From Oscillospiraceae bacterium (lineage in GTDB: Bacteria; Bacillota; Clostridia; Oscillospirales; Ruminococcaceae): 41,762 nt of DNA. Every line of letters begins with the position of its first letter. Position 1 is the first letter of the stretch. This document shows positions 1-41,762 of this stretch, in pieces. Made by a program: the position numbers and the translations under genes. The notes beneath the pieces were generated by a model, which did no database searches, was not told the DNA's origin, and saw only the letters and a list, made by a program, of their open reading frames with translations. Location: positions 1 through 41,762 of the forward strand of contig JAKSPL010000020.1 of assembly GCA_024404815.1 (NCBI GenBank), given 5' to 3'.

Positions 1-343
1 CAACGCGCAGTGCGAGAGAATAGGTGCCGCTGTCCAGACGGTCAGCCACAAGATTATCGGGGACGGATGCGGAATCAAAGCCGTCAATGACTTCGTTGAT
101 CGCAACGTCCTTGTCGATCATCAGCGTGTCGTATTCGGTGGAACCGCTGGTCGCGCTGATACCGTTTGCCTTGTCGTAATCCGACACGACAACCTCAGTA
201 TCGCGCTTCGGGATCTTGACCGCGCCTGCGGTCGGGGAGCCTTCGTAATCGTTGTTGAACACAACTCCGTCCTTCAGGACAAGCTCTGCACGGAGCTTTG
301 CCAGAACAAGGTCGGAATAACGTGTCTGTGCTTCATGAGCCAT
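1..343 (-). CDS. major capsid protein, N-terminal part (cut by window edge)
   Basis: An ATG at 343 opens a frame that runs off the left edge after 114 codons without a stop. A GTGAGG ribosome site lies 7-8 bases upstream. The translation begins MAHEAQTRYSDLVLAKLR and continues with a pattern (VFNNDYEG, VKIPKRD, then an alternating beta-rich stretch) typical of HK97/P22-fold coat proteins in Bacillota phages. It directly follows the scaffold gene, which is the normal place for the coat gene. The coat subunits would form the procapsid shell around the scaffold. The family is inferred from position and general pattern; the C-terminal two thirds are not visible. Confidence 0.75.
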   Translation of the reverse strand, partial: MAHEAQTRYSDLVLAKLRAELVLKDGVVFNNDYEGSPTAGAVKIPKRDTEVVVSDYDKANGISATSGSTEYDTLMIDKDVAINEVIDGFDSASVPDNLVADRLDSGTYSLALRV

Positions 344-358
344 AATGATACCTCACTT

Positions 359-907
359 TCAGATTTTCAGATTCGGATTGCGTGCGAGGAATGCAGCTTC
401 CACGCCGCTCAATCCCTTCGGATTGCTGCCGCCCGATTCGTGGACGGCGTTCTTGATCGGCTCATCGCTGCCAAAGAGATAGTCGTTTTCCTCCTGACAT
501 TTCTTGATGGCTGCTGCGATGTCTGCCTGCTGATTCTTGGACGCTTTCAGAGTTTCCACATCGAGCAGCGCACGGACAGCCTTTGCGTTCTTCGCTTTGC
601 TGCCGCTGATCGCTGCATCGAGCGCGGAAGAAAATTCCATATCCGCGATCTTTGCTTCATGCTCCTTCTGCTTTGCGGCGAGGTCGGCGGTCAGAGCCGT
701 GACCTTTGCCTGAAAGTCCTTGACATCGACACCCTCAAAGCCTTTCAGGGAATCCTGTGCGGTCTTGAGCTGCTCTTTCAGGCTGTCGCGCTCAGTCTCC
801 AGAGCCTTTTTTGCATTGCCGATGTCTGCACTGTGGATGTTCAGCAGGGAGTTGACCTGCTCCTCGGTTGCGCCCTCGAAGATTTTTGTGACATCTTCTC
901 TTTTCAT
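359..907 (-). CDS. phage scaffold protein (GP20-like)
   Basis: This 182-residue protein starts at the ATG at 907, which has a GAGGAAA ribosome site. A longer upstream frame exists but lacks such a site. The sequence is highly charged and helical. It has a long coiled-coil segment (about residues 25-100, rich in K, E, A, Q) and a C-terminal region with a SGGSNP turn and a basic end (ARNPNLKI). This layout fits the minor structural GP20/scaffold family, which guides coat assembly and then leaves the procapsid. It sits between the minor capsid and coat genes, the usual order. No maturation protease gene is visible here. Confidence 0.8.
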   Translation of the reverse strand: MKREDVTKIFEGATEEQVNSLLNIHSADIGNAKKALETERDSLKEQLKTAQDSLKGFEGVDVKDFQAKVTALTADLAAKQKEHEAKIADMEFSSALDAAISGSKAKNAKAVRALLDVETLKASKNQQADIAAAIKKCQEENDYLFGSDEPIKNAVHESGGSNPKGLSGVEAAFLARNPNLKI

Positions 908-1043
908 TGTGGTTTCCTCACTTTCAGTTTGTTTTCGCGTTTCCTTTCCGCTCCGTGTCCGTAGTTTTTCGCCGTTGCGGGCAAACAAAAAACGCACCGC
1001 TTTCGCAGTACGCTGTTTGACGTATGGAATTGTGGTGAAAAAA

Positions 1044-1226
1044 TCATGGGTTGTCAAGCCGATAAAGCTTTTCCATGACATTTTCAAAATCAGAGCTTGC
1101 TTGCAGATACGTTTCTATTTTTGCATCATTGTCAATCAGGACTTGGCATAGTTCTTGCAGAACTGCCGCACGATTCACAAGATATTTGCGGTATTTCTCC
1201 CGCGTGACTGTTCCGGTGATGTCCAT
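1044..1226 (-). CDS. small hypothetical phage protein
   Basis: This is a 60-residue protein with start ATG at 1226 and ribosome site AAAGGAAA. It is mostly helical and mixed in charge, with no cysteines or membrane segment and no family I recognise. It lies between the 90-residue ORF at 1244-1516 and the scaffold gene, in a spot where head modules often carry accessory genes. Because the minor capsid protein upstream seems to end in a toxin-like domain, this gene or its neighbour could be an immunity gene, but nothing in its own sequence shows that. The 136 bases between it and the scaffold gene hold no convincing gene. Confidence 0.6.
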   Translation of the reverse strand: MDITGTVTREKYRKYLVNRAAVLQELCQVLIDNDAKIETYLQASSDFENVMEKLYRLDNP

Positions 1227-1243
1227 GATGTTTTCCTTTCAGA

Positions 1244-1516
1244 TTACCGTTCTCCTTTTCTGACTTGGCGCAAATACAATGCCTGTGCCATAAGCTGAGA
1301 ATATGTGACTTCTTCTCCTCGCTCGATGTATTCAAGCATATATTTTGCATCATCATCATGTTTGCAAAGAACTGCCATACCAATTATGAAATCCCGTTCA
1401 TTCGAAATATTCTTGACTTTGTCAATGAGTTCAATGCGCAGAGGAGAAAGCTGTAATTTTTGCAAATATGGAAACAGCGCCATTATTCTATCTTCTCTTT
1501 CCCGACTATTCTCCAT
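1244..1516 (-). CDS. small hypothetical protein, candidate immunity protein
   Basis: This 90-residue, helix-rich acidic/basic protein starts at ATG 1516, nine bases after an AAGGAGG site. Its start lies inside the 3' end of the minor capsid gene (34-base overlap), so the two are translationally coupled. Features include a central segment with HDDDAKYMLEYIERGEE and a basic C-terminus. I recognise no family. Tight coupling to a gene whose C-terminus looks like a swappable toxin module is the usual layout of a toxin-immunity pair. That is the only support for an immunity role; it could equally be an ordinary head accessory protein. Confidence 0.65.
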   Translation of the reverse strand: MENSREREDRIMALFPYLQKLQLSPLRIELIDKVKNISNERDFIIGMAVLCKHDDDAKYMLEYIERGEEVTYSQLMAQALYLRQVRKGER

Positions 1517-2568
1517 TCTCCGAAACCTCCTTCATTGACAAAAGTATACAGATAATCGCCTATTTCCTTAGAAAAGAATAATTGATTCATCTGTATCTCC
1601 GTAATGTTTGTCGCAACCTCGTGCATCACATGGGCATATTCTTCCTTTGGCAAAAAGATAGTCTTGAAATCGGACGGTTCTTTATGCCCGAAAAACTGCA
1701 TATCAATTCGCAAAGGACTGCTGTTGCCTGCTTCCAGTATACCACTTTCCGCAGAATTGTCAAGCGTTTCAGGCGGTTCTGCGAGAGAATCCTCGAACCC
1801 TCTGTCCCAGAAATACACCTTGCCCTGCCAGACCTGATGCGTTGGTCGTGCGCCGTGATGCCATGTGACTTCCACATAGTTCGTGTCGAGTGCAGCCATG
1901 TCCTGTTCGGCTTTCTTGGCGACCACCTGATGAAATCCCGTCATCACCGCTCGCCGCGCCGCGACCTCGATGCGGTCGGTGTGCCCCGATGCGTATGCGA
2001 CCGTCCGCACACCGCTGTTGGTCATCTCGTTCGTGATGCGCTTCAGCACCGTGTTGTAGTCGAACGCGCCCGATGCAATGTCCATGACCGCGCCGTCCAG
2101 CGTCTGCTGATAGTATTCGGCAATCGGATGAAACTCGATTTTTCCGCCCGCTCCGCTCGGCAGCGCAAAGCCCATGCTCTGCGTGATGTTGCGGAATTCG
2201 TCCTTTGTCTGCGCCTTGACAGCGGAGATGAGCTGTTGCAGTTCCTTGTTTTCCGCATACTCGATGAACGGCTTGCCGACTGCCTTGTACCGCTGTCTGT
2301 CCGCGCTGTATACGTTCGCAAGCCTGCTGTCATAGACTTCATCGACCTGCGTTTCCAGTTCCTCTGCGACCTGTTCCAAAAGCTGACGCAGTGCCTGTTT
2401 CGATACTCCCAGCTCATAGGCACGCTTCATCTGCCACTCGGTTGCCGCCGTGACCTCTCCGGCATTCTTCCGCAGCCGCCTGACAATATCCTCCATGATG
2501 CGCTGCTGCAATTCGCGCATTTTTGCTTCGAACGGCTGTGGGATCGCTTCCAGCTCCTGCGGCTTCAT
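1483..2568 (-). CDS. phage minor capsid protein with variant C-terminal (toxin-like) extension
   Basis: This protein has 361 residues. Residues 1 to about 255 look like the phage minor capsid protein 2 / MuF-related head protein group: a helical N-terminus, a central region around GHTDRIEVAARRAVMTG, and the motif TWHHGARPTHQVWQGKVY near residue 235. After that, the usual cysteine-containing end of the family is absent. Instead there is a linker with RIDMQFFG, a type of junction I associate with polymorphic-toxin ends of head proteins. The last 70 residues contain LPKEEYAHV, FSKEIGDYLYTF and FGEWRIVGKEKI. The gene begins directly after the portal stop. The head role is fairly sure; the toxin role is inference. 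Confidence 0.8.
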   Translation of the reverse strand: MKPQELEAIPQPFEAKMRELQQRIMEDIVRRLRKNAGEVTAATEWQMKRAYELGVSKQALRQLLEQVAEELETQVDEVYDSRLANVYSADRQRYKAVGKPFIEYAENKELQQLISAVKAQTKDEFRNITQSMGFALPSGAGGKIEFHPIAEYYQQTLDGAVMDIASGAFDYNTVLKRITNEMTNSGVRTVAYASGHTDRIEVAARRAVMTGFHQVVAKKAEQDMAALDTNYVEVTWHHGARPTHQVWQGKVYFWDRGFEDSLAEPPETLDNSAESGILEAGNSSPLRIDMQFFGHKEPSDFKTIFLPKEEYAHVMHEVATNITEIQMNQLFFSKEIGDYLYTFVNEGGFGEWRIVGKEKIE

Positions 2569-2569
2569 G

Positions 2570-3925
2570 TTACATCATCACCTGCGCGGTCGGCGGCACA
2601 TTCGCTTTCGCGGTCTCCTCGTCCTCACCGTACCACTTCATGCGGTATTCCCATGCGTTCATCAGACCTGCGGCGACATCCTGCATATCCTGTCTGCGCT
2701 TTTCCTCGTCCGTCTGGAGAATGCTGTCCTCGAAGTTGATCTGAAGCTGTGGGTTCTGCGCGGTCCTCCCGAACCAGAACGCCTGCGCGTAGACGTAATC
2801 CTCCAGACACTTTGCAAGCTGTTTCTGGATCGCCGTGACCGTTTCGTACTTGCGGTGCTTGGCGGACTTGACCTCTGTTGCGGTCTTGTCCACGCTCTGC
2901 GGATTGCTTAGATCGCCGTATGCAAGTCCTGTCTGCATCTCGATCAGGCGCAGATAGCTGTCAAGCCCGTTGCGGTAGTTCTCATCGCGGATGGCAGGCG
3001 AAAACTCCTTGAACAATTCCTCATTGCCGCCGCTGAGATTCAGACCGCGGTACAGCCTGCGGTGCCGCTTCGGAAGTCCGAGCACACCGCTTTTGGTCAG
3101 CTTCAGCGCGTTGTCGTCCACATGGACGGCGCGTTCTGCGCTGTCGTATTCGTAGTCGAGCCGTGCGAACTGCCTGTCCGCATCGGAAATGGTGTCGATC
3201 GCACGCTCAAAAATCGAAATGCCTGCCTTGCTTCCGCTGTCGATCGTGTTCGCACGCGGATTGACATAGTACCCGAACGCAGGGCGCGTCATGCCGGGAT
3301 AGAAGCTGTACGGCTCGATGTCTGCCCACTGTGCAACGCTGTCAAGCGGAACCTCGAATCCTAAGTTCTGCTCGGTACTGCTTTTGAATGCGCGGTTGGT
3401 GATCTCCAGACCTGCATCCGTCAGCTTGTGATATTCAAGGCGCGTGTAGAAGTTGTCCCCGATTTTCAGGAAGTCTGGGAAAATGACATCGCGGATGCGC
3501 TTGTCGGAATCATACGACACGGGCAGAAACTCCGACTGCGGAATGAACTGCACCGTGCCGGAATCGCCAAGCGGCTTGATGATCAGCGCACCCGTTGCAA
3601 GTCCTTTTTCAAATTCCTCGCCGAGCCGTGCAATCGTCTTTTCAAGTGCTTTCTGAATGCGCTCGTTCTCACAGGTTGCCGTCATCTCGGACAGTACAGA
3701 ATCCGCGAAGATGGAACACACGGACTGCTCGATGCGCAGGCTGTGGATATCCTCCTCGCCGTCGATGTGCAGCCAGTCCGCGGTGCCTTTGTAGCATCTG
3801 TCCCAGAGCAGGATCGCGTTCAGCATATCATTCGATACACCGAGCTTCACATCGAGTGCTGTCTTGATATCTTTGATCGGGAACAATCTGTTCACCAGCT
3901 TTCTCACAAATGATAGAAGGCTCAT
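2570..3925 (-). CDS. phage portal protein
   Basis: This 451-residue protein starts at the ATG at 3925, which overlaps the terminase stop (TAATG) and has a GGAGGGGG site. A frame extending to 3946 is less likely. The N-terminus (FVRKLVNRLFPIKDIKTALDV) and the body resemble the A118/SPP1-type portal group of Bacillota phages, including a stretch around LFKEFSPAIRDENY and QTGLAYGDLSNPQSVDKTA. That last stretch belongs to the conserved C-terminal third seen in these portals. The portal dodecamer forms the DNA entry channel at one head vertex and docks the terminase. Gene order terminase-portal-minor capsid agrees. Confidence 0.92.
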   Translation of the reverse strand: MSLLSFVRKLVNRLFPIKDIKTALDVKLGVSNDMLNAILLWDRCYKGTADWLHIDGEEDIHSLRIEQSVCSIFADSVLSEMTATCENERIQKALEKTIARLGEEFEKGLATGALIIKPLGDSGTVQFIPQSEFLPVSYDSDKRIRDVIFPDFLKIGDNFYTRLEYHKLTDAGLEITNRAFKSSTEQNLGFEVPLDSVAQWADIEPYSFYPGMTRPAFGYYVNPRANTIDSGSKAGISIFERAIDTISDADRQFARLDYEYDSAERAVHVDDNALKLTKSGVLGLPKRHRRLYRGLNLSGGNEELFKEFSPAIRDENYRNGLDSYLRLIEMQTGLAYGDLSNPQSVDKTATEVKSAKHRKYETVTAIQKQLAKCLEDYVYAQAFWFGRTAQNPQLQINFEDSILQTDEEKRRQDMQDVAAGLMNAWEYRMKWYGEDEETAKANVPPTAQVMM

Positions 3926-5532
3926 TACTGCCCCCTCCGTTTCCATTGGCGGTTGGTCGCATACCGAACCGCGTCGATCATATGGTCATTTCCGTCCGGA
4001 TACCCCGAAATCACATTACCTTCCTTGTCGCGCTCGTACCCATACTCGCGGAATTCCTTTGCTGCTTCCGGACAGCGCACAGGATCAATGACGATCTTCA
4101 TGAGCGATTGCAGCCACTTGAATGAATAGCGTCTGCTTTCCGGACCTTTCTCCGCAGGACGTGCCGCAAGTCCGTATGCGCGGTAGTCGCCGACGGACTT
4201 CTGTTCCGCGCTGTCACAGGTGATCTCATCCGCGGCGGTGATGCCGTGCTGTTCCTGCAAGATCTTCGCGGTTTCCTCATTCGATTTCTTGTTGCAGGTG
4301 AATTCATCCCAGATGTACAGCGTGTGCCGCGCCGCATCGTAGTGGCAGCGCACAAAAGCATAGAGGTCAGGGTACCAGCCCCAGTCTACACCGTTCAGGA
4401 TGAAGTCAAACTCCGAGATCTCTGCATCAGATATCTCGCGCAGTTCCAGATTATCAAATACAGATCCGCCTGTACCATTCGCCTTGCCCTCATACTCGTT
4501 CTCATAGGCTTTCTGGTTCGTGCGTTTCAGATGCTCTGCGATCTCCAGGAACACCTTGCCGAGCCAGATCCGCGGTACATCGTGATAGGTAGATCGCATC
4601 GTGAGCCTGTTTGCGGCAGGCTGTTCGGCATAGCGGTTTGCCCAGTTCAGCGCGGACTTCGGCGGATTGAATGTCTTGAAGATGTACGCGAGATCGCCGC
4701 CTCTGATCGCGGACTGCTCCAGACTTCGGACGGCTTCTTCTCCGCCGAACTGGTCGAGTTCTTCGAGCCAAAGAATGGCGATGTAGCCGACCACAGGCTT
4801 GATGCCCTTTGCTTTGGTCGGTTCATCGCAGCCGCGGAAGAAGATCGTCTGTCCTGTCGCCTTTTTCGTGATTTGCAGGGGAGATTTGCTGAACGTGTAT
4901 GCCTGTTCCAATCCAAGCTGGACGATCGCCCATGTGATCTGCGCGTACACGCTGTCTTTGAGCGTGTTGCCGACCTGCCGCATCACAAGCGCGTTCATAT
5001 CCGGATGCGTTTCGAGCAGGTCAATGATGCTGAGCGACACAAACGAGGACTTTGTCGAGCCTCTGCCGCCTGGGAACAGATACTCTGAATGTCCTTCGTC
5101 ATGAATGTCAAACAGGACAGGCAGAAACGGCGGCGCGATCATTGTCGCAGGGATGCCGTGATAGATGTTCGTGTTGACCTGCGGCGCGTGCTCCGCCTTG
5201 AACTTCTTCTGTTCGAGTGCGAGCTGTTCGCGTGCCACCGACTTGCCGAGGATGTCCTGAATGCGGTCAAATGCCTTGACATCGCCGTTTGCCGCCGCGA
5301 GGAACATCGCCTTTGCAACGACCATCTCGTTGTCCATGTCGTCTGCATCGGATATACCAAGCAGCTCCAGTTCTGTCGCATCCGCGTCATTTGCAGGGAG
5401 CGACAAAAGGAGCTGCATCTTTTGTTTTAAGTTTTTTCTGCGCTTTCTCGATTCAGCGGAAGCCTTTCCGCCTTTCGACTGTTCTTCCACAGTCAGCTTG
5501 TGCGCCTGCGGGATCAGATTTTTCTCATTCAC
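3925..5532 (-). CDS. terminase: fused small-subunit-like N-terminus and large subunit
   Basis: The most likely start is the GTG at 5532, eight bases after GAGG (535 residues). Another GTG at 5601 gives 558 residues but has a poor site. Roughly the first 100 residues (GGKASAESRKRRKNLKQKM, then GDVKAFDRIQDILGK) look like the small terminase subunit that usually sits in a separate gene. The rest is a large subunit: Walker A-like GGRGSTKSS near residue 160, Walker B LWLEELD near 257, an RNase H-like nuclease part with NGVDWGWYPD, a DSAEQKS stretch and GNDHMIDAVRY at the end. It would recognise, cut and pump DNA into the head through the portal encoded next door. Confidence 0.93.
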   Translation of the reverse strand: MNEKNLIPQAHKLTVEEQSKGGKASAESRKRRKNLKQKMQLLLSLPANDADATELELLGISDADDMDNEMVVAKAMFLAAANGDVKAFDRIQDILGKSVAREQLALEQKKFKAEHAPQVNTNIYHGIPATMIAPPFLPVLFDIHDEGHSEYLFPGGRGSTKSSFVSLSIIDLLETHPDMNALVMRQVGNTLKDSVYAQITWAIVQLGLEQAYTFSKSPLQITKKATGQTIFFRGCDEPTKAKGIKPVVGYIAILWLEELDQFGGEEAVRSLEQSAIRGGDLAYIFKTFNPPKSALNWANRYAEQPAANRLTMRSTYHDVPRIWLGKVFLEIAEHLKRTNQKAYENEYEGKANGTGGSVFDNLELREISDAEISEFDFILNGVDWGWYPDLYAFVRCHYDAARHTLYIWDEFTCNKKSNEETAKILQEQHGITAADEITCDSAEQKSVGDYRAYGLAARPAEKGPESRRYSFKWLQSLMKIVIDPVRCPEAAKEFREYGYERDKEGNVISGYPDGNDHMIDAVRYATNRQWKRRGQ

Positions 5533-5635
5533 ATTCACCACCTCGTATTCGCGGACAGCAGAAAGGGCGAGCTGATGCGTGGTCAGTTCGCCCCGAAGCA
5601 CTTGCCTTTTCTGTCCGCTGTGCTTCTATCATACA

Positions 5636-6064
5636 TCATACCACAGTACCGATATGACATTCAATGACATCTTTCGCAGCGAGCAATGCGTTTCCGTGCA
5701 GTCTGATGATCTGCCGCCATGAATAGTGCATTGCAACCGCGATTTCCTCAAATGTTTCTCCACAGATGTACCGCCGATACAGCAGATTCCGATACCGTTC
5801 ATCAGGCACTTTGCGGATGACGGCATCCACTTCGCACATCGTTTTTCTGAGCGCGTCCAGTTCCATAGCCGCCTCGTTCTCCGCATCCACAAGGCGAGCG
5901 ACTGCTGCACCGAGTTTATCGGATGCAGAATGACTGCCGCCCGTTCCGCCGTAGGACGGTGTGATTTTCGTACAGAGTGTCCGCAGCTCTGCGATGTGTG
6001 CGGTCAATGCGTTCGCACGGTTCATGCTTCTTCGGTACTGCATAAGGTATTCTTTTGTCGTCAA
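5636..6064 (-). CDS. ArpU/RinA-like late transcription regulator (sigma-70 region 4 type)
   Basis: This 142-residue protein uses a TTG start at 6064 preceded by GGAG. The N-terminus MTTKEYLMQYRRSMNRAN is the typical opening of this phage family, so the TTG is preferred over later ATGs. The C-terminal half (VPDERYRNLLYRRYICGETFEEIA, then SWRQIIRLH) has the shape of a sigma-70 region 4 helix-turn-helix. Proteins of this group switch on the packaging and head genes, and this gene lies immediately upstream of terminase, where that regulator normally sits. There is about a 100-base gap before terminase where its target promoter may lie. Confidence 0.85.
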   Translation of the reverse strand: MTTKEYLMQYRRSMNRANALTAHIAELRTLCTKITPSYGGTGGSHSASDKLGAAVARLVDAENEAAMELDALRKTMCEVDAVIRKVPDERYRNLLYRRYICGETFEEIAVAMHYSWRQIIRLHGNALLAAKDVIECHIGTVV

Positions 6065-6070
6065 TCATCA

Positions 6071-6148
6071 TCATCTCCGTTCCAAGTGAAGCAAATAACA
6101 AGAATTAGTGAAAGGCAGGTCAAAAAACCGATAGCAAACAACAGCATA
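6071..6148 (-). CDS. possible 25-residue peptide
   Basis: An ATG at 6148 follows a near-perfect AGGAGGTG site by five bases and opens a 25-codon frame (start MLLFAIGFL, hydrophobic, then basic end LERR) ending in TGA at 6071. It lies between the coiled-coil gene and the late regulator. The strong ribosome site is the only argument. It may instead serve translational coupling to the late regulator gene, whose TTG start overlaps the end of this frame. Confidence 0.35.
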   Translation of the reverse strand, partial: YAVVCYRFFDLPFTNSCYLLHLERR

Positions 6149-6165
6149 GAAGCACCTCCTCTCTG

Positions 6166-6324
6166 CTATGGACTGACCGAACGAATCAGCTCCTGCAAGG
6201 ATGCTTTGTTCTTCTCTGCATCCGCATATGCGTCAATCGTTCGATTCTGCTCTGCAATGATATCCTCCAAACGGGAGATCTTGTGTTCAAGCTGTTCAAT
6301 TCTGTGCTGATCTGTCTTTGACAT
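6166..6324 (-). CDS. small coiled-coil phage protein
   Basis: This is a 52-residue protein with start ATG at 6324 and ribosome site GGAGGG eight bases upstream. Residues 8-40 (HRIEQLEHKISRLEDIIAEQ) form clear heptads of a coiled coil with a polar end. Its start overlaps the 3' end of the MazG-like gene (6296). No function is recognised. Short coiled-coil proteins before the late regulator are common in phages of this type. Confidence 0.7.
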   Translation of the reverse strand: MSKTDQHRIEQLEHKISRLEDIIAEQNRTIDAYADAEKNKASLQELIRSVSP

Positions 6325-6736
6325 CGCTCTGTCCCTCCTGTCGTATCCTCTGATTCTGCCGTTTGAGCTTCTGACGAATGGCATCCGCAAGCTCCGCTTT
6401 TTCGATGCCGAACATCAGCCGAAGCTGCTCCAGCATAATCGTCACGTCAGCGATCTCGCCGATGAGTTCTGCATGATAATCCATCTTGGCGATCTGATCG
6501 GGGCGGCGTGCAAGCAGACAGGTCAGCTCTGACAGCTCCTGTATCGTCTGGATCCGCTGCTTTTGGTAGCCGTAATGCTCTGCGATCGCACGGCACCGCT
6601 CCTCGAAGCCATTCTGTGATAACGCATGATGCGCGGTATAGTCATATTCGTACTTGTCACACGGCTGCACATCACAGCAAGTTTTCCGATGCTTGCAGTC
6701 CGCACAGTTTCTGATTTGCAGGTTTTCATCGTTCAT
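6296..6736 (-). CDS. MazG-like nucleotide pyrophosphohydrolase family protein
   Basis: This is a 146-residue protein; the start chosen is ATG at 6736. The N-terminus has a cysteine cluster (NCADCKHRKTCCDVQPCDKY) that could bind a metal. The middle and end follow the phage MazG-like pattern: a helix with IQELSELTCLLARR and then a second with GEIADVTIMLEQLRLMFG, the acidic E..D helix that holds magnesium in all-alpha NTP pyrophosphatases. The family hydrolyses NTPs or dNTPs to monophosphates; in phages it may tune nucleotide pools. The EExxE part is only partly conserved, so the exact activity is uncertain. Confidence 0.75.
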   Translation of the reverse strand: MNDENLQIRNCADCKHRKTCCDVQPCDKYEYDYTAHHALSQNGFEERCRAIAEHYGYQKQRIQTIQELSELTCLLARRPDQIAKMDYHAELIGEIADVTIMLEQLRLMFGIEKAELADAIRQKLKRQNQRIRQEGQSDVKDRSAQN

Positions 6737-6965
6737 TTGGTTCACCATCCTTTTCGTTCTCAGGACAATCTTTGCTGTACTGGAAATAGCAATCATCACA
6801 GGTGCAGTTTTTATCAAAATATTGGCAGTCCTTGCATTTGATTCTTTCGAGACCGATTTCGCTTGCAGGCAAGTCGTACTTGTCCTCAAACGCATCCACA
6901 GCAAAATTCGGACAATCATAACTGCAATGATAATTGCAAAACTTATCGCACTTCATTTTTGACAT
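6726..6965 (-). CDS. cysteine-rich small protein
   Basis: This is a 79-residue protein with 11 cysteines, most in spaced pairs (CDKFCNYHC, CPNF, CKDCQYF, CTCDDC), a pattern expected for a zinc-binding fold. Start ATG at 6965 with a weak GGGTG site; the 3' end overlaps the start of the MazG-like gene by 11 bases. Both it and the N-terminus of that protein carry cysteine clusters, which suggests a shared metal-binding module. No family recognised. Confidence 0.65.
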   Translation of the reverse strand: MSKMKCDKFCNYHCSYDCPNFAVDAFEDKYDLPASEIGLERIKCKDCQYFDKNCTCDDCYFQYSKDCPENEKDGEPNER

Positions 6966-6971
6966 TTCGGT

Positions 6972-7175
6972 TCACACCCTTTCGATTTCATCCAGTCTGA
7001 CGATGCAGACACTTTTTTGATTCTTCAGATCCTGGAGTTCCGCCTGATAAAAGAACTTGGAATCCGTTCGGCGAATAATGCACGCGGTGAGAATATACTC
7101 TGCATCAATTCTGCACCGTGGACTGTTCCAACGGACACGGTGATTCAGAGCTGCCTTGACTTCCTCAATCACCAT
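6972..7175 (-). CDS. small hypothetical phage protein
   Basis: This is a 67-residue protein with start ATG at 7175, overlapping the end of rusA by seven bases. It shows alternating strands and charged residues (AEYILTACIIRR, KSVCIVRLDEIERV), suggesting a small beta-rich fold. Not recognised. Its position in the same run of overlapping genes argues that it is real. Confidence 0.6.
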   Translation of the reverse strand: MVIEEVKAALNHRVRWNSPRCRIDAEYILTACIIRRTDSKFFYQAELQDLKNQKSVCIVRLDEIERV

Positions 7176-7576
7176 GGCTGCGTCTCCACTTTCACGAAGA
7201 TGCCAGGGACACGCGACCAGAACTTCTCAATGATCTCGGAGGAAACAAGCGCGTCATCTTTCCAGAATCCGCATTTTGTCATGCAGTCTTTCAGGATCTT
7301 GTCTAGGTTGTCTGTATCAGGCTTTGTGATTTTGTACTCACCGTTCTGATGATCGTCGCCCATCGGAAAGCACCACTTGACCGTGAGGCGCACCGCCTCG
7401 CCGCAGATTGGGTTCTCAGGCTTGTGCGGTGTGAGATGTGCGGTCAGCTTCGCCTTTGCCGCCTTGACCTCCTCCGAATCATACATGACAGGCTTACCGC
7501 CGCGCACGGTCAGTTTCTTTTCCTGTGCCGTTACTGTCGGTGGAATCATCGGCAGGAAGAATTGTTGTTCAATCAA
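7169..7576 (-). CDS. rusA: RusA-family Holliday junction resolvase
   Basis: This 135-residue protein is about the normal length for RusA. The TTG start at 7576 follows AGGAGGTG by six bases. The signature KPDTDNLDKILKDCM followed by FWKDDALVS matches the RusA active-site region with its conserved aspartates, which bind magnesium and cut branched DNA. In phages it resolves recombination and replication intermediates before packaging. It is the first gene downstream of the repeat-rich gap at 7577-7837 and probably shares a transcript with the small genes after it. Confidence 0.93.
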   Translation of the reverse strand: MIEQQFFLPMIPPTVTAQEKKLTVRGGKPVMYDSEEVKAAKAKLTAHLTPHKPENPICGEAVRLTVKWCFPMGDDHQNGEYKITKPDTDNLDKILKDCMTKCGFWKDDALVSSEIIEKFWSRVPGIFVKVETQPW

Positions 7577-7613
7577 TGTCGCACCTCCTTGCGCGAGTGC
7601 AGATTATAAATCA

Positions 7614-7646
7614 TTATTTTTTTGTGCGGCACTTACGCACAAAAAA
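7614..7646. terminator. bidirectional-looking hairpin terminator
   Basis: TTTTTGTGCG at 7619-7628 pairs perfectly with CGCACAAAAA at 7636-7645 across a 7-base loop. The T-run and A-run on either side would let it work in both directions. On the minus strand it lies downstream of the primase-helicase gene and before rusA. Confidence 0.6.
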
Positions 7647-7667
7647 TATATATTTATAATATATAGG
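7641..7667. other. very AT-rich block next to the repeats
   Basis: A run of A and T only (alternating TATATA type) lies between the hairpin at 7619-7645 and the first repeat at 7672. Such blocks serve as unwinding sites in iteron origins. The role here is inferred from position. Confidence 0.4.
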
Positions 7668-7671
7668 TTCG

Positions 7672-7811
7672 TTGACACTTCTGTCAAAACTCGGTGTTTT
7701 ACCGAATTTTTTGACACTTCTGTCAAAACTCGAAAATCACCGAGTTTTTTGACACTTTAGTCAATTTTACGATATTCGAGAAATTCCCGACTTTATTGAC
7801 ACTTTCGTCAA
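7672..7811. repeat. four TTGACA-N4-TGTCAA type repeats, iteron or operator cluster
   Basis: Four copies begin at 7672, 7711, 7749 and 7796. The first two read TTGACACTTCTGTCAAAACTCG, and the others are TTGACACTTTAGTCAA and TTGACACTTTCGTCAA. Each core is an inverted repeat. Spacing of the first three is 39 and 38 bases. Between copies are further short complements around CGGT/ACCG and CTCG/CGAG followed by T-runs. The cluster is the largest non-coding gap of the early region and sits beside the replication genes. It may be the phage origin or a multi-site operator. Confidence 0.75.
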
Positions 7812-7837
7812 AAGTCAAAACACCGATTTTTTGCTTA

Positions 7838-10024
7838 TCATGTTTCGGCATCTGATTCTTTTTTTCTTCCAACAATACCGTTTGCAACCCAGAATCCGCC
7901 ATGTTCTTCAATGTGCTGCTTGACTGTGTTTTTCGTTTTTCCGCTAGCCTTCACCATATCGGAAAGCTTGGCGGTTCCGTTCTCATCAACACAGTTCTCA
8001 AAGACGATTTCAATGTTGTTCTGACGTTCTTCCTGTCGCTGTTCATTCGTTTTCTTGTTCTTGAAATTGTTCTGCCATGTTTCATTCGGATCAACATCCT
8101 TGAGCGTATTCATTGCGTCTGCGGTATGCACAGGATAGTCGAACCAGACGTTCACAGGCTCGAAGCGCGGGAACTCACGCAGCGTTCCGTCAATGCGCCA
8201 TGCAGTACGCTTGCCGACACGCTGATTGGATGCTTCAATCTCTTTGAGCATCAACTCTATCGCATTTCGCGGCATACTGTCATTGCACAGCGACATCATG
8301 CGCGGCTTGCTGCATTCATCATCCTGCGACACATACTCACGGTACTTGTCGCCGAGAAAACGCTGTAACCATCCGCAGCAGACTTTGCAGGCTTCGCGGT
8401 CGGCTTCCGTTTTGCGGAGCTGCTCCGAAACAGGCAGTTCGATCATATCGAGCATTGCATCCGGATCGCGTGCGAACACGCCGCTGCCTGATGCTCTGTC
8501 CATAGATTTCTTGTTGCCCTGCACGCCCTTTGAGTGGTGGTGGCAGTAGATCACCGCGCATCCGCACTCAGCAGCGATCGTGTCGAACTGGTTGCAGAAA
8601 TACGCCATCTGGTCTGCACTGTTTTCATCGCCCGTGATGACTTTGTAGATCGGATCAATGATGATCGCGGCATAATTCTGCTTGACGGCTCTGCGGATCA
8701 GCTTCGGTGCGAGCTTGTCCATCGGCACACAGCGTCCGCGCAGATTCCAGATAGCAAGATTGGATGTCGGTTCTTTATCTACACCGAGACGCTTGTAAAC
8801 TTCTGCGAAACGGTTCATACAGCTTGCATCGTCAAGTTCCAGATTGATATACAGTACCTTTCCCTTGCGGCATTGGAAGCCCATCCAGGCAAGTCCGTGC
8901 GCGATACAGATCGCAAGCTCGATCAGCGCGAAAGACTTTCCTGCTTTTGACGGACCGACAAGCAGCATCTTGTGTCCCATACGTAACACACCGTCAATCA
9001 GCGGCGGCTTCAGCGCAGGGATGTTCGCAAGGTCAAGCGAAGTGAAGTCAGGCAGGTCATCCGTCAGGGATTCCGCCCAATCATGCCATTCGTCATATGA
9101 GCTGTGTCCGATGTTGGTGTCAATCAGATATTGCCACTTGCTGCCACGCTGGAATGCCGGAAGACGTGACAATCTGGATGGATTCTTGCATGATTTGTCT
9201 ATTTCCAGACCGTTTTTGCGGCAGAATTCAAAAAGATATGCAACACGCTTTCGAAATGTTTCGCGGTCCGGTGCATCAATATGGCAGATTGCATGGACGG
9301 ACTTTCCTCCGGTGTATGTCAGAGCCGCAACGGGAAGCTCCAGCTCGCGGATCAGCGCATTCTGCCGTTCGAGCGGCAGGCTGTCGGATTCTACCAGAAC
9401 ATACCGATAGTCCGTGACATTGGCATCAGCGACACCTTTTCCGTCAAGCGGATTGACACGCACCCACGCGCCTGCATCAGGGTTTGCATCGCCGAACACC
9501 TTTCCGATATCTCCGCTGCACTTTCGCAGCGCATCACAAAGCTGTTTTGCAGTTCTGTCACAGCATCCCTTTGTTGGTGAAAGCTTGTCTCCGTTTTCAT
9601 AGACCTGTGTGACATATCCGACATGGTCATCATCCTCGAACACGGCGTTCAGGAACGCGGTCAGTTCTTCCACACGGTCGTGATACTTTTTCGGCGGCAG
9701 CGGCTCTCCGACCTGTGTATCATCATTGATGACATCCTCCCAGTCGAGCAGTTCGTTTCCGTAATCGGAGGAAGATGCGAACACAAAGCCTCTGTCCTTT
9801 GCCATCTGGATGATCGTTCCGCCCGTGACAGGTGTATCGGATCCGTTGAATGTTGCCCATTTTTTCTCACATTCGCCTGCATGATAGCGAGCGTCGGCTC
9901 TGCTCCAGATATCCCAGTCTGTGACGGAATAGCCCTCAGATTTGAGAGCCATTCCGACATTCACCCATTCCTGATAGTCACAGGATGCAGCAGGAACATG
10001 GCGCAGGATTTCCATTAAGTCCAT
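7838..10024 (-). CDS. phage primase-helicase replication protein (PriCT-2 plus RepA-like ATPase)
   Basis: This is a 728-residue protein with ATG at 10024 and GGAGGG nine bases upstream. Residues 1-80 match the PriCT-2 pattern (DYQEWVNVGMALKSEG, then WSRADARYHAGECEKKW). The middle (about 110-300) has a primase-like section with YVLVESDSLPL and a KNPSRLSRLP motif, as in archaeo-eukaryotic primases. A RecA/RepA-type ATPase follows, with Walker A GPSKAGKS near residue 360 and Walker B AAIIIDPIYK. A C-terminal winged-helix-like end is likely. It would start and drive phage DNA replication. It overlaps the helicase gene by ten bases and lies beside the repeat cluster. Confidence 0.88.
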   Translation of the reverse strand: MDLMEILRHVPAASCDYQEWVNVGMALKSEGYSVTDWDIWSRADARYHAGECEKKWATFNGSDTPVTGGTIIQMAKDRGFVFASSSDYGNELLDWEDVINDDTQVGEPLPPKKYHDRVEELTAFLNAVFEDDDHVGYVTQVYENGDKLSPTKGCCDRTAKQLCDALRKCSGDIGKVFGDANPDAGAWVRVNPLDGKGVADANVTDYRYVLVESDSLPLERQNALIRELELPVAALTYTGGKSVHAICHIDAPDRETFRKRVAYLFEFCRKNGLEIDKSCKNPSRLSRLPAFQRGSKWQYLIDTNIGHSSYDEWHDWAESLTDDLPDFTSLDLANIPALKPPLIDGVLRMGHKMLLVGPSKAGKSFALIELAICIAHGLAWMGFQCRKGKVLYINLELDDASCMNRFAEVYKRLGVDKEPTSNLAIWNLRGRCVPMDKLAPKLIRRAVKQNYAAIIIDPIYKVITGDENSADQMAYFCNQFDTIAAECGCAVIYCHHHSKGVQGNKKSMDRASGSGVFARDPDAMLDMIELPVSEQLRKTEADREACKVCCGWLQRFLGDKYREYVSQDDECSKPRMMSLCNDSMPRNAIELMLKEIEASNQRVGKRTAWRIDGTLREFPRFEPVNVWFDYPVHTADAMNTLKDVDPNETWQNNFKNKKTNEQRQEERQNNIEIVFENCVDENGTAKLSDMVKASGKTKNTVKQHIEEHGGFWVANGIVGRKKESDAET

Positions 10025-11637
10025 GAATCAAATCCCTCCTGAATCATATCATTTTGTGGTATATAGGTTGCAGGATTGATCCCACGCGGAACTTGCCAAT
10101 CGGCAGCGGAAATGCGTGAGATCATAGAAGATGCCGCGGAAAACTGCCAGCTACCGACATGGACGAATCCGCGTGATTCCAGGAAACGAATTTGTTTCGG
10201 CGTTGCAAGTCCTGCATTTCTGCGTTTTTCCAGTCTATCAAGCAGCATCTTTGCCTTGCCTGCACTTTCGATCTCATCCGGGAAGATTCCGAGCTTTTCA
10301 AGCGTTGCTTTCTGCTTATCCGTCGGCGGTGCGGATTCCCATCCGAATGCAGGCACATATCCTGCAAGATCTTCCGCCTGAATCGACATTTCGTATTGCA
10401 GCGGATCCACGAGCTTACGTTTTCTGTTTTTCATGGCTTTCAGCTTCTCTGCCAGAGCCGCCTCGCGCTGTGCGACAACGTCTTCAGCAGCCTGACTGGC
10501 AGCAGTCTCAATGTCAACTGGACATCCAGCTTCCTCTGCAAGATTTTCGGTCATTTTCTGTGCAACTTCTGCTGTTTCACAAATCAGATGTGCAGGTCTG
10601 CAAAGTTCGTGCCTCTCTGTATGCCACAGGAAGTCAAGCAGCAGCAGATGATCTTTGCCCTCACAAAGCCGCGTACCGCGCCCGACCATCTGACAATACA
10701 GCGACCGCACCTTTGTCGGACGAAGCACAACAACACAATCAACAGATGGACAATCCCACCCTTCCGTCAACAGCATCGAATTACAAAGCACATTATACTT
10801 TCCTGTATCGAAATCCCGCAATACTTCTTCGCGGTCTTCTGAGCTGCCGTTGACCTCAGCAGCCCGGAATCCTCTTGATTCGAGAATGTCACGGAATTTC
10901 TGAGATGTTTTGATCAGCGGCAAAAATACAACTGTTTTTTTGTCAGAGCAGTATTTCTGCATTTCATCGGCGATCTGATAGAGGTACGGATCCAGCGCAG
11001 TATCAACATCGGCAGCCTTGAAGTCGCCAGACTGCATCGCAACGCCGGACAAATCAAGCTGCAAAGGAATCGTGACAGCTTTGATCGGTGACAGATACCC
11101 TTCCTTGATTGCCTGCGGCAAGGTGTATTCATACGCAAGCGATTCAAACAACTGTCCCAACTCGCGCATATCTCCGCGGTCAGGTGTAGCAGTCACACCA
11201 AGCACCTTTGCATTTGGAAAATGATTCAGCACACGCAGATATCCGTCTGAAATTGCATGGTGTGCCTCGTCGATGATGATCGTGTCGAAATAATCAGATG
11301 CAAAATTTGCAAGGCGGTTTTGACGCTGCAAGGACTGCACGGAGCCGACTGTGATTCGGTTCCAGCTCCCGATGCAACTCTGCTCTGCCTTTTCAACAGC
11401 GCATGAAAGCCCTGTTGCCGTTTTGATTTTATCGGATGCCTGTTCAAGCAGTTCTCCGCGATGTGCCATGATCAGAACACGCGCTCCACGCCGCACACAT
11501 TCTTCTGACACTTTCGCAAAGACAATCGTTTTTCCCGTTCCTGTCGGGAGCACAAGAAGCGTTTTGCCGTGTCCCTCGTTATCCCATTCGCGGAACACGG
11601 CATCTTTTGCTTCCTGCTGGTATGGACGGAGTTCCAA
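10015..11637 (-). CDS. DEAD/DEAH-box superfamily 2 helicase
   Basis: This 540-residue protein has a TTG start at 11637, eight bases after AGGAG. Helicase motifs appear in order: Q-like start MELRPYQQEAKDAV, motif I LPTGTGKTIVFA, motif Ia LIMAHRGELL, motif II IIIDEAHHA, motif III GVTATPDR, then the second domain with NSMLLTEGWDCPSVD and motif VI QMVGRGTRL. A coiled region and a helical C-terminus follow (residues about 380-540). This SSL2/RecG-like phage helicase type is normally found with Sak4 and DUF669 genes, as here, and probably unwinds DNA in replication or recombination. Confidence 0.92.
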   Translation of the reverse strand: MELRPYQQEAKDAVFREWDNEGHGKTLLVLPTGTGKTIVFAKVSEECVRRGARVLIMAHRGELLEQASDKIKTATGLSCAVEKAEQSCIGSWNRITVGSVQSLQRQNRLANFASDYFDTIIIDEAHHAISDGYLRVLNHFPNAKVLGVTATPDRGDMRELGQLFESLAYEYTLPQAIKEGYLSPIKAVTIPLQLDLSGVAMQSGDFKAADVDTALDPYLYQIADEMQKYCSDKKTVVFLPLIKTSQKFRDILESRGFRAAEVNGSSEDREEVLRDFDTGKYNVLCNSMLLTEGWDCPSVDCVVVLRPTKVRSLYCQMVGRGTRLCEGKDHLLLLDFLWHTERHELCRPAHLICETAEVAQKMTENLAEEAGCPVDIETAASQAAEDVVAQREAALAEKLKAMKNRKRKLVDPLQYEMSIQAEDLAGYVPAFGWESAPPTDKQKATLEKLGIFPDEIESAGKAKMLLDRLEKRRNAGLATPKQIRFLESRGFVHVGSWQFSAASSMISRISAADWQVPRGINPATYIPQNDMIQEGFDSWT

Positions 11638-12276
11638 TTAAAACGCTCCTGGTTTCCAACCGCCATGCGCCTGCGTGGGTGCGCTCTGCGGCTGCGGCTG
11701 ATACGGTGTCTGGATCGGCTGCTGATATGCCTGCTGCATCGGCGGAGCATATTGCTGGACAGGCTGCTGATACATAGGCTGTGCCTGCATCTGATTTGTC
11801 TGCGGCGCATTCAGAGCGGTCGTGACTTCTTCATCATATGCATAGAAACACTTGACTTCATTGCTCTGTCCATGTCTGCCGTCTTTTGTTGTATAATCCC
11901 GAACTTCAAGCTTACACTTGCCGTTCATGCCCTCAATGTTCCAACGCATACGAAGCGGTTCGTTGTGCTTTTTGATGCCGAGGCACAGGAAAAACTGCGA
12001 GAGTTTCCACTCGAATTTCTTCACAAGGAAGAAGCGAACCTTTTGCAGCGTATGCTGACCGTTCGCACCACAGACGGAAAGCTCCACATCGACTTCGTTG
12101 CAAGCAGGGATGTTATCGCCGCCGCTGTAACGGGTACGGCTGACTTTGTTGACGGTGAAATCGTAGTCGCCTTCCTGCAAAAGTGTAAATCCGCTGGATT
12201 CCTCCGAGATCTCGCCTTCAAAATCGAGTTCTTCAAATTCATCGGGATTGATGTTCTGATTCTGGTTATATGCCAT
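11638..12276 (-). CDS. DUF669-like phage recombination/ssDNA-associated protein
   Basis: This is a 212-residue protein with ATG at 12276 after AAAGGAG. The first 150 residues resemble DUF669 proteins: an acidic start (FEELDFEGEI), EGDYDFTVNKVSRTRYSGG, and a beta-rich body ending in VKCFYAYDEE. A glutamine- and proline-rich tail of about 55 residues follows, ending in GGWKPGAF. DUF669 genes are constant partners of Sak4-like ATPases and are thought to help ssDNA handling; a disordered tail with a conserved tip resembles SSB organisation. The stop is directly followed by the helicase start. Confidence 0.8.
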   Translation of the reverse strand: MAYNQNQNINPDEFEELDFEGEISEESSGFTLLQEGDYDFTVNKVSRTRYSGGDNIPACNEVDVELSVCGANGQHTLQKVRFFLVKKFEWKLSQFFLCLGIKKHNEPLRMRWNIEGMNGKCKLEVRDYTTKDGRHGQSNEVKCFYAYDEEVTTALNAPQTNQMQAQPMYQQPVQQYAPPMQQAYQQPIQTPYQPQPQSAPTQAHGGWKPGAF

Positions 12277-12291
12277 ACTTTACTCCTTTCA

Positions 12292-13413
12292 TCATGTAAA
12301 CGGTACTTGTCGATTGTTTTGAATGATGCCGAACACGGCGTCCCACGCGCCGATCAGACAGCCGTTGATAAAATCAGGCGGATACTGTGCGATCGGCATA
12401 TCTTCAGGGAAATACCCTTTCATACTGACTGCAAGCTGGATCTCCTGCTCTGTGACATTGTTTGCACGCATCAGATCAGCAAGTGCAGGAGGAATACCGT
12501 CAGGAATCTGGATTTCCGACACGCCCTGAACATCCGAGAACGGAATATCCTGCGGATCCAGTGCGGCGATCGCTTCATACTGCTCCTGCACAGAATGCTG
12601 CGGCAAATCAGGCGTTCCGAGTGCATCGAGCATCGGTGCGCGATTTTGCGGTGCCGTAACATTCACAGGATTTGTATTGACAACCGCTACCGGTGACTGG
12701 AACAGGTGCGCGATCTGACTGTATTCAAAAGGCATTTCATCCGGAAGTCCGAAACGGTTCTTTGCATCCCAGCACGGATTGTGTGATGCATACATAGTAC
12801 GCTTTCCGCTGCGTGCTTTCAGCTTCTTTGCGTCATTGGAAACGGTCGTAATCTTATAGTTTGCAAACAGAACCATGTCCGCCCATTCTTTGACCATCGC
12901 GCAGACATTGCACTTCGGCGCATTGACAAGCTTCAGCTCCCAACGGTCATATGCGCCCATTTCGTCAGGCTGCTCGAATTTCCGAATGGCAGCGTGCGCG
13001 GTCATCACAATATTGATGCCTGCATCGCAGATGTCAGACAAGAGATTCAGGATGCGCCCCATTTCCTCGTAGACATACGTGAAGCCTTTGCCGTATCCGA
13101 ATTCTTCTATGCCGTGTTTCTGGTACTTGTCGCATACGGACTTGATGCAGAGCCGCTCCGCCCAGTCTGCCGTATCAAGCACAAGTGTACGGCAAATGGT
13201 TGGATTTGATCTGACTTCCGTAAGAATCGACATCAGATGTGCAAGGCTCGTCGGAGGCTCCGTTCTGGCAACGTCCATACGTGCTGTGCTCCCCTCCGTG
13301 TCAATGAACAACGCATCCGGGAACTGTGATGCGAATGTCGATTTACCGATACCCTCCGGACCGTAGATTACGACCTTGATCGGCTTTGCCTGAATACCTT
13401 TTGTGATCTGCAT
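12292..13413 (-). CDS. Sak4-like RecA-fold ATPase (AAA_24)
   Basis: This is a 373-residue protein with ATG at 13413 overlapping the stop of the preceding ATPase gene. Residues 1-230 have the Sak4/AAA_24 pattern: Walker A GPEGIGKSTFA near residue 18, FIDTEGSTARMDV, Walker B-like TLVLDTADW and then IVMTAHAAIRKFE. Family members promote single-strand annealing together with an SSB. The C-terminal 130 residues are a low-complexity extension with a DIPFSD stretch and an end NNRQVPFT, both reminiscent of the acidic-PF tips of SSB-like proteins. It forms a unit with the SbcC-like and DUF669-like genes. Confidence 0.87.
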   Translation of the reverse strand: MQITKGIQAKPIKVVIYGPEGIGKSTFASQFPDALFIDTEGSTARMDVARTEPPTSLAHLMSILTEVRSNPTICRTLVLDTADWAERLCIKSVCDKYQKHGIEEFGYGKGFTYVYEEMGRILNLLSDICDAGINIVMTAHAAIRKFEQPDEMGAYDRWELKLVNAPKCNVCAMVKEWADMVLFANYKITTVSNDAKKLKARSGKRTMYASHNPCWDAKNRFGLPDEMPFEYSQIAHLFQSPVAVVNTNPVNVTAPQNRAPMLDALGTPDLPQHSVQEQYEAIAALDPQDIPFSDVQGVSEIQIPDGIPPALADLMRANNVTEQEIQLAVSMKGYFPEDMPIAQYPPDFINGCLIGAWDAVFGIIQNNRQVPFT

Positions 13414-14714
13414 TAAAATTCACCTGCTTTCCAAGATTTCACAGACGGTTTGTCTGTGTTCTGCACCATTCCGTCGTCAATAATGACGCTGCACTCCTCC
13501 CCGGTACTAACACGGGTTGCGATTGCCTGCAAGCCTTCCGATTCGAGCCATTTCCCGAATTCTGCAAGTGTGTCCATATCCATCTGTTCCAGCTTGTCGA
13601 GAAGAACGAATTCGCAATTCGGATTTAGTTTCCGCACAATGGATGCCGCAACGATCATCTGCTCTGCGCCGCTCATACAGTCCCATGCCTGTCCCTTATA
13701 GATGAGCGCACCGTCACGAACGGACAGTTCGGCAAGCGGCATCTGTGCGCCGTCCAGAAGCTTCAAGCGGTTCACGCGGATAGTTTCGATCTGTTCGGTC
13801 AATTCATCGCGCTGTTTCACATATGTGTCGGCATCTATTTCCGCTTTTTCGCGCTCGCAGTTCGCACGCACCATCGTGTTGACAGCTTCGATATTGCGAA
13901 TTGACTCCTCAATTTCTGCAGTAGATTCATCCACAAGTTCTGAGATGGATTTCAATGCAGTCATTTCATCATTACAGGCTTTGCTGTATTCCTGCATCAT
14001 AGTTTCCTTTTTGGATTTCAATTCTTCCAACTGCCTGTCAATCATACGCAAGGATTCAAAAAGATGATTCTTTTCGTTTGTGATCTGACTAAGCTGCATC
14101 CGTTTCCGCTGATTTTCACCATTTCTTGCAAGGATCTCCTGCTGCTGTGCAATCAAATCAGAAACAGAAACAGGCTCTGTCGGCGCATCCGTATACTGCG
14201 GCATCTCCTGCGCGTATTTCAGCTTCTGGTCAGCAATTCGTCCAATTTCAGTTCTGCGGTTATAAAGCAGTTTTTCATCGTTGTCCATTTGCATGAGCTG
14301 CTCCCCGATGCCGAGGATGTTCAGCAGGACTTTTGCCTTTTCACGGTCGTTCATCTCCATGAATGCAGGAAGATTCAGCGCAAACGATTCCACAAAGCTG
14401 TCGATCAACTTCTGTCCAGCTTTTCTGCCTTCCGGATCCATTACTTTCAGGCTGCTGTTTTTACCGCTGCGTTCGACAACAAGACCGTTGTCGAGCGTGA
14501 TTTTGATGTGCGGAGGAAGTGTGCTGCCTTCACGCTGTGGATTTGTCGGACGGAACTTTTCTCCGCCCAATGCCCATGTGATCGCATCGAGGACAGACGT
14601 CTTTCCCTGCTTGTTTTTCCCTCCGAGAATCGTCAGACCGTTCGCGGTCGGCTCCAGCGTTACAAGCTTCACACGCTTGACGTTCTCGATTTCCAGACTG
14701 TTGATTTTTGCCAT
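13413..14714 (-). CDS. SbcC/RecF-like SMC-type ATPase
   Basis: This is a 433-residue protein with ATG at 14714. The N-terminus INSLEIENVKRVK and Walker A GGKNKQGKTSVLDAI are those of RecF/Rad50/phage gp46-type ATPases. A coiled-coil arm runs from about residue 160 to 320. The C-terminal lobe has the signature-like MSGAEQMIVAASIV and a Walker B EFVLLDKLEQMD, where the usual catalytic glutamate after the aspartate is not obvious. The last residues are SWKAGEF. At this length the arm is short. It probably acts with the Sak4-like ATPase in processing DNA ends. Confidence 0.87.
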   Translation of the reverse strand: MAKINSLEIENVKRVKLVTLEPTANGLTILGGKNKQGKTSVLDAITWALGGEKFRPTNPQREGSTLPPHIKITLDNGLVVERSGKNSSLKVMDPEGRKAGQKLIDSFVESFALNLPAFMEMNDREKAKVLLNILGIGEQLMQMDNDEKLLYNRRTEIGRIADQKLKYAQEMPQYTDAPTEPVSVSDLIAQQQEILARNGENQRKRMQLSQITNEKNHLFESLRMIDRQLEELKSKKETMMQEYSKACNDEMTALKSISELVDESTAEIEESIRNIEAVNTMVRANCEREKAEIDADTYVKQRDELTEQIETIRVNRLKLLDGAQMPLAELSVRDGALIYKGQAWDCMSGAEQMIVAASIVRKLNPNCEFVLLDKLEQMDMDTLAEFGKWLESEGLQAIATRVSTGEECSVIIDDGMVQNTDKPSVKSWKAGEF

Positions 14715-14740
14715 TTGATTTTATCCTTTCCGTTCTGATT

Positions 14741-16072
14741 TCAGAACAATACTTCCTTCATAGCTGCGGTGAAGAACCGCTCTGCCTGTGCTCTGCAAGC
14801 CTCATTCGGATGTGCTGCAAGGAATGCGGTCATGCGCTTTGCCGCGTCGATTGCATTGGCAAGGTATGCCTTGAAGATCTCCTTGCTGTCCGGCTCCGGT
14901 GCTTCGGTTGGTGATGCCTGCGCCGATGCGAGCCTTTCCTCATACTCAGCACGCAGGGCATCTGTCTCGGCACGGTGCTGCCGGTTGATCTCCTGCACCT
15001 GCTTGATGTGGTCATCCTGAATCTTCGCTGACCATTGCTCATGCTCCAGATTCATGCGCCGCATCGCGTCCTGCAAATTCTGTACTTCATGAGAAGGCTC
15101 CGGGACAGCGACCTCTACCGGGCGGGATTCGAGCTCGCGGACCTGATCCGTCAAAGACTGCACCTGATCCTCAAGGCGCTGATTGTCTGCCTGTGCGCTC
15201 TGGGCGGTGTTCTTCCACCGATGCGCTGCTTCGTTTGCATTATCGCGTTCCTTGCGGTCGAGCTCGGATTCTTCTTTCAGCGCCGCGATCTGCTCACGCA
15301 GCTCCCTGACAGTTGTGCTTTCGAGGTCAACGGTCTGGGTGAGCTCTTCGCGCTGGTCGTCGGTCAAGGACGTAAGGAGATAGAGTTTGTGTTCTCCAAT
15401 TTGTGACCCCGGGGACACAAAATCCGCAGGGAGCTTTTCGATAATTGCAATGTATCTGTACGCATGACGGCGCGAAATACCTGCTTCGTTTTCACAGTAT
15501 GCCTCAAAGTTCTGATAGCCGAGTTCCTTGTACAGCTTGCCGTCACGCATCTTCTTCAGGGCGCTGCACATATCGTAAAGGTTCTGCTGGATTGCCTGCA
15601 TACTGGTGTGAATCTTCACATTCAGGTTGTAGGCTACGGTGTACTGTTCCGTCACCGCAAGGCTTACGTCAGCAGGCGGAGTTCTCAGTTCGGTCTGAAT
15701 CATGTGGTGTGCCTCGCTTTCTACGCTGTTATTCTTCATCAGGAAAATACGGTCATATCCATCAGGAGATTTCTGCATATATTCTCGTTTGATGGTATAC
15801 GGTACCGGAGTGCCGTCGCCCAGCTTGACGCAATCATAATGTTTTTCCGTGTTTACTTCATACGTCAGCATTTCGCAGACTGTTCCATATGCATCATCGC
15901 CGCACAGTGTACCGTCTGCATCGTCTGCGCAGTCCTCCAGATACATCACGATTGTACCGCGCGGCAACTCGCGCAGTTCGTCAAACGTCAGCTCTTTTCC
16001 GAGCAGTTCTCTGTGTTTGTCGTCAAGGTCAAACTCATAACCGACGACAATTTCTTCAGGATTCAATTCCAA
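14741..16072 (-). CDS. coiled-coil phage protein with helix-turn-helix-like core
   Basis: This 443-residue protein most likely starts at the TTG at 16072, nine bases after GGAGG; longer frames to 16249 lie inside the DUF3846-like gene and lack a site. Residues 1-130 are acidic and beta-rich. About 165-230 is a section with GKLYKELGYQNFEAYCENE and ISRRHAYRYIAI that looks like the DUF3102/ParB-like helix-turn-helix seen in phage and plasmid proteins. A long coiled coil (about 245-385) and a helical tail follow. Function unknown; a DNA-bound scaffold for replication or segregation is conceivable. It overlaps the preceding gene by 17 bases. Confidence 0.75.
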   Translation of the reverse strand: MELNPEEIVVGYEFDLDDKHRELLGKELTFDELRELPRGTIVMYLEDCADDADGTLCGDDAYGTVCEMLTYEVNTEKHYDCVKLGDGTPVPYTIKREYMQKSPDGYDRIFLMKNNSVESEAHHMIQTELRTPPADVSLAVTEQYTVAYNLNVKIHTSMQAIQQNLYDMCSALKKMRDGKLYKELGYQNFEAYCENEAGISRRHAYRYIAIIEKLPADFVSPGSQIGEHKLYLLTSLTDDQREELTQTVDLESTTVRELREQIAALKEESELDRKERDNANEAAHRWKNTAQSAQADNQRLEDQVQSLTDQVRELESRPVEVAVPEPSHEVQNLQDAMRRMNLEHEQWSAKIQDDHIKQVQEINRQHRAETDALRAEYEERLASAQASPTEAPEPDSKEIFKAYLANAIDAAKRMTAFLAAHPNEACRAQAERFFTAAMKEVLF

Positions 16073-16448
16073 CTTGACAATCCTCCTTTTCTGTGGTATG
16101 ATAACAATGTGAATATTTGTGTGCGGCTGTATCAGAGTTCTGCTCTGTGCAGCCATTTTCTTTTTCGTCGAGTGCCAGAATGCAGATGTAGTCCTCAGGC
16201 ACATCGCACATCTCCTCGCCGTCAATGCCGACAATGAGCGCAGTACCATACAGCCCGAAACGGGCGATCATGGACGCAAGCGCGTTGTACTGTCTGCCCT
16301 TGAGGATGCCTTCTTCATCCACAACGATAGCGGATCGTGGATTCAGCGGTACGACTTCGATGTTTCCGCCAACCGCTTTTTGCAGATCGTGAAGCTCGTT
16401 CGGAATGTCAATCAGCTCGACTGTATTGGTGATCTTAATCGCTTTCAT
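16056..16448 (-). CDS. DUF3846-like protein
   Basis: This is a 130-residue protein with ATG at 16448, eight bases after AAGGAGGT. The body (LHDLQKAVGGNIEVVPL, then IVVDEEGILKG, and FGLYGTALIVGID) has the DUF3846 pattern seen in phages and mobile elements, where its function is unknown. The last 30 residues are rich in His and Cys (CTEQNSDTAAHKYSHCYH) and may bind metal. The start overlaps the preceding gene by 14 bases. Confidence 0.8.
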   Translation of the reverse strand: MKAIKITNTVELIDIPNELHDLQKAVGGNIEVVPLNPRSAIVVDEEGILKGRQYNALASMIARFGLYGTALIVGIDGEEMCDVPEDYICILALDEKENGCTEQNSDTAAHKYSHCYHTTEKEDCQVGIES

Positions 16449-16809
16449 ATCGGCTGACCTCCTTCAGCGCGGCTTCTGCAACCGCTTTCAGCAGTCGGAT
16501 GCGGAATTCAAATTGTTTCTGTGCGTTCGTCTTCGGCTCGTCCTGGATGCGGACGGCTCCCGACCGCTCGTGTGGATGCTCTCCCGCGGCGGTCTGTTTC
16601 GGTTTATCCTCTCTCGGCATCTTGCCTGTCAGCTCAAACTGGTACTGCTGGAACTCACCCGATGCAACCATACGCTTGAACAGATTTGCTATGCTCTCAG
16701 GCGATTCTCTGTCAAGGCTCTTTGCGATGTTGGTGTAGGAATGCCCTTGCAGTTTCAGCCAGACGACCTTTTTCTTCTCCTCCTCGGAGAATGCTTTTCC
16801 TCTGTCCAT
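16435..16809 (-). CDS. Myb/SANT-like helix-turn-helix phage protein
   Basis: This is a 124-residue protein, ATG at 16809. The first 55 residues (AFSEEEKKKVVWLKLQGHSYTNIAKSL) form a three-helix Myb/SANT or resolvase-type helix-turn-helix. The rest is a charged linker and a helix (QFEFRIRLLKAVAEAALKEVSRY). It probably binds DNA and regulates early genes, or acts as a small accessory replication factor. No close family named. Confidence 0.7.
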   Translation of the reverse strand: MDRGKAFSEEEKKKVVWLKLQGHSYTNIAKSLDRESPESIANLFKRMVASGEFQQYQFELTGKMPREDKPKQTAAGEHPHERSGAVRIQDEPKTNAQKQFEFRIRLLKAVAEAALKEVSRYESD

Positions 16810-16811
16810 GA

Positions 16812-17000
16812 TTATTCACCTTTCTTTCTGCCGCCGTACAGCCGCCAGTCACCCCAGAAGCCGCCGAGCAGCACTGTAAACAGCGCAAACGCGCTCACTC
16901 GTTCACCATGCGACACCTTGTATACGATCAGCACAAACGCCGCTGAGCATACGATTGTCGCAATTCTCGCAGTAATTCTGCCTGCTTTTTTTGCCGTCAT
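16812..17000 (-). CDS. small membrane protein
   Basis: This is a 62-residue protein; the ATG at 17000 follows GGAGGAAA. A basic N-terminus (TAKKAGRITARIA) leads into a hydrophobic helix (about residues 14-30), a short loop, a second hydrophobic stretch (about 36-52) and a basic tail GGRKKGE. Two membrane passes are likely. Prophage early regions often carry such genes, for superinfection exclusion or unknown roles; nothing here decides which. Confidence 0.65.
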   Translation of the reverse strand: MTAKKAGRITARIATIVCSAAFVLIVYKVSHGERVSAFALFTVLLGGFWGDWRLYGGRKKGE

Positions 17001-17017
17001 TGTTGTTTCCTCCGTTT

Positions 17018-17275
17018 TCATTCTTCTTCTTTCTCTGCGAAGGCGACCTCGATCGCCTTCATGATCTCATTGCCGCTGAGTCCCAGGCTCAGGTAGCGCA
17101 TCAGCCGCTCCAGCGGAATCATGTCCGGATCTGCGCGGTCACGCTTCACCGTTCGCTCGCAAACGTGAGTAAGCGCGGCAAGGTCTGCGTCAGTCATCTG
17201 TCTGCGGTGCGCGAGCATCTCAATGAAGCTCCACAGCTTTCTGGACGGCGAGATTTTGGTTCTTGCAGATGTCAT
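17018..17275 (-). CDS. small helix-turn-helix regulator
   Basis: This is an 85-residue protein; ATG at 17275 follows AAAGGAGG. The part MTDADLAALTHVCERTVKRD reads as a helix-turn-helix, followed by a helical section (LERLMRYLSLGLSGNEIMKAI) and an acidic end. It is a probable early phage DNA-binding regulator. It lies directly downstream of the triple-HTH gene with the ribosome site in the gap. Confidence 0.65.
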   Translation of the reverse strand: MTSARTKISPSRKLWSFIEMLAHRRQMTDADLAALTHVCERTVKRDRADPDMIPLERLMRYLSLGLSGNEIMKAIEVAFAEKEEE

Positions 17276-17289
17276 AGGGATTCCTCCTT

Positions 17290-17574
17290 TCAGTCGTTGT
17301 CCCAATGCTTCAAGATGCGAATGAGGTCAGGCAGAATCTTGGTTTCATCGGGAGCGGCGATCTTGCCTTCCGAGATGCGCTCGACTGATCCACACAGCGC
17401 ATTGAACAGCCGCTCCAGTTTCTTTTCGTGCTGTTCGCGGCTTTCATCGCTGACCTCTCGCGGTGCGGTGAACTTGGAATCCATTGCGCTGCGGAGATAG
17501 CTCCACTCGACCTGCCCCATCTCGCTCATGGATTCGATGATTTCATCAATCGTGGGTTTTGCATGCGTTTTCAT
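17290..17574 (-). CDS. possible internal start giving a separate 94-residue protein
   Basis: Inside the triple-HTH frame, ATG 17574 follows AGGAGGAAACCCAA, a much better ribosome site than most in this prophage. The product (MKTHAKPTIDEIIESM to ILKHWDND) would be a compact helical protein. An old stop codon between domains may have been lost, or both forms may be made on purpose. Same frame as the longer product. Confidence 0.4.
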   Translation of the reverse strand: MKTHAKPTIDEIIESMSEMGQVEWSYLRSAMDSKFTAPREVSDESREQHEKKLERLFNALCGSVERISEGKIAAPDETKILPDLIRILKHWDND

Positions 17575-18228
17575 TTGGGTTTCCTCCTCTCTGGTTGTTG
17601 GTTCTTTGCCGAGCAGTTCCGAAACGGTCACTCCGAAGTATACGGCGATTTTTTCAAGAATTGCATAATTCGGAAAATTACCGTGTTTACCCCAGTCACC
17701 GATGGCATTGACATTCAATCCCATTTTAGAAAGGAAGTCTTTCTGTGAAATGCCTTTCTCTGCAATTAGGAATTTCAGGTTTTCAATGAACTTCCTGTTC
17801 GGCTTTTCTTCCTCGAAGAAATACGACGGCTCAACTCCGAGCGCTTCGGCAAGGCGAGGGATTTTTTCAGCATTAGGATGAGTCGTTCCAGATTCCCACA
17901 TCGAAATACAAGATTTATTGACTTCGCATCTTGCGGCGAGGTATTCCATTGTCCATCCAAGATCAAGCCGCCTGCGCCGAATCTTTTCTCCGATTACCGT
18001 ATCAAGGACAGAATCATCAACAGCAATTTCGCTTTTGCCGAGCAGATAATCGACAGATACACTAAAGTAGTTTGCAATGCGCTGGAGCGTGTCGCCGCCT
18101 GGAATTGTCCCACGTTGTTCCCAATTTAAGAATGAGTTTGTTCCAAGGTTTAAGTCTCTCAGCATTTTATTTTTTGTGATTCCACGAGTTTTTATTAGGC
18201 TTAATACTCTTTCTAAAAATGAAGTCAT
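17290..18228 (-). CDS. regulator with three XRE-type helix-turn-helix domains
   Basis: This is a 312-residue protein with ATG at 18228 after GGAGCTGAG. Three XRE domains follow each other: residues 1-66 (ending DTLQRIANYFSVSVDYLLGK), about 75-135 (IRRRRLDLGWTMEYLAARC), and about 140-200 (ending ILEKIAVYFGVTVSELLGKE). The first closely resembles the domain of the repressor gene at 18668. The last 94 residues form a different helical region that begins with its own ATG at 17574, preceded by a perfect AGGAGG at eight bases. This suggests a gene fusion or a second product. It is probably the first or second leftward early gene and a Cro-like or antirepressor-type control protein. Confidence 0.8.
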   Translation of the reverse strand: MTSFLERVLSLIKTRGITKNKMLRDLNLGTNSFLNWEQRGTIPGGDTLQRIANYFSVSVDYLLGKSEIAVDDSVLDTVIGEKIRRRRLDLGWTMEYLAARCEVNKSCISMWESGTTHPNAEKIPRLAEALGVEPSYFFEEEKPNRKFIENLKFLIAEKGISQKDFLSKMGLNVNAIGDWGKHGNFPNYAILEKIAVYFGVTVSELLGKEPTTREEETQMKTHAKPTIDEIIESMSEMGQVEWSYLRSAMDSKFTAPREVSDESREQHEKKLERLFNALCGSVERISEGKIAAPDETKILPDLIRILKHWDND

Positions 18229-18244
18229 GTTCTCAGCTCCTTTT

Positions 18245-18469
18245 TCAATGTACGACTGTCCATGCGGTTTCCTCCTTTTCCAGTTTTGAAAGAATAGCGT
18301 CAACTGCTTCACGAATGCGCTTGTGCTTCGGCTGGTCTCCGACACCGCTGAGAGCCGCGGAGAGTTCTGTGACGTTGACGGACATCTCTGTAAGCTTTCT
18401 GACATCAGGCAGAATTGCAGACTGTGTCAGACCAAGAGCCGCCAATCTCGCTTTGTACATATTCGGCAT
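18245..18469 (-). CDS. small early phage protein, probable regulator
   Basis: This is a 74-residue protein; ATG at 18469 is eight bases after AAGGAGG. It is the first gene of the leftward transcript that starts near 18546. It is helical, with MYKARLAALGLTQSAILPDV resembling the first helices of an XRE domain but without a full motif, and a C-terminal helix (REAVDAILSKLEKEE). The first-gene position suggests a Cro- or excisionase-like role; this is inference. Confidence 0.65.
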   Translation of the reverse strand: MPNMYKARLAALGLTQSAILPDVRKLTEMSVNVTELSAALSGVGDQPKHKRIREAVDAILSKLEKEETAWTVVH

Positions 18470-18487
18470 TTGATTCACCTCCTTGTA

Positions 18488-18516
18488 TTGACTTTTTTAC
18501 TCTGGTATGCTATACT
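18488..18516 (+). promoter_or_regulatory. rightward promoter for the repressor
   Basis: TTGACT (18488-18493) and TATACT (18511-18516) are separated by exactly 17 bases. An imperfect palindrome CTCT-GGTATGCTATAC-TAGAG covers 18500-18520, so a repressor could sit on the -10 region. Transcription would run into the gene at 18668. Confidence 0.75.
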
Positions 18517-18525
18517 AGAGAAAAG

Positions 18526-18574
18526 AAGAATAATATTCTTTACTCTAGTAAGATTTTAGCACGAAATCTTACTA
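18526..18574. promoter_or_regulatory. operator palindromes between face-to-face promoters
   Basis: AAGAATAATATTCTT at 18526-18540 is a perfect odd-length palindrome. TAGTAAGATTT (18546-18556) and AAATCTTACTA (18564-18574) form a perfect 11-base inverted repeat. The latter covers the -10 of the leftward promoter. TACTCT(A/G)GTA occurs twice (near 18499 and 18541). Confidence 0.7.
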
Positions 18575-18581
18575 AAGTCAA
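18553..18581 (-). promoter_or_regulatory. leftward early promoter
   Basis: On the minus strand TTGACT (18581-18576) and TAAAAT (18558-18553) are 17 bases apart. Transcription starts near 18546 and runs leftward through the rightward promoter, so the two promoters face each other and transcripts would collide. Confidence 0.65.
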
Positions 18582-18615
18582 CTATTTTTCTCACTGTGAG
18601 AAGATTTCTATTTAT

Positions 18616-18645
18616 TGCACAAAAAAGTTGCACAAACATTGTGCA
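18616..18645. promoter_or_regulatory. operator-like TGCACA half-sites before the repressor gene
   Basis: TGCACA at 18616-18621 and 18629-18634, and the inverted TGTGCA at 18640-18645. The last two form TGCACAAACATTGTGCA, a perfect 7-3-7 inverted repeat just before the repressor RBS. Likely an autoregulatory site. Confidence 0.5.
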
Positions 18646-18667
18646 TAATAACAAAGGAGGGATAAAT

Positions 18668-19120
18668 ATGTTCTGGAACAGATTTTTTGAATTGTGTGCA
18701 TCTGTAAAATTAAAGCCAAATAGAGTTGCTTCAATAATCGGCGTATCGTCTGCATCTGTTACAAAATGGAAAAATGGTACTATTCCAAACTCTGATACAT
18801 TGCTTAAAATCGCAGACTACTTCGCCGTATCGGTTGACTACCTCCTTGGCAAAACGGATGACCGCTTTTATTGCGATGAACATATGCTTGACATTTTGAA
18901 TGAACAGGACGATGACACTTTACAGAAATCTCCACACAATCTGCTCGAAATGCAACGAATGAAACGTGAAAAAGACGAACAGGCACAAAAAAAGCAGCCC
19001 ACTGAAAAGCAGGCTGCTGCGATTAACAAGATAAAGAATATGTCACCTGATGAACTGCAACAGGCGGAGGTATTCCTCGATTTCATCATCAGTAAGCGTG
19101 AGGATCCTGTCGATGAGTGA
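18668..19120 (+). CDS. CI-like phage repressor (XRE family, no peptidase domain)
   Basis: This 150-residue protein starts at ATG 18668 after AAAGGAGGG. Residues 1-65 form an XRE helix-turn-helix (VASIIGVSSASVTKWKNG, then DTLLKIADYFAVSVDYLLGK). A charged linker and a C-terminal helix (MSPDELQQAEVFLDFII) follow, probably for dimerisation. It is the only rightward regulator gene and faces the leftward early genes, as CI does. No LexA/CI-type serine protease domain is present, so RecA-driven self-cleavage is not expected and induction must work another way; see the SOS-box gene opposite its 3' end. Confidence 0.85.
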   Translation: MFWNRFFELCASVKLKPNRVASIIGVSSASVTKWKNGTIPNSDTLLKIADYFAVSVDYLLGKTDDRFYCDEHMLDILNEQDDDTLQKSPHNLLEMQRMKREKDEQAQKKQPTEKQAAAINKIKNMSPDELQQAEVFLDFIISKREDPVDE

Positions 19121-19138
19121 TTGAATGCGTTCTTCCAT
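19043..19138 (-). CDS. candidate SOS-controlled 31-residue peptide antisense to the repressor end
   Basis: ATG 19138 lies seven bases after GGAGGAA (19152-19146) and opens a 31-codon frame ending in TGA at 19043. The peptide MEERIQSLIDRILTLTDDEI continues with about ten more residues ending in LLQFIR; it is an amphipathic helical sequence. A consensus promoter on the same strand (19216-19188) and a LexA-type box (19166-19177) lie directly upstream. The gene overlaps the last 78 bases of the repressor gene on the opposite strand. Its second half resembles the repressor's own C-terminal helix. A role as anti-repressor, by antisense RNA or by peptide binding, is inference. Confidence 0.6.
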   Translation of the reverse strand: MEERIQSLIDRILTLTDDEIEEYLRLLQFIR

Positions 19139-19165
19139 TTTGCAATTCCTCCGTTTCACAATATA

Positions 19166-19177
19166 GAACATTTGTTC
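19166..19177. promoter_or_regulatory. LexA (SOS) box GAACATTTGTTC
   Basis: GAAC-N4-GTTC matches the Bacillota LexA/DinR core. It is flanked by TATA on both sides, extending the symmetry. It covers about +4 to +15 of the leftward promoter at 19188-19216 and also touches the -10 of a weaker rightward promoter (TTGCAA 19140-19145, TATAGA 19162-19167) toward the integrase. Confidence 0.7.
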
Positions 19178-19187
19178 CTATAATTCC

Positions 19188-19216
19188 AGTCTAGCATATT
19201 TTTCCGTTATTGTCAA
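19188..19216 (-). promoter_or_regulatory. leftward promoter of the 31-codon antisense gene
   Basis: On the minus strand TTGACA (19216-19211) and TAGACT (19193-19188) are separated by exactly 17 bases. The predicted start near 19181 precedes the LexA box, the RBS and the 31-codon frame. Confidence 0.7.
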
Positions 19217-19230
19217 TACCAGGTTCATGT

Positions 19231-19252
19231 GATGTGCAATATACTGCACATC
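19231..19252. promoter_or_regulatory. palindrome GATGTGCA-N6-TGCACATC before the integrase
   Basis: A perfect 8-base inverted repeat shortly upstream of the integrase RBS. It contains the same TGCACA/TGTGCA half-sites as the repressor leader (18616-18645) but in the opposite arrangement. It may bind the same regulator or form an mRNA hairpin that limits integrase translation. Confidence 0.5.
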
Positions 19253-19281
19253 TTTCGCGAATTTCTAGGAGGTGACCGCGC

Positions 19282-20316
19282 ATGAAGCCAAAATGCAAAC
19301 ACCGCCTGCGCCTATCTATCGGACAAGGTGCTGACGGCATCTACCACTACAAATCATTCACAGGCTACGGCGACACGCCTGCACAGGCTCGGAAAGACGC
19401 AGAACGGTTGTCCCGTGAATGGCAGGTACTGCATAAGTCGGAGAAACACGGCTCGTCTATGACACTCGCTGATGCGTATGCTGCGTATATTGATTCCAAG
19501 CGCAATGTGCTGTCACCGTCAACGATTGCGAATTATATTCGCATGGCAAAGACGAACGTGCCGCAGCTCATGCCTATGCAGCTCGACCACATCACACAGG
19601 CAGACATCCAATGCGCAATCAATGCCGAAGCCGCGAACCACAGCCCGAAGACCGTGCGGAACATCCACGGACTACTCTCCGCTGTCCTGCGGATGTATGC
19701 ACCGGGCATGAGATTAAACACAACACTCCCAAAGAAAATCAAACACGAGATATATGTGCCGTCGAACGAAGACATCGAAAGGCTGATTGCCTGCGCTGAC
19801 GAGCAAGCGAAGAAAATTATCATCCTTGCTGCGATTGGTTCACTGCGGCGCTCTGAGATCTGTGGACTGACATCAGAAGACATCGACGGAAACATGATAA
19901 CGATCCGCAAGGTAATGGTGGTTTCGACACAAGGCGGATACTGCATCAAGAACGCGCCGAAGTCGGATGCAGGGTATCGTATAGTGACCATGCCGCAAGA
20001 AGTAATGCATCTGCTTGTTCCATCTGGAGATACTGATCGGATAGTCGGAATCAATCCACAAGGAGCATACAAGGCTTTCAAACGTTCGTTGCGTGTTGCA
20101 CATCTTCCTGACTTTCGGCTGCACGATCTTCGCCATTACCAGGCGTCGATTCTTCACGCGCTCGGCGTCCCGGACAAATACATCATGGAACGCGGCGGCT
20201 GGAAAACTGATTCAACCCTGAAAAACGTATACCAGCACACTATGGACGAAAAACGAAAAGAAGTAGAAGATTCCATATGCGATTTCTTCTCGGATAAATT
20301 CAAAGATGTGCTGTGA
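19282..20316 (+). CDS. int: phage tyrosine integrase
   Basis: This is a 344-residue protein; ATG at 19282 after AGGAGGTG. It has an N-terminal arm-binding region (HYKSFTGYGDTPAQARKDAE), a SAM-like core-binding domain (about 55-150; LADAYAAYIDSKRN, LSPSTIANYIR), and a catalytic domain with the first arginine in GSLRRSEICGL, the HDLRHYQAS box with H-x-x-R, the GGWK tryptophan and the nucleophile tyrosine in KNVYQHT. All catalytic residues are present. It catalyses integration and excision at the tRNA 3' end found 66 bases after its stop. Confidence 0.96.
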   Translation: MKPKCKHRLRLSIGQGADGIYHYKSFTGYGDTPAQARKDAERLSREWQVLHKSEKHGSSMTLADAYAAYIDSKRNVLSPSTIANYIRMAKTNVPQLMPMQLDHITQADIQCAINAEAANHSPKTVRNIHGLLSAVLRMYAPGMRLNTTLPKKIKHEIYVPSNEDIERLIACADEQAKKIIILAAIGSLRRSEICGLTSEDIDGNMITIRKVMVVSTQGGYCIKNAPKSDAGYRIVTMPQEVMHLLVPSGDTDRIVGINPQGAYKAFKRSLRVAHLPDFRLHDLRHYQASILHALGVPDKYIMERGGWKTDSTLKNVYQHTMDEKRKEVEDSICDFFSDKFKDVL

Positions 20317-20381
20317 ATTATGACACGTTTTATGACATGGAATATAAAATAACGTAAAAACAAGACAATACATCTGTATTT

Positions 20382-20409
20382 ACGGGTTCGAATCCCGTAT
20401 GCTCCACCA
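20382..20409 (+). other. attachment site: tRNA 3' fragment (T arm, acceptor, CCA)
   Basis: ACGGG-TTCGAAT-CCCGT (20382-20398) is a complete T arm, followed by the acceptor 3' strand ATGCTCC, a discriminator A and CCA. No D or anticodon arm precedes it; the bases just upstream belong to the prophage end. This is the host tRNA 3' end left behind by integration, so the intact tRNA should lie at the far left end of the prophage. The exact core length cannot be seen. Confidence 0.85.
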
Positions 20410-20453
20410 AAAAAGAAAGCAGGTATTGATCAGAATATCTGCTTTCTTTTTTC
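20408..20453 (+). terminator. host terminator after the tRNA end
   Basis: GAAAGCAGGTATT pairs with AATATCTGCTTTC over a 6-base loop and is followed by TTTTTT. It directly follows the CCA, as expected of the original tRNA transcript terminator. Confidence 0.85.
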
Positions 20454-20522
20454 GTCTGCATCATTAGGAAAAAGGCATATACTGCCGTTGAAAGAAAAAA
20501 ATGAATAGGGAGAGAGAAGAAA

Positions 20523-20969
20523 ATGGATCTTGTACCGGCAGAATTCAATCAGATCGAGAACATTGTCGGGATGTCAGTTCAGGCATTCGAAACCGATATT
20601 GAAGTTGGCGGAAAAGAGGGGGATGTTCCTCCTGAATATGATTCTGTGTCATGGCATAGACAAATGGCGGAAGAAGGGCATTTGTTTCAGGCGATGATCG
20701 GTGAGAAAATTGTTGGTGCCGCCATTCTTTTTGAAGATGAGAAAAATCAAAGCTTATACATTGGAAGAATTTTTATTGACAAGCTCTACCATAAAAAGGG
20801 TTTTGGAATGCAGCTGATGGAGGCAATAGAAAAACAGTTTTCGTATATTCGGGAAATCAATCTGGACACCCCCTGTTGGAATGTCCGAACCAATGCCTTT
20901 TATCAAAAACTCGGATATGAACTGATTGGAACCGAGGACGGTTTTGCTCTTTATCAAAAGATAAGATGA
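20523..20969 (+). CDS. GNAT-family acetyltransferase
   Basis: This 148-residue protein, ATG at 20523 after GGGAGAGAG, has the GNAT fold order. The acetyl-CoA binding motif is in IGRIFIDKLYHKKGFGMQLM (K-x-G-x-G type loop), followed by the C-terminal AFYQKLGYELIG typical of the family. The substrate is unknown: an amine of an antibiotic, polyamine, peptide or protein. It is the first chromosomal gene after the prophage and stands alone, converging with the pilus operon at a shared terminator. Confidence 0.9.
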   Translation: MDLVPAEFNQIENIVGMSVQAFETDIEVGGKEGDVPPEYDSVSWHRQMAEEGHLFQAMIGEKIVGAAILFEDEKNQSLYIGRIFIDKLYHKKGFGMQLMEAIEKQFSYIREINLDTPCWNVRTNAFYQKLGYELIGTEDGFALYQKIR

Positions 20970-20983
20970 GAACACGCAGGCAT

Positions 20984-21032
20984 AAAATAACAGCACCGTA
21001 TCGGGGGTTCAGATACGGTGCTGTTATTTTTT
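20984..21032. terminator. bidirectional terminator between GNAT gene and pilus operon
   Basis: AAAATAACAGCACCGTATC (20984-21002) pairs perfectly with GATACGGTGCTGTTATTTT (21012-21030), with T-runs on both strands. The stop codon of the class C sortase (21024-21026) lies inside the stem, so termination and the end of translation nearly coincide. Confidence 0.9.
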
Positions 21033-21857
21033 CGCATTGCGTTTTTTCTTGGAACGTCTGCCGCTGAACAACAGATAAGCGAGCAGGATCAGGGACATCG
21101 GGATGGCAAATACCGCCATAACGATCACACGCGAGATAGAGAATGCCTCGTTGGGGACGTAGAGAATGCGGTCCTCAGGCGTCTGGATGCGCTTGCCGCG
21201 AATCAGCAGGCGGTGGGTATTGATGCCGTAGGGGGTACAGGTGAACAATGTGCAGTAGTCTTTCCCATTGGTAATTTGGAGGTCGCCGATTTCATTGGGA
21301 TAGACGGTGCGGATCTGATCCACCTGATAGGTGAGAACGTCTGAAAGGACGGTGATATAGAAAGTATCGCCGACTTCCAGCTTATCCAGATCGGTGAACA
21401 GCTTGGAACTGGGGAGTCCGCGGTGACCGGAAAGTACAGCATGCGTACTGGTTCCGCCGACGGGAAGGCTTGTACCTTCGAGGTGTCCTGCGCCGATTTG
21501 GAGCACGTTGTCGTCTACGCCGTGGTAGATGGGAAGTTCCACTTTGATTTTGTCGATGGTGACATAGCCCATAATGCCTGTGCCGGTGGTGTCGAGGGTA
21601 TCTGTATATCCTTGCACCAGATCGGGCTGATAGAACGCATTCGGGTCTGCTGCCAGCGCGGCATTATATTCGTTTGCTTTCTGGATGGCTGCTTTGTGCT
21701 CATCTTCCGACATACTGTTGATGATTTCGTTATAGGAATCAATGAGCTGTGTCTGATTCTTAGAGTTGATAAAGTTGCTGACAGAGGGATACAGCAGCAG
21801 TCCAATGCCAATCAGAAACGCAAGCGACAGGAGAATGTTGAGCAGATTTCGTTTCAT
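21024..21857 (-). CDS. srtC: class C (pilin) sortase, downstream operon
   Basis: This is a 277-residue protein, ATG at 21857 after TAGGAG. It has an N-terminal membrane helix (about 7-25) and a C-terminal membrane helix (about 245-265) with a lysine-rich tail, the two-helix layout of class C sortases. Catalytic residues are visible: His in LSGHRGLPSSKLF, Cys in CTLFTCTPYG and Arg in NTHRLLIRG. A possible lid segment lies around ADPNAFYQP. It would join backbone pilins by lysine isopeptide bonds. It is last in its operon, separated from the pilin gene by a strong hairpin. Confidence 0.93.
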   Translation of the reverse strand: MKRNLLNILLSLAFLIGIGLLLYPSVSNFINSKNQTQLIDSYNEIINSMSEDEHKAAIQKANEYNAALAADPNAFYQPDLVQGYTDTLDTTGTGIMGYVTIDKIKVELPIYHGVDDNVLQIGAGHLEGTSLPVGGTSTHAVLSGHRGLPSSKLFTDLDKLEVGDTFYITVLSDVLTYQVDQIRTVYPNEIGDLQITNGKDYCTLFTCTPYGINTHRLLIRGKRIQTPEDRILYVPNEAFSISRVIVMAVFAIPMSLILLAYLLFSGRRSKKKRNAKK

Positions 21858-21882
21858 GAATGACTCCTAGCGGATGAAGATA

Positions 21883-21916
21883 GATACAGCGGAAGAAATC
21901 AATCTTCCGCTGTATC
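21883..21916 (-). promoter_or_regulatory. intercistronic hairpin between backbone pilin and sortase
   Basis: GATACAGCGGAAGA (21883-21896) and TCTTCCGCTGTATC (21903-21916) form a perfect 14-base stem with a 6-base loop. No U-run follows on the minus strand. It probably stabilises the pilin mRNA 3' end or partly ends transcription, keeping sortase output low. Confidence 0.7.
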
Positions 21917-21954
21917 GAGGTTATGAAACTTTGGGAATAGAATCGTTTGCGGAA

Positions 21955-23661
21955 TTATTTCGCAGCTGCCATTCTCTTTTTGGTTACGAAAACGACTGCG
22001 GAACCGATTACGAGCAGGCTGCCGAGGATGTAGAACAGCTTTGTGCCGATGCCGCCGGTTGTCGGGAGGGTAGTACCCTGATGGTTCTCAACGTCAAACT
22101 CGATGAGAGTTGTATCGTTATCGACAGAAACCGTGGCGGTGGGAGTAACGGAAGCAGACCATTCGCATCCGTCTGTATCCGAGAGCGTTGCTGTGATCGT
22201 GAGGGTGATATCGTCCTTCAGTTTGTTGTAGCCGTTCGGAGCAGCGGTTTCGGTGATGGTGTATTCGCCTTCGCCAAGACCGGGGAAGCTGACGATACCG
22301 TCGTCATCGGAGGTAGCGGTCAAAACGATCGCTTTTGCTTCTTTGATTTTGTCGGAATCGGTAATGAACTTATATTTCGTGGTCGTGCTTGCGTATTTTG
22401 CCTTTGTAGCATCAGTCGGAGCGGTTGTGGTAAATTTGCCGTCTTTCAGCAGATAGTAGGTACCTGCTGCATCGGGGATATACAGACCTTCGGTGGTTTC
22501 GTGTGCGAATTTTGCAGTACCTGTGAGCTTGAAGGATGCACCTTTCAGGGGCTTTCCTGCTTCATCGATCTTGTTGATCTGTACGTTGGTGACATAGGTA
22601 ATGGTTTTTGCGTCAGGGGTTTCGCCGATCACGTCATCATCATCGTCGTCCGGTTCATTGTCGCCCTTCGGGGTGACGTTCGGGTTGTTGGAGTAAGTCA
22701 GGCTTGCGGTGTTGGGGTTGCCTGCATCGGTGGTATCTGCACCTTCATTGACTTTTGCAGAGTAGGTGATTTCGATGGCAGCGTCTTTTTGATCCAGATA
22801 CTGGATGAAGTCGTTGAACACGATCTTGATTTCGCCGTTGCTTTCGCTGACAGTGTAGTCCTCGATCGCCTTGCCGCCGATGGTGATGATAACATCATCG
22901 TTGAAGGTCAGACCGCTGCAGAGCGTATCGTTTACGATGAAGAAATACTTTTCGTAGCCGGTCATATCCGGAACTTTGGAAGTCAGGATAAACGGAACAT
23001 CATCGCCGATGCTGGCGGTATTCTGAGAAACGCCTGTGCCTTCGTTGATTTTCTTGTCGAGTGTCGGAAGGTCAGTCTTTGCTGTAACTTCAACATTCTT
23101 TACGATTTCGACCATGAAGCGGGACTTGGAAGAATCGGTGCCTGCAACATTGGTGGTATCGTCGATGAGGTAGTAGCCGGCAGCGAGATTGGAGAGTACA
23201 TAGGTTCCGTCGGACTCAGCTGCACCAGTGCTTGCAGTAGCGGTATCGGCAAGGAAACCGCCCTCAGCGAGGAACTGGCAGAAAGTATCGAGCAGAGCGT
23301 CTTTTTCAGCCGTGGTATAATTGGTGTTGGCGTCTGCGAGAACATCAGCAACGTCTTCTGCGGATTTGACAGATGCAAACGGATTGGTCGTGCCGAATGC
23401 GTCGGAAGCTGCCAGAGCAGCAGTCAGACCTTCCTCTTTCACACCGCTGCCCCAAACGATATTCGAGAGAATATTGTCGGAGAGGTCGCCGGCGAAGATC
23501 TGATATGCATCGTAGCTGTGATCTTCTTCATCCTGCGGTGTAATGGTGATCTTGTAGGTGGCGGGATCGTCAGCAAAAGCGTTGATGCCTGTGACGACAC
23601 CCAGGGTGAGAGCCATGATGCAGGTCAGCATAATGGCAAGCATACGTTTCAAGTTTTTCAT
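21955..23661 (-). CDS. backbone pilin (fimbrial isopeptide-forming), downstream operon
   Basis: This 568-residue protein starts at ATG 23661 (GGAGG eight bases upstream). It has a signal peptide (MKNLKRMLAIMLTC, cut near AFADD), an N-terminal pilin domain, a central region with the likely polymerisation lysine in PTLDKKINEG (about residue 195), an isopeptide-forming domain (VPFILTSKVPDMTGYEKYF), and a CnaB/SpaA domain with the E-box YTITETAAPNGY. The sorting signal is LPTTGG followed by a membrane helix and KKRMAAAK. It is a paralogue of the pilin at 31028-32740, with the same order and nearly the same length. Confidence 0.93.
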   Translation of the reverse strand: MKNLKRMLAIMLTCIMALTLGVVTGINAFADDPATYKITITPQDEEDHSYDAYQIFAGDLSDNILSNIVWGSGVKEEGLTAALAASDAFGTTNPFASVKSAEDVADVLADANTNYTTAEKDALLDTFCQFLAEGGFLADTATASTGAAESDGTYVLSNLAAGYYLIDDTTNVAGTDSSKSRFMVEIVKNVEVTAKTDLPTLDKKINEGTGVSQNTASIGDDVPFILTSKVPDMTGYEKYFFIVNDTLCSGLTFNDDVIITIGGKAIEDYTVSESNGEIKIVFNDFIQYLDQKDAAIEITYSAKVNEGADTTDAGNPNTASLTYSNNPNVTPKGDNEPDDDDDDVIGETPDAKTITYVTNVQINKIDEAGKPLKGASFKLTGTAKFAHETTEGLYIPDAAGTYYLLKDGKFTTTAPTDATKAKYASTTTKYKFITDSDKIKEAKAIVLTATSDDDGIVSFPGLGEGEYTITETAAPNGYNKLKDDITLTITATLSDTDGCEWSASVTPTATVSVDNDTTLIEFDVENHQGTTLPTTGGIGTKLFYILGSLLVIGSAVVFVTKKRMAAAK

Positions 23662-23729
23662 AATATTTTCCTCCATAAATATTTACTGATTGGATGCGTG
23701 AAAAGAGGTGGTGATGGACGGGGGTTGTG

Positions 23730-26700
23730 TCACATCATCTTAGACCTCCTTTCCCGTTTGTGTATCAGGCATCCGCACAATAGACTGGTGAGAAGCAGGA
23801 ACGCGCCGAAAATGTAGAATTTGCGTGTTCCCTCGCCGCCTGTCGAAGGCAGCTCATAGGAATTGCATTCATTCTTGATCAGAATGGGGGAGTCTTTTGT
23901 GTTCGCGGAAATGTTGTTTCCGGTAATCGTAGTGACATAGCCGAACACAGGAGTGATCTCCTTGGCGTAGTAGGTGTATTTGTGGTTTGCAGATTCACCG
24001 AGAGCAGCTGTGTTCCAGACGTACTTCAAACCTTCGCCGCTTGTGAGAGTAACGGGGTCGCCAACGGGCTGGTTTGTAAGGGTTGTGCCCATGATCAGCT
24101 CGGCGACGCAGGTGTCGGGGTCGAGTTCGAATTCATGTGTGGTAATTCCGAGCGAATCGGTCGGACTGGTGATGCCGCTGCCGACATCTGCTGTTACCGT
24201 TGTACCGGCTTGTGCAATCATGAATTCGTCAATGTGGAGATTTGCGGTTCCGCCGGTTGTTTCGACATAGACACAAACATCCTGATTCCAGTCGATATTG
24301 CTTGGGAATGAGTAACTGGTATTGGAAAGTGTTGTCCATGACCAGGAAGAAAGACCGGTTTGGGCAATTGTAGTGTATTGCTCGCTCGAGTTGTTGGAAA
24401 CATGGTAGCGGAGTGATAATTTCACATCGTTGCTACCTTCTTCACGGATTGCAACGAAGAAGCTGTACGGTTTGGAACGGTCAATGTCAAGATTGTTCAA
24501 TCGGAATTCTGCACCGTGCCAGCTTGCATTACGACCTGTGATCCTCAAAGATTTGTTATAGAACGGAGTAGAATCTGATAAGGTGGACAGATTACCGTTT
24601 CCGCGTACAGTCCAGCCGTCTGAACCATTATCGAACGTGTGGTGAAGGATAATACCAGTCAGCTCATCATACTGAATCGTCACCGTTGCGCCGTTTTGGA
24701 TGTTCGATGCTTCAAAGACCGAACCGTACTGGTTGACGGTGCAGTTATTCGCTGTGATACTCAGTATGTCACGCGGTTCAGCGGAACTGACCGTGAATTC
24801 AGCACTTCCGCCGACATATACATCGTTCGATTCCCAGATGTTTGTTTGATCGCCATCTGAATTTGTGGTTTTGACAGTCAGTTTTGTTTTGCTTGGCAGC
24901 GTATACGGCGTATCATCGCGGTAGAGCTGCACCTTGATATCCTGCGGCGGCGTATCCATCACATTGCCGTCAGTGTCGAACCATTGTTTTTCGACATGGA
25001 TCTCGACCTTAGAGCTGTCCGTATTGGTGACGGTAGTTTTCAGCGAGCCATCGGCTTGTGTGGACGAGGTGTAGCTTGGCGTGTAGCCGTTCGGGACGTT
25101 GACTTCGATGATTTCATATTGGTACGTATGATCGCCGTATCGTGTAATGAGATCGTCAAAGTGCATTGTCCAGTTGTTCGCTTCTTTCAGCGTATATGTG
25201 CGCTTTCCGTCGATCACGACGTAATCAACATTTCCTTCTTCGTCTTCGCGCTGAATGCGGAACTGCGCTTTCATATTGCTGTGGCTCTTGAGGTTATCGA
25301 CCCACGCTTTTTCAACGTCTAAGTCGGTCTGTTCCTCGCGTACCTTGTTGGTGAAGTCGAAAACATTGTTGTCGGAGAGCTTTTGAACCTGTGTTTTCCA
25401 GACATCGTCTGTGAGATTATCGTCGATCGCACGCGTTGTGCCGTTGAGAGTGACAGACGAGAAGATGTCGGAATCTAAGCTGGATTTCTTTTCAACAACG
25501 TAGTAGCGGAGTGCCGAATCCAAGCCTCTGAACATTGCTGTTTCGCCGCTTGTGAGCGAGAATGTGCCGTCAGCTGCGGTATATTTGGCGGTAGTGCTGT
25601 CATTGATGAAATACTCGTATTCGGTGAGTGGCAGATATTGACCTGTGCCGACACCCGTTTCACCGTAAAGGATGTAATCGAACGATTCTGCTTTGTAGGA
25701 AGGATCGAGTGCCGAGCCGTCGTCAACTTCCTTGGAAACGAAGACGGATTTTGCAACAGGGATGTTGAATTCCATCATCAGGTTCGAGAACGAAGCGCCG
25801 CGTTCCAGATAGAAGATCTTGATTTCGTGTTCAGCATAGGGATCCCATGTTTTTCCTTGTGCGGCAAAAACATTCGACAGATTGTCGGTTAAATACTTCG
25901 GCGAACCATTCTCGAAGTTATCCTGAACCTTTGTAGCACCTGTGGTGAAGTTGATCTCACCGTAAACGGGTTCATGGATACCGCCGACGTCGAGGGCGAG
26001 AATGCCATCGATAAAGACCCACATATCGTCGTCGCCGCTGTACTTGAAGACGATATCTTCCGAAGTGTTTTTCGGGATCTGGAATTCGGCTTCCATGGTC
26101 ATGCCGAAGTGGTGGTTGTAGCAGTAAGGCGGATTTTTATCCCCTCTTTTGTCCCACGAGTTCTTTGCTTCGACTTCCTTGTGCGATTCATCATACGCAT
26201 CAAACGGGAAGAAACCGACGTTGATGTCGCTTTGTGAGCCATCGTTCGAACCGCCGGAGTTTCCGACCTGGAATGTACCGTTCAGGACTTCAAAGTCACC
26301 GCCGTTGCCCTGGTTTTTGTCGTAGTAGGCGTACCATTCGTCACTGTTGAAATGATATGTATTGTCGGTCTTTTTCAGCAGATGGTTGACATCGCTGAAA
26401 ATTTCCTTCGTATCCGCTTCAGTACCGTACTCATTGAGGTTAAAGAGATAGGCGAGTGAATGGTTGCTGCCTGAGATAGTCGGATAGCCGTCTGTGCCGA
26501 GCTGTTTATTGACGATGCCCTGCATTGCTTTGTTGCCGGGGATATTCGGGTTAACAAAGTAGTCACCGGTATAGGCATTCTTTTTCCAGCTGTTCGGCTC
26601 TGATCCATTATTCTTGTGTCCAAACGGTGTACCATAAGACAGGAAAAGAATGTCATCGGCCATGCTTCGGCCTTTATTGATGCCTTCATATGTTGGATTG

Positions 26701-27401
26701 TTGTACCAGTTTGACGTATATTCAAGGGAATCTCCGCCGTAGTCGAACAGGTTGATCGTGATACCGTCAGAACGGGTATCCCATGTGTCAACGTATCCTG
26801 TCGGGGAGGGCGGCGCAGGCAAAACGGGCGGTTTTGCTGCGGCGAGGACTCTTGGAAGCGCACGGGATTCCGGTTCTGTATCAGAAATCTCTGTGGTTTC
26901 CGAGGTTTGTGCGGTCGTTTCTGTTTCCGTAGTATCTTCCGCGGCAGCATTCGTTTCGGTTGTTACATCAGCTGCGACAGTTGTTTCGGTCGGTTCTGTC
27001 GTTTCTGCAATCGAAGCGGAAGGCATCTCAACAAATCGGACGGGTTCGTTTTCGAGTGTTTTGTAGCCTTCGGGTGTTGCTTCGAGGTAACATTGCGGTA
27101 CGTGGATATGTTCTTCGATACCGCAGATGAGCTGCTGTTCATAACAGGCTTCGGTGTGCGTATGGGATTCATTTTCTTCCAGTCCGCAGACCAAAACTGT
27201 ATTGTAGCAGGCATCCGAATGAATATGTTCTTCGATGCTGCAAAGTGGTTCGTTCACCATCGTGATGCCGGTACCGCGGAGGCCCCAAACGACACCTGAT
27301 GTTACGAACAATGAAAGAACCAACAGCAGCGAGAACATTTTCCGCCGCTTCAGATCGTTTTTATGAATTACTTCATAAAAACCATCCAAGTAGTTTTTCA
27401 T
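23730..27401 (-). CDS. pilus tip adhesin with fibro-slime, CnaB and carbohydrate-binding-like domains
   Basis: This 1223-residue surface protein has a signal/anchor segment (residues 22-40) and three H-x-H-x(4)-C-Y cysteine/histidine units (about 59-105). A Thr/Glu-rich linker follows (about 128-190), then a fibro-slime/PA14-like domain (SGDDDMWVFIDGILALDVGG near 455-470) and several CnaB domains (near 552, 690 and 800). A jelly-roll section at about 918-1066 has the marks of a CBM4/9/22 module (SLRITGRNASWHGAEFRL, then NLHIDEFMIAQ). The end is LPSTGG, a membrane helix and KRERRSK. It would sit at the pilus tip, joined by the sortase encoded downstream, and bind host or plant glycans. The ligand is inferred. 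Confidence 0.9.
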   Translation of the reverse strand: MKNYLDGFYEVIHKNDLKRRKMFSLLLVLSLFVTSGVVWGLRGTGITMVNEPLCSIEEHIHSDACYNTVLVCGLEENESHTHTEACYEQQLICGIEEHIHVPQCYLEATPEGYKTLENEPVRFVEMPSASIAETTEPTETTVAADVTTETNAAAEDTTETETTAQTSETTEISDTEPESRALPRVLAAAKPPVLPAPPSPTGYVDTWDTRSDGITINLFDYGGDSLEYTSNWYNNPTYEGINKGRSMADDILFLSYGTPFGHKNNGSEPNSWKKNAYTGDYFVNPNIPGNKAMQGIVNKQLGTDGYPTISGSNHSLAYLFNLNEYGTEADTKEIFSDVNHLLKKTDNTYHFNSDEWYAYYDKNQGNGGDFEVLNGTFQVGNSGGSNDGSQSDINVGFFPFDAYDESHKEVEAKNSWDKRGDKNPPYCYNHHFGMTMEAEFQIPKNTSEDIVFKYSGDDDMWVFIDGILALDVGGIHEPVYGEINFTTGATKVQDNFENGSPKYLTDNLSNVFAAQGKTWDPYAEHEIKIFYLERGASFSNLMMEFNIPVAKSVFVSKEVDDGSALDPSYKAESFDYILYGETGVGTGQYLPLTEYEYFINDSTTAKYTAADGTFSLTSGETAMFRGLDSALRYYVVEKKSSLDSDIFSSVTLNGTTRAIDDNLTDDVWKTQVQKLSDNNVFDFTNKVREEQTDLDVEKAWVDNLKSHSNMKAQFRIQREDEEGNVDYVVIDGKRTYTLKEANNWTMHFDDLITRYGDHTYQYEIIEVNVPNGYTPSYTSSTQADGSLKTTVTNTDSSKVEIHVEKQWFDTDGNVMDTPPQDIKVQLYRDDTPYTLPSKTKLTVKTTNSDGDQTNIWESNDVYVGGSAEFTVSSAEPRDILSITANNCTVNQYGSVFEASNIQNGATVTIQYDELTGIILHHTFDNGSDGWTVRGNGNLSTLSDSTPFYNKSLRITGRNASWHGAEFRLNNLDIDRSKPYSFFVAIREEGSNDVKLSLRYHVSNNSSEQYTTIAQTGLSSWSWTTLSNTSYSFPSNIDWNQDVCVYVETTGGTANLHIDEFMIAQAGTTVTADVGSGITSPTDSLGITTHEFELDPDTCVAELIMGTTLTNQPVGDPVTLTSGEGLKYVWNTAALGESANHKYTYYAKEITPVFGYVTTITGNNISANTKDSPILIKNECNSYELPSTGGEGTRKFYIFGAFLLLTSLLCGCLIHKRERRSKMM

Positions 27402-27427
27402 TCTTTCACCACCATTATCCTTTCTGA

Positions 27428-28018
27428 TTAGTCTTTCTGACCGAGCGGCCAGATCTTGAAAAGTACATGACCGACAATCTGATCTTCTCCGACACAGCCG
27501 ATGGCAGCGTTTCTGCTATCCACAGAAGTTGCGCGGTTGTCGCCGAGGATGAAGAATTTATTATCGGGAACTTGGTACGGGAATTCCATTTCGCAGATAC
27601 CAAGACTTTTCTCTATGACATACGGTTCATCGAGCCGCTTGTCGTTGACATATACATTGCCGTCCCCGTCGATATTGACGGTGTCGCCCGAAACTGCAAT
27701 GATCCGTTTGAGGAGCAACTTGTTCTGCCATGAGATGCAGCACAGGTCGCCGTAGGAACATTTCGAGGAGGATGACAATACGAGAATATCGCCGTCTTTC
27801 AGAGTCGGCTCCATGCTGCTGCCCGAAACCTGAATGAACGGGAAGAACAGCGTTGCGAGCAAAACTGCGATGGCAGCAACAACGATGAGGGTTGCGATCG
27901 TACTGATCAGCGTTTGACGAAACAGCTTTTTGTGCTTGATTTTCTGGATCTCGCCCTCAACCTGTTCAACGCTTGGAACGGTGATTGGATTTGTTTCCTG
28001 ATTTGGCATAGTTTTCAT
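27428..28018 (-). CDS. signal peptidase I of the pilus operon
   Basis: This is a 196-residue protein; ATG at 28018 follows AGGAAAG and lies inside the end of the coiled-coil gene. A single membrane helix (about residues 38-60) precedes the catalytic Ser box SGSSMEPTLKDGD. The catalytic Lys is in LLLKRIIAVSGD, and the family box GDNRATSVDSR is present. Type I signal peptidases free secreted proteins from the membrane. Here, as in other pilus loci, it may be dedicated to the pilins or act as a chaperone, but all active-site residues are intact, so activity is expected. Confidence 0.93.
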   Translation of the reverse strand: MKTMPNQETNPITVPSVEQVEGEIQKIKHKKLFRQTLISTIATLIVVAAIAVLLATLFFPFIQVSGSSMEPTLKDGDILVLSSSSKCSYGDLCCISWQNKLLLKRIIAVSGDTVNIDGDGNVYVNDKRLDEPYVIEKSLGICEMEFPYQVPDNKFFILGDNRATSVDSRNAAIGCVGEDQIVGHVLFKIWPLGQKD

Positions 28019-28370
28019 TCGACTTTCCTGTATTGGGGGTTGGAGCAGGTGTATCGGAAGAATCTGTTTCGGCCGCCTGCTGTTTTGCTTGTTCGAGGAG
28101 CGCATTTGCCTGCTGTTCCTTTTCGGCGCAGACTGTCTTGACGCTTTCGAGATATTGGTAAGCGGTTTGCATTGTCTGGAGCAGCGCCTTGTTGAGTGTT
28201 TCGGTTGCCGCGCTCACAGAGCCGACATCCGCAATGCGCTGTTCTTTGTCTGCGACCTCTGCGGAAAGTGCATCGACTTTCTCCTGCAGTGCCGCCTCCC
28301 GCTTTTGGTATTCGTGAATGATTTCGATCAGTTCGCTGCGGGTGAGCCGCTTAAACTCTTTATCGGTCAT
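27966..28370 (-). CDS. coiled-coil protein at the head of the pilus operon
   Basis: This is a 134-residue protein, ATG at 28370 after AGGAG. It has no signal peptide. Residues 10-105 form a long coiled coil (YQKREAALQEKVDALSAEV), followed by a low-complexity, Ser/Asn/Lys-rich tail. It is the first gene after a consensus promoter and overlaps the signal peptidase gene by 53 bases. Function unknown; a cytoplasmic organiser that places the pilus assembly site, somewhat like DivIVA-type proteins, is one possibility. Confidence 0.8.
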   Translation of the reverse strand: MTDKEFKRLTRSELIEIIHEYQKREAALQEKVDALSAEVADKEQRIADVGSVSAATETLNKALLQTMQTAYQYLESVKTVCAEKEQQANALLEQAKQQAAETDSSDTPAPTPNTGKSNENYAKSGNKSNHRSKR

Positions 28371-28453
28371 GGAAGGAACTCCTATTGGAATGCGAAATAA
28401 TTTCTATAAAATCTACAAAATGTATATATAAGCGTTCTTGTTATCCTATCTCT

Positions 28454-28482
28454 ATTATACCATTATAGCGGTGAAATGTCAA
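28454..28482 (-). promoter_or_regulatory. promoter of the downstream pilus operon
   Basis: On the minus strand TTGACA (28482-28477) and TATAAT (28459-28454) are 17 bases apart, a full consensus match. The start near 28447 gives a leader of about 77 bases before the coiled-coil gene. The rest of the gap 28371-28584 is AT-rich without another feature beyond a short TGTACA repeat near 28532. Confidence 0.85.
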
Positions 28483-28584
28483 CGCAAAATGACGATATTT
28501 ACAGATATTTCATAATTTCATCATGCGCTTGATTGTACACTGTACAGAGATAAAAAATGCGATCGAAATATACAAATAGGAATA

Positions 28585-29214
28585 TCATTCTGACTGAATC
28601 TCATCACAGCGGATAGTCAGACGTTGTCTGCCGCCGTAGGTACAGGTGTAAAGGGACAGGTCCCAGCCGCTTTGGATCATCTGCGGCACATCGGTCGCCT
28701 CAAGTACCTCAATATCCTGAATCACATATTGATGAAGCTCTCCGCCTAAATCGAGAAACTGGACCGCATCGCCGATGTTCAGCTTGTGAAGTTTGCCGAA
28801 GCTGCTTTTGTAGTTGTGCCCTGCGACGACAAAATCATGTGTCTGGGGCGAACCGTAATAGCGGCAGGGGCAGTATTTCAGCCGTTCCATCGACCAGTTG
28901 TCCATGATCGGTGTTTCGTAGCCGATGGAGGGGAGCGAGAGAATGCCGAGGTAGTAGTCGCCGTTTAACTCCACACGCGGCGTTTCCACGGATTCGGAGC
29001 CGTTGACGAGTTCTTCGATTTCCGCATCGGTGTGTTCCTGTGCAGTAAAATCCTGCGTTTCGAGCCAGTCTGTGACCAGTTCCAGACGCTGTGCGGTCGA
29101 TTCTGCACAGGCTTTGTCCTCCTCGTTGTTGTGATAGAGGAGCCAGCCGGATGCAGCGAGCGATGCGATACCTGCCAGGATCAGCAGCGAGCCGAAAACA
29201 CGTTTGACGCTCAT
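28585..29214 (-). CDS. sortase, non-class-C type, upstream operon
   Basis: This 209-residue protein starts at ATG 29214, overlapping the stop of the CnaB gene (ATGA). It has one N-terminal membrane helix (about 7-27) and no C-terminal helix, so it is not class C. Catalytic His is in VVAGHNYKSSFG, Cys in SLYTCTYGG, Arg in RQRLTIRCD. It may anchor the finished pilus to the wall or attach the small CnaB pilin encoded just before it, whose sorting signal is unusual. Class (B-, D- or E-like) cannot be fixed by eye. Confidence 0.85.
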   Translation of the reverse strand: MSVKRVFGSLLILAGIASLAASGWLLYHNNEEDKACAESTAQRLELVTDWLETQDFTAQEHTDAEIEELVNGSESVETPRVELNGDYYLGILSLPSIGYETPIMDNWSMERLKYCPCRYYGSPQTHDFVVAGHNYKSSFGKLHKLNIGDAVQFLDLGGELHQYVIQDIEVLEATDVPQMIQSGWDLSLYTCTYGGRQRLTIRCDEIQSE

Positions 29215-30098
29215 CGTTTCTGCTTCTTTCCGCTGATGCAGAGGGCAGTACCCAAAATCACCAGCAGCAGTCCGCCGAATGCGAGAACGGGGATCGGCCA
29301 GTCAAGCTGACCTGTCTGGATCAGCTTTTCGGAGTTGGTAACCGTGAACTGCATTCCGTTTTGCCGATAGGTGGCGGTATATCCGTCAGGCACAACAGCT
29401 TCGTTCACCGTGTAGGTTTCATCGTATGGGAGATTTTCCCAGGTGTATTTCCATTCGTTCTCTGCGGAGAGTGTTACGGTATCCGTCACAGCGTCTTTTT
29501 TGAGAAGCTGGATCTGAATGCTCTGGGGACGGTGCTTGCCGTCATCGTTCCAGATCTTTTCTACCGAAACATCTGTCAGACGAATGATTTCGATTTTCGG
29601 GGTAGCATCAATGTCATATACCCAGTCGTTCTTCTCTGAGGTCGGCAGGGATACGAGAAACGGCATCAGCAGGGTATCTGCGGAAGCATCTGTCCGTTGT
29701 CCGCCGAGATAGACGCCTGCATCGAGCTGTTCAAAGAGCGCGATACCCTTTGCATTGGTTTTCGCGGTCATCGGCTCCAATTTTTGCTCTGCCGCGTAGT
29801 CAAACAGCTTTTGCGGCAATGATTTATCGGTCAGGAGTGAGGAAACATCGCCGTAATCTGCAAAATCCTCTGTGTAGCTGTAGCTGACTTCTGCGCCGTT
29901 TACAGCCAGGCTTGCAACATCGTAAAGCACGACTTCGGAATCAGCGATCGGTGCGCCTGAGTCATCGGGCTGTGTGAGTGTGATGCTCAGAGAGCAGGAT
30001 TGTTTCAAGTTTAGTTCTTCGGCAGATGCGGTGACAGCAGACAGGGAAAGCACGGAAAGTACTGCGGCACAACAGGCTGCACATTTATTCAGTTTCAT
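29211..30098 (-). CDS. small CnaB pilin with variant sorting signal (basal pilin candidate)
   Basis: This is a 295-residue protein; ATG at 30098 after AGGAGGAG. It has a signal peptide (LNKCAACCAAVLSVLSLS, cut near ASAEE), a first beta domain (about 30-180) with VVLYDVASLAVNG, and a CnaB domain (about 190-255) with VEKIWNDDG, WKYTWENLP and an E-box-like TVNEAVVPDGY. The end reads LIQTGQLDWPIPVLAFGG plus a basic tail: an LPXTG-like signal in which proline is replaced by isoleucine and the WPIPVLA pattern follows. This end type is commonly seen on minor pilins. It probably forms the pilus base and is handled by the adjacent sortase. Confidence 0.85.
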   Translation of the reverse strand: MKLNKCAACCAAVLSVLSLSAVTASAEELNLKQSCSLSITLTQPDDSGAPIADSEVVLYDVASLAVNGAEVSYSYTEDFADYGDVSSLLTDKSLPQKLFDYAAEQKLEPMTAKTNAKGIALFEQLDAGVYLGGQRTDASADTLLMPFLVSLPTSEKNDWVYDIDATPKIEIIRLTDVSVEKIWNDDGKHRPQSIQIQLLKKDAVTDTVTLSAENEWKYTWENLPYDETYTVNEAVVPDGYTATYRQNGMQFTVTNSEKLIQTGQLDWPIPVLAFGGLLLVILGTALCISGKKQKR

Positions 30099-30948
30099 GT
30101 TTGCTCTCCTCCTTTGCATCTATTGTTCGTTCATTGCGTTTGCGGATTCCCTTGCGAATCAGCAATATCAGCAGCGATATCAGCAGGGGAACCGCACCGA
30201 TGGAAACGGTTAGAATCCGACTGAGCTGCAAGGCTTCGTTTGCGACATAGAAACCTGCTGCTTCGTCCTCTGCCTCGACGCGGATGCCGCGCACGAGCAG
30301 GCGGTGTGTATTGACACCATAGGGTGTACAGGTGACGAGTGTGCAATAATCTTTTCCGTGGACGATCTGCATATCCTCCGACTCAGAGGGGAGAACCGTC
30401 TTGATTTGGTCCACACGGTAAGTCAGCACACGGTTCAGGACGGTAATCATAAAGATATCGCCCTCTGCCATAGCGTCCAGGTCGGTAAAAAGCTTGGCAC
30501 TCGGCAGTCCGCGGTGACCGGAAAGAACGGCATGGGAGCTTTCGCCGCCGATGGGCAGGCTGGAATTTTCCATATGTCCGACACCGATCTGGAGAACGCC
30601 CTCCTCGGTGCCGTGGTAGATCGGCAGCTCCACGTTGATTTTCGGAATATCGACATACCCCATGATTCCCGTTCCGATCGGATTCAGTACATTGCGGTAG
30701 TCGGCGGTTTTCGTGTCGCTGTTCAGGGAAATCTGAGATGCCGCCAGATTTTTATTATATGCTTCCGCTTCAGAAAAGATCCATTCGATTTTTTCTTCGG
30801 AAGCACTGGAAATAAAAGCGTCATAGTTTGCGATTGCGTGAGAGGTATTTTGCTTGTTGACGTAATCGGCAACGCTTGGGTACAGCAGCATGGACAAGCC
30901 AACCAAAAATATGAGGATCAGAATGATATTTGACAGATGCTTTTTCAT
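30085..30948 (-). CDS. srtC: class C (pilin) sortase, upstream operon
   Basis: This is a 287-residue protein; ATG at 30948 after GGGAGAAG. Layout as for the other class C sortase: N-terminal helix (about 7-25), catalytic His in LSGHRGLPSAKLF, Cys in CTLVTCTPYG, Arg in NTHRLLVRG, then a C-terminal helix and a long charged tail. The lid region differs from the other copy (AASQISLNSDTK, no clear Asp-Pro-aromatic motif). It polymerises the pilin encoded upstream. It overlaps the CnaB gene start by 14 bases. Confidence 0.93.
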   Translation of the reverse strand: MKKHLSNIILILIFLVGLSMLLYPSVADYVNKQNTSHAIANYDAFISSASEEKIEWIFSEAEAYNKNLAASQISLNSDTKTADYRNVLNPIGTGIMGYVDIPKINVELPIYHGTEEGVLQIGVGHMENSSLPIGGESSHAVLSGHRGLPSAKLFTDLDAMAEGDIFMITVLNRVLTYRVDQIKTVLPSESEDMQIVHGKDYCTLVTCTPYGVNTHRLLVRGIRVEAEDEAAGFYVANEALQLSRILTVSIGAVPLLISLLILLIRKGIRKRNERTIDAKEESKHETE

Positions 30949-30976
30949 TGGCTTCTCCCTGATGCAGTAGCGGAGA

Positions 30977-31011
30977 TGCAGCGGAAACTGCGGAATGCAG
31001 TTTCCGCTGCA
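30977..31011 (-). promoter_or_regulatory. intercistronic hairpin between backbone pilin and sortase
   Basis: TGCAGCGGAAACTGC (30977-30991) pairs perfectly with GCAGTTTCCGCTGCA (30997-31011) across 5 bases. The stem shares the core CAGCGGAA/TTCCGCTG with the hairpin at 21883-21916 at the same place in the other operon. Confidence 0.7.
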
Positions 31012-31027
31012 CAGCGTTCATATGAGA

Positions 31028-32740
31028 TTACTTTTCCTTGACGCGCATTCTTTTCTGGGTGATGAATACGACGACAGCGGAGAGAACGAGAATCGAGCCG
31101 ATGATGTAGAAGAGCTTGGTACCGATGCCGCCCGTTGCAGGGAGGATCGCGCCCTTGCTGTTCTTAACGATGACCTCAAAGAGGCTCTCATCATTTGCGG
31201 AGAGTGCGGTATCATCTTCGACCAGCTTTGCAGACCATGCACAGCCTGCATCGCTCAGTTTCGCTGCGATTTCGATCTGGAAGTCCTCGATGGAGTTGTA
31301 GCCTTCGGGGGTTGCAGTTTCGGAAATCGTATACGTGCCGGCATTCAGACCGACAAACGAGATAACGCCGTCATCGCCGACCAGGCCAACGCCCGGAGTA
31401 TAATCTTTGTCGCTGACAGTCGTGATGTCCATGGTCAGCTTGTAGGTGTCTTCGCTGTCATAGAGATTTTTGGTTGCTTCCGTCGGAGCGGTTTCGGTAT
31501 AGGAACCGTCTGCGAGCTTGTAGTAGGTACCTTCAGCGTCCTTTGCGTAGGAGTAGGTGATCTTTACCGTATCCTTGACACCGTCGCCTGTGATGGTAAA
31601 TTCAGCACCATCGAGGCGTTCGAGTGTATCGGAATCGACCTTTACAAGCTGAATGCCGCTGGTGTATACCAGAGCTTCCGCAGGGGGAGTTTCGCCGACA
31701 GGAACATTGCTGTCAGGATTTTCCGGATCAGGCTCGGGAGGATTGTCAACCGTATTGTCATATTCGAAGTTCGGGTTGTTGGAGAATGTCAGAGTAACGG
31801 TGTTGGCATTGTTTGCGTTGTCGCCGATCTCCGCATTTTCGTTGAGGCGGCAGGTATAGGTGACAGCGATTTCTTTGCCGATGTAGTCTTCCGTGTTGTA
31901 CTGAATGAAGTTTTTCAGTACGATTTTGACGGTTCCGTCTTCCTCGTTTGCGGTGACTGTGAACGCATCGTCATCCAGGTCTTTCAGGGATTTGCCGTCT
32001 TCATCGAGGATCGAGATTGCGACATCATCGTTGAACGTCAGACCTTCGCTCATCGTATCGTTGATCACGAAATAATAAGCGTTGTAGCCGTTCATGTTGG
32101 GGACCTTGGAGGTGAGGGTGAACGGAATATCATCGCCGATGCTGTAAGTACCGCTCTTTGCGGGTTCAGCGCCTTCTTCGGTGATATTCTTGTCGATGGT
32201 GGGGATTTCGGACTTTACAGAGATCTTAACATCCGCTACAACTTTCAGGATGAAGTTCGTGTATGCAGCATTCGCTTTATCGAGTGCAGCATCCTTATCC
32301 TTTACGAGGTAGTAGCCGGCAGCCAGACCGGTAATCGAAGTCTCGCCGTCTGTGTGTGTATCGCTGAGGTAGTCGCCGAACACCTTTGCGATATCAATGA
32401 GATCATTTGCTGTGAGGGAGGGGTCTGCGAGTTTTTCAGCAACTGCTGCCGCGTCGGTGCAGCCGGTAAATACTGTATTTTCAGCGGCCAGTGCTTCAAT
32501 GAGCGTGTCTTTTCCGGAAGGTTCCGGAACTACACCCGTACCCCATTGGATATTGGAGAGCGTAGACTCGGAAAGATCACCGGAGAAGATCTGATAGGCT
32601 TCATATGTATGCGTAGCCTTATCTGCTGAATTGGGTGTGATCGTAATGGTATATGTATCCGCTGCGAGTGCAGGAATACAAAGTGTTAAGACCATTAAAA
32701 CGGTCGTAACGAGTGCGAGGAGAATTTTCCGTGTTTTCAT
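31028..32740 (-). CDS. backbone pilin (fimbrial isopeptide-forming), upstream operon
   Basis: This is a 570-residue protein; the ATG at 32740 follows GGAAAGGAA, and the upstream in-frame extension is leader RNA. It has a signal peptide (MKTRKILLALVTTVLMV, cut near ALAADTY), an N-terminal domain, a likely polymerisation lysine in PTIDKNITEEG, an isopeptide domain (IPFTLTSKVPNMNGYNAYYF), a CnaB/SpaA domain with the E-box YTISETATPEGY, and the sorting signal LPATGG with helix and RMRVKEK. First gene of the operon and probably the major product. Paralogue of the pilin at 21955-23661. Confidence 0.93.
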   Translation of the reverse strand: MKTRKILLALVTTVLMVLTLCIPALAADTYTITITPNSADKATHTYEAYQIFSGDLSESTLSNIQWGTGVVPEPSGKDTLIEALAAENTVFTGCTDAAAVAEKLADPSLTANDLIDIAKVFGDYLSDTHTDGETSITGLAAGYYLVKDKDAALDKANAAYTNFILKVVADVKISVKSEIPTIDKNITEEGAEPAKSGTYSIGDDIPFTLTSKVPNMNGYNAYYFVINDTMSEGLTFNDDVAISILDEDGKSLKDLDDDAFTVTANEEDGTVKIVLKNFIQYNTEDYIGKEIAVTYTCRLNENAEIGDNANNANTVTLTFSNNPNFEYDNTVDNPPEPDPENPDSNVPVGETPPAEALVYTSGIQLVKVDSDTLERLDGAEFTITGDGVKDTVKITYSYAKDAEGTYYKLADGSYTETAPTEATKNLYDSEDTYKLTMDITTVSDKDYTPGVGLVGDDGVISFVGLNAGTYTISETATPEGYNSIEDFQIEIAAKLSDAGCAWSAKLVEDDTALSANDESLFEVIVKNSKGAILPATGGIGTKLFYIIGSILVLSAVVVFITQKRMRVKEK

Positions 32741-33054
32741 AGCACATAATTCCTTTCCATATATATTTCCATCGCACAAAACATTCGGCGATACGTGTTT
32801 TTGTGCGAAACGGATACGTGAGAAAATAAAAAATCCCACAATGCGCCTGAGAACATAGATGACAGAAATGCAACATCTACAGCGCGTGTGGGTATGCCAA
32901 GGGAAACCACCTTGGCGGTTTGACTCTCTTTTCGATTTTGAATCAATGGAACCCCATGTGAATCGGCTGCGTTGAATGCAGATACTATTTTTATAAGTAT
33001 CTGCGGAGAAAGGATGATAGAAAAATGTTGGAAAACTGCCTCTTTATTCTCTTT
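32741..33054 (-). ncRNA. long structured 5' leader of the upstream pilus operon
   Basis: From the promoter start near 33054 to the pilin ATG there are about 310 bases without a supported ORF. Hairpins in order of transcription: GCAGATACT/AGTATCTGC (33004-32978), a TGATTC/GAGTCA stem, GCCAAGG/CCTTGGC (32916-32896), the terminator at 32892-32822, and TCGCACAAAA/TTTTGTGCGA (32808-32772). This is the layout of an attenuator or riboswitch. I could not match it to a known riboswitch class. Confidence 0.6.
32822..32892 (-). terminator. terminator inside the pilin leader (attenuator candidate)
   Basis: On the minus strand CCCACA (32892-32887), GCGC and TAGATG pair with CATCTA, GCGC and TGTGGG (32840-32835), followed by ATTTTTTATTTT. 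It lies about 80 bases before the pilin start codon, so unless prevented it would stop the operon's transcription. Confidence 0.65.
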
Positions 33055-33060
33055 GTTTAT

Positions 33061-33089
33061 ATTATACCATGCAGATATTTAATTGTCAA
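33061..33089 (-). promoter_or_regulatory. promoter of the upstream pilus operon
   Basis: On the minus strand TTGACA (33089-33084) and TATAAT (33066-33061) are exactly 17 bases apart, a full consensus. The first bases around the -10 (ATTATACCAT on the plus strand) are shared with the other pilus promoter. The stretch 33090-33315 is AT-rich and shows nothing else. Confidence 0.85.
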
Positions 33090-33315
33090 GCGAACTTGTG
33101 CGATTTGTGCGAGTGCACAATTATACTGTATTTATTGTTTCCGAAAGCATCATATTTTTGTGGAATGGCACAATAACGAAAGATTAAAGCAGTGTTTTTG
33201 TTGAAAAGCACAGACAAAAATTAAAAAATAAGAAAATACATAATAATAGAAATATACAATTTCCGAAGCGAAATTTACATATTGTGAAAATCGTGTAAAT
33301 AATAAACGAAAGCTA

Positions 33316-33344
33316 TTGACAAAATGAGATAAATGATGTACAAT
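33316..33344 (+). promoter_or_regulatory. promoter of the 51-codon gene
   Basis: TTGACA (33316-33321) and TACAAT (33339-33344), spacer 17. The start near 33351 gives a leader of about 38 bases. Confidence 0.85.
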
Positions 33345-33388
33345 ATAAATATGGCATACGCCAAATATATATTAGGAGTTGAGTCTTT

Positions 33389-33544
33389 ATGCACAGCACG
33401 CATCAGAATACGAAACCACGAAAGCCTTTCAGCCGTCCGGTAGTGGAATTGATTCAGTTTGAAAACGAAGAAATTGTCACATCCAGTCCTGTGCCGCCGG
33501 ATGAAGAAACCGACATGGATCCGATTGATCCCTACAATACATAA
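33389..33544 (+). CDS. 51-residue acidic peptide of unknown function
   Basis: ATG 33389 follows TAGGAGTT. The N-terminal 17 residues are basic (NTKPRKPFSRP), then comes VVELIQFENEEIVTSS, and an acidic, proline-rich end (PPDEETDMDPIDPYNT). No signal peptide or membrane helix. It has its own consensus promoter and terminator, so it is a separate unit between the pilus and Wadjet loci. The pattern P-x-VE-x-I-x-F-x-x-E-(E/D)-(I/V) recalls short proteins I have seen in ruminococci with no known role. A modified-peptide precursor or a small regulator is possible; nothing decides it. Confidence 0.7.
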   Translation: MHSTHQNTKPRKPFSRPVVELIQFENEEIVTSSPVPPDEETDMDPIDPYNT

Positions 33545-33635
33545 AGAAAACCCCCGACTGCTTTAGGTCGGTACTCATATAGAAGTTTTCAAAACAACTA
33601 TTATGTAAAGACCTATACAGTGAGCTATGAAACAG

Positions 33636-33677
33636 AACAGGTAGATACTTCAAACGATGTATCTGCCTGTTTTTTAT
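33636..33677 (+). terminator. terminator of the 51-codon gene
   Basis: AACAGGTAGATAC pairs with GTATCTGCCTGTT (one G-U) over a 10-base loop, followed by TTTTAT. A smaller CCGAC/GTCGG hairpin lies at about 33553-33571, directly after the stop codon. Confidence 0.8.
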
Positions 33678-33684
33678 AATAACG

Positions 33685-33697
33685 CTCGAACTTCGAG
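33685..33697. promoter_or_regulatory. palindrome CTCGAA-C-TTCGAG upstream of the Wadjet promoter
   Basis: A perfect 6-1-6 inverted repeat 25 bases before the -35 of the Wadjet promoter; a possible regulator site. Confidence 0.35.
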
Positions 33698-33722
33698 TAA
33701 TCTGTTTCTTACAGCTGACGGC

Positions 33723-33751
33723 TTGCTTTTTCAACCAAATTATGCTACAAT
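33723..33751 (+). promoter_or_regulatory. promoter of the Wadjet operon
   Basis: TTGCTT (33723-33728) and TACAAT (33746-33751), spacer 17, with the start near 33758, about 35 bases before jetD. Confidence 0.7.
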
Positions 33752-33792
33752 ATGTATATACTATTCTATATTTTGATTAGAGGTGGCAATGT

Positions 33793-34815
33793 ATGAGTAA
33801 GCCTAGTAATACACTGTATAAAGCATTGCAGGATTTTCCTCGTAAACGGATCACATTGGAGGAACTCAGCCGATTATGCTCAGATTCGGAACAACTTAAC
33901 GAACAGATAAAAGAGCTTACCAATCAAGGTGTATTAGTGCCTATCAAGAGCAGTGGAACAAACGGAAATCAGAAAAATCCTTTGTTTATGCGATACACTA
34001 TCTGCATTGAAAATACGATACAGGTGTCACCAGATGAGATCAATGCACTCCATCCGAGACTTTCAGCAAATGGATATCTGCTCCGTAATCGAATGCAGGT
34101 TGTCAATAACAGGGCGTTTTTGTGCCGTTTGACCGAATGGCTTACCAATCAAAAGGGCAATGATATGATGTCGAGGCGTGAGCGCTCTTTTGCCATCTTC
34201 GGTGAAGAGAAGGAATTGGATAATCATTTAAGATTATTGGAAGCTATCGGAATCACAGGAGATATGCTTCGATATTATGAAACGCCTGAACAGTGCTTTT
34301 CGGATTATATCCCCGTCCGAAAGTCAACTATGACCTTACTCATTTGTGAAAACAAGGATATATGGTTCAATATTCGCCGCCTTATGTATGAATCCCAAGC
34401 TAACACATTATTTGATACTCAAATTGATGGTGTGATTTTCGGGCAGGGCAATGACATCACGGGTAAGGATAAATTCCGTTCCTATGCTGCTTATCTTGGG
34501 GCTGATACAATTCGTTTTCTGTATTGCGGTGATATCGACAGAGCCGGCTTTGATATTTTTCTGCGGCTTTGCAAAGCAGCAGAGGAACTACATATCGAAT
34601 TGTTCCTTCCGGCATATAAAAAAATGCTGGAACTGAGCCGTAACATTCAGCTCCCCGACAGTGAGGATAAGCGATGCATCATTCCTGAAATGTCTGGGAT
34701 ACTACTCAAATTTATGGTTGATGAACAGGAACAGATCACTCATATACTGCAAAATAATAAGCGTCTGCCACAGGAGATTCTTTCGTATCCCGTACTGGCG
34801 GACAACATGAGGTAA
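33793..34815 (+). CDS. jetD: Wadjet JetD, Toprim-type nuclease subunit
   Basis: This 340-residue protein starts at ATG 33793, six bases after AGAGGTGG. The N-terminal half is a DNA-binding helical part (ITLEELSRLC, LTNQGVLVPI). The C-terminal half has the Toprim marks: the glutamate in TLLICENKDIWF (about residue 180) and the D-x-D in LYCGDIDRAGFDIF (about 242-255), as in topoisomerase VI-like JetD proteins. In Wadjet systems the SMC complex extrudes plasmid DNA and JetD cuts it when the complex stalls on a small circle. Here it is the first gene of the operon; stop and jetA start are four bases apart. Confidence 0.9.
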   Translation: MSKPSNTLYKALQDFPRKRITLEELSRLCSDSEQLNEQIKELTNQGVLVPIKSSGTNGNQKNPLFMRYTICIENTIQVSPDEINALHPRLSANGYLLRNRMQVVNNRAFLCRLTEWLTNQKGNDMMSRRERSFAIFGEEKELDNHLRLLEAIGITGDMLRYYETPEQCFSDYIPVRKSTMTLLICENKDIWFNIRRLMYESQANTLFDTQIDGVIFGQGNDITGKDKFRSYAAYLGADTIRFLYCGDIDRAGFDIFLRLCKAAEELHIELFLPAYKKMLELSRNIQLPDSEDKRCIIPEMSGILLKFMVDEQEQITHILQNNKRLPQEILSYPVLADNMR

Positions 34816-34819
34816 GAAC

Positions 34820-36346
34820 ATGATTTCAGCAGAATCCAAAGAACTGTTACAGGACTTTGAGAAACGTATGCGATTCGTGAATCTCATCAAATACTGGCTG
34901 CAAAGAAGCAAGCCGAGGGAGATCAGCGAATTACTGCATAATGATGATGATAAGACCGATAATCTGATCCTCATGGTAATGGTTTTTATCATGGACAGTA
35001 CGCTGCGATATGGAGAACGCTGCACTAAGCAGGATGTCACAGCTTTTTTGCGGGAACTCGCCGATGTGTACGATTATGAACCCGAATCCGCAAAAATGCT
35101 GACCGATTATATTATAACAGATGTATTACAAAGCAACGGAAAAGTGCGCTCATTTGATACTTTTTACAACAGCGATGAACAATTCAGAGATCAACGCTCA
35201 CTTATTCTCCTTGAACAGCAAAGCGGCAGTTATGTTCTGACAAATGAAGCGTATGAGTTTTTGTTTAGAACCAAAGAGATCGACAGCGAACTGGATTTTT
35301 CTGTTAACCGTTTCAAATTACAGGAGTTTATCAAACGTGGCAACTACGGTAAAGCGCTCCGGGAGAGCCGTGAACTGGTCAGCCGAGTAAGAAATCTGAA
35401 AACAAGAATGGATGACTTTATGCTTCGGTGCAGAACCAATATCTCCGAAGTGTCGATTGATGAATATGAAGAGATCGTCACTCAGGTAAAGGATTCCTTT
35501 GAGGACGAAAATAAGCAGCTTAGTGATATCCGCACTCTTGTATCAGCAAAGCTGCAAGCGATCGCAGATGCCCAGATCAATACAGACGAGAATATCGGTC
35601 AGACCGAACAAGAGATACGGGAAATACTTGAAAACATTGATACAGTAATAAGCGAGCAGAGCCGTGTGTTTAATCAGAAATTCTCGCTTTCCGAGCTATA
35701 TGCCGATCTGTTAGATGACAGCTTTTCTTATTTGCAGGCAGGTCGCTTTGACCTTGAACAGGAATTATTACTTCCCTTGCAGAAAATGCAGCTGCAAGAT
35801 TCAAAAAATGTCGGAAAGCTGTTTGCACCGCTTCATCGTCCGATTTTTCCGCATATGTTCGGTATTGATTTCTTTTACAGCAGGCAAAATGCTATCCGGG
35901 AGAGTAACAGAGATGACGGCATTGATATCGAAAGCGAGGATAATGCCGAAACTGCTGCTGATATCAGAAACAAAAGATATGTGGAGATCATAAGAGGATT
36001 ACTGACTTTTGCAGATAAAAACTCTATTTTCTGTTTCAGTGATTACCTTGCGATTGTTCCAAAAGCACAAGTACAGGAGCAGATACGGGAAAAATCCTTG
36101 CCCGATGTTATGTTAAAGCTCTACGGACTGGGAGAAATAGATATAGCAGGCTGGCGTGCAGAACAGCATGATATCATTGTGCCTGTTGGTGAATTTGATC
36201 TTTCCTACTGTTTGAGCGAACTTCCGGAGGAATTGATACAGATGCAGACGATATTGATACAAAAGCTCGATGAAGTTATCACTTTATTGGATGCTGAGGG
36301 CGGCAGTATCAAAATGAATGATTTTAAGATCGAGGTGATAAGATGA
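34820..36346 (+). CDS. jetA: Wadjet JetA, kleisin (MukF/MksF-like) subunit
   Basis: This 508-residue protein has ATG at 34820. It has an N-terminal winged-helix-like part (RFVNLIKYWLQRSKPREISELL), long central helices (about 170-300, ESRELVSRVRNLKTRMDDF), and a C-terminal winged-helix-like section (SDYLAIVPKAQVQEQIREKSLPDVM), the order of a kleisin that bridges the SMC heads. It belongs to the JetA group by pattern and by context between JetD and JetB. Its stop overlaps the jetB start (ATGA). Confidence 0.87.
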   Translation: MISAESKELLQDFEKRMRFVNLIKYWLQRSKPREISELLHNDDDKTDNLILMVMVFIMDSTLRYGERCTKQDVTAFLRELADVYDYEPESAKMLTDYIITDVLQSNGKVRSFDTFYNSDEQFRDQRSLILLEQQSGSYVLTNEAYEFLFRTKEIDSELDFSVNRFKLQEFIKRGNYGKALRESRELVSRVRNLKTRMDDFMLRCRTNISEVSIDEYEEIVTQVKDSFEDENKQLSDIRTLVSAKLQAIADAQINTDENIGQTEQEIREILENIDTVISEQSRVFNQKFSLSELYADLLDDSFSYLQAGRFDLEQELLLPLQKMQLQDSKNVGKLFAPLHRPIFPHMFGIDFFYSRQNAIRESNRDDGIDIESEDNAETAADIRNKRYVEIIRGLLTFADKNSIFCFSDYLAIVPKAQVQEQIREKSLPDVMLKLYGLGEIDIAGWRAEQHDIIVPVGEFDLSYCLSELPEELIQMQTILIQKLDEVITLLDAEGGSIKMNDFKIEVIR

Positions 36347-37035
36347 AGCCTGAAAGTCTGAAACTATTTGCCAAACTCATGGAAAAGGGATACATTAACC
36401 GTGAACAGGAACCAACATATTATGAGTATTACAACGATCCGGAAATTGCTTCCGAGCTTGCAATCATGGAGCAGGAACTTGACTTCAAGCTTTACAGGAC
36501 AAACGGCAGGCTTTATCTCCTTCCGAATCCGAGCAATGAATTATTTTCACAGGATAACAGCGATTTTCGCCGTAGTGTCGGCAATGAAAAGCTGGAAGAG
36601 CTATATTTACTGAATTATATGGCGATCTTTCTTTTGCACGAGCTTTACGGCGGAAAAGGTAATACATTGCAAACGAGGTATTATATCAAAGAATCCGACT
36701 TTCTGACCGAGTTTACACAGCATTGCGAACAGGTACGAGCCGAGGGTGAAGTGCTGAAAAGTGCCGCTGCACAGTATAGTATGGATTTCCTTCGCTTGGC
36801 AGATAACTGGCTGGCAAAGCGCGGTGATGAATCAAACTCAGCGGATACAAAGCACGGCTGTTTTATGAAGATCATCAGAAAGTTCCGTGATGAGGAATTA
36901 TTATATGATGCGGACGGTGTATGGAAGCCGACGGTAAAACTGAATGACCTGATGCCGTACTATTTATCGCAAAACCGTATTGCAGAAATACACGCTATTC
37001 TGGAGGGAGGTGCGTCAGATGCCGGCGATCCGTAA
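36343..37035 (+). CDS. jetB: Wadjet JetB, KITE (MukE/MksE-like) subunit
   Basis: This is a 230-residue protein; ATG at 36343 after GAGGTGATAAG. It consists of tandem winged-helix domains: residues 5-75 (LFAKLMEKGYINREQEP, then LYLLPNPSNELFS) and about 140-225 (FLRLADNWLAKRGD, then LYDADGVWKPTVKLNDLMPYYL). KITE proteins dimerise and bind the kleisin near the ATPase heads. Overlaps at both ends (4 and 17 bases) show tight coupling with jetA and jetC. Confidence 0.87.
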   Translation: MKPESLKLFAKLMEKGYINREQEPTYYEYYNDPEIASELAIMEQELDFKLYRTNGRLYLLPNPSNELFSQDNSDFRRSVGNEKLEELYLLNYMAIFLLHELYGGKGNTLQTRYYIKESDFLTEFTQHCEQVRAEGEVLKSAAAQYSMDFLRLADNWLAKRGDESNSADTKHGCFMKIIRKFRDEELLYDADGVWKPTVKLNDLMPYYLSQNRIAEIHAILEGGASDAGDP

Positions 37036-40000
37036 AATCAGAATTGTCAATTTCAGATTCAATGACGGTGCAAAGCTGATTCCTGACGAGATATTCTGTA
37101 CAGAAAACGCTGAGGGAAAGCCGATCGACACGCTACTGAATCTTGATAACGGCGGTGGCAAGTCTGTTATTGTGCAATTGCTTTTTCAGCCTGTCTGCCC
37201 GAAAGCAAAAGTGCAGAACCGCAATATCAGCGATTATTTCCAGAAAGGCACCGACCACGCTTTCGTTCTGATAGAATGGGCGTTGGACGGCTCATCTAAC
37301 AGTCTGCTGACCGGTATCGCATTGGCTGCAAGCACGACAGCAGATGACGAGAACGAAAGCAGAACGGTTCGTTATTACACGTTTATGCACGATTATACGA
37401 GAACCGGCGACAAACTTGACCTAATAAATCTTCCGCTTACCGAACGGACAGGCAGTCATATCCGTCCTATGTCATTTGATGAGCTTCGTAAGTATTTGCA
37501 GAACAGGAAGGTCGAATACTACCCTTCTGATGCTCTGCGCCGTTACCAGAACCGTCTGGAGGAATACGGGATCCTGCATACCGAATGGGAAAATATCCTT
37601 GTGCGTATCAATGCGGTGGAGGGCGGTATTACTAAATTCTTTGAGGAATACCGAACTGCTGACAGACTGCTTGACAAGTTCATTATCCCCGGTGTCATGC
37701 CGAACGATACAGCATCAGCGGAAGCTCTGGAAGAAATGTTTGTCCATTATGCTGACAGCTATGCAGGGCAGGAAGAAAACCTTCGCTTGCAGTCACAGAT
37801 CAAAGCTTTTACGGAAAAGCTGCAAGGGATACTTCCGTTTATGAAGAATATGTGGGATGCCGAAGATCAGAGGATACAGGCAATTCGTTTGCTGGCTGAC
37901 CATTTATTCACACTTGATCATCATATCAAACTGGAAAGTGAGAAGAGGACGCAGATCGAACAAACAATAGTCAGCTTGAAAGAAAAACTGCATCATATCA
38001 AAGCGGAAAAGGCATCGGAAGCATTTTATTTTGCGGAGGAGTGCTTTGATAAAGCATTTGAGGAACTTGAAAAATGCAGACTACAAAAAGAGAATACGGA
38101 AAACCAGCGTGACAAGTTTGCCCATACGGTCAAAGTATTGAATGCTGCAAAGGAATACGCAGAACTACTTGAAATGCAAAATGATGAGAAAGCACTGACT
38201 GCACAAATCAGAGAGTTGGAGCAGGGAACGCAGGATTCTCGTATTCTTTCCTTGAAGTATTCACTTTCCTTACTGGCAGCTGAACTGATTCAACAGACAG
38301 AAAGCAATTTGCATCAGGAAGAATTTGCAAAGAAAGATCAATCAGATGCACTCTATGAAGTAAAAGAAAAGATAGGACAGCTTACCACACAACGTAATGA
38401 AAATAATACCAGCTTAAATCAGACGATCGGCAGCCAAAAAATAATGCTTGAGCAGATCAATCGGGGACTGTCGGAGCTTGCTTTACACATCACGGTCATG
38501 CTTGACGGAAGCTATTCTAAGGAGGATATCGAGAGTATCCGTTCAGGCTATGATAAAATGATCAAAAATGCAAATAACGAAATTGAAAGATGTCAAAATG
38601 AAGCAGAACAGCTCGGGCAGGAACTTGATGCTCAGGATGCAGAGCGCACAGAGCTGACTCAGACACAGGCAAATTGTAAAGTCAGCCTGCAACAGCATGA
38701 GACTGGAATGAAACAATACAGAGATGCGTATAACGCCGTTCTTCCTGTACTGGAGCATCTGTCAATACCTGAAAGCCGGTTGTTTACTGATGAGCCGATA
38801 ACAAGCCTTGATAATATACTTGCAAAGCTGAGAGAACAACTGAGACAAACCGAGCATTCAGCTGAATTGCTTGCAGAACAGGTAAGATGTATTGAAGCAG
38901 GACAGCTTCACCTTTCTAAAACAGCAGTTGACTTCTTGCAGGGATCAGGCGTTTCTTTCCAGACAGGCGAGCATTATCTGAATTTTCAGTCACTCAGAAT
39001 ACGTGAGGATATTCTTGCAGTCAATCCGCTTGTCGCTTATGCCGTCATAGTTGATTCCGAAAAAGAGCAGATAAAGCTGCTGTCACAAACAACAGATTTA
39101 TGGCTGTCGGCTGTTGTTCCGGTATATACACGTTCTGAGCTTGCTGATATGGCAGACGGGAATTGGAGTGAGAAGAACCGCTTTCTCTCTGCATTTGATA
39201 AGGAATACTTTCGTGATGCCTCTACTTACAGAGATCTCATACAGCAAAGACTGGATGATGCAAAAGCTGAGATTGAACATATTAAGCGTCAGATCAGAGA
39301 GTGGGAATCAGAACGCAGCATACTCTCTACGTTTACATATTCTGCCGATTATGAACAACATATTCAGGAGCAGATCAATTCTTGTCAGTCAAACCTCCAT
39401 ACAATTAAGGATACGCTGTTGGCACTTGACAATCGAAAATCAGAAATAAAAAAGCGCTCAAAGGACCTTCGTGAACTTATAAATGCAAAGCAGGAATTAT
39501 TACGTCAAACCGAAAATCAGCAAAAAGAATTTGAGCGTATTTGCAGTACAATTTCGCAATACGAAGAACTAAGCAGACAAATAACTGATATGGAATCAGC
39601 CTGCAAACGACTTGCCGTTCAGATCGAGTCAGAGCAAAGGGAAGAAGGCAGGATCACAGAGATCATACAGGAATGCGACGACAAAATCAAACATTTCAAT
39701 GAAAAATTGACAGAATATCAGAATTTGACTGCCGAGCTTAAAGAAACACCGGAAGCGGAAGTGCTTTCCGAAGATTATTCTGCAATGCTTGCAGAATATC
39801 GTATGTATCAGGAGAGTCATTCTGCAAATCTTCAGGAACTTCATAGACAACTGCAAAAGGTGCAGAAGAGCATAGGAACAAAAGAAAAAGGCATTCAAAG
39901 ATTTCATATTAAACCAACAGAATATGATAGCACCACATATTCCGACGATGCTTATCATCGTGCAGAGGAACAGTCTGCTCAGGCACAAAAGGAATGCGAT

Positions 40001-41311
40001 CAGGCTTCCGAACAGTATTCGGCTGCTGTGGAATGTCATGCGAAAGCCGAAAGCGCATTTGAACAGGCAAAGGCTAAGCTCTCAGAATTGCATACCGAGC
40101 TTCTGCCACGATCAGAAGTGGGGTCAGATTTTGAACACCGTATAGCAGAATGTATGTCTGCTTTAGGCGATTCTGAAAAGATTGAACATGAATGTGCGGA
40201 TAAACTGACTGATTTGAATGCAGACTGTAAATATACATCTAAATATGCAGAACGATTTAAAGTGGAATATGCAGATTACACGCCAAAACTGTCGGATGAT
40301 CTGCAAGATACCGACAAACTGCGTAATACCATAGAGAACTGCATTGAAGAATTAAAACAAGCCGAAAGCAAAACGAAGAAATATCACAGCACAGAGCTTG
40401 AACCGTTCAGAAACACGCACACCTTGTTTACGGGAACGCTTGACGGTATTTTATCTGTTATCGACAATCATGATATCGCAGGCGATAAATACTTCACGCT
40501 TTACGAGCGTACAGAAGGTGATATAAAACGTTATCAGGATCGCATCGCTCAGCTTGCTGTTTTGCTAAAAGATGTTGAGGACAGCAGAAAGCAGCTTGTC
40601 ACAAATTGTCTTCAGCGTGTCGGACGGCTGTATGAAAATCTTACGATACTATCAAAGAAGTCAACGATACAGATCGGTAATGCGAAAAAACAGATGATAC
40701 GGATTGATCTGCCTGTCATTGAACCCATGAGCGAGCAGCCTGCTGAAAGGATAAATCAGTATATTACAGAGCAGGTGAAAAAATATCTGTCCGAACAGGA
40801 TATTTCGTCAAAATCACATCACGAACAGCTGGCAATCAGGCGGCTTCTGAATTGCTATATCGGCAAAGAGACCATTCCCATCACTGTATATAAGATCGAC
40901 AAGAATATTCAAAACAGCCGCTATCGTTCATGGCAGGATGCTCTGAAAGCTAATTCCGGGGGAGAACAGTTTGTTGTATTGTTCTCACTGATCGTTTCCG
41001 TAATGAATTACACACGGAGTCTAACGAGAAGTCTAAGCACTACAAGCGGTGTGTTGATCCTTGATAATCCGTTCGGACCTATCTCATCACCGCATCTTCT
41101 TGAACCGATGTTCCGCATCGCACGGCATTTCCATATTCAGCTGATCTGCCTGACACATCTTGGTACAGCTACTGTAACGAGCTTTTTCGATATGGTGTAT
41201 CAGCTTCGTTTTAAAAGTCTTCCGCTATCAAACATGGAAATACTGGAAGCCGAGGCTAAACAGCATATGGAACACGCTTATTATTTGTCAGAACAGCTTT
41301 CACTTTTTTGA
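37019..41311 (+). CDS. jetC: Wadjet JetC, SMC-like (MukB/MksB-like) ATPase
   Basis: This 1430-residue protein most likely starts at ATG 37019 (GGGAGGTG just upstream; protein MPAIRKIRIVNFRF). An in-frame ATG at 36980 would add 13 residues inside jetB. The N-terminal head has Walker A DNGGGKSVIVQL near residue 43. Long coiled coils (about 280-600 and 750-1190) flank a hinge-like region (about 600-730, with LVAYAVIVDSEKEQIKLL). The C-terminal head has the signature NSGGEQFVVLFSLI and Walker B GVLILDNPFGPISS, with Asn after the Asp as in several SMC-like proteins. With JetA and JetB it extrudes DNA loops and activates JetD. Confidence 0.92.
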   Translation: MPAIRKIRIVNFRFNDGAKLIPDEIFCTENAEGKPIDTLLNLDNGGGKSVIVQLLFQPVCPKAKVQNRNISDYFQKGTDHAFVLIEWALDGSSNSLLTGIALAASTTADDENESRTVRYYTFMHDYTRTGDKLDLINLPLTERTGSHIRPMSFDELRKYLQNRKVEYYPSDALRRYQNRLEEYGILHTEWENILVRINAVEGGITKFFEEYRTADRLLDKFIIPGVMPNDTASAEALEEMFVHYADSYAGQEENLRLQSQIKAFTEKLQGILPFMKNMWDAEDQRIQAIRLLADHLFTLDHHIKLESEKRTQIEQTIVSLKEKLHHIKAEKASEAFYFAEECFDKAFEELEKCRLQKENTENQRDKFAHTVKVLNAAKEYAELLEMQNDEKALTAQIRELEQGTQDSRILSLKYSLSLLAAELIQQTESNLHQEEFAKKDQSDALYEVKEKIGQLTTQRNENNTSLNQTIGSQKIMLEQINRGLSELALHITVMLDGSYSKEDIESIRSGYDKMIKNANNEIERCQNEAEQLGQELDAQDAERTELTQTQANCKVSLQQHETGMKQYRDAYNAVLPVLEHLSIPESRLFTDEPITSLDNILAKLREQLRQTEHSAELLAEQVRCIEAGQLHLSKTAVDFLQGSGVSFQTGEHYLNFQSLRIREDILAVNPLVAYAVIVDSEKEQIKLLSQTTDLWLSAVVPVYTRSELADMADGNWSEKNRFLSAFDKEYFRDASTYRDLIQQRLDDAKAEIEHIKRQIREWESERSILSTFTYSADYEQHIQEQINSCQSNLHTIKDTLLALDNRKSEIKKRSKDLRELINAKQELLRQTENQQKEFERICSTISQYEELSRQITDMESACKRLAVQIESEQREEGRITEIIQECDDKIKHFNEKLTEYQNLTAELKETPEAEVLSEDYSAMLAEYRMYQESHSANLQELHRQLQKVQKSIGTKEKGIQRFHIKPTEYDSTTYSDDAYHRAEEQSAQAQKECDQASEQYSAAVECHAKAESAFEQAKAKLSELHTELLPRSEVGSDFEHRIAECMSALGDSEKIEHECADKLTDLNADCKYTSKYAERFKVEYADYTPKLSDDLQDTDKLRNTIENCIEELKQAESKTKKYHSTELEPFRNTHTLFTGTLDGILSVIDNHDIAGDKYFTLYERTEGDIKRYQDRIAQLAVLLKDVEDSRKQLVTNCLQRVGRLYENLTILSKKSTIQIGNAKKQMIRIDLPVIEPMSEQPAERINQYITEQVKKYLSEQDISSKSHHEQLAIRRLLNCYIGKETIPITVYKIDKNIQNSRYRSWQDALKANSGGEQFVVLFSLIVSVMNYTRSLTRSLSTTSGVLILDNPFGPISSPHLLEPMFRIARHFHIQLICLTHLGTATVTSFFDMVYQLRFKSLPLSNMEILEAEAKQHMEHAYYLSEQLSLF

Positions 41312-41318
41312 TAATAGC

Positions 41319-41357
41319 AACAGGGCATTGCCAATCAACAGCAACGCCCTGTTTTCT
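41319..41357 (+). terminator. terminator after jetC
   Basis: AACAGGGC-ATTG pairs with CAAC-GCCCTGTT, followed by TTTC, seven bases after the jetC stop. It ends the Wadjet operon. Confidence 0.8.
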
Positions 41358-41394
41358 AGTATTCGTCCTCATCCGAACACTCCTCCAGCCCGTG

Positions 41395-41440
41395 CATGTA
41401 TCATGTGGGTTCGCTGTCGGCGCGCTCACATGATACCGTG
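41395..41440. repeat. long inverted repeat with 17-20 base loop
   Basis: GTATCATGTG at about 41398-41407 and CACATGATAC at about 41424-41435 are perfect complements around a GC-rich loop. It has no U-run and is not a simple terminator. It may be a structured RNA element, a protein site, or an oriT-like or element-end repeat. Confidence 0.5.
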
Positions 41441-41578
41441 CTTGCTACTCAAGTTTCGCCGCTCTTGGGCGATTTCCATTTCCGAGCTTTTCAGCTCGGA
41501 TTTTTTCTTGCTTGTCAAGAATTGGAGCTGTGCGACTTTTTCTGTTTCTCTCTGATAGCCGCTCCTGCGATTTCCCAT
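41426..41578 (-). CDS. possible 50-residue basic/acidic helical peptide
   Basis: The frame starts at ATG 41578, only five bases after the -10 of a good promoter, so translation would have to be leaderless or start elsewhere. The sequence (YQRETEKVAQLQFLTSKKK, then SSEMEIAQERRNLSSKHGIM) reads like a genuine helical, charged protein. No RBS is seen for the ATG. Real coding is uncertain. A hairpin with a T-run on the plus strand (CCGAGCT/AGCTCGG, about 41483-41507) lies inside it. Confidence 0.35.
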   Translation of the reverse strand: MGNRRSGYQRETEKVAQLQFLTSKKKSELKSSEMEIAQERRNLSSKHGIM

Positions 41579-41582
41579 ATCC

Positions 41583-41611
41583 ACTATACCAAAGATTTCA
41601 AAAACAGTCAA
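41583..41611 (-). promoter_or_regulatory. leftward promoter at the window end
   Basis: On the minus strand TTGACT (41611-41606) and TATAGT (41588-41583), spacer 17. The transcript would run toward the Wadjet terminator and cross the inverted repeat at 41395-41440. From 41612 to the end I see no further gene. Confidence 0.6.
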
Positions 41612-41762
41612 TGGCTATCCGAAAAGTTTTTTCGGGTGGTCAGAAACGGCTTCGTCAAAATCACCGTGGATATTTTATGGCGTAATAGCGTCATTTCGTA
41701 TTTTTGAATCGCAAAATTCCCCGGTTTATTGTTAACAAGCTATGAACAAAAGTTTGTGCGCA

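What the first reader, a model, noticed from the sequence alone, without database searches (positions are those of the whole stretch)
19043..19216. SOS-box promoter driving a 31-codon gene antisense to the CI repressor end
On the minus strand, in order: TTGACA-17-TAGACT promoter, a GAAC-N4-GTTC LexA box at the transcription start, GGAGGAA RBS, and a 31-codon frame that overlaps the last 78 bases of the repressor gene. The repressor lacks a self-cleaving peptidase domain, so the phage needs another link to DNA damage. LexA-controlled antirepressors are known in other phages (Tum of coliphage 186), but a 31-residue antisense gene in this position would be new to me.
Basis: partly seen in the sequence, partly recalled or inferred. 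Interest (0 to 1): 0.8.

Follow-up and report, generated by a model that had tools for sequence, protein, structure and literature searches.

The report
SOS-driven microprotein gene facing phage repressor
A dormant virus in a bacterium carries a tiny, apparently DNA-damage-controlled gene written backwards over the end of its own off-switch gene, and because the same layout turns up in other viruses it may be how such viruses wake up when their host's DNA is damaged.

Summary
The same box also lies in the spacer of a rightward 11/12 promoter facing the integrase. The box class is credible: in this genus it precedes Y-family polymerase ORFs. The peptide has no homologue, but the layout recurs. 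With an independently trained HTH profile, 21 of 288 SOS-promoter sites (14 of 109 in one viral scan) converge on an HTH gene end (random positions in those viral fragments 54/4554), and 17 of the 21 carry a well-placed small ORF (other SOS sites 22/267). Seven of 16 peptides, this one included, resemble repressor C-terminal tails. Best reading: a LexA-controlled antirepressor microprotein for a repressor without peptidase domain; works like Gifsy GfoA or Tum, but embedded in the repressor gene, smaller, without detectable homology. Against: 2 of 146 repressor relatives have a box there, 1 of 129 SOS sites in family genomes shows the layout, two relatives have no ORF, and nothing biochemical is tested.

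The parts
19211..19216 (-). -35 hexamer TTGACA of the leftward SOS promoter
19188..19193 (-). -10 hexamer TAGACT (TG in front), 17-nt spacer; expected start of transcription about 19181
   Evidence: start position inferred
19166..19177 (.). LexA-type box GAACAAATGTTC, about +5 to +16 of the leftward transcript and inside the spacer of the rightward promoter-like site
   Evidence: host LexA has HTH and S24; same promoter class before Y-family polymerase ORFs in the genus
19146..19152 (-). ribosome binding site GGAGGAA (GGAGG ends 9 nt before the ATG)
19043..19138 (-). 31-codon ORF MEERIQSLIDRILTLTDDEIEEYLRLLQFIR, proposed SOS antirepressor microprotein; 78 of 96 nt antisense to the repressor gene
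   Evidence: parallel loci; resemblance to repressor tails
18987..19018 (-). intrinsic terminator of the leftward unit (stem 19018-18993 and T-run), inside the repressor coding sequence
   Evidence: recurrence
18668..19120 (+). CI-like repressor, 150 aa, HTH at 15-59, no peptidase domain; C-tail AAINKIKNMSPDELQQAEVFLDFIISKRED
19155..19184 (+). rightward promoter-like site TTCACA-18-TATAAT (11/12) with the LexA box in its spacer, toward the integrase
   Evidence: highest reverse-direction score among 288 SOS sites
19282..20316 (+). tyrosine integrase
18513..18550 (.). 15-nt inverted repeat TACTAGAGAAAAGAA / TTCTTTACTCTAGTA between the divergent promoters, likely repressor operator
   Evidence: function inferred
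17290..18228 (-). 312-aa regulator with several HTH domains, on the divergent (lytic) side
20381..20409 (+). sequence like a tRNA 3' end downstream of the integrase, likely attachment-site end; only copy in the incomplete genome
   Evidence: no whole tRNA found

Best explanation
This is the DNA-damage switch of a prophage whose repressor cannot cleave itself. Host LexA sits on the box at 19166-19177 and keeps the leftward promoter silent. When RecA makes LexA cleave itself, a ~195-nt RNA is made from about 19181 to 18987, ending at a terminator inside the repressor gene. It is translated into a 31-residue acidic peptide that pairs with the repressor, most likely by imitating the repressor's own C-terminal tail and spoiling its oligomers, so the lytic side is released. 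Shown at sequence level: the elements, the lack of a peptidase domain, the LexA-type promoter class in this genus, the recurrence of promoter + RBS + small ORF converging on HTH repressor genes, often with a terminator inside the repressor gene. Inferred: LexA binding here, transcription, translation, binding to the repressor, and the tail-mimic mode.
For: Intact unit. Host LexA has HTH + S24; the same promoter pattern precedes Y-family polymerase-like ORFs in the genus (L280, L285, L288, the first two judged by eye; L288 fragment hits Pfam IMS). SOS promoters converge on HTH 3' ends in 20 of 288 sites against 67 of 7905 random positions and 1 of 129 box-less promoters. Because that HTH profile was seeded from the cases, I retrained one without any case locus: 21 of 288, and 14 of 109 sites of the first viral scan against 54 of 4554 random positions in the same fragments (p 2.7e-10; box-less 1 of 129). 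Of these 21, 17 have an RBS-preceded 25-60 codon ORF, against 22 of 267 other SOS sites; in the first viral scan alone 11 of 14. Terminators at or inside the antisense 3' part of the repressor gene: 10 of 18 against 9 of 59 other HTH genes and 13 of 400 random ORFs. Seven of 16 peptides match a profile of 24 non-partner repressor tails at p <= 0.03 against their own shuffles (window 0.030); against 52 unselected tails, 6 of 15 at p <= 0.017. One peptide subfamily (L087, L117, L200) has dN below dS in the 27 codons outside the overlap in all three pairs.
Against: No homologue of the 31-aa peptide (one search gives only itself and one hit at E 0.36 inside a 650-codon frame), so its own selection is untestable. 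Only 2 of 146 relatives of this repressor have a perfect box near the 3' end, about 0.6 expected by chance; the closest by identity, L029, has no box. In family genomes 1 of 129 SOS sites, and in class genomes 0 of 30, show the layout. L030 and L065 keep promoter, box and terminator but have no ORF; L065 is not among the counted cases. Nine of 16 peptides do not resemble repressor tails, the 24 tails of that profile were picked by eye for the motif, and own-tail resemblance is significant for 3 of 16. The window's reversed peptide scores 4.0 against 6.2 forward.
Confidence: 0.62

Rival explanations
1. Antisense RNA or transcriptional interference: the SOS transcript, not the peptide, lowers repressor synthesis by pairing with the last ~130 nt of the repressor mRNA or by convergent transcription.
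For: The transcript overlaps the repressor mRNA and ends inside it; L030 and L065 have the SOS promoter and terminator with no ORF; terminators lie at or inside the repressor gene end in 10 of 18.
Against: 17 of 21 loci have a well-placed RBS and ORF; in L060 and L083 the terminator straddles the repressor's end, so the overlap is short; dN below dS in one subfamily; an existing pool of repressor protein would survive an antisense RNA (inference).
Confidence: 0.13
2. The box mainly controls the integrase: LexA blocks the rightward TTCACA-18-TATAAT promoter so that integrase is made for excision under SOS; the leftward ORF is incidental.
For: The rightward site scores 11/12, above the best reverse-direction score of all 270 other SOS sites (4 reach 10) and of the 17 other convergent ones (at most 9); the integrase ATG follows 97 nt after its -10. 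Four others also have a perfect TATAAT in that direction (L030, L092, L192, L197); by eye a recombinase-like gene lies directly on that side in the first three, and second in line in L197.
Against: The leftward promoter, RBS, ORF and terminator are all intact, and across the 18 loci it is the leftward side that is constant, while the other-side gene varies (recombinase-like, second HTH, others).
Confidence: 0.1
3. Both at once: one LexA box serves two overlapping divergent promoters, microprotein to the left and integrase to the right.
For: As for the two single readings.
Against: A rightward score of 11 is seen only in the window; not a general feature of the layout.
Confidence: 0.1
4. SOS-induced peptide with another target (toxin, host regulator) that merely lies next to the repressor gene.
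For: 9 of 16 peptides show no resemblance to repressor tails.
Against: The window peptide is acidic (8 acidic, 4 basic residues, counted by eye) and does not look membrane-spanning; enrichment beside repressor 3' ends points to the repressor.
Confidence: 0.05

Closest known systems
LexA-controlled antirepressors GfoA/GfhA/GftA of Salmonella Gifsy prophages (PMC3121763; passages seen)
   Same: Short repressor without cleavage domain; small antirepressor under LexA; induction without repressor cleavage
   Different: [quoted passage not shown] roughly 75 aa (the paper-aa Tum nearly twice their size); no homology seen by PHROGs; here the gene faces and overlaps the repressor gene
Tum of coliphage 186 and AntC of N15 (known from passages in PMC3121763, and the reference list of PMC10432266)
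   Same: SOS-regulated antirepressors
   Different: Tum is 146 aa with a DinI-like half; the passages read do not describe either as antisense to the repressor gene
TF-smORF modules and Qtip (PMC10432266, passages; PMC11323111, passages)
   Same: Small proteins with little or no homology that inactivate a partner CI
   Different: Switched on by a phage transcription factor, independent of DNA damage
ImmA/ImmR-type anti-repressor proteases (recalled; a paper on one is cited in the reference list of PMC10432266)
   Same: Non-cleavable repressor inactivated by a neighbour protein
   Different: A protease, not a microprotein

Membership tests
LexA-controlled prophage antirepressor (Gifsy/Tum kind) | gene under a LexA-box promoter | tested here: met
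   sequence level only; binding not tested
LexA-controlled prophage antirepressor (Gifsy/Tum kind) | partner repressor lacks a self-cleaving peptidase domain | tested here: met
LexA-controlled prophage antirepressor (Gifsy/Tum kind) | product binds the repressor and frees the operator | not testable with these tools
   needs protein or genetic assay
LexA-controlled prophage antirepressor (Gifsy/Tum kind) | sequence homology to known antirepressors | tested here: not met
   best PHROGs match of the window peptide E 0.098, family of unknown function; no direct comparison with GfoA or Tum sequences was made
LexA-controlled prophage antirepressor (Gifsy/Tum kind) | gene outside the immunity region (Gifsy only) | tested here: not met
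   it overlaps the repressor gene
Self-cleaving CI (lambda type) | S24 peptidase in the repressor | tested here: not met
SOS-controlled integrase promoter | LexA box overlapping a promoter of the integrase gene | tested here: inconclusive
   11/12 promoter-like site with box in spacer; activity unknown

The most novel reading that the evidence does not exclude
A recurrent, apparently undescribed class of gene-embedded SOS antirepressor microproteins of phages that use the GAAC-N4-GTTC box (probably of Bacillota): about 30-53 residues, read against and often overlapping the 3' end of the repressor gene, imitating the repressor's C-terminal oligomerisation tail; in this phage one LexA box also gates the integrase, so repressor inactivation and excision start together.
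Probability: 0.3. Interest if true: 0.78.

Novelty: new variant of a known kind. Interest (0 to 1): 0.62.

Why it matters
Many phage repressors are short and cannot cleave themselves, so how their prophages sense DNA damage is often unknown. This layout gives a concrete, testable answer and a way to find it: look for a LexA-type promoter facing the 3' end of the repressor gene. ORFs this short, antisense to annotated genes, are easily missed by annotation; of ten such peptides tried, the best PHROGs match was E 0.011, to a family of unknown function. If the tail-mimic idea is right, a 31-residue peptide turns off a repressor by copying its own oligomerisation end.

Tried and rejected
Bare box as proof: rejected, 2 in the window against 0.77 expected. 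lexA and recA as references: no perfect box in either locus; replaced by the polymerase promoters of the genus. Close homologues of the repressor in IMG/VR with the single sequence: none. Two of the parallel peptides in named phages: no match. Mimicry of the own repressor tail by pairwise score: p below 0.05 for 3 of 16 (window, L087, L118), hence the weaker general-tail claim. Amphipathic moment of the peptide: not unusual, p 0.235. RNA structure of the whole unit: not unusual, z -1.5; only the terminator stands out.

Rows dropped and biases. Of the 21 convergent HTH cases I left out L077 and L129 (HTH 3' end at +211) and L211 (+389), where 17 of 18 had the ORF. L192, L194, L197 and L200 came from scans that demanded an RBS-like stretch; without them it is 13 of 14, without the window too 12 of 13. 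The first HTH profile was seeded from the cases; a narrow independent one found fewer HTH genes (3 of 109 in the first viral scan against 21 of 4554 random), and a broad one trained without case loci gave the figures used in the summary. It adds L068 and L088 (no ORF) and loses L197; no rows were dropped there, and L129 counts as having an ORF. L065 is in none of these counts as a convergent case because its stored stretch is cut before the HTH. L087, L117 and L200 are related; L096 duplicates L093. The 24 tails were chosen by eye from the lists. Hosts of the viral contigs were not determined.

Full report
What is there. The window holds one end of a prophage. Its minus strand carries minor capsid, terminase, primase, helicase and Sak4-like genes; a lysogeny side on the plus strand carries a 150-aa CI-like repressor (18668-19120) and a tyrosine integrase (19282-20316), followed by a sequence like a tRNA 3' end at 20381-20409. 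Every element of the finding is present. Two were missed. First, a minus-strand terminator at 19018-18993 with a T-run, inside the repressor coding sequence (folds at -17.4 kcal/mol, z -3.0). Promoter, box, RBS, ORF and terminator make a closed unit of about 195 nt. Second, the same LexA box lies in the spacer of a rightward TTCACA-18-TATAAT site facing the integrase. Its score of 11/12 exceeds the best reverse-direction score at each of 270 other SOS sites (4 reach 10) and at the 17 other convergent ones (at most 9).

Is the box a LexA site in this host? The bare pattern is not informative (47 sites in the genome against 39 for the reversed pattern). The composite promoter + box is: once in the window and never in 300 shuffles; in 109 of 396 genomes of the family and 125 of 391 of the class, with control hits, as I read the tables, in 4 and 1 genomes. 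In the same genus it precedes ORFs that look like Y-family polymerases (L280, L285, L288; the L288 fragment hits Pfam IMS, E 2.2e-7). The host LexA has the usual HTH and S24 domains. The lexA and recA loci themselves show no perfect box, so the regulon is inferred from other genes.

Is the ORF real? The peptide has no Pfam match and no PHROGs match better than E 0.098, none in 29 other genomes of the genus, and in its own genome only itself and a hit at E 0.36 inside a 650-codon frame. The repressor N-terminus has relatives. L161 (another genus of the family, 63% identity over residues 1-67) has the same layout: TTGACA-17-TACAAT, a box, an RBS, a 50-aa ORF antisense to the repressor 3' end, and a terminator inside the repressor gene. 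L030 and L065 have the promoter, box and terminator but no ORF. L029, the closest by identity (69%), has no box. Of 146 repressor relatives read have a perfect box near the 3' end, with about 0.6 expected from the background rate. So the module is not a fixed part of this repressor lineage.

Recurrence beside unrelated repressors is the main evidence. I pooled 288 distinct SOS-promoter sites: 125 from viral contigs, 129 from family genomes, 30 from class genomes, and the window, L008, L030 and L161. With a first HTH profile, seeded partly from the cases, 20 of them point at the 3' end of an HTH gene within -60 to +250 nt (viral 16, family 1, class 0, the last four 3), against 67 of 7905 random positions and 1 of 129 box-less promoters. 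To remove the seeding bias I trained a profile on 342 HTH ORFs from loci without such a case: 21 of 288 sites; in the first viral scan 14 of 109 against 54 of 4554 random positions in the same fragments (p 2.7e-10); box-less promoters 1 of 129. A narrower independent profile gave 3 of 109 against 21 of 4554. Of the 21, with no row dropped, 17 have an RBS-preceded 25-60 codon ORF starting within 8-60 nt of the box, against 22 of 267 other SOS sites; in the first viral scan 11 of 14. In the 18 loci I kept earlier, 17 have it, 30-53 codons long and starting at +16 to +39; control placements beside 206 other HTH genes have one in 7.8%. Terminators at or inside the antisense 3' part occur in 10 of those 18, against 9 of 59 other HTH genes and 13 of 400 random ORFs. 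In one subfamily (L087, L117, L200) dN is below dS in the 27 codons outside the overlap: 0.149/0.642, 0.165/1.336, 0.157/0.360; few sites, but in the direction of a translated gene.

What does the peptide do? Many of these repressors end, after a variable linker, in a tail of the form 'lfxxLsxeexxxvlxfixfl'. The window peptide follows it in register: LTDDEIEEYLRLLQFI beside its own repressor's MSPDELQQAEVFLDFI, 8 of 28 identical over the ungapped stretch, p 0.002 by shuffles. Against 52 unselected tails, 6 of 15 peptides score at p <= 0.017 (window, L161, L060, L087, L093, L118; 60 shuffles each), mean 32.3 forward, 30.1 reversed, 28.9 shuffled. Against a profile of 24 non-partner tails chosen by eye for the motif, 7 of 16 score at p <= 0.03: window 0.030, L161 0.000, L060 0.025, L093 0.005, L118 0.000, L152 0.020, L192 0.030; the other 9 do not. 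L118 and L152 overlap the repressor gene by only about 32 and 23 nt and L060 not at all (coordinates), so the resemblance is not just a by-product of antisense coding. I infer that the peptide binds the repressor's C-tail or competes with it. The Gifsy repressor and antirepressor elute as sizes consistent with an A2B2 complex (PMC3121763, passage), a precedent for binding but not for mimicry.

Rivals. An antisense-RNA or interference role is kept alive by L030 and L065 and by the overlap of about 130 nt; it is weakened by the frequent RBS and ORF and by loci with little overlap. An integrase-only role rests on a rightward site whose strength is peculiar to this window and does not explain the leftward unit; a dual role for one box is possible.

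Literature. Nine searches gave LexA-controlled antirepressors (Gifsy, and through it Tum and AntC) and SOS-independent small antirepressors (Qtip, TF-smORF modules), but in the listings and passages read no report of an SOS microprotein gene facing and overlapping the repressor gene. Only PMC3121763, PMC11323111 and PMC10432266 were opened, and by passages; most subscription papers are not in that library.

Verdict.

Noticed in passing
L030 (1985-2080) and L065 (1080-1200): SOS promoter, box and terminator are kept (box to terminator identical) with no ORF between them: an SOS-controlled RNA of roughly 50 nt facing the repressor 3' end, of unknown role.
   Followed up: partly
L032 (G006), downstream of the repressor stop at 1830: A convergent, weak promoter-like sequence read by eye (TTGCAC-17-TATGAT, below the scan's threshold) without LexA box, with RBS and an ATG ORF (MANADKAAQIERIILKLK...) antisense to the repressor end: same layout, other trigger?
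   Followed up: no
window 19231-19252 and 18629-18645: TGCACA-type palindromes before the integrase and before the repressor gene; possible shared operator.
   Followed up: no
window 18513-18550: 93% complementary 15-nt inverted repeat between the divergent promoters, likely repressor operator.
   Followed up: partly
L008 (G000:C6:18050-18099): The second SOS promoter of this genome drives an 80-aa protein without Pfam match followed by a sigma-70 region 4-like protein; similar-looking 84-97 aa ORFs follow SOS promoters in other genomes of the genus (L278, L282, L284, L286, L287, L289; by eye).
   Followed up: partly
window 27671-27838: S24-type peptidase match beyond the inferred prophage end, near sortase and Cna-B genes; probably a signal peptidase of a surface-protein locus.
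   Followed up: no
L161 2026-2889: A second, larger HTH repressor-like gene directly beyond the SOS promoter, so the unit there sits between two repressor-like genes.
   Followed up: no
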